Part shown: one piece after another, positions 1 to 42,198 of the stretch | Numbering within the stretch: position 1 is the stretch's first letter | Layout of the letters: the number at the start of each line of letters is the position of its first letter | DNA from: an uncultured Bacilli bacterium | Lineage (GTDB): Bacteria; Bacillota_I; Bacilli_A; RF39; UBA660 | Direction of reading: 5' to 3' | Assembly: GCA_944358415.1 (NCBI GenBank) | Contig: CALVRA010000010.1 | Span: 1-42,198, forward strand | Length of the DNA: 42,198 nt | The notes under the pieces: model-generated | Seen by the model: the letters and a program-made list of their open reading frames with translations, nothing else | Databases searched by the model: none | Told to the model about the DNA's origin: nothing | Made by a program: the position numbers and the translations under genes

Positions 1-36
1 ATCGACATTGCCATTTCTAACTACTACTTTTGTCAT
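1..36 (-). CDS. rpsU: 30S ribosomal protein bS21, N-terminal end only
   Basis: Only the first 12 codons lie in the window; they read MTKVVVRNGNVD, matching the usual N-terminus of bS21. A strong ribosome binding site (GGGAGG) sits just upstream of the ATG at 36 and a good promoter lies at 65-93, so this is a real gene start. bS21 is a small basic protein of the 30S subunit. The gene runs off the left edge, so its length cannot be checked. It is separated from the bacteriocin operon upstream by a terminator. Confidence 0.85.
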   Translation of the reverse strand, partial: MTKVVVRNGNVD

Positions 37-64
37 AAAAATCCCTCCCTTCTTGGCTAAAAAT

Positions 65-93
65 ATTATAACACGCTTATAATTCGTTTGCAA
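65..93 (-). promoter_or_regulatory. SigA-type promoter of rpsU
   Basis: On the minus strand TTGCAA (88-93) and TATAAT (65-70) are separated by exactly 17 bases, about 30 bases before the rpsU start codon. Confidence 0.8.
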
Positions 94-102
94 GGTTAAT
101 GA

Positions 103-139
103 ACAAAATAAAAGAAAAAAGTAAGCTTAAATAGCTTAC
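103..139 (-). terminator. Rho-independent terminator of the bacteriocin operon
   Basis: The minus strand reads GTAAGC, a 7-base loop, GCTTAC, then a T-rich tract. The hairpin begins one base after the stop codon of the second peptide gene and closes the operon before the rpsU promoter. Confidence 0.85.
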
Positions 140-301
140 TTATACACTGCAAGATTTACCGGAGGTAATCCTTCTTATACTTGAGCCGAGGCTTTTTCCA
201 ATTTCAATTATGAGTTCAAATCCTTTAACGATGGCATTGATAAAAGTTGCTGTAATACTGCCACCGATAATGGATTTTAGTTCACTGTTATTTAATTGCA
301 T
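140..301 (-). CDS. Double-glycine bacteriocin peptide, second of a pair
   Basis: A 53-residue peptide. Its first 14 residues, MQLNNSELKSIIGG, are a classic double-glycine leader with E at -8, L at -7, I at -4 and GG at -2/-1. The 39-residue core is amphipathic or hydrophobic, contains a GxxxG motif (GKSLG), then a basic segment (IRR) and a tail with one Cys (KSCSV). The ATG overlaps the end of the preceding peptide gene by 10 bases, suggesting translational coupling. The exporter upstream has the C39 peptidase that removes such leaders. GxxxG motifs are known from two-peptide class IIb bacteriocins, where they mediate helix-helix contact. Killing activity and target are inferred. No immunity gene was recognised. 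Confidence 0.8.
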   Translation of the reverse strand: MQLNNSELKSIIGGSITATFINAIVKGFELIIEIGKSLGSSIRRITSGKSCSV

Positions 302-423
302 TTTTCAGGATTTAAAAAGCCTTCGACAATACTAATTAAGAAAGTTATGGCTCCGCCAATAGCGGCCCATATTCCATAACCTCCACCAGTTACTTGCATG
401 AGTTCTTTTTGATTTAAATACAT
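292..423 (-). CDS. Double-glycine bacteriocin peptide, first of a pair
   Basis: A 43-residue peptide starting 10 bases after the exporter stop codon, with a good ribosome binding site (AGAAAGGATAAA before ATG). Its leader MYLNQKELMQVTGG has the same 14-residue length and the same E-L, V and GG positions as the leader of the next peptide. The core of about 29 residues starts GYGIWAAIGG, continues with a hydrophobic helix and ends NPEKCN. The core resembles the neighbouring peptide around IGGxIT and IVxGF, so the two genes probably arose by duplication. The core has a second internal GG, which may be an alternative cut site. A pore-forming or signalling role is inferred from family and context. 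Confidence 0.8.
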   Translation of the reverse strand: MYLNQKELMQVTGGGYGIWAAIGGAITFLISIVEGFLNPEKCN

Positions 424-433
424 TTTATCCTTT

Positions 434-2449
434 CTAGTTATTCCGCTTTTGATTTAAAACAACTTTACCTTTATCAATTTTGATATATTGGTCAAATAAG
501 TCTAGGTTATCTAATCTATGCGATATATATATTATTGTTTTTTGAGAGTATTTTTTTAAAAGTTTTTTTAGAATTTTTCTTTCCATATCACTGCTGACTT
601 GACTTAGGGCTTCATCTAATATTAAGATGTTAAAGTTACCAAGGGCTCTAGCTAAGGCTATTCTTTGTTTTTGGCCATCTGAAAGATTGAAACCATTTTC
701 TTCTATTAAGCTATATTTATTTTCCCTAAACAATTTATCTATTTCACAAATATTAATATATTTTATGTTTTCTGATTTTAGGTTAATATTATCAATTAAA
801 CTTCCAGTGAAAAAGAATTCTTTTGAAGAAACGTATATGATATCTTGAAAGGAGTAATATTTAATATCTTTATTACCAATAGTTATGGTTCCTTCATAGT
901 CATCATAATAGCCTTTTAAAATTTTTAATAAAGTGCTTTTCCCACTACCACTTGGTCCAGTAATTAAAACTTTGTCATTTGATTTTATTTCTAAGTTTAT
1001 ATTTGATAGTATATTTACCTTTTTATCATAAGAAAAATTTATATTTTGCATAATAATATCACCTTTTGAAGTGGTATTTATAAGCGATTTTTGTTTATAA
1101 TCTAAGAATAAAATACTGGACAAGGAATATTTTAGTTCATCTAAACTATAATTAAATTCAAAAATGTTTTTAATTATTCTTAAAACTGAAGAAGTTAGAA
1201 TGTAGTATATTAAACATTCACTAATAGAAGTGTTTATTAATAAAATTATTATTATAAATAAAATAAAATCATCTAAATTATTTTTTATAAAAGAATATTT
1301 TTCATTTTGAGTTAGACATTTTTTTATACTATTATTTGAATTACTATAATGATTTTTAAAGGTATTAAATATTTTTGAATTAATGTTTAGATTTTTGATG
1401 GTCTCAAATCCACTAATAGATTCTATAATATAGGAGTTTAAACAATATTTTTGTCTTGTCATATCATCAATGAGAGTTTTTTTAAATTTTTTTTGCATTA
1501 TAGAGTATATAAAGAAGTAAAAGAAAAGTAAAATATATAAATTATAATTAATATTTATGATGATAAGTAGTACTATTAATATAGGCAAATCTATCATAAG
1601 TATCTGAGAGAAATGGATAATCGCACTTTTTAAAATATTTGAATCACTAAAGTAACTTGTGATTTCCCCAGTTGTTTTACGGCGGTAATAACGATAAGGG
1701 AGGTTTATTATTTTCCAAAAAATATCCAAAAGTAGCTGCTTATCTAACTGTAGATTAAATTTTATAACTAGTTTATTTTTTATGTATAAAAAGAGATTTT
1801 TAAGAAAAAACACAATTAAGAAACTAAAAAGAATGGATGCAATTATTTTTTGATTAAAGTTTGTCAAAACAAATGGAATAAAAAGTGTGGATAGGATATT
1901 TAATATATTTACAAGTAAGGAAATAATATTTAATAGGATAATTATTTTAATATTTTTTTTAATATAATACCAGATAAATTTTAAGGTATTTGGTTCTTTT
2001 TCGTGTTCAATAGGTTTAGTAGGATACATTTGAATGGATACTCCACTCCATATCTGCTTAAATTCTTTAAAGGTCATTTGTTTTAAAGTGCGTGCTGGAT
2101 CGGCTATTAATAATGTTTGTTTTTTTAAATTTACCTTATATATGACTATATAATGATGGTAGGAGTAATTTACAATCACATGAGCAATACAAGGTAATTT
2201 TAAGTTTTCTAAATTCTTTGTTTTAATCCCATAGCTATTAAAACCTAATGTTTTTAAAGTTTCAACAATATTATAAGCGGTGGTTCCATTTTGGTTTGTA
2301 TGCATCATTTCGCTTAATTTATCTATGTTGATATAACCTTTGTAATATTTTAATATCATTAATGTGCATGCTGGTCCACATTCTTTGATTCCTCTTTGTT
2401 TAATAAAAGGATATTTTTTGATGTTTTCACCTCCCTTATATATTAACAT
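434..2449 (-). CDS. Peptidase-containing ABC exporter for double-glycine peptides
   Basis: A full-length (about 660-671 residues) bacteriocin exporter of the ComA/LagD type. In order: an N-terminal C39 peptidase with catalytic Cys in IKECGPAC, its His in YSYHHYIV and Asp in IADPA; a transmembrane domain of about six helices (roughly residues 160-440); and a nucleotide-binding domain with Walker A GPSGSGKS, signature LSDGQKQR, Walker B ILILDEA and switch His in YISHR. It should cut the leaders of the two peptides encoded immediately downstream and export the cores. The ATG at 2449 has no good ribosome binding site. A strong one (AAGGGAGGTG) is followed 7 bases later by ATC (2422-2420), exactly where homologues begin (M)KKYPFIKQ, so translation may start at ATC. 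Confidence 0.9.
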   Translation of the reverse strand: MLIYKGGENIKKYPFIKQRGIKECGPACTLMILKYYKGYINIDKLSEMMHTNQNGTTAYNIVETLKTLGFNSYGIKTKNLENLKLPCIAHVIVNYSYHHYIVIYKVNLKKQTLLIADPARTLKQMTFKEFKQIWSGVSIQMYPTKPIEHEKEPNTLKFIWYYIKKNIKIIILLNIISLLVNILNILSTLFIPFVLTNFNQKIIASILFSFLIVFFLKNLFLYIKNKLVIKFNLQLDKQLLLDIFWKIINLPYRYYRRKTTGEITSYFSDSNILKSAIIHFSQILMIDLPILIVLLIIININYNLYILLFFYFFIYSIMQKKFKKTLIDDMTRQKYCLNSYIIESISGFETIKNLNINSKIFNTFKNHYSNSNNSIKKCLTQNEKYSFIKNNLDDFILFIIIILLINTSISECLIYYILTSSVLRIIKNIFEFNYSLDELKYSLSSILFLDYKQKSLINTTSKGDIIMQNINFSYDKKVNILSNINLEIKSNDKVLITGPSGSGKSTLLKILKGYYDDYEGTITIGNKDIKYYSFQDIIYVSSKEFFFTGSLIDNINLKSENIKYINICEIDKLFRENKYSLIEENGFNLSDGQKQRIALARALGNFNILILDEALSQVSSDMERKILKKLLKKYSQKTIIYISHRLDNLDLFDQYIKIDKGKVVLNQKRNN

Positions 2450-2482
2450 ACGATTTTTTAGGAGGTTTTCCTTTTTTATTTT
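2411..2482 (-). promoter_or_regulatory. Leader and ribosome binding site of the bacteriocin operon, shared with a distant leader
   Basis: On the minus strand the elements are AAAAAAGGAAA, then TCGTATGTTA, then ATATA and (G)GGAGGTGAAA. The same elements in the same order occur at 32420-32480 upstream of no intact gene. The shared part includes the ATG that opens the exporter reading frame. No clear -35/-10 pair was found, so the operon may be read from its own non-standard promoter or from rsmD. Confidence 0.5.
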
Positions 2483-2492
2483 GAAAAAAAAG

Positions 2493-3014
2493 TTATTTTC
2501 CGTAAATTTTTATGTTTTTCGGTCCATAACTTTTATTTTTTAATAATTTTAAGTTAGTAATTGGCTCTATTTTTTCATATTCACAAATAATGATACCATT
2601 TTCATTTAAAAGATTTCTTTCTTCGATTATTTTTAGAGCTTTGTTTAACTGATTACTTTGGTAAGGAGGATCTAAAAAGATAATATCAAATTTTTCCTTT
2701 GTTTCTTTTAGAAATTTTTTATAGTCTATATTGATAATATTTATATCTTCTTTGATATTTACACTATTTTCTTTTATTGTTTTAATAGCTATTTGGTTAT
2801 TATCAATTAAATAACATTTTTTAGCACCATTACTGATAGCTTCTAATCCAAGGGCACCACTACCGGCAAATAAGTCTAAGACGGTACTACCGTTTATATG
2901 ATTTTGAATCATGGCAAAAAGGGATTCTTTGACTCTATCCATAGTTGGCCTAGTACCGTCAATATTGAATCCATTTAATTTTTTTCCTTTATATTTTCCA
3001 CTGATAATGCGCAT
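2493..3014 (-). CDS. rsmD: 16S rRNA (guanine-966 N2)-methyltransferase RsmD
   Basis: A 173-residue class I SAM-dependent methyltransferase. It starts MRIISGKYKGKKL, as RsmD proteins do, has the SAM-binding loop VLDLFAGSGALGLEA and the catalytic DPPY motif (IIFLDPPYQ). It methylates G966 of 16S rRNA during 30S assembly. The length is normal. The ribosome binding site GGTGAG precedes the ATG. It lies 28 bases after ylbE, as in the Bacillus ylbD-ylbE-...-rsmD order, and is probably in the same transcript. Confidence 0.93.
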   Translation of the reverse strand: MRIISGKYKGKKLNGFNIDGTRPTMDRVKESLFAMIQNHINGSTVLDLFAGSGALGLEAISNGAKKCYLIDNNQIAIKTIKENSVNIKEDINIINIDYKKFLKETKEKFDIIFLDPPYQSNQLNKALKIIEERNLLNENGIIICEYEKIEPITNLKLLKNKSYGPKNIKIYGK

Positions 3015-3042
3015 TTTTTCTCACCATTTATATTTTAACACA

Positions 3043-3264
3043 TCATTTGAAAGTTCCCAAAACTTTTTCTAACATTTCAAAAGTATTTATGGCTTTTTCT
3101 AATCTATCCATTTTATATAGTTTATATGTTTGTTTGACTTCGTTTTCAAAGTTTTTAAATTCATTTGGGTTTCTATTTAAGATTTTATACCAATGGGAAT
3201 TTTTTCTAAGATGTCTAAGATAGTATTCATTTTCTTTGATTTTAAACTGAAGTTCTAAGGTCAT
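3043..3264 (-). CDS. ylbE: YlbE-like protein
   Basis: A 73-residue protein with the YlbE signature of a conserved WYKILNRNP motif followed by a short helical tail. Its ATG overlaps the stop of ylbD (TAATG), so the two are translationally coupled. Synteny with ylbD and rsmD supports the call. The function of YlbE is not established; no transmembrane segment or catalytic motif is visible. Confidence 0.8.
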   Translation of the reverse strand: MTLELQFKIKENEYYLRHLRKNSHWYKILNRNPNEFKNFENEVKQTYKLYKMDRLEKAINTFEMLEKVLGTFK

Positions 3265-3602
3265 TAGTCATCAAAATGTTTATAAATTGGTCTAGGTTTA
3301 TGGGTGTTTTGAGGCATTTGTTTATTTATTGACATATCTTGAAGGAGACTTAATACTCTTTGAAGACTATTGACTCCGTTTTGAATACCATCTAAATCAA
3401 TTCCTTTGATAAAATTATTTAAATCAAAGTTTGTTTGTTTTGGGGGTTCGGTTTTTAAATATTCTTGCCAAGCGCTTTTATCTTCACCATATAAATCATA
3501 TATTTCGTAAAATTTTTGCCAGGTCATTTTACCATCTTTAACATGTTTTAATAATATGGGGTTATTTTTGACAAAATCTTTAAATTTTTCTTTGGTTTCC
3601 AT
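3264..3602 (-). CDS. ylbD: YlbD-like protein
   Basis: A 112-residue protein. The first 55 residues (FKDFVKNNPILLKHVKDGKM, then TWQKFYEIYDLYGED) resemble YlbD, annotated in Bacillus as a putative spore coat protein. The start at 3602 is chosen because AGGTGAT lies 5 bases upstream; the frame stays open for 15 more codons without support. The middle carries repeated hydrophobic residues typical of a short helix pair. It overlaps ylbE by one base. A coat role here is not shown by the sequence. Confidence 0.75.
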   Translation of the reverse strand: METKEKFKDFVKNNPILLKHVKDGKMTWQKFYEIYDLYGEDKSAWQEYLKTEPPKQTNFDLNNFIKGIDLDGIQNGVNSLQRVLSLLQDMSINKQMPQNTHKPRPIYKHFDD

Positions 3603-3617
3603 TTTATCACCTATATT

Positions 3618-3647
3618 AATATATTCTTTATAAGAACAAAATATCAA
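3618..3647 (-). promoter_or_regulatory. Likely promoter of ylbD-ylbE-rsmD
   Basis: The minus strand has TTGATA (3642-3647) and TATATT (3618-3623), 18 bases apart, upstream of the ylbD ribosome binding site. Confidence 0.5.
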
Positions 3648-3659
3648 ATAAATTTAACA

Positions 3660-3938
3660 TTAGCTTGCCTCACAGTAAGCTCTTTCTAAATCTAACAAAC
3701 TATTTTTAAGCGAGCAGCTATCCACTTCTTTTAGCCACTCTTTTTCTTTAGATAATGATAGGATTAATTTTATTTGATCAAAAGCACTTTTACTTTTAAC
3801 TATTTCTTTATATTCTTTTATTTTATCATCTAAAAAATAATTATATATAAATCTTGCGCGCCCTATAGTTTTATTAATTAACTGTTCTTGCTCTTTTGTT
3901 GGATAAAGTCTAAACATATAACCTTTTAATATTTTCAT
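3660..3938 (-). pseudogene. N-terminal remnant of an IS200/IS605-family TnpB
   Basis: A 92-residue frame starting MKILKGYMFRLYPTKEQEQL and containing ARFIYNYFL and the segment WLKEVDSCSLKNSLLDLERAY. These are the N-terminal helix-turn-helix and wedge region of TnpB/OrfB. Intact TnpB is about 350-400 residues; here translation stops right after the conserved AY, and all RuvC and zinc-finger parts are missing. No TnpA, right end or remaining tnpB sequence was found downstream, where the ylbD promoter begins. The fragment keeps an intact promoter and ribosome binding site (GAAGGTGATGCA before ATG), so a short DNA-binding protein could still be made. The start at 3938 replaces an upstream GTG. 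Confidence 0.75.
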
Positions 3939-4017
3939 TGCATCACCTTCTATCTTTGGTGTATTCACTATAACACATACTATTTATTTTACAAAGCAAA
4001 TTCCTAGTATATGAAAA
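3926..4017 (-). repeat. Promoter/leader cassette, copy A (before the TnpB remnant)
   Basis: This stretch is nearly identical to 23883-24023 in front of recX. It runs from the first 14 coding bases (ATGAAAATATTAAA) back through the ribosome binding site and the promoter to the tail of the preceding gene's terminator. Copy A lacks about 45 bases that copy B carries. The promoter on the minus strand is TTGTAA (3989-3994), 16 bases, and extended -10 TGTTATAGT (TATAGT at 3967-3972). Confidence 0.85.
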
Positions 4018-4034
4018 AAAGACCTGATGGTCTT
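4013..4034 (-). terminator. Terminator of the secreted TasA-like gene
   Basis: The minus strand reads AAGACC ATCA GGTCTT followed by seven T. The hairpin includes part of the stop codon of the gene before it. Confidence 0.85.
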
Positions 4035-4524
4035 AGTTTTGAATATAATTTAATTTTATAGTATACGAAGCTTCTCTAGCCTCAGGCTGTGAGGTAACTT
4101 TATCATTATAAGAAACAGTGACATCAAATGTTTGGGACTTTCCTGCTTCTAATAAATCATTTTGATTTATGCCTTTAGTTTCAAAGACGATAGCTGGGTT
4201 AGTAGATGGGGTTTCTTGGATATTTTTAACTTTAGCATCGACGTTTCCATTATTGGTGACGGTTACTTCATAAGTCATACTATCTCCAGGAGATATGAGT
4301 GATGTTTTAAAGGTGGCCGAAGTACCTGAGGTTATTGGTTCAATTACTTTTGAGGCACTACCAGTTATGTTTTTTACGGTTATATTTGTGATTTTTATAT
4401 CCCAGTTACTTGTTATATTAGAGGTTCCAGTAATTTTTAACTGTGAGGTAAAAGCCGCATAGCCTATGGCTAATATACAAATACTGGCAATTAATATAGT
4501 TATTATTAGATAATTTTTTTTCAT
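4033..4524 (-). CDS. TasA/camelysin-like secreted protein (SipW-type signal peptide)
   Basis: A 163-residue protein with a signal peptide (hydrophobic residues 5-24, then GYAAFTSQL) followed by a WD(I/V)xxxxI segment and a beta-rich domain with SPGDSMTYEVTVTNNG and a C-terminal LNYIQ. It is the same family as the four paralogues at 16400-18996. TasA/camelysin proteins are exported by SipW-type signal peptidases and form surface fibres; a matching peptidase is encoded at 15128-16270. This copy stands alone, with its own extended -10 (TGATATAAT, 4542-4547) and terminator. Its position behind the promoter cassette and TnpB remnant suggests local rearrangement. Fibre formation is inferred. Confidence 0.8.
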   Translation of the reverse strand: MKKNYLIITILIASICILAIGYAAFTSQLKITGTSNITSNWDIKITNITVKNITGSASKVIEPITSGTSATFKTSLISPGDSMTYEVTVTNNGNVDAKVKNIQETPSTNPAIVFETKGINQNDLLEAGKSQTFDVTVSYNDKVTSQPEAREASYTIKLNYIQN

Positions 4525-4566
4525 ATTCTCACCCTAATATGATTATATCATATTTTTTGATTATTT

Positions 4567-4594
4567 TAGAAAAAAGTCCTACTAAGTAAGACTT
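4567..4594 (-). terminator. Terminator after the ltaS operon
   Basis: The minus strand reads AAGTCTTAC TTA GTAGGACTT with one G-U pair, then six T. It overlaps the end of the last gene. Confidence 0.85.
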
Positions 4595-5226
4595 TTTTCA
4601 CTCATAGAAGCAACTTCTATTTTTTTACCACTGTGAATTAGGATTAAACTTCCTTCAGTTTGATAACCTAAATCTTCTTTATATTCAGTTTTGAAGTTAT
4701 ATATATAAGCTTTATCATCGGTATTTTCACCATATTTGTAGCTTTCATTTTTGACTTTTGTAACTGTTACATTAGTAACTTCTGGAAGTGTTTGGTCACG
4801 CTCACCATAAACATCGCTTTCAACGGATTTATACATAGAGTCCATAGCATATTTTTCAAAGTCATTTTGATAGTTTGAGTAGACAAATTCTTTACCACCT
4901 ACATCGTTTTTGCTGATTTTATTATCTAAGTTAAAGAAGTCAGCGACAAACATTTGAGCGACTAAGGAAGCATATTTTTCTTCATCAACTTCTTTTTCGT
5001 TTAAGGTTTTTTCAAGTTCTTTGAAAAGTTTTTTATAGTAAGCTGTAGCACTATCTTTTAAGGTATATCCATAGGCTTCGATATTGGCTACTTCTTTTAC
5101 TTCTTTAGTTTTTGTTTCTTTATGAGTTAATTTTCCAAGTGCGAGAATACCTCCAGCAATTATTAAAATTAATAATATAATGACAATAGCTATTCTTTTA
5201 ACATTTAATTTACGTTTCTTTTTCAT
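4582..5226 (-). CDS. Membrane-anchored extracytoplasmic protein downstream of ltaS
   Basis: A 214-residue protein not assigned to a named family. It has a basic N-terminus, one membrane helix (about residues 10-30, IVIILLILIIAGGILALG), a charged linker and an acidic, helical-then-beta extracellular domain with the notable stretch VAQMFVADFFNLDNKISKND. Its ATG overlaps the ltaS stop codon by 4 bases and its ribosome binding site (AAAGGAGGGC) lies inside ltaS, so the two are made together. This suggests a partner or regulator of lipoteichoic acid synthesis, which is inference. Anchored proteins of this layout often follow envelope-enzyme genes in this group. Confidence 0.7.
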   Translation of the reverse strand: MKKKRKLNVKRIAIVIILLILIIAGGILALGKLTHKETKTKEVKEVANIEAYGYTLKDSATAYYKKLFKELEKTLNEKEVDEEKYASLVAQMFVADFFNLDNKISKNDVGGKEFVYSNYQNDFEKYAMDSMYKSVESDVYGERDQTLPEVTNVTVTKVKNESYKYGENTDDKAYIYNFKTEYKEDLGYQTEGSLILIHSGKKIEVASMSEKSLT

Positions 5227-7271
5227 TTTTGCCCTCCTTTTATTACTTCATCTGACTCTTTAGTTTTCTTAATTAAGTCATGAACAATGATATCATTTGA
5301 TACAGCTATTTCTTTTTCAGCTTTTTCAGTATACTTTGAAATATAGTCTTTACTGATGACTGAGGCTTCATCAAAGACAATGGCCTGACCATTTTGACTA
5401 TCATAATACATTTTATCTGTGATCCAGTTACCATTGGGGAATACGACATAGTGGTCATTATCTGAGAATATATCTTTACCTAGGGCATATTCATCATATA
5501 TGCCAAGCATATTACCTAGGGTTGGTAAGACGTCATACATACCAGTTACGCTAGTTATTTCTTTGTTGATTTTTTTCCTTAAACTTTCGTCTTTTGTCCA
5601 AATAATGAATGGTACTTTACGATTTAATTCATAGTCATATTTAGTATATTCTTTATATTCTGGGTCAGAAGATGCTCTTTTTGAGTCAGTTTCAGGGTTA
5701 TAATTATAATAATAATCATATTCTGATTTTTTGACTTTAGCATCATGATCACCATAGATTACTAAAACAGTATCTTCAAGTAATCCTTCTTTATCTAATT
5801 CGTCTACAAACTGTCCAATAGCTTCATCGGCATAATGAGCAGTTGTAAAATAGTTACCTAAAGTGGTGTCTTTTAAATAATCATTGGTTACTTCAGTTTG
5901 CTGTCCAGTTAATTCATCGGTTTTAGTATAATGATAAGTTAAATCTAAGTCGGTTTTATCTTCTAAGCCTTCAAATGGTGTATGATTGGTAAGCATGATT
6001 AGAAGTCCGTAATATTTATCGTGTTTATTTTTTATGTTTTTTATTTTTTGAACAGACTGTCTAAAGAATGATTTATCAGAAAGTCCAAGGCCAATATTTT
6101 CATCTAATTTATAATCTTTATCATAATAATAGAAACGGTCGTAGCCTAACTGTTTATGCATTACTTCTCTATTCCACATATTTCCTTTATTAGCATGCAT
6201 ACTAAAGACATAGTAATCTTCATCTTTTAAGAATTTTTGAATTGATGGATACTCTCTATCCCAGTAACTGACAAATACGGTACCACTACTAGCTGGAAGC
6301 AAAGATGTACTATAGGTAAATTCGGTATCACTACTTGTTCCAACACTTTCTTGTGAATAAAAGTTTGAAAAGTACATACCTTCTTCAGCTAATTTTTTTA
6401 GATTAGGTGTTATGTCTTTGCCATTTATTTTAGTGTCTAATAGATAATTTTGTATGCTTTCAGCATGGATAGCAATAACATTTTTTCCTTTGAAGATATC
6501 AGTATATTCATTGGTTTTATCTTCATTTGGATTTTCTTTATAGTAGTCCCTAAATTCTTTAGCGGCTTGGTCATAGCCAAATAAAGGACTTATTTGTGGC
6601 TTTAGACTAGCTATTAGGTCATTTCCTTGATAGACATAAATACCAAATTTCATGACAACATATTCCCTATTCCACTGTTTATATAGTCTACTGATGTCAG
6701 TTCCAGTTAAGCCAGAGACGAAGAAACCGGTAACAATAGTAGCAGCTAATAAAACTTTTAAAACGCTTACTTTTAGCTTATTTTTAATTTTTAATTTACT
6801 ATAGTAACCTTGTTTTATAAGTTTACGGTGAACGAATATCATGGTTAATGGAGCCCATATATAGCAAAAATCTTTTAACTCCATAATTGTTTTTAAAGCT
6901 CCAGTTACACCACCTAGCTGTAAAGAGGTGGCTAGAAGTGAAAAGGAAGTGAAAGAGGAATAGTTGGTATAATAAATTGAGTTTATTAAGCAAATCATGG
7001 TCAAAATTATCGACCAAGTTATGAAATATTTAAATCTATTTTTTGGTTTAAAAGCATAAGCAAAGGCACCAACAAAGAGAATAAAGGCAAGATCTGCTAA
7101 GATTGGTGAAATTGCAGTATAGTTTTTTACAGTGAAAAATCTAACTAATAAACCGTTGATTAAAGAAGTGATAATAAAAACTGAAAATAAAACATTGTTT
7201 TTGAAAAAGTAGATGACATTATCTTTAGATTTTTTTATGACATCAATTAATTTCTCTAAAAATTTTTTCAT
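5223..7271 (-). CDS. ltaS: LtaS-type lipoteichoic acid synthase (sulfatase fold)
   Basis: A 682-residue polytopic enzyme. About five N-terminal membrane helices (residues 25-200) are followed by a long linker and an extracellular alkaline-phosphatase/sulfatase-like domain. Visible active-site parts are the metal-binding Glu in IAIHAES, the nucleophilic Thr in VGTSSDTEF, LTNHTPFEG, and the metal pair in VIYGDHDAK. LtaS transfers glycerophosphate from phosphatidylglycerol to the growing teichoic acid outside the membrane. The start at 7271 is chosen because GAGGTGG lies just upstream; an upstream TTG in the same frame has no such site. A predicted structured RNA with terminator lies directly upstream (7322-7449). 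A plain LtaS-family sulfatase with another glycerol-phosphate substrate cannot be excluded. Confidence 0.88.
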   Translation of the reverse strand: MKKFLEKLIDVIKKSKDNVIYFFKNNVLFSVFIITSLINGLLVRFFTVKNYTAISPILADLAFILFVGAFAYAFKPKNRFKYFITWSIILTMICLINSIYYTNYSSFTSFSLLATSLQLGGVTGALKTIMELKDFCYIWAPLTMIFVHRKLIKQGYYSKLKIKNKLKVSVLKVLLAATIVTGFFVSGLTGTDISRLYKQWNREYVVMKFGIYVYQGNDLIASLKPQISPLFGYDQAAKEFRDYYKENPNEDKTNEYTDIFKGKNVIAIHAESIQNYLLDTKINGKDITPNLKKLAEEGMYFSNFYSQESVGTSSDTEFTYSTSLLPASSGTVFVSYWDREYPSIQKFLKDEDYYVFSMHANKGNMWNREVMHKQLGYDRFYYYDKDYKLDENIGLGLSDKSFFRQSVQKIKNIKNKHDKYYGLLIMLTNHTPFEGLEDKTDLDLTYHYTKTDELTGQQTEVTNDYLKDTTLGNYFTTAHYADEAIGQFVDELDKEGLLEDTVLVIYGDHDAKVKKSEYDYYYNYNPETDSKRASSDPEYKEYTKYDYELNRKVPFIIWTKDESLRKKINKEITSVTGMYDVLPTLGNMLGIYDEYALGKDIFSDNDHYVVFPNGNWITDKMYYDSQNGQAIVFDEASVISKDYISKYTEKAEKEIAVSNDIIVHDLIKKTKESDEVIKGGQK

Positions 7272-7321
7272 ATTCCACCTCAATTACTTCTAACATTATA
7301 GCACGTTTTTTATAGAACAAC

Positions 7322-7449
7322 AAATTAAAAGTGACTTATAAAAAGTCACTAGGAGACTATTACCTTTAATACTTTATGAGATTATTTGAATCTTTTTAAG
7401 TACTAGTAGTCTGGGGGTGAGCACATATCGGTAATAAATATATGCCCAC
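7322..7449 (-). ncRNA. Candidate structured RNA / riboswitch-like leader before ltaS
   Basis: Read on the minus strand, a 12-bp stem GUGGGCAUAUAU/AUAUGUGCUCAC (7438-7449 and 7417-7428) encloses the 9-base loop UUAUUACCG. A second nested arm follows: GACUA/UAGUC, AGUACUU/AAGUAUU and AGAUU/AAUCU. The loop (UAUUACC) can pair with GGUAAUA at 7358-7364, giving a pseudoknot of 5-7 bp. Next comes a terminator-like hairpin (AGUGACUU/AAGUCACU, 7330-7350) with a U-rich tail. Two stem positions that mismatch on the plus strand are G-U pairs on the minus strand, which fixes the orientation. It lies between the yihY stop and ltaS. I could not match it to a known riboswitch class. Confidence 0.6.
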
Positions 7450-8288
7450 TAATTATTTTTGACTTTTTTTTCTTTTTTATACTGTTTATATGCGTTATAT
7501 TCATCTGCATTTAGAGCAATACCCATAACGAAGATATATGACAATATGTAAATCCAAATCATCATGGCAATTATACCAGATATACTACCATAAAATAAGG
7601 TATAGTTAGCTAGATGAGATACATAGTATGAATATATGTAGGTAGTTACTATCCAACATATAGAAGTGAATAAAGCACCTTTGTTCATGAATTTACTTGA
7701 TATTTTTTTATTTGGTGATATGGTATAAATTATTTTTAAAATCCAGAAAATCAAAATGAAAGCGATTGGCCATTTTAAAAGTACGAAGATAAAGTAAATA
7801 TTATTTTTAAGATGGCTAAGCATTTGTAATTTCATTAGTTCATCTATAATAATATTGCCATAAGCTAAGACAACGATGATAAAAACGAAAAGAAACATGA
7901 GTAATATTATCATGAATAAGGCTTTAACTCTATCTTTGATATAGTCACTTGTTTTGATACCATATAATTCATTTGAGGTAATTATTATGGAATATGTGCC
8001 ATTTGATACTAAGATAAAGCCAATAATCATGAAGAAAATAACATTGCCGGTGATATGACTTTCTTCGATAAATGGCAACATAACTTGCATAACACTATTT
8101 GGAATTAATTTTTCAATTATGTCCATAAATGGTGGAGCAAAAAACAATATTTTAGAGCCAATATAGCCATATAAAGTCAAAAGAGGAAATATAGATAATA
8201 CTAGAAAAAAGGCGAGCTGGCCAGGTAATATTTTCATTTCTGGTCTAGTGATTAAATCTAATATTCTTTTTAAATAAGATTTAAGCAT
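7449..8288 (-). CDS. YihY/BrkB-family inner membrane protein
   Basis: A 279-residue protein with about six membrane helices. It shows the family features: LPGQLAFFLVLSIFPLLTLYG near the N-terminus (family pattern A-FFxLLSxxPLL), a central S-GTYSIIITSNELYGI segment and late membrane helices ending in a lysine-rich tail. The family (once called tRNA processing RNase BN, later shown wrong) has no settled function. The gene follows the receptor-GGDEF gene by 14 bases and shares its operon. Its stop codon is the first base pair of the RNA element before ltaS. Confidence 0.85.
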   Translation of the reverse strand: MLKSYLKRILDLITRPEMKILPGQLAFFLVLSIFPLLTLYGYIGSKILFFAPPFMDIIEKLIPNSVMQVMLPFIEESHITGNVIFFMIIGFILVSNGTYSIIITSNELYGIKTSDYIKDRVKALFMIILLMFLFVFIIVVLAYGNIIIDELMKLQMLSHLKNNIYFIFVLLKWPIAFILIFWILKIIYTISPNKKISSKFMNKGALFTSICWIVTTYIYSYYVSHLANYTLFYGSISGIIAMMIWIYILSYIFVMGIALNADEYNAYKQYKKEKKVKNN

Positions 8289-8302
8289 ATAACTCTCCCC
8301 TT

Positions 8303-10324
8303 TTATTTTTTTATTTCTTCTTTGTTACTACGCATATCTAAGGTAGCTTCATTGATAGCATCATCAATAGTTTTTATTTCATCAGTAATCATGCTATAGC
8401 CGATAGCGGCACCAAAGCCATGAGATAGTTCTTTAAATTCTTTATTCAATTTTCTAATGTAGGTGACGATTGTTTTTTCATCATGACCGATGATGAAAAT
8501 TAGAAATTCATTACCACTTGTTCTTAGCATTTCGCTATTGCTTAATTGATGGTTTATTAAAATACCGGCCGCTTCAACAATAACTTTATCACCTTCGGTA
8601 TGGCCAAAGTTATCATTTATATAAGCAATATTATTTAAATCAACAATAATTACTGATTGTGGATATGCTTCACTTTTGTCCCATTTTTCAATGTTATCGT
8701 TTAAGTAATTTCTATTTTTTAATGATGTTAAACCATCGATATATCTTAGTTTATCAGTTTTTGATAGTTTACTATTTATATCTTTCTTTTTACGGAGAAC
8801 TAATTTAGTAATAATGAAAGCTATAGCAAGTAAGATTAAAGCAACTGAGCTTAAAATTAACTGTAGATACTTATTATTATTATTTGATAAAAGTAAATCT
8901 TTATAAGCATAATTTATCATTTCTTTAGAATTTATAAATGATAAATAGAAATTGAAAAATTCGTTTAGGTTTTTATTTGTTTTAGCAATATATCCATAAT
9001 TATTTTCAATGTCAATGGTGTTTAGTTTTTTAAAATTTTTGAGTTCTTGTCTAACATAGTAATCATAGGTATATTCATCAATAGCGGCAATTTCATCTTC
9101 TTTGATATTATTTATTAAGTCTTTGGTATTATCATATAGTTTTGTTTTAATACCATTTTCTTTTAGATGATGAGCTATTTTACTATCTTTAATGGTAAGA
9201 ATGGTTTCATCTTTTAATGATGAGACATTATTCACTATTAGATTAGTGTTTGAATCAGCAATAACAGCAATTTTACTATCATAGATTGGAATTGTTTTAT
9301 ATGTACCTGAAATTTTTTGACTAAAGTTATCGAAAACTAGGTCAAGTTTATTTTCGTTAAAATCTTTTAACATATTTTCTATAGATGAATATTGTTTATA
9401 GTCAACTTCAATTCCAGCAGATGAAGCAAAGTTATTAATTATTTGATGATTAAAGCCTTTTAGCGTACCACCAACAGTGATATCATAAGGTGCATTGGTG
9501 ACAAAACCAACGGTGTATCTTCGGCTTCTGAAATCTGTTTGTTCTTTTTCAGATATTTCTTTATAATTAAAATAATTAGTAGCAAATGCTTGATTAATGG
9601 AATCTTGATAATTATTATTTTTCCATTTATTTAAATATTTAGTTATTATTTTATTTAATCTATCATTACTTCCTAAGGTGATGACATAGTTTATTTGGTA
9701 TTCTTCAATATTATAGGCAATATAAATATTATCTTCACTTAGGATGTTTTCTAAGTAATTTAATTTTGGTAAAACAATGGCATTTACTGACTTATTTTTT
9801 AAAGCGGTTAGTAAGGCTTCATTTGTATCAAATTCTTTATAAGTGATATTAGATGAACCATTTAAATATTCTGACAATGTTTTTGATGTGTTTTTTAAAG
9901 TTCCAACGATGATGTCTTTAATTTCACTAATATCTGTATAGTGGATTTTTTCATTTGTAACTAAGATATAGTTATCTTTAAATAGTAGAAGGTCATCTTT
10001 ATTTAATTTGTCTTTGGTTACTAATGAATATTCGGTGTTTATTTGATTTTCTTTTTCATAAGATATTTTATTGAATTCTAAGTTGGTATCTTTTTCTAAG
10101 TCATTTATAAAGTCAAAGAATATTCCACTACCATTATTACTAATGATTGGAATGTTATTTAAGATGTCAAAGTCGATGACGTTATTTTTATTGTTTTCAA
10201 TCCATCTTTTTTCCATGACAGTTAAAGTTGTTTTTTGATCTTCTTTAGTAAAAAAACGGACTACGCCGATAATAGATAAAATTAAAGCAATTATAATGAT
10301 GGTTATTCCGATTTTCTTTTTCAC
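8303..10324 (-). CDS. Membrane receptor: tandem solute-binding domains plus degenerate GGDEF domain
   Basis: A 673-residue protein with an N-terminal membrane helix (5-23), two extracellular type-3 solute-binding-like domains (about 30-245 and 265-480; the second opens YTVGFVTNAPYDITV, typical of the family), a second membrane helix (about 487-512) and a cytoplasmic GGDEF domain (about 520-670). The GGDEF domain keeps LTSLKNRNYL and FGHTEGDKVI and the first metal Asp (VDLNN), but the signature GGDEF is RTSGNEF, lacking the first Gly and the acidic third residue. Cyclase activity is therefore doubtful; nucleotide binding or signalling by contact is more likely. It overlaps the small gene upstream by 4 bases and precedes yihY. 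The ligand is unknown. Confidence 0.8.
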   Translation of the reverse strand: MKKKIGITIIIIALILSIIGVVRFFTKEDQKTTLTVMEKRWIENNKNNVIDFDILNNIPIISNNGSGIFFDFINDLEKDTNLEFNKISYEKENQINTEYSLVTKDKLNKDDLLLFKDNYILVTNEKIHYTDISEIKDIIVGTLKNTSKTLSEYLNGSSNITYKEFDTNEALLTALKNKSVNAIVLPKLNYLENILSEDNIYIAYNIEEYQINYVITLGSNDRLNKIITKYLNKWKNNNYQDSINQAFATNYFNYKEISEKEQTDFRSRRYTVGFVTNAPYDITVGGTLKGFNHQIINNFASSAGIEVDYKQYSSIENMLKDFNENKLDLVFDNFSQKISGTYKTIPIYDSKIAVIADSNTNLIVNNVSSLKDETILTIKDSKIAHHLKENGIKTKLYDNTKDLINNIKEDEIAAIDEYTYDYYVRQELKNFKKLNTIDIENNYGYIAKTNKNLNEFFNFYLSFINSKEMINYAYKDLLLSNNNNKYLQLILSSVALILLAIAFIITKLVLRKKKDINSKLSKTDKLRYIDGLTSLKNRNYLNDNIEKWDKSEAYPQSVIIVDLNNIAYINDNFGHTEGDKVIVEAAGILINHQLSNSEMLRTSGNEFLIFIIGHDEKTIVTYIRKLNKEFKELSHGFGAAIGYSMITDEIKTIDDAINEATLDMRSNKEEIKK

Positions 10325-10779
10325 TGTACTGCCTCATTTCCATATACAAAGTCTTCTTTGGTTTTACTTTTATAGCCAGATATTGGATAACTTTCATTTT
10401 CGTCGCTATCTATGAGAATTTGAATGTCATAGTATTCTTGATCTTTATCTTTGATTTTATCAAGGATAATATCGTCTAAGGCTTTAGCATCTTCTATTTT
10501 CATTTCAGGAGCAACTTTTATAATAAAGTTTAAAATACGACCCTCGTTATGGTAGGTTACGCTTTCAACTAGCTTGTTTTCTTTGATGGTGTTTTCAATG
10601 TCATCTATAGTAGATGATGATATTTTATGATTTTCGATATCATCTAAGCGATCACCATATTTGTTATTACTGAAAACTGGAACGATGAATAGCCAAACCA
10701 TAACAATTAAGAAAATAACTAAAAAAATTATTCCGCCTATTAGGCATTGTTTTTTATGAGTATTTATAAATTGTTTCAC
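10321..10779 (-). CDS. Small membrane-anchored protein of unknown function
   Basis: A 152-residue protein with one membrane helix (about 13-37), an extracellular acidic helical segment and a beta-alpha domain (LNFIIKVAPEMKIEDAKALDDIILDKI). It is not recognised. It starts with GTG, with GAGGTGATTAAAA directly upstream. It overlaps the receptor-GGDEF gene by 4 bases, so it probably works with that receptor. A TATAAT box lies about 20 bases upstream of the start (near 10798-10803), without a clear -35. Confidence 0.65.
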   Translation of the reverse strand: MKQFINTHKKQCLIGGIIFLVIFLIVMVWLFIVPVFSNNKYGDRLDDIENHKISSSTIDDIENTIKENKLVESVTYHNEGRILNFIIKVAPEMKIEDAKALDDIILDKIKDKDQEYYDIQILIDSDENESYPISGYKSKTKEDFVYGNEAVQ

Positions 10780-10821
10780 TTTTAATCACCTCAAATATTA
10801 TACTATATTTTATTTTTAATT

Positions 10822-11406
10822 TCAAACAATGATGTATGGGTTTTCTTTAGTGCCAGAACCTTTTGTTATTTTTACATTTTTACTTAGAGTTATAACTGGT
10901 CTAATGTTATGTTTTTCTTCTGGTTTTGATGTTTTAATTAAGCCATTTTGAATGATGTAGATGTCATTATCAGAGTTTAAGGTATATTCGCTTTGGTTAT
11001 TTAAAGAATATTCGGCTAGATAATTATCTTTTGAACAATCAGTTAATGTGCAGTTTAGGTTATTTGATGCATTTAAATAGTCATTTATGGTTAAAAGGCT
11101 TATTTTTAGATTTAGTGTTTTTTGACAAATATTTTGATTATAAGCTAAGCAATAATCAGTTTTTATGAGATTATTTATTTTGTTTTTTTGCAAGTATGTT
11201 TGATTTAGGTAATTATATAAAGATGATTTTTCAAAGTTGGTGTTCCCATTTTCATCCCATGGTAAAGTTTCTATTTTATCATTACTGATTATTTTTAATG
11301 AGCCATCTTGATTTATACTAATAATACGCCATAATGTATTATTTAATTTTAAGTAGTTATCTGGATTTTTACCTTTAAATATACCATTATAAGCTTTTAG
11401 GATAGT
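10822..11406 (-). pseudogene. Second domain of the pseudopilin, out of frame behind an A9 run
   Basis: From the A-run this frame reads about 195 residues (TILKAYNGIFKGKNPDNYLK, then LNNTLWRIIS, ending in RPVITLSKNVKITKGSGTK and NPYIIV). These are features of an extracellular domain common in surface proteins of this bacterial group (possibly the DUF6273 type), with N-x-LWRII near the start and a G(S/D)GT-x-x-NPY end. No ATG, GTG or TTG with a ribosome binding site begins the conserved part; the first usable codon (TTG, 11193) is in the middle of the domain. The frame joins the pseudopilin frame by a -1 shift within nine A (11406-11414). It is a frameshifted gene, a slippage-expressed fusion or a sequencing error. 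Confidence 0.7.
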
Positions 11407-11819
11407 TTTTTTTTAGAGTTTTGATAGATAATTTGGGATGTATTCATAGTGACATTTACTTCTTCATCGCTATAGGAATATTCAAAGCTTTTTGTTTCTT
11501 CATTATATTTAATTATAATGTCGCCATCTAAGTTTTCTTTGCTATTTCTTGGATTTTTTACTTCATCATTAGTGATATATCCTTCGTCGATTAGGGTTTT
11601 TACTGGCAAATTATATTCGGCATCATCTGGGAGCTTACTGGCATTATCAATACTCCACTCTTTAGCAGCTTTTATAATGACATCAATCTGGTCTAGATAA
11701 GTGTTTTCTCTGGCATTTTTAATTACAGAGTTGATTGCTGGATAGACAACTAGGGCTATTAAAGCTAAAATAGCAATAACAGCGATTAATTCTATAAGTG
11801 TGAATCCCTTATTTTTCAT
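11397..11819 (-). CDS. Type IV pilin-like / pseudopilin protein
   Basis: A 140-residue protein with a class III (prepilin) signal: MKNKGFTLIELIAVIAILAL, cut expected between G5 and F6 with the conserved Glu at position 5 of the mature chain. The hydrophobic helix is followed by a short globular part (AKEWSIDNASKLP and a VNTLIDEGY-like segment), as in pseudopilins of Com or T2S type. Ribosome binding site AGGTGAT precedes the ATG, and a strong promoter lies at 11837-11865. The frame ends after NSKKKLS at a run of nine A; shifting by one base joins a 195-residue conserved domain. No prepilin peptidase or assembly ATPase is in the window. Confidence 0.8.
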   Translation of the reverse strand: MKNKGFTLIELIAVIAILALIALVVYPAINSVIKNARENTYLDQIDVIIKAAKEWSIDNASKLPDDAEYNLPVKTLIDEGYITNDEVKNPRNSKENLDGDIIIKYNEETKSFEYSYSDEEVNVTMNTSQIIYQNSKKKLS

Positions 11820-11836
11820 TGTATCACCTATTATTA

Positions 11837-11865
11837 ATTATAGTGCATTAGGTGTTCAAAGTCAA
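11837..11865 (-). promoter_or_regulatory. Promoter of the pseudopilin gene
   Basis: On the minus strand TTGACT (11860-11865), 17 bases, TATAAT (11837-11842). Its -35 box shares a base with the -35 box of the divergent U32 gene. Confidence 0.85.
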
Positions 11866-11882
11866 CTGACACGTGGTATAAT
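11855..11882 (+). promoter_or_regulatory. Promoter of the U32 protein gene
   Basis: TTCAAA (11855-11860), 16 bases, TATAAT (11877-11882), followed 20 bases later by the ribosome binding site TTGAGGTGG. It faces the pseudopilin promoter with overlapping -35 boxes. Confidence 0.75.
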
Positions 11883-11908
11883 ACTTGTAGAAATTTTGAG
11901 GTGGTTTT

Positions 11909-13981
11909 ATGGATAAATGTGAGCTTTTAAGTCCAGCTGGTGATATGGAGACACTAATTGCGGCAGTTAATAATGGTGCCGATGCGGTTTATGTTGGTGG
12001 CAAGATGTTTGGGGCCAGAGCTTTTGCGAAAAATTTTTCTTATGATGAGTTAGAAAAGGCTGTAAAGTACTGTCATTTATATGGGGTCCATCTATATGTG
12101 ACGGCAAATACTATTATATTTGAAAATGAGATAGATGAGTTTTTAAAGTATATGAAGTTTTTATATGAAATTAATGTTGATGCAGTTATTATGCAGGATT
12201 TAGGAATGATAAGTTTGGTGAGAAAGTTAATTCCTAATTTGGAAATTCATGCATCAACACAAATGAACTGTTACAATGATGAAAGCTTGAATTTACTTTT
12301 TAATATGGGGGTTAAAAGAGCTGTTTTGGCTAGGGAAATGAGTCTTGATGAGATTTTAGCTTTAAAATGTCCAATTGAGAAGGAAATTTTTATTCATGGG
12401 GCCTTATGTGTTTCTTATAGTGGTCAATGTTTATTTAGCTATTTAAATGGTGGTAGAAGTGGCAATAGAGGTAGCTGTAGTGGTAGTTGCCGTCTTAATT
12501 ACGAACTTTTGGATGGTAATGTATCTAGGGGGTATTTTTTAAGTACTAAGGATTTATGTACAGTGGATTACATTAAAGAAATTTTGGATGCGAATATACA
12601 TAGTTTAAAAATTGAGGGAAGAATGAAAAGTCCTAGTTACGTGGGATATGTAACTAAGGTTTATAGAAGGCTTATTGATGAATATTATTTAGGGAAAAAT
12701 CCCAAGATTACCAAGGAAGAGATGATTAATTTATATAAGCTTTTTAATAGAGAGTTTACTTCAGGTTATTTATTTAAAAATAATATTTACAATAGCAAAT
12801 CTCCTAATCATTTGGGATATCCACTTGGTAAGGTTATTAAAAAAGATAAGGATAAAATTTATATAAAATTGACAGATGATTTACACCAAGAAGATGGAAT
12901 TAGGTTTTGTGAAAGCAATAAGGGAATGATTGTTAATAAACTTTATAATGAGCAAGGTTTACTTGTTAATCATCTATGTAAGGGTGAGATTGCAGTTATT
13001 GATAATAAAGTGAATTTAATAAATTTAGATATGGTGAATAAAACAATAGATTATTTTTTGGTAAATGAAAAAGGTCCTATTAAAAAAATACCTATTTGTT
13101 TTAAGGTATTAGCTAAGGCACATGAGCCTTTAAAATTAACTATTTCTGATGGTGTGAATGAGATTAGTTTAAAATCTGTTTTACTTGATGAGGCTAAAAA
13201 TAGAGTTACAAGTGAAGATGAGGTTTATTCTAAACTTTGTAAGTTAGGGTCTACACCATTTTATTTAGATAAATGTGAGATTATTATCAATAATGCTTTT
13301 ATTCCGATGAAATTTTTAAATGAACTAAGAAGAAAAGCTTGTGATGAACTTATTTTAAAAAGGTATGGGGTTAGAAATAAGATTTCATTTAAGTATGATA
13401 AAAGTTTAAATAATGATTTTAATTTAAAATACAGTGTTTTGGTCAGAAATGAAAATCAGTTAAAAGAGTTCTTAGGAATGAGAATTTATACAGAGGATTA
13501 TGATTTATATAAGAAGTATAAAGATTATGATGTTTATTATAAGTTGCCTAGAATTATGAATGAGTATCCTAATTTTGAAGGTGAAAAGTTACTAGTTAGT
13601 GATTTAGGCTCTGTTTACAAGTATGCTTTAAATAATGATGTTATTACTGACTATCCTTTAAATGTATCAAATAGTGAATCAGTTAAAGTTTTAAAAAATT
13701 TAGGGGTTAAAGTAGTGACTATTTCTTTAGAGGCTGATTTTGAGGAAATTTTGAAACATGTTTCTGGTATTGAAAGAGTTATTTATGGAAGGCCAGATTT
13801 AATGATTTTAAAAAATTTCCGTAAAGGTGATTATTTGAAAAGATTTGATGATTATTTTCCGATTATACATGGTAAATATGTGACAATTTTACATCATGAA
13901 AATATTTGTTTGAAAAAAATTGGCAGAATTATTTTATTTGATGATGATATTAGTGATTTAAAGAAGTTTTATGGCATTTAA
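11909..13981 (+). CDS. U32-family protein (large form, RlhA/YrrO-like)
   Basis: A 690-residue member of family U32. The N-terminal half is the TIM-barrel-like U32 domain with LLSPAGDMETLIAAVNNGAD, YVGGKMFGARA and the Fe-S cysteines C167, C174, C190 and C194 (CVSYSGQC, then GSCSGSC). The C-terminal half, from about residue 380, resembles the extra domain of the long U32 proteins. RlhA of E. coli hydroxylates C2501 of 23S rRNA, and other members hydroxylate tRNA or quinone precursors; which substrate applies here cannot be told. Older databases call the family collagenase-like peptidases. It stands alone with its own promoter and terminator, the only plus-strand gene between the left edge and 22154. 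Confidence 0.85.
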   Translation: MDKCELLSPAGDMETLIAAVNNGADAVYVGGKMFGARAFAKNFSYDELEKAVKYCHLYGVHLYVTANTIIFENEIDEFLKYMKFLYEINVDAVIMQDLGMISLVRKLIPNLEIHASTQMNCYNDESLNLLFNMGVKRAVLAREMSLDEILALKCPIEKEIFIHGALCVSYSGQCLFSYLNGGRSGNRGSCSGSCRLNYELLDGNVSRGYFLSTKDLCTVDYIKEILDANIHSLKIEGRMKSPSYVGYVTKVYRRLIDEYYLGKNPKITKEEMINLYKLFNREFTSGYLFKNNIYNSKSPNHLGYPLGKVIKKDKDKIYIKLTDDLHQEDGIRFCESNKGMIVNKLYNEQGLLVNHLCKGEIAVIDNKVNLINLDMVNKTIDYFLVNEKGPIKKIPICFKVLAKAHEPLKLTISDGVNEISLKSVLLDEAKNRVTSEDEVYSKLCKLGSTPFYLDKCEIIINNAFIPMKFLNELRRKACDELILKRYGVRNKISFKYDKSLNNDFNLKYSVLVRNENQLKEFLGMRIYTEDYDLYKKYKDYDVYYKLPRIMNEYPNFEGEKLLVSDLGSVYKYALNNDVITDYPLNVSNSESVKVLKNLGVKVVTISLEADFEEILKHVSGIERVIYGRPDLMILKNFRKGDYLKRFDDYFPIIHGKYVTILHHENICLKKIGRIILFDDDISDLKKFYGI

Positions 13982-14017
13982 AAATCCAAGGAATAACCTT
14001 GGATTTTATGTTTTTTT
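13976..14017. terminator. Bidirectional terminator between the U32 gene and the DUF5305 gene
   Basis: A perfect 11-bp stem, AAAATCCAAGG/CCTTGGATTTT (13981-13991 and 13997-14007), with T tracts on both sides, serving two convergent genes. Confidence 0.9.
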
Positions 14018-15110
14018 AATCTCTTAATTTACTGAAATGATCAAAATCGGATTCTCTTAAAGTAAATTTATAAAGTGTTCCTTCATGGATAATTACAAAT
14101 ACACTTTCATAATTTTCTCTAACTTCAAAGTATAGGATTGGTGAATGTAATTCTTCTTCAACATCTACTAAGTCGTTAAAGTTCTTAACATTTATGACAT
14201 CATATTTATCGATATCTGGCATGTTATGAGTTTCAGCGATGATATCAGCATATTCTTTTAATATCTTATTTAGAGCTAAAACGTATTCTGATTTTCTTGT
14301 TACAGCAAGTAAACTCTTAACTAGTATTTTAAAGACAACAAGTGATACTACTAAAACGACTGCGCCAATTACTACTAATGGAATATTGATTTCTTTCTTA
14401 GGTGTTCCTTCTTCATAGATAGTGTTTGAACCTTGATTTACATAATTTGGATTTATGTTGATTGTTTGTTGTAATAATGGTATTTCTAGTGTCATAGTAT
14501 TTGTGTCATGAAGTTCTTTTTCGGTTTCACCAGCTAAGCCAGCAGTTATATTGATATTCATGGTTAAATCTACTCTAGCATCGATTGATAAACCATATTG
14601 ATTACGGAAATCAGTCATTATTTTATTATATTGATTATAATCTAAACTAACTGTTTTATTTATAGCAAAGTTTTTGCCTGAACCAGATTGATTAGCTTGG
14701 TTTGCCACTGGATATGATTTAGACCAAAGTTCAACATCTTTACCATCTTCGTTTTGATATAGTCCTTTAGCTGTTGCGACTATTTCATAATTATAACTAT
14801 AGTCTAAATCTTTTGTACTTTTGAAGTTATAGGTAGCATCAACATCAATATGATCAATTAATGATGTGATATATTGTTTATTCATTCCAATGTATGGTGT
14901 CGTGAAAAAGCTATTATTTTTTAAGTATACTTTATAGTTTAAATTAGAATTATAATTATATGAATATAATTCTTTTTTTCCGGCTACATCAGGATTTAAG
15001 CCTTTTACAATTGAAACAATGGAAGCAATTATTATCGCTACAACTGCGATTAACAGACCTACTCTGACCCATTGTTTTAAAATTATCTCTGTTTCATTTT
15101 TTTGTCTCAT
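14016..15110 (-). CDS. DUF5305-type membrane protein of the SipW/TasA-like locus
   Basis: A 364-residue protein with an N-terminal membrane helix (about 18-38), an extracellular beta-rich domain (40-260; segments LNYKVYLKNNSFF and NPNYVNQGSNTIYEEGT), a second membrane helix (about 262-285) and a cytoplasmic domain of about 100 residues. This two-helix layout matches DUF5305 proteins, which are commonly encoded beside SipW-type signal peptidases. The start at 15110 is chosen for AGGGGAG upstream; the frame runs 14 codons further without support. It follows the peptidase gene by 17 bases and precedes a terminator. It probably helps processing or assembly of the fibre proteins; that is inference. 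Confidence 0.75.
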   Translation of the reverse strand: MRQKNETEIILKQWVRVGLLIAVVAIIIASIVSIVKGLNPDVAGKKELYSYNYNSNLNYKVYLKNNSFFTTPYIGMNKQYITSLIDHIDVDATYNFKSTKDLDYSYNYEIVATAKGLYQNEDGKDVELWSKSYPVANQANQSGSGKNFAINKTVSLDYNQYNKIMTDFRNQYGLSIDARVDLTMNINITAGLAGETEKELHDTNTMTLEIPLLQQTININPNYVNQGSNTIYEEGTPKKEINIPLVVIGAVVLVVSLVVFKILVKSLLAVTRKSEYVLALNKILKEYADIIAETHNMPDIDKYDVINVKNFNDLVDVEEELHSPILYFEVRENYESVFVIIHEGTLYKFTLRESDFDHFSKLRD

Positions 15111-15127
15111 TTTATTTTCTCCCCTTC

Positions 15128-16270
15128 TTATGATATTGCACCACTTAACCATACTGATGGATAACCAATATATGGTACAACAAACGATACTTTTCCTATT
15201 ACATCTTCTAAAGCTACACTAGTAGCATCAATGGTGTTATTATGGTCACCTTTGGTGACAAACAATTTATTGCCATATTCATCGTTAGTGATATCAACAA
15301 TACGGTGAACAACATATTTAGTACCACTGACGAATTGAATAATATCGCCTTTTTTTAATTCATCTTTTTCTCTGTTATTTAATTTATTGATTATAACAGC
15401 GTCACCCCTGTTAAATGTCGGTGACATACTACCTGATAAAACTGCAATTGGCTGATATTTGAATAATCCCATAACGAAACCAGCTAATAGTGCGATGAAA
15501 GCAAATATTGGAACATACACAACTGGATTATATTTGCGTCTTTCTCTTTTTGACAGTCTTTCAGATTTATTTACATGAACATAATTCATATAAATGTAGA
15601 CAGCTAGTGGCAAGATAACACCTAGTATAGCTGTTGCGAACCAATCTAAACTTGGAATGATTGGAACAATGAACGGTGGGACTGTGACAAAAAGCCTATA
15701 TATAATTGAAAATTTAGCTCCACCTATATATACTAGATAAGTACATAAGGCACTTTCTAATATCAATGGTATTAAGGTCGTTGATGTATAAATAAATCCA
15801 TCTTTTAATGTTAAAAAGTTATTAAAAAAATTAGAATAATTTAAATTAAATATTGTAAATATAATGGTCATCAGTATAAAATTAATGACTTTTTTCTTTT
15901 CGTTTTTGACCAAAGCTTCTCTAATAAATTCTTGGAAAAATATTAATCCGGCAAAACTCCAAAGGTTTTTTATAATACTCAAGATGTCTTTAGCATAAGG
16001 TGTTTTCTCAAAGCCAAATATTAATCCAAGTAAGAAATAAACAATAATATAAATTATTAATGCAATTATTAAACTTTGTGTTTTGTCTTGCTTTCCCTTA
16101 ACTCTAATGGTGGCATCTTTGCTTAAAAAAATTGCAGCAGCACACATAGCTATCCAAATAAGTGGATGGATAATTTCATTATAGTAGTCAAGATTTAAGG
16201 GACTTATAACAAGGACGTTTAAAATCAAATATATAATTAACAAACTATATATTATAAGATTTTTTTTCAT
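15128..16270 (-). CDS. sipW: SipW-type signal peptidase I with N-terminal membrane extension
   Basis: A 380-residue protein. The C-terminal third is an ER/archaeal-type S26 domain: catalytic Ser in LSGSMSP (about S281), RGDAVI, His in place of the bacterial Lys in YVVHRIV (about H322), and the conserved TKGDHN. SipW enzymes use this Ser-His arrangement to cut TasA-type precursors. Unlike SipW of Bacillus (about 190 residues), this has about 200 extra residues with some six or seven membrane helices. The start at 16270 (second ATG) is set by AAAGGGG at the right distance. The substrates are probably the four TasA-like proteins encoded immediately upstream on the same strand. Confidence 0.88.
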   Translation of the reverse strand: MKKNLIIYSLLIIYLILNVLVISPLNLDYYNEIIHPLIWIAMCAAAIFLSKDATIRVKGKQDKTQSLIIALIIYIIVYFLLGLIFGFEKTPYAKDILSIIKNLWSFAGLIFFQEFIREALVKNEKKKVINFILMTIIFTIFNLNYSNFFNNFLTLKDGFIYTSTTLIPLILESALCTYLVYIGGAKFSIIYRLFVTVPPFIVPIIPSLDWFATAILGVILPLAVYIYMNYVHVNKSERLSKRERRKYNPVVYVPIFAFIALLAGFVMGLFKYQPIAVLSGSMSPTFNRGDAVIINKLNNREKDELKKGDIIQFVSGTKYVVHRIVDITNDEYGNKLFVTKGDHNNTIDATSVALEDVIGKVSFVVPYIGYPSVWLSGAIS

Positions 16271-16317
16271 AAACATACCCCTTTTTTATTTTTTTCCTTA
16301 CTATCTTACTATAATGA

Positions 16318-16346
16318 ATTATAACATATCCTTTAAAAGTTTACAA
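16318..16346 (-). promoter_or_regulatory. Promoter of sipW-DUF5305
   Basis: On the minus strand TTGTAA (16341-16346), 17 bases, TATAAT (16318-16323) with an extended TG. It shows the operon is transcribed separately from the paralogue genes. Confidence 0.85.
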
Positions 16347-16384
16347 CTAAATATATTAAAAAAGTTAATTTTTGTTTTTTGATT

Positions 16385-16411
16385 TACGAAAAAAGCTCAT
16401 TATTGAGCTTG
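16385..16411 (-). terminator. Terminator of TasA-like paralogue 4
   Basis: The minus strand reads AAGCTCA ATAA TGAGCTT then six T, overlapping the gene end at 16400. Confidence 0.85.
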
Positions 16412-16960
16412 AACATAATTTAGACTGACTGTTAAACTAGCTGTTGAGTCTTTAGCATTAGCATTGCCTTCGGCTTTATCGACAAATTCTGCTTTAATTG
16501 TTAAAGTAGCAGTACCAGTTTCAGCTTGTAAAACATTATCGCCTGGACTAGTGACTGTATACTTAATATTTCCATCTTTACTTATTGCAGTTACTCTATC
16601 TGCTTGAACGGTTACATCATTTCCTGATAAAGTCATTTCATTTAATTTTGCATTGATATTTCCAGCATTAACAATAGGCACATTATAAGTAATGGTATCT
16701 CCAGGACTGATTAATTCAGCTTCGAATGTAGCAGTTAATCCACCAGGTTCTACAGTGATATCACCAGTTGGAGTTGTTCCCATAAGACTACCAACTTGAT
16801 AGTTTTCAGCTCCTTCTTGGAAATGAACGTCCCATTTAGAAGTTATTGTTGCGTTTCCTTCAATATTTAATTGTTGGGCGAATGCAGCATAACCTACTGT
16901 CATAACTAATACTACCGCAAGTAAGGCGACGATTAATGCGTTTTTGTGTTTTGTTTCCAT
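16400..16960 (-). CDS. TasA/camelysin-like secreted protein, paralogue 4
   Basis: A 186-residue secreted protein. The signal peptide METKHKNALIVALLAVV, with GYAAFAQQL at the cut site (AFA/Q), is nearly the same as in the next two genes. The mature part has SKWDVHF, SPGDTITYNVPIVNAGNINA and LNYVQ near the end, as in TasA/camelysin. The start at 16960 is set by AAGGAGGG upstream; earlier codons lack support. It has its own promoter (16987-17015) and terminator, so each paralogue can be dosed separately. It sits next to sipW, which probably cuts its signal peptide. A fibre or biofilm role is inferred from the family. Confidence 0.82.
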   Translation of the reverse strand: METKHKNALIVALLAVVLVMTVGYAAFAQQLNIEGNATITSKWDVHFQEGAENYQVGSLMGTTPTGDITVEPGGLTATFEAELISPGDTITYNVPIVNAGNINAKLNEMTLSGNDVTVQADRVTAISKDGNIKYTVTSPGDNVLQAETGTATLTIKAEFVDKAEGNANAKDSTASLTVSLNYVQAQ

Positions 16961-16986
16961 TATTACCCTCCTTCTACTATATTTAT

Positions 16987-17015
16987 AATATACCAATTTT
17001 AAGAAATTATTTCAA
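16987..17015 (-). promoter_or_regulatory. Promoter of TasA-like paralogue 4
   Basis: On the minus strand TTGAAA (17010-17015), 17 bases, TATATT (16987-16992). Confidence 0.75.
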
Positions 17016-17027
17016 TACAATTAAAAA

Positions 17028-17053
17028 GAAAAGCTTTGAAACTTTTCTTTGTT
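17028..17053 (-). terminator. Terminator of TasA-like paralogue 3
   Basis: The minus strand has AAAGAAAAG and CTTTTCTTT around an 8-base loop, then T; it lies just after the stop at 17062. Confidence 0.75.
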
Positions 17054-17061
17054 TACACAAA

Positions 17062-17622
17062 TTATGCTTGAGTAGCTTTTGTTGTAACAGTAATGCTTGA
17101 TGTAGTAGTATCTCCAACGCTTTGAGCATTATTAGCAAATTCAGCTGTAACAGTCATTGTAGCAGTTTCACCAGCATTAATAGTGGCTGGAGCTGGATTA
17201 GTTACTGTGAAGATAATATTTCCTTCTTGAATGATTAAAGCATCAGGATTAGAATCGTGTCCATCACCGTTCAATGAAAGAACTGGAGTTCCTAAGTCTG
17301 CAGCAATAGTACCTTCATTCATAATAGTTAAAGTAAATGTTACTTTGTCACCAGGTTGATTTAATGTTGCATTGATAGTTGCACTATATTCATCTCCTGG
17401 AGTAAAGCTGACTGTTCCTTGTGGCTGAACTGTTCCGCCTGCTCCGGTTGCATATTGAATATCTGTAGTTTTTGCAGTATCGAAATGAACATCCCATGTT
17501 GATTCAATAGTAGCTGTACCATTGATAGTTAAAGTTTGAGCAAAAGCTGCATAACCCACTGCCATAACAAATACTACTGCAAGTAATGCTCCAATTAACG
17601 CATTTTTGTGTTTACTTTCCAT
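17062..17622 (-). CDS. TasA/camelysin-like secreted protein, paralogue 3
   Basis: A 186-residue protein with the shared signal peptide (MESKHKNALIGALLAVVFV, cut after AFA), then TLTINGTATIESTWDVHFD and a beta-rich domain with LNQPGDKVTFTLTIMNEGT, NIIFTVTNPAPATINAGE and a Thr-rich end (TTSSITVTTKATQA). It is closest to the neighbour at 17745-18320: both share the PGDK(V)xFTLTI block, the Thr-rich tail and a 40-bp 5' leader, so they are probably a recent duplication. It lacks the LNYIQ/LNYVQ end of the other paralogues. Ribosome binding site AGGAGGGAAG. Confidence 0.82.
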   Translation of the reverse strand: MESKHKNALIGALLAVVFVMAVGYAAFAQTLTINGTATIESTWDVHFDTAKTTDIQYATGAGGTVQPQGTVSFTPGDEYSATINATLNQPGDKVTFTLTIMNEGTIAADLGTPVLSLNGDGHDSNPDALIIQEGNIIFTVTNPAPATINAGETATMTVTAEFANNAQSVGDTTTSSITVTTKATQA

Positions 17623-17632
17623 TTTCTTCCCT

Positions 17633-17672
17633 CCTATAATATTCTAAGTAGTTTCTCTACTCTATATTGATG
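17633..17672 (-). repeat. Duplicated 5' leader, copy 1, with small stem-loop
   Basis: Forty bases differing at one position from 18334-18373. On the minus strand it begins just after the -10 box, so it is the mRNA 5' end, and it can form AGTAG-AGAAA-CTACT before the ribosome binding site. Confidence 0.8.
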
Positions 17673-17698
17673 ATATCACAAATTATAAAAGTCTGCAA
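17670..17698 (-). promoter_or_regulatory. Promoter of TasA-like paralogue 3
   Basis: On the minus strand TTGCAG (17693-17698), 17 bases, TATCAT (17670-17675). Confidence 0.7.
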
Positions 17699-17703
17699 GA
17701 ACT

Positions 17704-17738
17704 AAAAAAGAAAAACTAAAATGTTTTTCTCTTTTTTA
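17704..17738 (-). terminator. Terminator of TasA-like paralogue 2
   Basis: The minus strand has GAGAAAAAC, a 6-base loop and GTTTTTC, then six T, shortly after the stop at 17745. Confidence 0.75.
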
Positions 17739-17744
17739 CACAAA

Positions 17745-18320
17745 TTATGCAGCAGCTTGAGTAGCTATCGTAGTTACAGTGATGCTAGATTCAGTAGTTG
17801 TTCCAACACTTTGAGCATTATTATCAAACTCGGCAGTTACTGTCATTGTAGCTTCTTCGCCACCAGCAATTGCAGCTTCGCTTGGTCTAGTAACTGTGAA
17901 AATGATGTTTCCTTTTTTAACAATTAGTGGGTCAACATTTTCATCACCTTCAACAGTAGCTACAACTGGGTCTGCTAAAGAAGCATTAATTGTTCCATCG
18001 TTTTTGATAGTTAAAGTAAATTTAACTTTATCACCAGGTTGATTTAATGTTGCGTTAATTGTAGCTGTTTGTCCAGTACCATCATAACCAATGGTTCCTA
18101 ATGGAGCTGTAGTTCCACCAGTACCAGTAGTAGCATCTACAACACCTGCTCCTGTTTTTTTTGTAGTGTCATAATGCACATTCCAGTTTTGTGATTGTTC
18201 AGTAACTGTGGCTTTTGAATTGATAGTTAAAGTTTGAGCAAAGGCTGCATAACCTACTGCCATTACTAATACTACTGCAACTAAAGCTACTATTAAAACG
18301 TTTTTGTGTTTACTCTCCAT
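17745..18320 (-). CDS. TasA/camelysin-like secreted protein, paralogue 2
   Basis: A 191-residue protein with the common signal peptide (MESKHKNVLIVALVAVVLV, cut after AFA), then QTLTINSKATVTEQSQNWNV, a Gly/Thr-rich insert (GVVDATTGTGGTTAPLGTIG) and a beta-rich domain with LNQPGDKVKFTLTIKNDGT and a TTTESSITVTTIATQAAA end. It is the nearest relative of paralogue 3. It has its own promoter (18371-18399), a 5' leader shared with paralogue 3, and its own terminator. As with its relatives, the role as a SipW-processed surface protein is inferred from the signal peptide and the neighbouring peptidase. Confidence 0.82.
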   Translation of the reverse strand: MESKHKNVLIVALVAVVLVMAVGYAAFAQTLTINSKATVTEQSQNWNVHYDTTKKTGAGVVDATTGTGGTTAPLGTIGYDGTGQTATINATLNQPGDKVKFTLTIKNDGTINASLADPVVATVEGDENVDPLIVKKGNIIFTVTRPSEAAIAGGEEATMTVTAEFDNNAQSVGTTTESSITVTTIATQAAA

Positions 18321-18333
18321 TTTTTCCTTCCTT

Positions 18334-18373
18334 CCTATAATATTCTAAGTAGTTTCCCTACTCTATATTGATG
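18334..18373 (-). repeat. Duplicated 5' leader, copy 2
   Basis: Same 40 bases as 17633-17672 with one change, which lies in the loop of the AGTAG/CTACT stem and leaves the stem intact. Confidence 0.8.
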
Positions 18374-18399
18374 TTAACATATTTTAAAAAACAATTCAA
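18371..18399 (-). promoter_or_regulatory. Promoter of TasA-like paralogue 2
   Basis: On the minus strand TTGAAT (18394-18399), 17 bases, TAACAT (18371-18376) with an extended TG. Confidence 0.7.
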
Positions 18400-18475
18400 G
18401 AAGCTTTAAAAAAAAATTATGTTTTTTTATGTCACCTTTATTTTTATAAGTTTTTTTATGTAAAGTTTTGAAAAG

Positions 18476-18500
18476 AAAAAAAGCTCTACTTGAGCTTAAG
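18476..18500 (-). terminator. Terminator of TasA-like paralogue 1
   Basis: The minus strand reads AAGCTC AAGTA GAGCTT then seven T. Confidence 0.85.
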
Positions 18501-18996
18501 CTTGAACATATCCAAGAATCATTTTTAAACTTCCAGTTTTTTCTTTTGGATCAGTTGTATATTGATCATTAAATGATACTGTTACAGAAAATGTTTGAGT
18601 TTGGTTACTTTCAATAACATCATCTTGAGCGATGTTTGAATAGGTATATTTTATGGCATCGTTTTGAGAATTATCAAAGATTAATGAGTTTAATTTAGCA
18701 TCTACTGTTCCACCATTTTTGACAGTGATGTTATAAGTGACAGCGCTTGATGGAATTATAAGAGTAGCTTCAAAATCAGCGCTTAGTTTATCAGTTCCAA
18801 CCGTGGCAGAAACATTTTTTCCTTGATTTATTTCATTTGCAACTTCGATATTTTCAATATGAACATCCCAAGTTGAGTCAATGGTAGCAGTACCAGTGAT
18901 ATTTAGGCTTTGAACAAAAGCAGAATAACCAACAGCCATAACAAAGACTACGGCTAATAATATTAATATTAATGACGATTTATGTGTTTCATCCAT
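18496..18996 (-). CDS. TasA/camelysin-like secreted protein, paralogue 1
   Basis: A 166-residue protein with signal peptide MDETHKSSLILILLAVVFV, GYSAFVQSLNITGTATID and STWDVHI, followed by the beta domain (AVTYNITVKNGGTVDAKLNS) and LGYVQA end. The site before Q is SAFVQ rather than AAFAQ, so cleavage may be weaker or shifted. In sequence and end motif it resembles the solitary copy at 4033-4524 more than its neighbours at 17062 and 17745. It has its own promoter (19021-19049) and terminator. Confidence 0.8.
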   Translation of the reverse strand: MDETHKSSLILILLAVVFVMAVGYSAFVQSLNITGTATIDSTWDVHIENIEVANEINQGKNVSATVGTDKLSADFEATLIIPSSAVTYNITVKNGGTVDAKLNSLIFDNSQNDAIKYTYSNIAQDDVIESNQTQTFSVTVSFNDQYTTDPKEKTGSLKMILGYVQA

Positions 18997-19020
18997 AGTT
19001 ATCTCCCCTATTCTTTTAAT

Positions 19021-19049
19021 AATATATCATATTTTAAAAGTTTTTTCAA
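19021..19049 (-). promoter_or_regulatory. Promoter of TasA-like paralogue 1
   Basis: On the minus strand TTGAAA (19044-19049), 17 bases, TATATT (19021-19026) with TG extension. The -35 box lies only about 7 bases past the argS stop codon. Confidence 0.75.
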
Positions 19050-19055
19050 TTCTTT

Positions 19056-20741
19056 TTACATTGATTTTGGTATGTGAATGCCTAATAGGTCTAATAAGGT
19101 TTTTATAATTAAATTATTAAATGAAAGAATTATATTATAATCATTTTTAATTTGGTCTTGAAGATCTGTCATATGATTATTTTGATAGAAATTATTGGCA
19201 ATTACAGATAGTTCATAAAGATATGAGGCTATGTAATGTGGTTTTCTTTCATTTATAGCCATATTTAAGTTTTCAGTTACTTCTAATAGTTTTAAACGAA
19301 GAGCTCTATCCGTTTCATTATATATGTTATCTGATAGATGTCCATCATTTTGTGTTAATAATTTATTTATTCTTAAATATGTATATAAGATATATGGACC
19401 AGTTTTACCATTTACTTCACTGAATTTTTGAATGTCAAAGATATAGTTTCTAGTTAGATCATTTTGCAGGTCAGCAAATTTTAAAATGGCGTTAACTATT
19501 TTATCTAAGTCTTCTTCATCCATGTGTTTATTTTCTTCTCTTAAATTTATGAATTCAGTTTTGACTTCTTTGATTAAATCTTTTAATTTTAAGGCACCAC
19601 CTGATCTTGTTTTAAATGGTTTATTATCTTTACCATTTACGGTACCATAACCATAATGAGCAAGTATTCCATTATAGATATTGGTCTTTTTAGCGGCTCT
19701 AAAGATTTGGGTAAAATACATACTTTGTCTAGCGTCAACTATATATAAAATTTCATCAGGGTTAAAATCTTTTTTTCTTTGCCAAATGGTACCCAAGTCT
19801 GAGGTTGCGTAAAGGTAGGCACCATCAGATTTTTGAATAATGCAAGGTGGCATGTCTATTTTGTCTTTTTCCTCTTTGACGTCTATTACTTTAGCGCCAT
19901 CATCTATTTTTATGTAGTTGTTATCTTCTAGGTATTTCATCATTTCTGGGAACTGTTTATAAGCGTCGCTTTCACCTAACCAATAATCAAAGTGAACATC
20001 TAAGTAATCATATATTGATTTAATATCAGAGACTGATAATTTATATATTTTTTCCCAAAGGATTTTATAGTCTTTATTACCTTCTTGAAGTTCTTTTGTT
20101 ATTTTTGCGCATTTCTTTTTAATTTCTTCATTTTCTTTACATAGGCTACTTATTTTAGGATAAGTTACATTTAGGTAATCTAAGTCAAATTCAATGTCTT
20201 CATATTTTTTGTTTGAGAAATCATTGATTATACCATAAATTACTTGTCCCATTTGAGCTCCAATGTCACCTAAGTGAACATCCGCAATTGTTTTATTTCC
20301 TTGAAATTTTAACATATTATTAATTGCTTGACCAATAATAGCAGTTCTTAGGTGTCCAACGTGTAAAGGTTTGGCAACATTTGGTCCCCCATAGTCTAAA
20401 ACAATGGTTTTTTCCTTTTTTTCTATACCAAATTTATCTTTATTTATCAATTCTTTTAATGATTGATTGATTAGTTTATCACTGACAATTATATTAATAA
20501 AACCTGGTTTAGCTGGGGTTACTTCTTTAAAGTAATTTTCAAAGTTTTCTAATTCTTTTAGTTTATTTGTGATTTCTTCGGCAATGATAATTGGAGCTTT
20601 ATGATATTCTTTAGCTAGTTTGAAAGCGTCATCACACTGGAAGTCGATACCTTCGATGTTTGATTTAATGACTTTTGGGTCATAGTTATAGTTTAGTTTT
20701 TGAAATGTTTCTTTTAGTATTTGATTTAATTTTTTATTCAT
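19056..20741 (-). CDS. argS: Arginyl-tRNA synthetase
   Basis: A 561-residue class I synthetase that charges tRNA-Arg. In order: N-terminal Add-1 tRNA-recognition domain, catalytic domain with GGPNVAKPLHVGHLRTAI (HIGH box as HVGH), insertion typical of ArgS (DVHLGDIGAQMGQVIYGI), a site with FKTRSGG in place of KMSKS as usual for ArgS, and the C-terminal anticodon-binding DALR domain (GPYILYTYLRINKLL). The length is normal. Ribosome binding site AAAGGAGGAA precedes the ATG. Expression is controlled by an upstream T-box. Confidence 0.96.
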   Translation of the reverse strand: MNKKLNQILKETFQKLNYNYDPKVIKSNIEGIDFQCDDAFKLAKEYHKAPIIIAEEITNKLKELENFENYFKEVTPAKPGFINIIVSDKLINQSLKELINKDKFGIEKKEKTIVLDYGGPNVAKPLHVGHLRTAIIGQAINNMLKFQGNKTIADVHLGDIGAQMGQVIYGIINDFSNKKYEDIEFDLDYLNVTYPKISSLCKENEEIKKKCAKITKELQEGNKDYKILWEKIYKLSVSDIKSIYDYLDVHFDYWLGESDAYKQFPEMMKYLEDNNYIKIDDGAKVIDVKEEKDKIDMPPCIIQKSDGAYLYATSDLGTIWQRKKDFNPDEILYIVDARQSMYFTQIFRAAKKTNIYNGILAHYGYGTVNGKDNKPFKTRSGGALKLKDLIKEVKTEFINLREENKHMDEEDLDKIVNAILKFADLQNDLTRNYIFDIQKFSEVNGKTGPYILYTYLRINKLLTQNDGHLSDNIYNETDRALRLKLLEVTENLNMAINERKPHYIASYLYELSVIANNFYQNNHMTDLQDQIKNDYNIILSFNNLIIKTLLDLLGIHIPKSM

Positions 20742-20759
20742 GATTTTTCCTCCTTTTAA

Positions 20760-20967
20760 TTAAAAAATCCCTATAAAATAAGGACGGAGTTTCCGCGGTG
20801 CCACCTTACTTCATAGAGAATCTATGCGACTTTAATCTTTAATGCAGATCATACAAACAGCTTAATAAAGAAATGCGTTCATAAGGATATATTACCAGGC
20901 TTCCACTAATCCTAGCTCACTATAAATATATTTATCTTATTACTATTTTTCTTCATGCCTTGAATTA
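20760..20967 (-). promoter_or_regulatory. T-box leader (arginine) of argS
   Basis: The minus strand carries the T-box core AAGGTGGCACCGCGG (about 20791-20805) followed by the terminator half CCTTATTTTATAGGGATTTTTT-like end, so uncharged tRNA-Arg would open the antiterminator. Stem I lies from about 20880 to 20960. On its 3' side GAACGCAUU offers CGC (20875-20877), an arginine codon followed by a purine, as the specifier. This fits the downstream gene. Confidence 0.92.
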
Positions 20968-20996
20968 ATTATATAAAAATGCCTTTTGTTTGTCAA
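20968..20996 (-). promoter_or_regulatory. Promoter of the T-box/argS transcript
   Basis: On the minus strand a consensus TTGACA (20991-20996), 17 bases, TATAAT (20968-20973). Confidence 0.9.
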
Positions 20997-21029
20997 ACTT
21001 GTGATTATTATATTCTAAACACTTTTCTT

Positions 21030-21500
21030 CTAATAATTTAAAATTACAGCAGCGTTTTTTATATTTGGGCTTAATGTCTTATTTATATATTTATTATATA
21101 ATTTTTGTGATCTTTCATATAATTTGACCTTATTACGATTTAGCCACAGTATTTGTTCTTGTAATAATTTGATATATTTTTGTTCTGGAATGGTCAATCC
21201 TTTTTTTCTTAAATCTATTTTAATTATATTATTTTCAGTTACTGGCAGCATATTATTAAAATTTATAGCTCCTAATTTGCCATGGTCTATTTTCAAAAAA
21301 TCTATTTTAGCCTTTAATTTTAAATGTTTTGGTTTAGGGCTTGATAATGGAGCAAAGTACATACAATTATTAACTTCTAATAATACACCAACAAAAGGTC
21401 TTAATTGCTTTTTATCATAATTATATGGAACTTTATCATCATATTGTCTTAAATAATTACAATAATCTATATCTAATCTTGCCAAAATTAATTTTTTCAT
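21030..21500 (-). CDS. toxN: ToxN/AbiQ-type toxin of a type III toxin-antitoxin system
   Basis: A 156-residue protein with the features of ToxN/AbiQ endoribonucleases: start KKLILARLDIDYCNYLRQYD, conserved RPFVGVLLEVNN, YFAPLSSPKPKH (the K/H-rich block near the active site) and INFNNMLPV. The family cuts RNA and is held inactive by a repeated RNA. The gene is preceded on the same strand by a terminator (21513-21549) and three perfect 34-base repeats, exactly the layout of toxI-terminator-toxN. Such systems stop phage growth by abortive infection; here that is inference. Ribosome binding site GTAGGTGAGTAG. Confidence 0.9.
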   Translation of the reverse strand: MKKLILARLDIDYCNYLRQYDDKVPYNYDKKQLRPFVGVLLEVNNCMYFAPLSSPKPKHLKLKAKIDFLKIDHGKLGAINFNNMLPVTENNIIKIDLRKKGLTIPEQKYIKLLQEQILWLNRNKVKLYERSQKLYNKYINKTLSPNIKNAAVILNY

Positions 21501-21512
21501 CTACTCACCTAC

Positions 21513-21549
21513 TTTAAATAAAAACTAGAGAATTTATAATCTCCAGTTT
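21513..21549 (-). terminator. Attenuating terminator between toxI and toxN
   Basis: The minus strand reads AAACTGGAGA, an 8-base loop, TCTCTAGTTT and a T-rich tail; one pair is G-U. In known type III loci the terminator here limits toxin mRNA relative to antitoxin RNA. Confidence 0.8.
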
Positions 21550-21550
21550 C

Positions 21551-21652
21551 TTTTTTAAGTTCCTGTTATGGCCGGAATCGCCGCTTTTTTAAGTTCCTGT
21601 TATGGCCGGAATCGCCGCTTTTTTAAGTTCCTGTTATGGCCGGAATCGCCGC
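21551..21652 (-). ncRNA. toxI: ToxI-type antitoxin RNA: three perfect 34-base repeats
   Basis: Units 21551-21584, 21585-21618 and 21619-21652 are identical and are followed by one more T6. The transcript unit begins AAAAAAGCGGCGAUUCC and ends ACAGGAACUU; UUCC and GGAA can pair around a 10-base loop. The unit is about half G+C in a genome with far less. ToxI repeats are normally cut by ToxN into monomers that bind and block it. Confidence 0.88.
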
Positions 21653-21719
21653 TTTTTTGATTACAAATAGTATAAAACTAATTGTATGCATTTGCTTAAG
21701 CATATATAATATATCATAT

Positions 21720-21749
21720 ATTTTAGCGAATGTCTATGTTTTTTGACAA
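21720..21749 (-). promoter_or_regulatory. Likely promoter of toxI-toxN
   Basis: On the minus strand TTGTCA (21744-21749), 18 bases, TAAAAT (21720-21725). Other A+T-rich hexamers nearer the repeats (TATACT about 21670) are alternatives. Confidence 0.45.
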
Positions 21750-21756
21750 ATGCAAA

Positions 21757-21778
21757 GAAAAAGTCCATGGACTTTTTC
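21757..21778. terminator. Palindromic terminator after the YjcZ-like genes
   Basis: A perfect palindrome GAAAAAGTCC/GGACTTTTTC with T tract on the minus strand, directly after the stop at 21784. Confidence 0.8.
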
Positions 21779-21783
21779 CCTAA

Positions 21784-21894
21784 TTAAAAGAATACAGACC
21801 CTAACAAAATAGCTAACAAAATATATAAAACTAAGACGATTAGGTAGCCACTATTGTTAGTACATGGTCTTTCACATGAATTATTGCAAGACAT
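21784..21894 (-). CDS. YjcZ-like membrane miniprotein 1
   Basis: A 36-residue protein. Four Cys/Pro-rich N-terminal residues groups (MSCNNSCERPCTNNSG) precede one membrane helix (YLIVLVLYILLAILLGSVFF). The layout fits the tiny YjcZ/YjcZ-like family, annotated in Bacillus as sporulation proteins. Ribosome binding site AAAGGAG lies 8 bases before the ATG. The gene follows the second miniprotein gene by 20 bases and precedes a terminator. Its function is unknown. Confidence 0.75.
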   Translation of the reverse strand: MSCNNSCERPCTNNSGYLIVLVLYILLAILLGSVFF

Positions 21895-21914
21895 AATTTA
21901 CTCCTTTCTAGGGC

Positions 21915-21998
21915 TTATAAATAAGCTCCAAGTATGATTATTAAAAGAATAAATAGTACTAAAACGATTGCTGCTGAGCTTGCGGAAGTATTACACAT
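21915..21998 (-). CDS. YjcZ-like membrane miniprotein 2
   Basis: A 27-residue protein, MCNTSASSAA followed by a membrane helix IVLVLFILLIIILGAYL, the hydrophobic pattern of the YjcZ family. It has a strong ribosome binding site (AAGGAGGATG). It is the first gene of a two-gene unit with the next miniprotein. A possible mother-cell sigma-factor promoter lies at 22029-22056. Confidence 0.75.
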   Translation of the reverse strand: MCNTSASSAAIVLVLFILLIIILGAYL

Positions 21999-22028
21999 AT
22001 AAATCATCCTCCTTTTTACCTTTCACAT

Positions 22029-22056
22029 TATTTTATGGGAATTTTTAGTTTATGTG
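22029..22056 (-). promoter_or_regulatory. Possible sporulation-sigma promoter of the YjcZ-like genes
   Basis: On the minus strand CACA (22053-22056), 15 bases, CATAAAATA (22029-22037), fitting the CATAnnnTA -10 of SigE/SigK. No SigA-type pair was found here. Tentative. Confidence 0.35.
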
Positions 22057-22086
22057 ATTACTTAGCGGCAAAAATTAATAAAAATG

Positions 22087-22115
22087 TTGAATTTATAAGG
22101 AAAATTTGTTATTAT
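22087..22115 (+). promoter_or_regulatory. Promoter of prsA
   Basis: TTGAAT (22087-22092), 17 bases, TATTAT (22110-22115). Confidence 0.75.
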
Positions 22116-22117
22116 TT

Positions 22118-22139
22118 ATATGTATGAAAGCATACATAT
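22118..22139 (+). promoter_or_regulatory. Perfect inverted repeat at the prsA transcription start
   Basis: ATATGTATG AAAG CATACATAT, a 9-bp perfect dyad that begins a few bases after the -10 box. It could be a repressor operator or a hairpin at the mRNA 5' end. Confidence 0.6.
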
Positions 22140-22153
22140 GAAAGGAAGATAGC

Positions 22154-23140
22154 ATGAATAAGAAAAAATTATTCGCTTTTGTTTTAGCCGGAAGTTTACT
22201 ACTTACAGGTTGTGGTAAGGTTGCGACTTTAAAAAATGGCGAAGAAGTTGTAGCTAAATTAAATGGTAAAACTATTACAGCAGAAGAATTATTTGATGAA
22301 CTTAAGAATCAAGGAGGCGCTACTACTTTAACAAATATGATTGATGAGTTTATTGTAAATAAGGAAATTAAAACTGATGAGGATGCGGAAAGTTATGCAG
22401 ATTCTCAGTTAAATTCTTACAAACAATCTTATCAAAGTTACGGACAGGATTTTAATGCGGCTTTAAAATCAGCTGGTTATACTGGTGAAGATGATTTTAA
22501 AGATGCTTTAGTTACCGAGTATAAAAAACAAAAGGTTACTGAAAATTATGTTAAAGATGAACTTTCTGATTCAGAAATTGAAAAGTATTATGATGATAAT
22601 ATTTTTGGTGATATTGAGGCTAGGCACATTTTAATTAGTCCAAACACTGATGATGATATGAGTGATGAAGAAAAGGAAAAAGCTGAAGAAAAAGCTAAAA
22701 AAGAAGCTGAAGACATTATTAAAAAGTTAGATGATGGAGAAAAGTTTGCAGATTTAGCTAAAGAATATTCTGATGATGAAGGAACAGCTAGTAAGGGTGG
22801 TAAGCTTACAGTTACTTATGGTGCAGTTGTTGATGAATTTTGGGATGGCGTTAATGATTTAAAAGATGGCGAGTATTCTAAAGAGCCTGTTAAATCTGAA
22901 TATGGTTATCACATTATTTACCGTATTAAACAAAAAGAAAAACCATCGCTAGATGATGTTCGTGATGATGTTATTGATGATTTAGTTCAAGAAAAAATGA
23001 ATAATGACACAACTTTACAAACAAAAGCATTAGTTGCTTTAAGAAGAAAATATGATTTAGAAATTTCTGATGATAAACTTAAAAAATCTTATGATAATTC
23101 TGTTGACAGCGCACTTAGTCAAACAAACAGTTCAAATTAA
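22154..23140 (+). CDS. prsA: PrsA-type extracytoplasmic foldase lipoprotein
   Basis: A 328-residue lipoprotein. The signal peptide ends in LLLTGC, so Cys20 is lipidated. The SurA-like N-terminal part is followed by a PpiC-type parvulin domain (about 150-250) with EARHILISPN, FADLAKEYSDD, GGKLTVTYG and YGYHIIYRI. It should help exported proteins fold on the outer side of the membrane, for which the secreted TasA-like proteins are possible clients. The charged stretch around EEKEKAEEKAKKEAED is a coiled-coil linker. Ribosome binding site AAAGGAAG. A terminator shared with recX overlaps its end. Confidence 0.92.
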   Translation: MNKKKLFAFVLAGSLLLTGCGKVATLKNGEEVVAKLNGKTITAEELFDELKNQGGATTLTNMIDEFIVNKEIKTDEDAESYADSQLNSYKQSYQSYGQDFNAALKSAGYTGEDDFKDALVTEYKKQKVTENYVKDELSDSEIEKYYDDNIFGDIEARHILISPNTDDDMSDEEKEKAEEKAKKEAEDIIKKLDDGEKFADLAKEYSDDEGTASKGGKLTVTYGAVVDEFWDGVNDLKDGEYSKEPVKSEYGYHIIYRIKQKEKPSLDDVRDDVIDDLVQEKMNNDTTLQTKALVALRRKYDLEISDDKLKKSYDNSVDSALSQTNSSN

Positions 23141-23153
23141 TGAACTGTTTTTT
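23125..23153. terminator. Bidirectional terminator between prsA and recX
   Basis: A 10-bp perfect stem AAACAGTTCA/TGAACTGTTT with a 6-base loop and T tract; it spans the last codons of both converging genes, which overlap by 4 bases. Confidence 0.9.
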
Positions 23154-23895
23154 CAATGAAATTATTTATTTCTTCGGTGGTAAAGCCTTTGGCATAAAGT
23201 TTTTGTTTCAATTTGTTTTTTAAGGTATAACCATCATATTTTGATTTTAATTTATTATATATTTTTATCATTTCGTTTTCTAATTTACTGGTGTCTATTT
23301 GGATGTTATCTAAATGATTATAAATATCTTCTGTGCTATATCCAAGATTTGAAAGATACATGCTTGTTTTTTGTTTAAAAATATAGGCAGTGTCTTTATT
23401 TGTTTTTAATCTTTTTTGAATGATTTTTTCTATTTTTTGGTCTATTTTATCTTGGGTAAAATTAGATAGGGCTTTTTCGATAAAAATATTATCTATATGA
23501 TTATCTTCTAGTTCTTTTTTTATTTTATATGGGCCATCCAAGGTAAGATTTACTTTATCGTTTGTAAAGCTTTCGGCAAAGAGCTCATCATTAATTAAAT
23601 TTAATTCTTTTAGTTTATTTATGATTTTTTCTGGATTTGACATTTCGTTTTTAGTGAGGAATTTTTCTATTTCATATGTGCTTCTAATTTTTCGATTTAT
23701 CATTTTTAAGACTTTATCATAATTTTCATAAAAAACGTTTTCTTCTTTTATTTGGTTTAATTCTTTATTTGTGATATTTTTTTTATAAAGAATGTTTGTG
23801 TTTATTAAAACGTGTTCGTTAATAGATATTTTTTCATTATTATCTAAAGTTATTTGATATTTATTTTTTTGTTTTTTGATATTTAATATTTTCAT
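23137..23895 (-). CDS. recX: Regulatory protein RecX
   Basis: A 252-residue RecX. It has the three-helix repeats typical of the family: MINRKIRSTYEIEKFLTKNE, LKELNLINDELFAESFTND and the C-terminal LKQKLYAKGFTTEEINNFIE. RecX binds and modulates RecA filaments. The start at 23895 (MKILNIKKQ) is chosen because the GAAGGCGATG site precedes it and because family members begin here; an upstream GTG in frame lies in the promoter region. The first 14 coding bases and everything upstream are part of the cassette also found before the TnpB remnant. The promoter is TTTACA, 17 bases, TATAGT. Confidence 0.88.
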   Translation of the reverse strand: MKILNIKKQKNKYQITLDNNEKISINEHVLINTNILYKKNITNKELNQIKEENVFYENYDKVLKMINRKIRSTYEIEKFLTKNEMSNPEKIINKLKELNLINDELFAESFTNDKVNLTLDGPYKIKKELEDNHIDNIFIEKALSNFTQDKIDQKIEKIIQKRLKTNKDTAYIFKQKTSMYLSNLGYSTEDIYNHLDNIQIDTSKLENEMIKIYNKLKSKYDGYTLKNKLKQKLYAKGFTTEEINNFIEKTVH

Positions 23896-24023
23896 AGCAT
23901 CGCCTTCTATCTTTGATGTATTCACTATAACACATACTATTTATTTTGTAAAGTTTTTTACGAACGAATGTTTTTAATTATTTAAAATTTATTTTTGCAA
24001 AGCAAATTTCTAGTATATAAAAA
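23883..24023 (-). repeat. Promoter/leader cassette, copy B (before recX)
   Basis: Matches 3926-4017 with few changes, but holds about 45 extra bases (about 23952-23997) between the promoter and the outer AAGCAAATT(T/C)CTAGTATAT segment. Confidence 0.85.
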
Positions 24024-24045
24024 GAAAAGCTTTAACTTTTCTTAA
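24017..24045 (-). terminator. Terminator of feoA
   Basis: The minus strand reads AAGAAAAG TTAAAG CTTTTCTT then T. Confidence 0.8.
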
Positions 24046-24256
24046 CAATAATGTTTTTTGAATCAGAAGTTCTTAAAGCCATGATGGTATTTTTTATTTG
24101 ATAAGCTCTCATGCTATCACCAAAGTTTTTCAAGATTAGTTTTACTTTGGCGTTTTTGACAAACCCAATATCCATGAGTCTTCGTTTTAGTGCAGTATTT
24201 TCTATTCTATCGATAATGGCTTCTTCATTTATTTTTAAGTCATTTAAATTTTTCAT
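24032..24256 (-). CDS. feoA: FeoA-domain protein
   Basis: A 74-residue SH3-like FeoA protein: LNDLKINEEAIIDRI, RRLMDIGFVKNAKVKLI and IALR-like TIMALRTSDSKNIIV. FeoA normally supports the ferrous iron permease FeoB, but no feoB is in this window. It may be a stand-alone FeoA or the small remainder of a split system. Ribosome binding site upstream is weak. Confidence 0.8.
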   Translation of the reverse strand: MKNLNDLKINEEAIIDRIENTALKRRLMDIGFVKNAKVKLILKNFGDSMRAYQIKNTIMALRTSDSKNIIVKKS

Positions 24257-24286
24257 ATTTTATTATATGAGAAATTTTATTTTAAT

Positions 24287-24317
24287 TGAATAATTATTTA
24301 TATTTTTAATCATAATA
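24287..24317 (+). promoter_or_regulatory. SigG-like forespore promoter of sspI
   Basis: TGAATAA (24287-24293) and CATAATA (24311-24317), with 18 bases between GAATA and CATAATA, fit the SigG consensus of Bacillus. Confidence 0.65.
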
Positions 24318-24338
24318 ATTTTGAAAGGAATGATGACT

Positions 24339-24542
24339 ATGAATATTAGTATTAGAAATCATATTATGAGTAATTTTAAGGGAGCAAGTAAAGACGATAT
24401 TAAAGAGTCTATTGAGGCTTCTTTTAATGACAAAGATGAAATTACTTTACCAGGACTTGGAGTGTTTTTCAGTCTTGTTTGGAGTAAAAGTTCTTTAGAG
24501 GATAAGGACAAAATGTTAAATATTTTAAAAGATAGCTTTTAG
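24339..24542 (+). CDS. sspI: Small acid-soluble spore protein SspI
   Basis: A 67-residue protein matching SspI along its length: SIRNHIMSNFKGASKDDIKE at the start, then ITLPGLGVFFSLVWSKS and DKMLNILKDSF. SspI is a minor forespore protein packed in the spore core of Bacillus. The start at 24339 is the third of three close ATG/TTG-type starts and agrees with the family and with AAAGGA 10 bases upstream. The SigG-like promoter directly upstream supports expression in the forespore. The gene implies that this lineage forms, or recently formed, spores. Confidence 0.88.
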   Translation: MNISIRNHIMSNFKGASKDDIKESIEASFNDKDEITLPGLGVFFSLVWSKSSLEDKDKMLNILKDSF

Positions 24543-24551
24543 GCTATCTTA
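24528..24551. terminator. Hairpin shared by sspI and the convergent gene
   Basis: AAGATAGC (24529-24536) and GCTATCTT (24543-24550), with the better T tract on the minus strand. Confidence 0.65.
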
Positions 24552-25198
24552 ATTGGTGTTTCAAATTTATTTTTATTAAATTTAACGGTATAGATACTTG
24601 ATGATGTTTGGAAATTAAACTGATTACTAGCAAATGAGAAACCATTTGGATTAATTATTTTAGTAGTTATGGTTTGATTGTTTGTATCAGTTATTTTTTC
24701 TTGCTCTAAAACTTCTTTTAGGTTATAGATATTTTGGCCATTTTCATTATAGGCTAAAACGTTAGATGATGTTTTATCTAATATGAATAGTTTATTATCA
24801 AATATACCAATACCGATTTGTTTTAAATTATCATTTTTATTAATTATTTTAGTATTATTGAGATAAAGGCCGGATTTATTTCCATTTTTATCTGAGTAGA
24901 TGACAACTAAGTTTATGTTTTTATTATTAATATTTACATCTTTAATATTATATCTACTATATCCACCTTTACACCCTGGACCTTGCAAGGCGTTATAATT
25001 TGCGATTGTAAGGTCAAAGGTACATTCATCAGAAATGGTTGGATATGGATTAACATCAACTTTTGGTGTGTTTGTGGCTCTTGATGGAGTCACTATTTTT
25101 TTATTATTATTTAATACTGATATGGTTAATGTGATTATTAATATTAGAATTATTATAATTAATATATATATGACAAACATTTTTGGTTTTCTTTTCAT
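24539..25198 (-). CDS. Membrane-anchored extracellular protein, unknown
   Basis: A 219-residue protein with one N-terminal membrane helix (about 8-30), a Thr/Pro-rich linker, two Cys (DECTFDL and GPGCKGGYS, possibly a disulfide) and a beta-rich domain with repeated short strand motifs (IIYSDKNGNKSGLYLN, LFILDKTSSNVLAYNENGQN) that hint at a propeller-like fold. The family is not recognised. The start at 25198 is the ATG after AGGGGTG; the extended -10 TGTTATTCT lies upstream. Its neighbours are unrelated. Confidence 0.6.
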   Translation of the reverse strand: MKRKPKMFVIYILIIIILILIITLTISVLNNNKKIVTPSRATNTPKVDVNPYPTISDECTFDLTIANYNALQGPGCKGGYSRYNIKDVNINNKNINLVVIYSDKNGNKSGLYLNNTKIINKNDNLKQIGIGIFDNKLFILDKTSSNVLAYNENGQNIYNLKEVLEQEKITDTNNQTITTKIINPNGFSFASNQFNFQTSSSIYTVKFNKNKFETPIKIA

Positions 25199-25394
25199 TT
25201 TGATATTCACCCCTATTATTAGAATAACATAAATTGGAATAAAAATATATAGGTGAATTTAATTTTAATTAAGTTTGACTGTTTTATGATGATTTTAAAA
25301 TTTTATTTACAGTTTTAATTCATCTAATGATATATTTTTTTATTTTATTCTAATTAATATAATTTTTTATTTTATAGTAATTTATGATTTAAAT

Positions 25395-28268
25395 TTATTC
25401 TGTTAGTTTTATAATTTTACTTGCAACAATTTGATATTGGTCAAAACGTTTTTCAACTCTACCTTTAATCTGTAAAATATCCCCTACTTCGATGTTATTT
25501 ATAGTTTGATAGATTTTTGGAAATACGACGATGGTTGTCGTTGCAAGTTCATCGCTAGCAGTAATAAACATCATTTTTTCTTTATTTTTTGTATCTATTT
25601 CTCTTGTTTTATCGACTATAATTATGACTTCGATAATTTTATCAAAGTATCTGTTTATGTTTTTTAGACTAATTATATTAGAGTTATTTTTTTTATAGTC
25701 TATTATGGGGTTATTACTTAGATAAAAGCCAAATACTTCTAATTCTTTTTGCATGAGATATTTTTGAGAAAATTCTGGTTTTTGGTCTAATTCAGGTTTA
25801 AAGGTATCATCGGTTACATAATGGCCTATTTCGCTATAACCTATGATAATATCTAAGTTTTGAATTAGGGTATTTTTATTTATGCCAAAGCAATCGAATG
25901 TGCCAGCATAAATTAATGTTTCAAGGGTGTTTTTATTTATTTGACAGCGGCAGATGAAGTCAAAAATATCTTTAAATTTACCTTTTTGTCTTTCTGTTAA
26001 GATAATTTTGGTAGTATTTATGCCGATATTTTTGATATTAGTTAGAGGAAATATTATTTGATTATTGGCTGTTATATATATATCTTCACTTTCGTTGATA
26101 TTTGGCTTTTTTACTATGATACTATTTTTATTAGCTTCATAAATATATTCTTTGGTTTTTATTTCACTATTAATAGCACTATTTAAAAGATGTTTCATAA
26201 ATATTTTAGGATAATAAGCTTTAAGATAAGCCATACGGTAAGATATCATGGCATAGGCTACAGAATGAGAACGATTAAAACCATAGTCGGCAAATTTAAA
26301 AATTGTATTATAAACTTTTTGGGCTATTTGTTTATCATAACCTTTTTTAATACTACCATTTATAAATTTATCTTTTTCTTTTAATAAGATACTTTCACTT
26401 TTTTTACTCATAGCTCTTCTTAATAGGTCAGCCTGTGATAATGTATAACCAGCCATGATGTGTGCAATTTGCATGATTTGCTCTTGATAGACGATGATGC
26501 CATAAGTTGGTTTTAATACTTTTTCTAAGTCTTTATGAAAGTAATCTACTTTTTCTAATCCTTCTTTTCTTTTGATATAAGAATCTATATTTTTCATAGG
26601 GCCTGGTCTAAATAAAGCTAAAGCTTGAATTAAGTCTTCAAAGGTTTTTGGTTTGAATTTTTTTAGAAAATTTTTCATACCTTCTGATTCAAATTGAAAT
26701 ATGCCTGTGGTATTAACAGTAGTAAAAATATCTAAGGCTTTTTTATCGTTTTCAGGAATAGTGTCAAAGGTTAAATCATCTATTTCTTTTAGGATATTAT
26801 TAATGAGGGTTAGGTTTTTTAAGCCTAAGAAGTCCATTTTTAAAAGGCCTATTTTTTCTAAATAATCTTTATCATACTGACTAGCATAAAAGTTATCGTT
26901 TTTATCTAGTGGAATGATGTTATCTAGGTTATATTTAGACATAATGATGCCGGCGGCGTGAATTGATGTATGTCTTTTTAATCCTTCAAATTTATGGGCA
27001 ATTTTATAAATGTTTTGAAATTCTTTGTTTAAGTTTAAAAAGTTTTTTATTTTAGGATTTTGATAGTTCTGTTTTAATGATAGTTTAGCATCTATAAGTT
27101 TAGTTAGACTATCAGCTTTATTTAAATTTATATCTAGTGCTCTGGCGGTATCTTTGATTGCTTGTTTAGCGGCCAAGGTTCCAAAGGTAACAATTAGGGC
27201 AACTTTTTTTTCACCATATTTATCTTGACAATATTTTATAACTTCTTCTCTTTTGCTATCTTCAAAGTCGACATCAATATCAGGCATGGTAATTCTTTCT
27301 GGATTTAAGAATCTTTCAAAAAGAAGGTTATATTTTAATGGGTCAATAGTTGTGATGTTTAGGCAGTAGGCAACTAGTGATCCGGCGGCACTTCCCCTAC
27401 CTGGGCCAACTAAGATACCTTTTTCTTTTGCATATCTAATATAATCAGCAACTATTAGAAAGTAATTAGAAAAGCCCATGTTATTAATTATTTGAAGTTC
27501 TTTTTTTAGTCTTTCGGCATATTTTCTTGGAGCGGAAGAGCCAAATATTTTTTTCATACCATTAATGCACTGTTTTTTTAGTTCACTAAAGGCATCTTTA
27601 TTTTCGTCATATACTGGAAGGAGATTTTGATTTGTTTTTATTTGGATATTACACAAACTTACTAATAGTTCATTATTTTTATCTAAACCTTGTAGTGGTA
27701 GTAAGCTTTTATTTGAGTAAGTTTCTTTTACTTCATTTACAGTGATGCCTTCTTTTATTGCTTTAAGATATTTTAAATATTTTTCATCTTCTTTGGTTAG
27801 GCAAAGAATTTCACCCATATAAATGATGTTTGGAAAGTTAAGATTTTCTTTTTCTTCTTTATTTTTATATGTTAAGAATATATAGGGATAGATTTTTTTT
27901 AAATCATCATAAATATTTTTACTTTCATAAGGGACTAAGCATACTAAATCTTTAGAATATTTATTTAATATATCGATATTTAAAGATTTTTCTGATTTTT
28001 CTGTGGTTATTTTAACGAGATTTTGATATCCTTCATAGCTCATGGCATATAAGATGATTTTTTCTTTGATGGATATTTCTAAACCAATTATTGGCTTGAT
28101 ATTTGCTTTTGTGCAGGCAAAATAAAATTCTAAGGCACCATACATATTATTATCGGTAATGGTTAAGGATTTGATGTTTTGTTTTTTAGCTAAATCTATT
28201 AAATCATTTATTTTTATCATACTTGTTAAAAGCGAGTTACAAGTTTTTATGTTTAATGGTGCATACAT
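25395..28268 (-). CDS. dnaE: DNA polymerase III alpha subunit, DnaE type
   Basis: A 957-residue C-family polymerase. In order: an N-terminal PHP domain (MYAPLNIKTCNSLLTSMIKI), the palm with PDIDVDFED (catalytic Asp pair), the VALIVTFGTLAAKQAIKD block, the fingers and the tandem HhH region (QADLLRRAMSKK, FADYGFNRSHSVAYA), and a C-terminal OB-fold (VGDILQIKGRVEKRFDQYQI). At 957 residues it is shorter than E. coli DnaE (about 1160). The PHP metal site looks broken: TITDNNMYGA has Asn where active PHP domains have His (TDH), so no proofreading by PHP is expected. The start at 28268 follows TGGAGGGATAAT; upstream frame lacks support. In Bacilli DnaE works with PolC. Confidence 0.94.
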   Translation of the reverse strand: MYAPLNIKTCNSLLTSMIKINDLIDLAKKQNIKSLTITDNNMYGALEFYFACTKANIKPIIGLEISIKEKIILYAMSYEGYQNLVKITTEKSEKSLNIDILNKYSKDLVCLVPYESKNIYDDLKKIYPYIFLTYKNKEEKENLNFPNIIYMGEILCLTKEDEKYLKYLKAIKEGITVNEVKETYSNKSLLPLQGLDKNNELLVSLCNIQIKTNQNLLPVYDENKDAFSELKKQCINGMKKIFGSSAPRKYAERLKKELQIINNMGFSNYFLIVADYIRYAKEKGILVGPGRGSAAGSLVAYCLNITTIDPLKYNLLFERFLNPERITMPDIDVDFEDSKREEVIKYCQDKYGEKKVALIVTFGTLAAKQAIKDTARALDINLNKADSLTKLIDAKLSLKQNYQNPKIKNFLNLNKEFQNIYKIAHKFEGLKRHTSIHAAGIIMSKYNLDNIIPLDKNDNFYASQYDKDYLEKIGLLKMDFLGLKNLTLINNILKEIDDLTFDTIPENDKKALDIFTTVNTTGIFQFESEGMKNFLKKFKPKTFEDLIQALALFRPGPMKNIDSYIKRKEGLEKVDYFHKDLEKVLKPTYGIIVYQEQIMQIAHIMAGYTLSQADLLRRAMSKKSESILLKEKDKFINGSIKKGYDKQIAQKVYNTIFKFADYGFNRSHSVAYAMISYRMAYLKAYYPKIFMKHLLNSAINSEIKTKEYIYEANKNSIIVKKPNINESEDIYITANNQIIFPLTNIKNIGINTTKIILTERQKGKFKDIFDFICRCQINKNTLETLIYAGTFDCFGINKNTLIQNLDIIIGYSEIGHYVTDDTFKPELDQKPEFSQKYLMQKELEVFGFYLSNNPIIDYKKNNSNIISLKNINRYFDKIIEVIIIVDKTREIDTKNKEKMMFITASDELATTTIVVFPKIYQTINNIEVGDILQIKGRVEKRFDQYQIVASKIIKLTE

Positions 28269-28333
28269 ATTATCCCTCCAATAATATTTTACTATAATTT
28301 TGAGTAATTCCAAAGAAAAACAGTGTTTTAATA

Positions 28334-28363
28334 TTTACAAATTGTTTTATCCATTGATATAAT
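28334..28363 (+). promoter_or_regulatory. Promoter of the ClpX-like gene
   Basis: TTTACA (28334-28339), 18 bases, TATAAT (28358-28363). Confidence 0.65.
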
Positions 28364-28392
28364 AGTTTATAACAGTTAGAAAGGACAATGAT

Positions 28393-29793
28393 ATGAATAT
28401 TAGAAGTAATTTTAGTTTAGATGATATTGTTAATAATTTAGGTATTGGGTATATATACAAGACTAAACATGGAGTTATTAATAAGCTTAAAGGGTCTCAA
28501 GATTATTATGAAGTAATGTGTGCGGATTTGGGTTTTGTAGATGATGATATTTTTATTTCACTAATGAATGATGTGGGAACAACATATCAATTAGGAAATG
28601 GATTTGATGAAGATAAGTTTGTTATTGATTTTGAATCTTTTTCAGATTTAAGTAAAAAAGAGAATTTTGATTTTAAACAGATTTTAGAAAAATATAAATC
28701 AGGTGTAGGGAAATTTTATACTTGGAATTTTGAAAAGAAAGATTTTGAAGAAATTACTGATGAAAAATTTTTAGCTAAGCAAAAGAAAGAAAAAGTAAAT
28801 CCAAATGATTTAGATATTTTAAAAATGTATGATGATATTAAAGAAACTATTATTGCTCAAGATGAGCAAGTAAAACAAGTTTTAGCATCAGTTTATAAAA
28901 ATCAAAAAATTATTAATTCTTCCTTAGATGATGAGACTATTTCAAAATTAAAAGAAAACATTATTGTTTATGGACCTACTGGAACTGGGAAGACAGAAAT
29001 TTTATCACAGATTGCTAAATTATGTAATGTGCCGATTGTTATTGAAGATGTGACTTCTTTTTCAGAAACTGGATATGTTGGTAGAGATGTTTCTGAGATG
29101 CTTGGTGATTTATATTCGATAGCTGGAATGGATTTGGAACTTGCTGAAAAAGGAATTTTAGTTATTGATGAATTTGATAAGATTGCTGAAGGCGGAATGA
29201 GCGGAAATACTGAAGGACCTTCAAGGGTTGGCGTTCAAAGATCGCTTTTGAAATTATTAGATGGTGGTATAATTAATTTTAGAGAAGACAATTATGATGG
29301 AGCTATGATTGATTTTAATACTTCTAAATTAACGATTGTAGCATTGGGAGCTTTTAGTGGAATTAAGAAGAATGATGATTATTCAGATATTTCTACTAAA
29401 GACTTTATAGATTATGGAATTATGCGAGAAGTTATGGGAAGATTTTCTAAGCTTGTTTCGATGAATGCTTTTTCTAAAGATGAATATAAAAGAATTTTAT
29501 TAGAATCAAAGTTAAGTCCTTTAAATACTTATAAGAAACTATTTGAAGAAATGAAAATAGAATTTACTTATGATGATGATTTAATTGATTATATTGCTGA
29601 TGAAGCTGTTGCTTTAGATTGTGGAGCTAGAAGTTTAAAGACTGTTTTTGATGGAATTATAAGTGATAGTTTATTTGATTTGTTTGCTGGTAATTCTAAA
29701 AAAGTACATTTGACTAAGCCAACTGATATGAGTAAGTCACATAGAACTAAAAAAATAGCTTCTGAAAATAGGCATACTGTGGGATTTTGCTAG
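28393..29793 (+). CDS. ClpX-like AAA+ ATPase with unknown N-terminal domain
   Basis: A 466-residue protein. Residues 1-140 form an acidic, unrecognised domain with no zinc-finger cysteines, replacing the ClpX N-domain. The AAA+ core resembles ClpX: Walker A GPTGTGKT (194-201), pore loop GYVGRD (227-232), Walker B ILVIDEFDKIA (about 255-265), a GAFSG block (ClpX GAFDG) and sensor 2 GARSLKT. ClpX unfolds substrates for ClpP; the loop that docks on ClpP (IGF) is not clear here, so it may be a stand-alone unfoldase or use another partner. It is plus strand, single, with its own promoter. Ribosome binding site AAAGGAC. Confidence 0.75.
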   Translation: MNIRSNFSLDDIVNNLGIGYIYKTKHGVINKLKGSQDYYEVMCADLGFVDDDIFISLMNDVGTTYQLGNGFDEDKFVIDFESFSDLSKKENFDFKQILEKYKSGVGKFYTWNFEKKDFEEITDEKFLAKQKKEKVNPNDLDILKMYDDIKETIIAQDEQVKQVLASVYKNQKIINSSLDDETISKLKENIIVYGPTGTGKTEILSQIAKLCNVPIVIEDVTSFSETGYVGRDVSEMLGDLYSIAGMDLELAEKGILVIDEFDKIAEGGMSGNTEGPSRVGVQRSLLKLLDGGIINFREDNYDGAMIDFNTSKLTIVALGAFSGIKKNDDYSDISTKDFIDYGIMREVMGRFSKLVSMNAFSKDEYKRILLESKLSPLNTYKKLFEEMKIEFTYDDDLIDYIADEAVALDCGARSLKTVFDGIISDSLFDLFAGNSKKVHLTKPTDMSKSHRTKKIASENRHTVGFC

Positions 29794-29823
29794 GTTTTAT
29801 ATAAATTTTTTAACTATAGATAT

Positions 29824-29852
29824 TTGACTTATTAAGGATATTGTGATAAAGT
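29824..29852 (+). promoter_or_regulatory. Promoter of rpmB
   Basis: TTGACT (29824-29829), 17 bases, TAAAGT (29847-29852). Confidence 0.65.
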
Positions 29853-29886
29853 TATATAGCGAAAGAAAACTTTAAGGAGGGATATT

Positions 29887-30060
29887 ATGGCAAAAAAAAT
29901 TACAAGTACGAAACCTTTATTTGGTAATCGTCGTTCACACGCTTTAAATGCAACTAGACATGCATTTAAACCAAATTTACAAACTGTAACAATTAATGGA
30001 AAAAAATATAGAGTTAGTGCGCGTGAACTTAAGACTATTAAAAAAATGTTAGCAGCATAA
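29887..30060 (+). CDS. rpmB: 50S ribosomal protein bL28
   Basis: A 57-residue basic protein. It has [20 protein letters not shown], which is the conserved bL28 block, then [19 protein letters not shown]. It is a component of the 50S subunit. No CxxC pairs, so it is the zinc-free form. Ribosome binding site TTAAGGAGGG precedes the ATG. It is a single gene with its own promoter and terminator, standard for rpmB in Firmicutes. Confidence 0.93.
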
Positions 30061-30079
30061 GTCCTTGGGGACTTTTTTC
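30059..30079 (+). terminator. Terminator of rpmB
   Basis: AAGTCC TTGG GGACTT followed by T5, starting at the stop codon. Confidence 0.9.
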
Positions 30080-30083
30080 ATTT

Positions 30084-30116
30084 AAAAAAGCTTCTGAGAG
30101 AAAAGAAGCTTTTATT
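30084..30116 (-). terminator. Terminator of the two-component operon
   Basis: AAAAGCTTCT (30086-30095) and AGAAGCTTTT (30104-30113), a perfect 10-bp stem, with a T tract on the minus strand. Confidence 0.85.
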
Positions 30117-31371
30117 TTATTATAAAACTTATACCAACGCGTTCGTTTTTAGCACTTACTTCGTATCCTAGTAGGGATAGGGTTTGTTTTACGATAGATA
30201 GTCCTAATCCAAACTGTCCATTGATACCTTTTTTATAAGGAGTAAACATGTCATTTAAAATGCTTTCATCGATATTGGGGCCATCATTATAAAGGGTTAT
30301 TCGGTGATTTTTGACCGTAATTTTTACTTCTTTTTCAGCATATCTAGTAAAGTTACTTAAGATATTATCAATGATGGCTTCCCAATTGTCTTTAGAACCT
30401 TTGAAATCGGTTTTTTTATCTAATATATCGATTTGCCATTTAATATCTGGCCTAGTCATTTTAAATTTTGATACGGATGATTCTAATATGTCGACGATAT
30501 TGACTTCGCCACTTTTATAGTTATCCATATCTTTAAAATACGTTAATTTATTCAAATATAGTAAGGAGTGTACTTTTGTTTCTAATTTTTTTATTTCTTG
30601 TTTTATTATTTTTAGTCCATCTTCTTCGTTTTCAACGCCATCTTCGATTGCTTCTATGTATGATTTTATAACAGTGAGAGGGGTTTTAAAATCATGAGAA
30701 ATATTTTGATACATTTGATTTTTATATTCTTCTTGTTTGTGTAAGGTAAGCTTCATTTCGTCAATGGCTTTAGAGAGGACTTTTAATTCGTCATCTACTT
30801 TATATTTATATTTGTCTTTGTAGTTTTCATTATCTAGGTTATCAACCTTTTCTTTTAAATGACGAATTTTTTGGGCGAGCGACTGACTCCACCAAGCTAC
30901 TATAGCAAGCATTAAAAGCAAGGTGATTAGAAGTACTGGAAATAGTGCTTCTAAGATGTCAGAACGCATTTGATGAACATACTCATCATTAGTTATAGCT
31001 ATTTTATAGCCTTGTTCATCATTAATTGTATTATAGTAGTAAGTTTTTCCTTGGTATTTAAATTTACCAAAGTCATCTTTTATGTTTTCTATGATTTGTT
31101 CAGCTGGAAGATTAATTATATCTTTTAGGTTACTAGATGTTGTTAAAGTGTCATTATTTTTATAAAGATAGGCAACAGAGCTATCTATGTCGGTTTGTGA
31201 GAAGTCATAACGGACAACATCTAAGGGAGTTTTTAAATATAAATAAATGTTTTTTTCATAAATTGGTATTAAAAGTTTTGGGAGTATAATTGCGATACTT
31301 ATATATATTAGGGCGAACATTATTAGAACGATAGTTAATATTTGTCTATATAAGTTATGTTTTAGGTTCAT
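30112..31371 (-). CDS. Sensor histidine kinase
   Basis: A 419-residue membrane kinase. Two membrane helices (about 10-32 and 143-165) flank an extracellular sensor of about 110 residues. Then come a HAMP-like linker, HisKA with H-box HDFKTPLTVIKSYIEA, and HATPase with the N box NILSNFTRYAE, G1 DGPNID-like and G2 GQFGLGLSIVKQ. It phosphorylates the response regulator encoded 4 bases upstream. The extracellular region contains no recognised ligand domain; the signal is not known. Related kinases sense cell-envelope stress or antimicrobial peptides. The length is normal. Confidence 0.9.
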   Translation of the reverse strand: MNLKHNLYRQILTIVLIMFALIYISIAIILPKLLIPIYEKNIYLYLKTPLDVVRYDFSQTDIDSSVAYLYKNNDTLTTSSNLKDIINLPAEQIIENIKDDFGKFKYQGKTYYYNTINDEQGYKIAITNDEYVHQMRSDILEALFPVLLITLLLMLAIVAWWSQSLAQKIRHLKEKVDNLDNENYKDKYKYKVDDELKVLSKAIDEMKLTLHKQEEYKNQMYQNISHDFKTPLTVIKSYIEAIEDGVENEEDGLKIIKQEIKKLETKVHSLLYLNKLTYFKDMDNYKSGEVNIVDILESSVSKFKMTRPDIKWQIDILDKKTDFKGSKDNWEAIIDNILSNFTRYAEKEVKITVKNHRITLYNDGPNIDESILNDMFTPYKKGINGQFGLGLSIVKQTLSLLGYEVSAKNERVGISFIIK

Positions 31372-32021
31372 AGTAATCTATATCCATATCCATATATAGT
31401 ATTTAATCTTAGTTTAGGCATTTTCTTTCTTAGCCTTCTGACTAAGTCGTCCACTACTCTATCGCTTCCAAAGTAATTGTCACCCCAAACTGTTTGTAAT
31501 ATATGATTCCTCGAGAAAGATTTGTTTTTGTTTTGCAAAAACATTAATAGTAAATCAAATTCCAAAGTAGTGAGAGAAATTTCTTTAGATTCGTCTTTAA
31601 CTAATCTTTTGTCGATGTCAATTTCATAAGGTTCATATATTATTTTTTGGGTTTGTCCCATATAAGTTCTTTTTATAATATTATTTACTCTTAATACTAA
31701 TTCTTTAGGTGAATACGGCTTAGTAACATAATCATCACTTCCTAACTCTAAGCCGATTATTTTATCTAAATCTTGATCTCTAGCAGAAGTGAATATTACA
31801 GGAACATTACTTCCTTCTCTTATGCTTTTAATAATGTCATAGCCACTTACTTCATCGTCTAACATTATATCTAATATCCATAAGTCTACTTTATCAGTTA
31901 CGTGATTTAAAGCATCGGTTCCATTATAATATTGAACTACTTCATAGCCAGCTCTTTCTAGATATGATTTGATTAAGTCATTTAGGTTTTTTTCATCTTC
32001 AACTAAACAAATTTTATACAT
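31368..32021 (-). CDS. OmpR-family response regulator
   Basis: A 217-residue regulator. The receiver domain has the acidic pocket VEDEKN, the phospho-Asp in DLWILDIML, the Thr in IFTSARD and the Lys in YVTKPYS. The C-terminal winged helix has LTTLEFDLLLMFLQN and ends RTIYGYGYRL-like NTIYGYGYRLL. It overlaps the kinase gene by 4 bases. An extended -10 TGTTATACT about 20 bases before the start may be the promoter. Its targets are unknown; the remnants just upstream of it (32186-32470) may tell of an older neighbour. Confidence 0.92.
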   Translation of the reverse strand: MYKICLVEDEKNLNDLIKSYLERAGYEVVQYYNGTDALNHVTDKVDLWILDIMLDDEVSGYDIIKSIREGSNVPVIFTSARDQDLDKIIGLELGSDDYVTKPYSPKELVLRVNNIIKRTYMGQTQKIIYEPYEIDIDKRLVKDESKEISLTTLEFDLLLMFLQNKNKSFSRNHILQTVWGDNYFGSDRVVDDLVRRLRKKMPKLRLNTIYGYGYRLL

Positions 32022-32086
32022 TAATTATCGCCTCATTTATAGTATAACACTATTTTAATATTTTCTCATCTATCACGACCTTTCTA

Positions 32087-32105
32087 AGAGCTATTTTTCT
32101 GCTCT
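32087..32105. other. Perfect hairpin in the leader of the response regulator gene
   Basis: AGAGC and GCTCT around a 9-base loop, upstream of the extended -10. No T tract, so it is not a normal terminator. Confidence 0.4.
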
Positions 32106-32185
32106 GTAATAATGATACTAAAATATTGTGGTGTAATTTTGATAGAAATATGGGAAATTATGGGAAGAAAAAAATAGAAGTTAAT

Positions 32186-32302
32186 CTATTTTATTGTATA
32201 TGGATTTGACTGACTTCCATCTCCTCCTGTGATTTTTATATCTGATGAGAGATAGACGGATGGGCGTAATGTATTCCTGAGATGATTTTCTTGGTCATTC
32301 AT
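32186..32302 (-). pseudogene. C-terminal remnant of a surface-protein domain
   Basis: A 38-residue frame from an ATG. Its end, LRPSVYLSSDIKITGGDG with NPYTI, matches the end of the frameshifted pseudopilin domain (RPVITLSKNVKITKGSGT with NPYIIV). No ribosome binding site precedes the ATG and the rest of the domain is absent. It is probably what is left of a deleted gene, although a miniprotein cannot be ruled out. Confidence 0.6.
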
Positions 32303-32356
32303 TTTTACAACTCTTATAATGATTATACTATATATAATGGAAAAAACGAACTATGT

Positions 32357-32407
32357 TTGTTACTTTCAAAATTAAAAAAAAGAAAAAAATAATTTCAAAA
32401 GTAACAA
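32357..32407. repeat. Imperfect inverted repeat with a homopurine/homopyrimidine loop
   Basis: TTGTTACTTT (32357-32366) and AAAGTAACAA (32398-32407) pair perfectly; the stem extends to 17 bp with two mismatches. The 17-base loop is almost only A and G on the plus strand. Confidence 0.6.
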
Positions 32408-32419
32408 GATTTGCTTTTT

Positions 32420-32480
32420 ATAATTTCACCTCCTATATATAACATACGACGTAAAAGTTTGATTTCCTTTTTTGGGGTTA
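32420..32480 (-). repeat. Orphan copy of the bacteriocin-exporter leader
   Basis: On the minus strand AAAAAAGGAAA, then TCGTATGTTA, TATATA and GGAGGTGAAA occur in the same order as at 2411-2482. The short frame from the shared ATG reads MLYIGGEIIKSKSCYF and stops; compare MLIYKGGENIKKYPF at the exporter. No exporter sequence follows. Confidence 0.6.
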
Positions 32481-32494
32481 ATTTTTTTTTTTTT

Positions 32495-32524
32495 GAAAAA
32501 AACTTAGTTTTGATTAACTAAGTT
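32495..32524 (-). terminator. Terminator of the CapA-like gene
   Basis: The minus strand reads AACTTAGTT AATCAA AACTAAGTT then T7. It contains the stop codon. Confidence 0.85.
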
Positions 32525-33660
32525 ATAGGGTTTATTTTAATGTTTTGATCATACATTTTAACGATACTACTATATTTTTCGTATAGTCTTTTATAATCTT
32601 GATTATAGGCTTCATTCATTTGACTAAAGGGAATGACTTTGAAATCAGTCCATCTACTACCCTTTTTATAGTAGTTATATAGTAGTTCATTATTTAAATT
32701 ATCTAATTTTATTTTTGATTGACCGTTTTTTTCTTCTTTGATAATATCGACTGAGGTCATAAGTTCAACCATGGTATTATAATCATTATTGGTGCTTTGA
32801 GCAGAGATGAAATTACCTAATGAATATATGACTAAGGTATCATTAATATAAGTTATTGGCTGAATTACATGAGGATGAGTTCCAATTATGATATCGACTC
32901 CTAGTGATGATAGGTATTCGGCTTGCTTTTTTTGAGTTTCGGTTGGTTCATTTTTATATTCTGTTCCCCAGTGCATGGATACCATTAATAAATCTACTTT
33001 GTCCCTAACTTTTTCAATGTCGCTTTTTACTTTTTCATCACTATATAAATTTACTAAGTATTCTTTTCCTTCCGGAACTTTGATACCATTAGTTCCATAA
33101 GTATAAGCAAGCAAGGTATATTTTATGCCGTTTTTTTCTTTAATGTTTATTTGCTCGGCATCTTCTTTTGAGCAGTAACTTCCAGCTGATAGAACTTCTT
33201 TTGTTTTCCAATAATTACAAGAATTTATGACGGCTTTTTCACCTCGATCTAGGGTATGATTATTGGCTAGAGATACTAAGTTAAAACCGGCATCTATCAT
33301 TGTGTCGCCAAATTCTTTTGGTGAGTTAAAGGTTGGATAATCGGAAAGTCCGATTTCAGTTCCACCTAAGATACTTTCTTGGTTATAGAATGCAAGGTCA
33401 TAATTTTTGACGATTGGTTTGATTAGTTCAAGCTGAGATGAAAAATCATAGGTTCCATTTTGATAGGCATCTTTATATACTGAGCTATGCAGTAAGGCAT
33501 CTCCGACCATAACTAAAGATAGTTTACTTGTTTTGATTTCGTCTTTTATTTCTTTTTTAGGTTTTGGTTCTTTTTTGACTTCTTTATTTTGTGTTGTTAA
33601 ATAGAGTGCGGATATTATTAGAATAATTAATAATATAGATAAAACTAACTTCTTTTTCAT
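32518..33660 (-). CDS. CapA-family (poly-gamma-glutamate synthesis type) protein
   Basis: A 380-residue protein with one N-terminal membrane helix and an extracellular metallophosphatase-like CapA domain. Visible motifs are SLVMVGDALLH, NQESILGG, SLANNHTLDRG (metal-binding NNH), VSMHWGTEY and IIGTHPHVIQ, and IYSLGNFI. CapA was first known from poly-gamma-glutamate capsule assembly, but no capB, capC or capE lies nearby, so the substrate is unknown. The start at 33660 is the ATG after a frame-internal TTG. It overlaps the lipoprotein gene's end, forming an operon with it and perhaps cls. Confidence 0.86.
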   Translation of the reverse strand: MKKKLVLSILLIILIISALYLTTQNKEVKKEPKPKKEIKDEIKTSKLSLVMVGDALLHSSVYKDAYQNGTYDFSSQLELIKPIVKNYDLAFYNQESILGGTEIGLSDYPTFNSPKEFGDTMIDAGFNLVSLANNHTLDRGEKAVINSCNYWKTKEVLSAGSYCSKEDAEQINIKEKNGIKYTLLAYTYGTNGIKVPEGKEYLVNLYSDEKVKSDIEKVRDKVDLLMVSMHWGTEYKNEPTETQKKQAEYLSSLGVDIIIGTHPHVIQPITYINDTLVIYSLGNFISAQSTNNDYNTMVELMTSVDIIKEEKNGQSKIKLDNLNNELLYNYYKKGSRWTDFKVIPFSQMNEAYNQDYKRLYEKYSSIVKMYDQNIKINPIT

Positions 33661-33665
33661 ATTTT

Positions 33666-33935
33666 TTACCAATTACAATTTCCGTTTAATGAGTTAACGT
33701 ATTTTTGTAAAGCTTCCTTTCCTTCTTCGTTATTTGTAGAGCTTGTGAAGTAAGTACCATTAAGTTCATCTATTTCACTTTGTGATTTGTTTTCATTATC
33801 TAAGGTGTATGAGGTTATGATACCATTTTTCATAGTAAATATAGCCTTTTTATTATCAATGGTGCATGTAAGTTCTTCTCCTTTGGTACATCCTGTTAGT
33901 AAAATTAAGGAAATTATTAGTAGTATTTTTTTCAT
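33666..33935 (-). CDS. Small lipoprotein, unknown
   Basis: An 89-residue protein with a lipoprotein signal (MKKILLIISLILLTGC, Cys16 lipidated) and a short domain with Cys (LTCTIDNKKAIFTMKNGIIT) and a second at the end (NGNCNW), perhaps bonded. Its pattern of strands resembles small putative beta-sheet lipoproteins seen in this clade. It lies 12 bases after cls and its stop codon lies within the start region of the CapA-like gene, so all three are likely in one transcript. Confidence 0.7.
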   Translation of the reverse strand: MKKILLIISLILLTGCTKGEELTCTIDNKKAIFTMKNGIITSYTLDNENKSQSEIDELNGTYFTSSTNNEEGKEALQKYVNSLNGNCNW

Positions 33936-33947
33936 TTGTATCTCTCC

Positions 33948-35489
33948 TTACATTAATGGGGCAAGTGCTTTTAAGATTTGCCTTTTTAGGGAATTAAACC
34001 AGTTTAGTTTTCCCAAGTTTTTAAGTTTGATTTCTTTAGATTCTTTTAGTATATTGGTGTAATCTTTTTTTATAGTATATATTGATGAACAATCATAGAG
34101 CCAAACACCACATTCAAAGTGAAGATACAGGCTTCTATAATCTAGGTTAACTGTACCTATTGTTGCATATTCATCGTCGACGATAAATGTTTTAGAGTGG
34201 ATAAACCCTTTAGTGTATTCATGAATTTGAACACCATTTTTTAAAAGGATTTCATAGTATGCTTTAGTGACTTCGTTGACGGTTTTTTTATCTGGAATAC
34301 CTGGTGTGATAATATGAACATCAACGCCTCTTTTGGCAGCCATGTTTAAGGCAGTAATCATCTCATTATCTAATACTAAATACGGGGTTGTGATGTATAA
34401 GTATTTATTTGCTTTGTTTATTAGATTTAAATATATTGTTTCACCTACAGCTTCATTATCCCAAGGACTATCAGAGTATGGAATGACATAACCATCTGAT
34501 GAGGTTTCAGATGATGATATTGATTTATATTTTTCATAGTCTTCATTTTCTTCTTTGATATAGTCCCACATGGATAAAAACATGACAGTGAAATTCCAAA
34601 CGGCATCACCTTCTAACATGATTCCGTTATCTTTCCAATGACCAAATCTTATTTTTTCACCAATATATTCGTCGGCAAGGTTAATACCGCCAGTAAAGGC
34701 AATATTACCATCAATTACGGCTATTTTTCTATGGTCACGGTTATTGAATTTAGATTTTAAGTTAGGGACAAATTTATTAAATATGGCTGTTTTAATACCT
34801 AGTTTTTCTAATTTTTTATCATAGTTATTTGGTAATGTTGTTATGGAACCAAAGTCATCATAAATTAATCTTACATCTACACCTTCAGATATTTTTTGTT
34901 TTAATGTTTCTAAAATAGTATTCCACATTTTGCCTTCAGCTATGATAAAATATTCTAAAAAAATATATTTTTTGGCGTTTTTTATGGCTTCTAATAGTTT
35001 ATTAAAGTAAATTTGTCCATTTGAAAGATATGTTGTTTTAGTGTGTTTACAAAGGTTAGTTAGAGAATAGTTTTCGATATATTTCACCTGGTTATGGGCG
35101 GATAGGTTTTCGTATTTTAATTCATTTAAAACGAGATTATGATTATCTTTATATTTTAACTGTTTATAATAAATATTTTTTAGTTTTTCTTTTTGCCTTT
35201 TAGTTAATTGGTTACCACCGAATAGTGAATATAATAAAAGACCAAATATAGGAAAGGCCATTATAGGAATTATCCAAGCAATTTTATAACCAGGGTTAGC
35301 ATTACTATTGACGATATATAATACTAAGAATAATGATAAAATGGCGTTTATTATATAAAAAAGAACAAAATAACGAGAAAATTCAAAAATCATGAAGGAT
35401 ATTATAGTTATTTGAATTATCATAAGTAATGGGACGAGAAATACTCTATGACTTAATAAATTGAGGTTTTTTTTAAGAAATTTTAGCAT
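33948..35489 (-). CDS. cls: Cardiolipin synthase
   Basis: A 513-residue PLD-family enzyme. Two N-terminal membrane helices (about 15-65) precede two HKD motifs, HRKIAVIDGNIAFTGG and HSKTFIVDDEYATIGT, which form the active site that joins two phosphatidylglycerols. The GGNQLTKRQKEK region and the final LKALAPLM helix match Gram-positive Cls. The length is normal (about 480-510). The start at 35489 is the ATG 9 bases after AGGGTG. It is the first gene of a probable cls-lipoprotein-CapA transcript. Confidence 0.93.
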   Translation of the reverse strand: MLKFLKKNLNLLSHRVFLVPLLMIIQITIISFMIFEFSRYFVLFYIINAILSLFLVLYIVNSNANPGYKIAWIIPIMAFPIFGLLLYSLFGGNQLTKRQKEKLKNIYYKQLKYKDNHNLVLNELKYENLSAHNQVKYIENYSLTNLCKHTKTTYLSNGQIYFNKLLEAIKNAKKYIFLEYFIIAEGKMWNTILETLKQKISEGVDVRLIYDDFGSITTLPNNYDKKLEKLGIKTAIFNKFVPNLKSKFNNRDHRKIAVIDGNIAFTGGINLADEYIGEKIRFGHWKDNGIMLEGDAVWNFTVMFLSMWDYIKEENEDYEKYKSISSSETSSDGYVIPYSDSPWDNEAVGETIYLNLINKANKYLYITTPYLVLDNEMITALNMAAKRGVDVHIITPGIPDKKTVNEVTKAYYEILLKNGVQIHEYTKGFIHSKTFIVDDEYATIGTVNLDYRSLYLHFECGVWLYDCSSIYTIKKDYTNILKESKEIKLKNLGKLNWFNSLKRQILKALAPLM

Positions 35490-35516
35490 ATCATACATCA
35501 CCCTGTCTTTATTAAG

Positions 35517-35545
35517 ATTATACCCTATTTTGATGAATTTGACAA
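35517..35545 (-). promoter_or_regulatory. Promoter of cls
   Basis: On the minus strand TTGTCA (35540-35545), 17 bases, TATAAT (35517-35522). Confidence 0.85.
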
Positions 35546-35566
35546 TTGAATGTAGGGTGATATACT
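35539..35566 (+). promoter_or_regulatory. Promoter of the CmpB-like gene
   Basis: TTGACA (35539-35544), 16 bases, TATACT (35561-35566). Its -35 box overlaps the -35 box of the cls promoter. Confidence 0.75.
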
Positions 35567-35596
35567 ATGGGTGTATGAAATTTTTGTGAGGTTTTT

Positions 35597-36238
35597 ATGA
35601 AAGAAGTAGTATTTGCGAAGGGTATTTGTTTTAAAAAAATTTTTTGGATTTTTATGATTGGCTGTGTTTGCGGCTGCTTTATTGAGGTTATTAATCATTT
35701 TATCCATTATGGTAATATTGTAAGTAGAAGTAGTTTAATATATGGTCCTTTGAATTTAGTATATGGTATTGGAATTGTAATTTTTATTTTATGTTTTTAT
35801 AAAGTTAAAAATCCTCTTTTTATTTTTCTTGGTGGTATGATTTTAGGTGGTTTATTTGAATATGTGTGCTCATGGTTTCAAGAGAAGTTATTTGGGACGA
35901 CTTCTTGGGATTATAGTCATCAAATGTTTAATATAGGTGGTAGAACTAGTTTAAAGTATATGATTATTTGGGGAATTTTAGCTGTTTTAGTTATTAAGGT
36001 AATATATCCTTTTTTAACTAAGTTGATTGGGAAAATTCCGGTTAATTTAGGCAATTATATGACGGTTATTTTAATGTTATTTATGATTTTTAATATTATT
36101 ATTTCATCGTTTGCTTGTTTGAGGCAATCTGAGAGGGCTTTAGGTTTTAAGGCTAGTAACAGGATTGAGGTATTTTTAGATAAGCATTATCCAGATAAGG
36201 TTTTAGATACTATTTTTGAGAATTATGAAAGAAAATAG
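35597..36238 (+). CDS. CmpB-like membrane protein (putative ABC permease family)
   Basis: A 213-residue protein with about five membrane helices. It shows the family's marks: GCFIEVINHFIHYG, SSLIYGPLNLVYGIG (conserved YGP), LGGLFEYVCSWFQEKLFGTTSWDYS (the family's EY..S....FG..WWDYS) and FNIGGRTSLKYMIIWG. Database families call it a putative ABC transporter permease, but no partner ATPase is near and the real role is not known. Ribosome binding site GTGAGG. It is divergent from cls. Confidence 0.82.
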   Translation: MKEVVFAKGICFKKIFWIFMIGCVCGCFIEVINHFIHYGNIVSRSSLIYGPLNLVYGIGIVIFILCFYKVKNPLFIFLGGMILGGLFEYVCSWFQEKLFGTTSWDYSHQMFNIGGRTSLKYMIIWGILAVLVIKVIYPFLTKLIGKIPVNLGNYMTVILMLFMIFNIIISSFACLRQSERALGFKASNRIEVFLDKHYPDKVLDTIFENYERK

Positions 36239-36258
36239 ACTTTTGGTCTATTTTTCTT
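36229..36258. terminator. Bidirectional terminator between the CmpB-like gene and the PBP gene
   Basis: A perfect 9-bp stem AAAATAGAC/GTCTATTTT with a 5-base loop and T tracts on both sides. Confidence 0.88.
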
Positions 36259-38413
36259 TTAAGGTTATTTTAACTGTTTTATCTCCAACTAATTCTCCTT
36301 CTTTGAGGCTTTGATTAATAACATAGCCATAACCTTCTAATTCATATTTATAGCCTAATGTTTCCATAAGATAAATGGCATCGCTTCTTGAGTAACCAAT
36401 AAGGTTTGGCATTTTGCCTTCGCCTTCGTTGGTGATAAGGAAAACTCTATCATAAGATAAGACTGTTTCACCTTTATTTGGGTACTGATTTATTATTTTA
36501 TCACCTTTACCAATGATGGTTGTTTTAATGTTATACTCTTTCATAATTTTTTGAACATCGGTGACTTTTTTATTAATATATGAATCTAGTTTTAATGATG
36601 TAACATTACTTGTGTTTTTAGTTTCTTCTTCAAACATGTTTTTATATTTCGCAATATTTTTCATTAAAGTGGTTATGGAATCACTTAGAACTTTAGATGA
36701 TCCGACGTTGGGCTGTTTAACTGCTGCATAAATGATTATTTCTGGATTATCTTTTGGATACATGCCAGCAAATGAGTAGATATAATCGTTACTACCTTTT
36801 AGATAGCCACCAGTTTTTTCGTTATATATTTGGCTTGTTCCGGTTTTTCCGATGACATCAAAACCATCAATATGATATCTTTTTCCTGTTGCTTCAGGAT
36901 CAGAACTATTGACAACATTATTCATTAAATCTTTTATTTTATCAATGGTTGTTTGTTTAACTAGTTTAGCGCTTTTTTCTATTTTTCTTTTATAGGTTGT
37001 TTTGCCAGTATTAGGGTCAACAATTTTTTTAACGATATGTGGGGTTAATTCTTGTCCATCATTGGCAATCATAGATAGGGCTTTAAGGTGTTGGATCGGA
37101 GTGGTAGTGATACCTTGGCCAAAGGCAGCATTAGCTACTTCGACTGGATATTTGAAACCTAAAGATCCACTTTGTTCTCTTGAAAGATCAATACCTGTAG
37201 ATGAGCCAAAGCCATATTTTTTGAAGCAATCTTTCATTTCATCTCTATCAATAAAATGATTTATCATGGTGGTTACACCGACGTTTGATGAGTATTCAAA
37301 ACCTTTATCATAGTTGATATTTCCCCATCCGGTGTTATTCCAATCTCTAATAGTAGCATCGGCAACCTCTATACTACCTGATTTGAATGTTTCTCCACCG
37401 TTATAGGTTCCTTTATCAATGGCACACATATAGGTATATATTTTCATGGTTGATCCTGGTTCGAAGGCATTTGAGACTAATGGGTTTTCATAGCTGGTGA
37501 TATTTCTTAGGTTTGGATTAAATGAAGGTGTTGAGCTACTAGCTAGGATATCACCTGTTTTAGCATCCATAACGGTTATTAATGACCACTCTGGTTTATA
37601 TTCGGTGTTTATTTTTTTTACTTCTGTTTCAGCAAATCTTTGAATGGCTGAATCTATAGTTAGGTATATATCTTTGCCATCTAAGGCATCGATTCTTTCT
37701 TCTTTGGTATCTGGTATTTTATAGCCAAAGCGATCTTGCTGGTAAGTTAGATATCCGTCAGTTCCTTTTAGGTCATCATCAAATTTAGCTTCAATTCCAA
37801 GTTCACCATCTATTGAGGTGTTTAGTTTACCATTTTTATCATAGTATTCGTTAGTTTTAGCATATCCTAAGATGTATGAGGCAAAGTCTCCATTTGGATA
37901 ATATCTTTTATAGCTTTCTTCAAAGTCAATTCCTGGAAGATTTAAGGTTTCTATTTCACTTTTTTTAATTTCGGTAAGATTTTTGCCTTTTGGTCCAAAT
38001 TCTATTTGGTATCTACCCTTTTCTTTTCCTGTTTTTAGTCTTTCTTTGATTTCTGTTTCTTCCATGCCTAAAACTGGGGCGAGAGCTTTAGCTGTTTGGT
38101 CTATGTCTTCGACATGGTTGATTTTAGTTTTGGTACTTCTTTCTTCATCTAGGTAGGCAATTAGAGTGTATGAAGTGACGTTTTGAGCTAAAACGTTACC
38201 ACTCATGTCATAAATAGTTCCTCTTTTAGCGGTTAGAGTTTTTGAGATGGTATTTCTATTGGAAGCAAAGACTTTCATGTCTCTACCATTTATTGTTGGT
38301 GATATGGCTAAATAGCAATATCTAGTGAATAGGACTAATATTAAAAACAAAAAAACAAGAAAGATTTTTCTTGGGGTTTTCCATTCTAAGTTTTTTTGCT
38401 TTTTTTTAGTCAT
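36248..38413 (-). CDS. Class B penicillin-binding protein with PASTA domains
   Basis: A 721-residue septal-type transpeptidase. In order: one membrane helix (about 19-40), PBP dimer domain (RGTIYDMSGNVLAQNV), transpeptidase domain with active-site EPGSTMKIY, SSN (SSNVGV) and GKTGTSQ, and two PASTA repeats near the C-terminus (LKLDSYINKKVTDVQKIM and MPNLIGYSRSDAIYLMETL). It cross-links murein at division (PbpB) or, less likely, is a SpoVD type. The start at 38413 is set by GAGGTGAAATTC; the frame's earlier ATG is in ftsL. Location after ftsL in the mra cluster supports a division role. Confidence 0.92.
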   Translation of the reverse strand: MTKKKQKNLEWKTPRKIFLVFLFLILVLFTRYCYLAISPTINGRDMKVFASNRNTISKTLTAKRGTIYDMSGNVLAQNVTSYTLIAYLDEERSTKTKINHVEDIDQTAKALAPVLGMEETEIKERLKTGKEKGRYQIEFGPKGKNLTEIKKSEIETLNLPGIDFEESYKRYYPNGDFASYILGYAKTNEYYDKNGKLNTSIDGELGIEAKFDDDLKGTDGYLTYQQDRFGYKIPDTKEERIDALDGKDIYLTIDSAIQRFAETEVKKINTEYKPEWSLITVMDAKTGDILASSSTPSFNPNLRNITSYENPLVSNAFEPGSTMKIYTYMCAIDKGTYNGGETFKSGSIEVADATIRDWNNTGWGNINYDKGFEYSSNVGVTTMINHFIDRDEMKDCFKKYGFGSSTGIDLSREQSGSLGFKYPVEVANAAFGQGITTTPIQHLKALSMIANDGQELTPHIVKKIVDPNTGKTTYKRKIEKSAKLVKQTTIDKIKDLMNNVVNSSDPEATGKRYHIDGFDVIGKTGTSQIYNEKTGGYLKGSNDYIYSFAGMYPKDNPEIIIYAAVKQPNVGSSKVLSDSITTLMKNIAKYKNMFEEETKNTSNVTSLKLDSYINKKVTDVQKIMKEYNIKTTIIGKGDKIINQYPNKGETVLSYDRVFLITNEGEGKMPNLIGYSRSDAIYLMETLGYKYELEGYGYVINQSLKEGELVGDKTVKITLKEK

Positions 38414-38423
38414 GAATTTCACC

Positions 38424-38717
38424 TCATTTATCAATTACGATTATGTTTTCGTTATTATAGGCAAGGCCCATTTCTTCGACAACTTTTTGGACGTTTTCAA
38501 ATGATGTTAGTTCGTTTACTTTCATAGTTAGGCTTTCATTTTTCTTTTCTTGCTCATCAATGTTATATTTTATTTCTTCGATACTCATTTTCATTTCACC
38601 GATAGATGCACCACAAAATATTTTTAGACCAAGCATAAGAAAGAAAGCTAAAGTGGCATAAAAATATAATACTTTTTCGCCTTTGGTTATTTTTGATTTG
38701 TTTTTCTTTTTAGCCAT
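38424..38717 (-). CDS. ftsL: FtsL/DivIC-like division protein
   Basis: A 97-residue single-pass protein: basic KKKNKSKITKGEK, one helix (about 15-34), then an extracellular coiled coil (IEEIKYNIDEQEKKNESL) and LAYNNENIIVI. FtsL proteins have this shape and form a complex with DivIB and DivIC at the septum. Sequence is poorly conserved, so position between rsmH and the PBP is the main evidence. It is one base from rsmH, and its stop overlaps the PBP's ribosome binding site. Confidence 0.82.
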   Translation of the reverse strand: MAKKKNKSKITKGEKVLYFYATLAFFLMLGLKIFCGASIGEMKMSIEEIKYNIDEQEKKNESLTMKVNELTSFENVQKVVEEMGLAYNNENIIVIDK

Positions 38718-38718
38718 T

Positions 38719-39633
38719 TTATTTACTCCTTTCTATTACTCTAAGTCTAGCACTTCTTGAGCGATGATTTTTTTCTATTTCTTCTTTTGTCGGCTTTATA
38801 TTAGCAATTATTTTATATTTTGGTTTATATTCTTCAGGAATTACTGGAAGGTTTTGTAATTCTTTTGGAACACTACTTACTTCTTTAAATATTTGTTTAC
38901 AGATTCTATCTTCTAAGGAATGGAAGGTAATGACGCATACTCTACCACCTTTTTTTATGAGGGTTAGTGAGTCTTTTAAGGCTTTTTCAAAGACGTTTAG
39001 TTCATCATTGACTTCTATTCTTATTGCTTGGAAAACTTTTCTAGCTGGATGGTGATTTCTTCGATATTTTTCTGGGACGCTATTTTTGATTATTTCTGAA
39101 AGTTCTAAGGTTGTTTCAATAGGTTTAATTTGTCTATTTTTTACTATAGCTTTCGCAATATTTATGGCATATTTTTCTTCGCCATAGGTTTTAAAGATAT
39201 GGATTAATTTATTTAAGTCATATTTATTGACAACTTCAAATGCGGTTAGGTTTTGAGTTTGATCCATTCGCATATCTAGTTTAGCGTCTTTATGAAAGCT
39301 GAAACCTCTTTCTTCTTCATCTAATTGTGGGGATGAGACACCTAAGTCGAAAAGAATACCATCTACTTCGTTTGTCCTTTTATTTATTTCATTTTTAAGG
39401 TTTACAAAGTTAGTATTAATTATTTCATAGTTAGTATTTATTTGTTTTAGTTTTTTATTTGCTTCTTTAATTGCTTCTTTATCTTGATCAAAGGCGTATA
39501 AGTAACCTTTCGGAATTTGTTTTAGAATTTGTGAGCTATGTCCGGCATAACCTAAAGTACAGTCAACAATGACGCTTTTATTATTTAAGTTTAGATAGTT
39601 TATACTTTCGGTTAATAGGACACTTTCATGCAT
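38719..39633 (-). CDS. rsmH: 16S rRNA (cytosine-1402 N4)-methyltransferase
   Basis: A 304-residue enzyme (MraW) with MHESVLLTESINYL, the SAM loop DCTLGYAGHS, GILFDLGVSSPQLDEEERGFSF and the C-terminal RSRSARLRVIER. It methylates C1402 of 16S rRNA with RsmI. The length and all motifs are normal. It is the second gene of the mra cluster. Confidence 0.96.
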   Translation of the reverse strand: MHESVLLTESINYLNLNNKSVIVDCTLGYAGHSSQILKQIPKGYLYAFDQDKEAIKEANKKLKQINTNYEIINTNFVNLKNEINKRTNEVDGILFDLGVSSPQLDEEERGFSFHKDAKLDMRMDQTQNLTAFEVVNKYDLNKLIHIFKTYGEEKYAINIAKAIVKNRQIKPIETTLELSEIIKNSVPEKYRRNHHPARKVFQAIRIEVNDELNVFEKALKDSLTLIKKGGRVCVITFHSLEDRICKQIFKEVSSVPKELQNLPVIPEEYKPKYKIIANIKPTKEEIEKNHRSRSARLRVIERSK

Positions 39634-39643
39634 GATATTCCTC

Positions 39644-40075
39644 CTAGTTTAAATTTTGTGAAAATAATTTATCAGCTTGTTTAGAGAAATCTTCTTCGTT
39701 TTCATTTATGAAGTTATTCCATTTATCATTACTCCAGATTTCTAATCTATCACCGACACCAATAATGACAGTTTCTTTTGTTAGTTCGGCGTATTTGATT
39801 AATGGGGATGAGATGTTTATTCTTCCTTGTTTATCAAATTCTAAGTTAGTAGCACCTGACATAAAAAATCTCATAAAGTTTCTAGCTTCTTTGATGTTTG
39901 GAAGTGTTTGATAGTGATTTATTATTTTTTCCCAGTTTTCCTTTTTATAGATAAATAAACAACCATCTAAGCCACGTGTTACGATGAAGTTATCTCCCAA
40001 TTCGTTTCTTAGTTTAGCTGGGATAGTTAAACGACCTTTTTCATCTATTTTTTGATGGTATTCGCCCATGAACAT
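39644..40075 (-). CDS. mraZ: MraZ transcriptional regulator
   Basis: A 143-residue protein with two SpoVT-AbrB-like domains: MFMGEYHQKIDEKGRLTIPA and the repeat FMSGATNLEFDKQGRINISS. MraZ binds DNA repeats ahead of its own gene and damps the operon. The start at 40075 is the ATG after GGGTGATAGCT; eleven further codons of open frame lie in the operator and match no MraZ. The neighbouring boxes (40081-40120) are its likely target. Confidence 0.95.
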   Translation of the reverse strand: MFMGEYHQKIDEKGRLTIPAKLRNELGDNFIVTRGLDGCLFIYKKENWEKIINHYQTLPNIKEARNFMRFFMSGATNLEFDKQGRINISSPLIKYAELTKETVIIGVGDRLEIWSNDKWNNFINENEEDFSKQADKLFSQNLN

Positions 40076-40080
40076 AGCTA

Positions 40081-40120
40081 TCACCCACTTTTCCCCACTT
40101 ATTTTCACTTTATACCACTA
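40081..40120 (-). promoter_or_regulatory. MraZ operator: four boxes at 10-base spacing
   Basis: On the minus strand TAGTGGTATA, AAGTGAAAAT, AAGTGGGGAA and AAGTGGGTGA follow one another directly. The last two have the GTGGG of known MraZ boxes; the first two are weaker. They lie between the -10 box and the mraZ start. Confidence 0.75.
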
Positions 40121-40148
40121 TTTTACTATTATAGGGTTTAAAAGTAAA
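40120..40148 (-). promoter_or_regulatory. Likely promoter of the mra operon
   Basis: On the minus strand TTTACT (40143-40148), 17 bases, TAAAAT (40120-40125). A second, upstream TTGACA lies near 40178-40185. Confidence 0.5.
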
Positions 40149-40243
40149 GGGAAACTTATTTATTTAATTGTTTTTTTATGTCAATTTACATGATTAATGG
40201 ACGTTTTCAATATTTTTGTATTGCGTTTGCGTTGCATAATATA

Positions 40244-40275
40244 ATAAAAATAGTGTAACAAATTCTGTTACACTA
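40244..40275 (-). terminator. Terminator of the repeat-containing pseudopilin gene
   Basis: The minus strand reads AGTGTAACA GAATT TGTTACACT then ATTTTTATT, overlapping the stop codon. Confidence 0.88.
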
Positions 40276-42042
40276 ATCTTTATTTATCATAGCGGCAATA
40301 GCATCTAAAGCACATTGAGCGTCTTCACAATCTAAATCGGTTGTTGATTTGTCAAATTTTAAATCTATGGCTCTTAGTTTGATTTGAACGTGATAGGTAC
40401 TACTATTGGTGTTGGTACCATCTGAGACATTGGCAACAATATCTCCATGATAGTCAAATGATACATTAACTGTTTTTGTAGTAACATTTACTGATGTGCC
40501 GTCATCTTTTCGATAAGTACATGTATAGGTGCTTCCACAACCATCTGGATAAGTTATGGTTACGGTGATTGGATATATACCACTTTGGGTAAAGGTTGGA
40601 GTTGGTACTACGGATGTAGCAACTTTTTGAGTGGCAGTTGCGGTTTTTCCAGTGGCATTGGTTATTCTAGTCATGATGGTATATTCGGTTCCCTGTTTTA
40701 AATTATTAAAGGTGTAGGTATTGATACCACTAGTTTGCCATGGACCATTATTGATTGAAAATTCATATTTGGTTACTTTACTTACTGATGTGATGTTGGC
40801 TATAGCAGTAATACTGCTTGTTGTGTGAGTGTTTGATAATGTTACTGATAGTTTATCTTCAGCAACGGTAACATTATAGGAATTACTAGCAGTATTGGTT
40901 CCATCTGAGACACTTGCGATTAGACTTCCTGATTCATTGAAAGTGATATCAGCTGTACTTGTACCAACGGTAATTACTGTTCCTTTATCCTTTTGATATG
41001 TACATGTATAGGTGCTTCCACAGCCATCTGGATAATGAATAGTGACGGTTTTAGGAACGTTTCCGGCTTCAGTAAAGGTTGGTTTTGGTATTACAGCGGT
41101 TGTCATTTGTCTATTGGCAGTGGCGACGGCTCCACTACGATTTGTTACTCTAGCCATAACCGTATATGTTGTTCCTTGCTTTAAATTAGAGAATGTATAA
41201 GCGTTATTGGTTCCAGCATTAACCCAATTTGCACCATTATCAACTGAGTATTCATATTTAGTTATTGGACTAGCAGAAGTGGCATTAGCAGTTACTGTTA
41301 TACTATTTGTTGTACTTATTGCGGATATGGTTAAGGTGATTTGCTGAGCTACTTCAACATGATAGCTATTAGAAGTAGAATTTTTACCATCAGAGACGGT
41401 GGCAACGATATCTCCATCGTTTGTAAATACAACGTCAGCAGTTTTTTCATTTACAGTAACGGATGCGCCATTATCTTTTTTATAGGTACAGGTATATATA
41501 TCACCACATCCATCTGGATAAGTTATAGTTACTGTTTTTGGGTTAGTGCCACTTTCTTTGAAGGTTGGTCCTGGAAGTTCTACAGGATTAGAGGTGAAAT
41601 AATAGGTGACATCATATTCATAATCTTTTGTTAAGTTCGCACTATCTAATATCATGGTGACATTAAGGTAACAGTTTGTACCATCACAAGAATCTTGAAT
41701 ACTATAGTTTTTGATATTAACGCTTTCTGGCATTTCAAAGTTTTGTCCATCTACTACTACTCTATTACTTTCTTTATCTATTTTAAAGTTTTTGCCATTT
41801 ATTTGGCAATTTCCTAAGTTTGTAGAATTATTACAAGATATTCTATTATCGTTTTCAGCTAGAATATTATTGATGTTTTTAGAGATAATACTAGCTTTTT
41901 CTTGAATGGCAGTTCTAGTACTAGCATCGGCAAAAATATCTTTTACTTCAATTAATACTTCAAAAAGAAAAATAGCAATTATCATGGTTAAAGAAAATGA
42001 TACTAGTAATTCAATGACAGTAAATCCTTTTTGATTTTTCAT
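40273..42042 (-). CDS. Large pseudopilin-like surface protein with three internal repeats
   Basis: A 589-residue protein. The N-terminus (MKNQKGFTVIELLVSFSLTM) is a prepilin signal, cut before F7. Residues 35-155 are globular with four Cys. Then come three repeats (about 158-233, 319-395, 480-555) of the pattern PTFxxxGxxPxTVTIxYPDGC with YTCTY, VSDGTN; each has a Cys pair. Two Fn3-like segments (236-315, 397-476: TKYEYSVDNG, FSNLKQGTTYTVMARVTN) separate them. A last segment has DCEDAQCALDA. It should be displayed on the cell surface by a pilus-like machine, perhaps as a tip or adhesin. Ribosome binding site AGGGGTGAGG. Upstream is a 16-bp palindrome. Confidence 0.8.
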   Translation of the reverse strand: MKNQKGFTVIELLVSFSLTMIIAIFLFEVLIEVKDIFADASTRTAIQEKASIISKNINNILAENDNRISCNNSTNLGNCQINGKNFKIDKESNRVVVDGQNFEMPESVNIKNYSIQDSCDGTNCYLNVTMILDSANLTKDYEYDVTYYFTSNPVELPGPTFKESGTNPKTVTITYPDGCGDIYTCTYKKDNGASVTVNEKTADVVFTNDGDIVATVSDGKNSTSNSYHVEVAQQITLTISAISTTNSITVTANATSASPITKYEYSVDNGANWVNAGTNNAYTFSNLKQGTTYTVMARVTNRSGAVATANRQMTTAVIPKPTFTEAGNVPKTVTIHYPDGCGSTYTCTYQKDKGTVITVGTSTADITFNESGSLIASVSDGTNTASNSYNVTVAEDKLSVTLSNTHTTSSITAIANITSVSKVTKYEFSINNGPWQTSGINTYTFNNLKQGTEYTIMTRITNATGKTATATQKVATSVVPTPTFTQSGIYPITVTITYPDGCGSTYTCTYRKDDGTSVNVTTKTVNVSFDYHGDIVANVSDGTNTNSSTYHVQIKLRAIDLKFDKSTTDLDCEDAQCALDAIAAMINKD

Positions 42043-42057
42043 ATCCTCACCCCTGTC

Positions 42058-42075
42058 TACTATAATTATAGTATA
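42058..42075 (-). promoter_or_regulatory. Extended -10 and palindrome before the repeat pseudopilin gene
   Basis: TACTATAATTATAGTA (42058-42073) is a perfect 16-bp palindrome. On the minus strand it overlaps the extended -10 TGATATACT (TATACT 42070-42075). Confidence 0.5.
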
Positions 42076-42139
42076 TCATATTTTTGATGTATTTATAGAA
42101 TAAAAATTATAAATAAGAAAAAAAGGTTCTATAATAAAT

Positions 42140-42176
42140 AGTGTTGGTGAATAAAATTTCACCGACACTGTTTTTA
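42140..42176. terminator. Hairpin near the right edge, probable terminator
   Basis: AGTGTTGGTGAA (42140-42151) and TTCACCGACACT (42158-42169) pair over 12 bp with one G-U on the plus strand, then TTTTTAT. The plus strand fits better (G-U rather than C-A), but no plus-strand gene is seen, and the minus strand may end a gene beyond the window. Confidence 0.55.
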
Positions 42177-42198
42177 TATAAAAAACGAGTCACTAACC

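Follow-up and report, generated by a model that had tools for sequence, protein, structure and literature searches.

Do two very small genes lying between an exporter and rpsU in an uncultured Bacilli bacterium (GTDB lineage Bacilli_A; RF39; UBA660) encode a two-peptide bacteriocin, a peptide signal or something else? A first-pass annotation had proposed the first two possibilities for one stretch of contig CALVRA010000010.1 (assembly GCA_944358415.1), which we analysed at its whole length of 42,198 nucleotides and refer to as the window. Bacteriocin-type loci are usually regarded as patchy and strain-specific. The cassette studied here is carried by almost all members of a large family of uncultured bacteria, so that it appears as a core trait passed on by inheritance and not as a weapon of the usual patchy kind; no description of the exporter-pepB-pepA locus was found in the literature searched. 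On balance, we are inclined to believe that the locus represents an ancient, vertically inherited, putatively membrane-active two-peptide system of the class IIb type.

Layout of the locus

The two small genes were found where the annotation had placed them, and the whole locus is read from the minus strand. The order in the direction of transcription is the exporter (434-2449), pepB (292-423), pepA (140-301), a terminator-like hairpin (119-141) and the 5′ end of rpsU (about 1-36), which is cut by the contig edge. The pepB and pepA genes overlap by 10 bases, such that pepA starts inside the end of pepB. The hairpin, bearing a 9-bp stem and a T tract directly 3′ of pepA, came from a consensus scan that detected five hairpins in the region vs. 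1.0 expected in shuffles. Since this hairpin (141-119) is present along with a promoter-like site for rpsU (93-65; TTGCAA-17-TATAAT with TG), the operon apparently ends at pepA, and the promoter-like site, a consensus match only, may separate rpsU from the peptide operon. The conserved downstream neighbour of the cassette is rpsU, while the conserved upstream neighbours are genes for an rsmD-like methyltransferase (2493-3014, minus strand) and a YlbF-like small protein (3264-3647, minus strand), both named by eye. Elsewhere in the window, two unrelated minus-strand frames (23137-23925 and the transposase-fragment-like 3660-3968) have a common start, MNT(P/S)KIEGDAMKIL, which suggests a repeated upstream element.

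Translation of pepB and pepA

The frames are short and, according to the first-pass annotation, unannotated, and one could suppose that they are not genes at all. Comparison with the nearest relative (L009) clearly showed the pattern of coding sequences, with dN/dS of 0.07 for pepA and 0.22 for pepB (exporter, 0.18; rsmD, 0.09). Most changes fall at third codon positions; in pepA, there are 5, 3 and 20 substitutions at positions 1, 2 and 3, respectively. The peptides were also found beside the same exporter in relatives, in the order exporter-pepB-pepA, in each of the 29 loci retrieved from the window's genus and in 57 of the 60 loci from other genera. Because both frames accompany the same exporter so widely and change mostly at third positions, they are not a matter of chance. 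In addition, pepA is kept in 267 of 291 family genomes and is directly followed by the terminator-like hairpin. Codon patterns and conservation thus refute the supposition that the frames are not genes, whose probability we put at practically nil, and by these signatures both pepA and pepB are translated. Neither of the two refuting outcomes named in the first-pass annotation, peptides missing beside the exporter in relatives or substitution patterns of untranslated frames, was seen. The cores are no more variable than the leaders (mean entropy, core vs. leader: 1.73 vs. 1.89 in pepA and 1.86 vs. 1.97 in pepB; at least 130 distinct sequences each).

The exporter

The exporter (671 aa) contains, as had been claimed, an intact C39 peptidase domain (PF03412; 110 bits, E=8e-32 in the Pfam search). 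An alignment of nine exporters showed no variation at C24, H99 and D117, in the Walker A and Walker B motifs or in the LSxGQ region. The protein also matches TIGR01193 (E=2e-92), though at 311 bits, under the model's cut-off of 524. Its best solved relatives are the ABC-type bacteriocin transporter 4ry2 (E=1e-72) and ComA (8hf7, 8hf4). The exporter, the only C39 match found in the window genome, is presumed to cut off both leaders behind the double glycine and to export the cores. The C39 domain is not special to the family, because in the class sample it was present not only in 25 of the 25 listed genomes of the window's family but also in 61 genomes of other families. In families f4 and f15, such domains are frequent.

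Peptide sequences and motifs

The pepB product (43 aa) is composed of a 14-aa GG leader and a 29-aa hydrophobic core ending with LNPEKCN, and the pepA product (53 aa) of a 14-aa GG leader and a 39-aa core, so that the core sizes of the pair are about 30-40 residues. The two leaders, MYLNQKELMQVTGG and MQLNNSELKSIIGG, share the identical spacing E7-L8-x4-G13-G14, in line with the first-pass description. In the family (at least 130 sequences each), the two glycines are conserved in 98 and 100% of pepA and in 95 and 98% of pepB sequences. Both window peptides are predicted to be helical (pLDDT 74-76).

The core of the window pepA bears GxxxG (G35-G39), RR at positions 43-44 and a single Cys at 51. 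The window pepB, in contrast, has SxxxG in place of GxxxG. Across the family, strict GxxxG occurs in 131 of 133 pepA and 115 of 130 pepB sequences, and small-x3-small in 129 of 130 pepB. The single Cys noted near both ends was likewise seen, one per window peptide, and a Cys lies within the last 8 residues in 133/133 pepA and 128/130 pepB sequences. Its presence in nearly all cores suggests that a disulfide may link the two peptides.

The idea that the cores look alike stood only in part. The IGGxIT resemblance is not homologous, as the GG of pepA is the cleavage site and that of pepB lies inside the core. The pepA and pepB profiles align only over the leaders and about 19 residues beyond; homology of the cores was rejected, with only this leader-proximal part aligning.

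Family models match the peptides mainly via the leader. The window pepB is narrowly above the cut-off of TIGR03949 (class IIb, lactobin A/cerein 7B family; 22.2 vs. 21.5 bits), the match being confined to the leader and the first core residues, while the window pepA is below it, is not listed for this model and reached no curated family-model cut-off. Leader matches to TIGR03949 were obtained for 26 of 28 pepB and 10 of 29 pepA sequences. An EF-G-like resemblance of pepA (NCBIfam E=0.003; TetQ in PDB E=0.03; 8-9 of 29 members) was taken as chance, because the matches fall in short open frames and rest on the pattern GG-x-I...F-I..A..KG.

A few family members match the ComC, BlpC or EntF models weakly. 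Together with ComA among the closest solved relatives of the exporter, and with the fact that C39 exporters also export pheromones, this could point to a pheromone system in which one or both cores are sensed by a receptor encoded elsewhere in the genome. However, the loci read show no conserved association of the cassette with a histidine kinase/response regulator pair of the ComC/BlpC type or with any other kinase or regulator, and two peptides with GxxxG faces are more than a pheromone would require. Typical pheromones are also shorter than these membrane-like cores of about 31 and 40 residues. We consider such a system very improbable.

Distribution across genomes

The 267 family genomes found with the single window pepA as a query represent 144 of 150 genera, and the matches are short open frames, almost always in one copy. 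Whereas the peptide profiles were built from the window's own family, the single-sequence search is free of this circularity. Both approaches detected pepA in 95% of the near-complete family genomes (196/206 in the single-sequence search and 205/216 with the profile). In the order sample, the pepA profile matched 226 of 241 genomes, all in the window's family; the class sample gave matches in 35 of the 38 genomes of the family and in one of 258 others, the latter match being weak. The only non-family matches in the phylum sample were three weak ones, all in family f4, and no cassette peptide was matched in plasmid and phage collections. As a separate observation, f4 genomes (code 4) have, next to rplU-rpmA-like genes, frames for proteins of 95-130 aa with GG-type leaders (minus strand; L202 2911-3198, L203 2539-2931 and L204 2816-3166), some with pepA-like residues after the GG.

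Many of the genomes surveyed are incomplete. In 22 family genomes, pepA was not matched. Six of these have a C39 exporter; the other 16 lack it, and 10 of them also lack a yqeY match, so that the absence may in part reflect assembly, and we do not regard these 22 as true losses throughout, since much may be missing sequence. Most of the six exporters are cut at, or end near, contig edges; in L167, negative by search, an intact exporter lies next to divergent frames resembling pepA and pepB.

Gene order and inheritance

In most congeneric loci, the cassette is preceded by rsmD and followed by rpsU-yqeY, a few loci being cut by contig ends or rearranged, and across the family it is often sited between the same genes. 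In the three exceptions to the gene order in other genera, the exporter or pepB is missing from the stretch read, and two of these lie at a contig edge. One genus (L128) has a methyltransferase-like gene (4211-4894) inserted between pepB and pepA. Among congeners, one locus (L016) carries a radical SAM-like frame (4455-5024) downstream of pepA, and four (L009, L013, L014 and L027) have collagen-like GPVGPV repeat frames near or beyond yqeY.

Within the window's genus, which forms one group in the exporter tree, exporter and peptide distances track those of rsmD, yqeY and ylbF (r of 0.59-0.78 over the tested pairs; 0/2000 permutations), and these correlations clearly point to vertical inheritance. 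Between distant genera, vertical inheritance is only weakly shown: the exporter correlates with yqeY (r=0.50; 1/2000) and less so with rsmD (r=0.39; 92/2000), and the correlations of the exporter with ylbF and of the peptides with rsmD were not significant.

These data bear on the purpose of the pair. The cassette is usually in single copy and in constant order, its inheritance in the window's genus follows that of neighbouring housekeeping genes, it left no match in plasmid or phage collections, and its cores are conserved as much as its leaders. All this would suit a secreted pair conserved for a purpose other than killing, namely as a factor in envelope function, adhesion, biofilm formation or kin recognition that matters to the family's way of life. 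There is a precedent in Synechococcus elongatus, where the GG-motif proteins EbfG1-4 and the peptidase transporter PteB enable biofilm formation (PMC4997328). The two systems are alike in combining small GG-motif proteins with a peptidase transporter in a non-bacteriocin role, but the cyanobacterial one has four such proteins, and the likeness drawn here is at the level of description.

A third gene, pepC

In many genera, a frame of about 42-60 codons, here called pepC, lies just 3′ of pepA, in most cases overlapping its end. The product has a lysine-rich start, one hydrophobic membrane helix, then G-x3-G and R, and no GG leader. Members were picked out by eye, and a profile made from them was then used as a query; nearly all frames chosen only by hydrophobicity and by overlap with, or position relative to, pepA carry GxxxG, and mean pN is lower than mean pS in six genera. 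The pepC profile aligns to the last 26 residues of pepA (E=7e-8) and gave no alignment with pepB.

The presence of pepC is bimodal and scattered over the exporter tree: it occurs in 28 of the 60 loci from other genera, whereas the 29 loci retrieved from the window's genus all lack it. Searches of the rest of the window genome and of 21 congeners gave no convincing pepC either; a pepC acting in trans in this genus was dismissed, since the recurring matches are pepA itself or, in two loci, TadE-like pilus genes (by eye). In its build, pepC is similar to the small immunity proteins of class IIb systems and is a candidate for one. The first-pass statement that no immunity gene is recognised thus holds for the window's genus, but many other genera do have a candidate. 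Many genera other than the window's also have a one-helix protein of about 140 aa between the exporter and pepB; its HlyD-like assignment, made from topology, was dropped as no Pfam family matched.

A probable class IIb-type pair and its possible role

Class IIb bacteriocins consist of two helical peptides in which GxxxG motifs have a defining role (PMC6957408, PMC8538875). The locus has the corresponding features: an adjacent pair of small precursors, GG leaders on both, GxxxG or a GxxxG-like motif in each core, and a C39 peptidase/ABC exporter. We therefore favour a class IIb-type pair with pepC conferring immunity by mimicry. Of the two roles that the first-pass annotation had offered, the two-peptide, double-glycine, C39-exported anatomy fits the bacteriocin, and a signal seems less likely.

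A close parallel is gallocin A of Streptococcus gallolyticus, which likewise has two adjacent GG-leader peptides exported by an ABC transporter and, behind them, a small gene that encodes an immunity peptide (PMC10100652); pepC would be its candidate counterpart. The gene order gllA2-gllA1-gip matches pepB-pepA-pepC, and in the published model, the gallocin immunity peptide mimics the peptides of the bacteriocin (PMC10100652). The gallocin cores, however, are 42 and 60 aa long, with two Cys each and modelled disulfide hairpins (PMC10100652). In the present pair, a core usually has one Cys and is predicted to form one helix, and almost the whole family carries the cassette. Carnobacteriocin XY offers another class IIb pair with CbnZ, a 42-aa one-helix immunity protein encoded just downstream of cbnXY; other such proteins have 52-55 aa (PMC6957408). 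In size, in its one helix and in its place downstream, pepC is similar (PMC6957408), but CbnXY is devoid of Cys (PMC10100652), and the window's genus has no pepC.

In the favoured reading, after the C39 domain has cut both leaders behind the double glycine and the exporter has released the cores, pepB would form a hydrophobic membrane helix and pepA a long helix with a cationic, Cys-bearing tail. The two would pair via their GxxxG or GxxxG-like faces and make the membranes of competing, probably closely related, cells leaky. In many genera, pepC may sit in the producer membrane and interfere with this pairing, thereby providing immunity; the window's genus may have lost pepC or never had it, and its cells would be protected otherwise or not be harmed.

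Several findings speak against a weapon of this kind. Near-universal single-copy presence, strong purifying selection and conserved order are unlike arms-race bacteriocins, the cores vary no more than the leaders, and the window's genus keeps the peptides in all 29 loci without pepC. Because nearly all members have the cassette, selection on it is purifying and one genus manages without pepC, we still consider a non-killing role, in which pepC would be a membrane anchor or partner, and rate it as possible but rather unlikely. Against it are the class IIb anatomy down to GxxxG in both peptides, and the one-helix downstream frame with the size, the position and, by analogy with gallocin A, the mimicry of known immunity proteins. 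We hold with similar reserve the related proposal that one vertically inherited secreted two-peptide membrane system is a core trait of the family with a non-killing use, its pepC partner being derived from, or converging on, the pepA tail.

The significance of the class IIb-type pair lies in its near-universal occurrence, as a conserved cassette under purifying selection, across at least 144 sampled genera of one reduced-genome Bacilli family: either a single ancestral weapon has been retained by the whole family, or anatomy of the class IIb type fulfils some other basic function. The presence or absence of pepC over dozens of loci provides a natural test of immunity by mimicry of the gallocin A type.

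Another set of genes was noticed in the window at 15128-18996, where a signal-peptidase-like gene is followed, upstream in sequence, by several proteins sharing the start M..KHKN..LI.ALLAVV..M.VGYAAFAQ. By eye, they resemble SipW and TasA/camelysin substrates, and a similar protein is encoded at 4033-4524.
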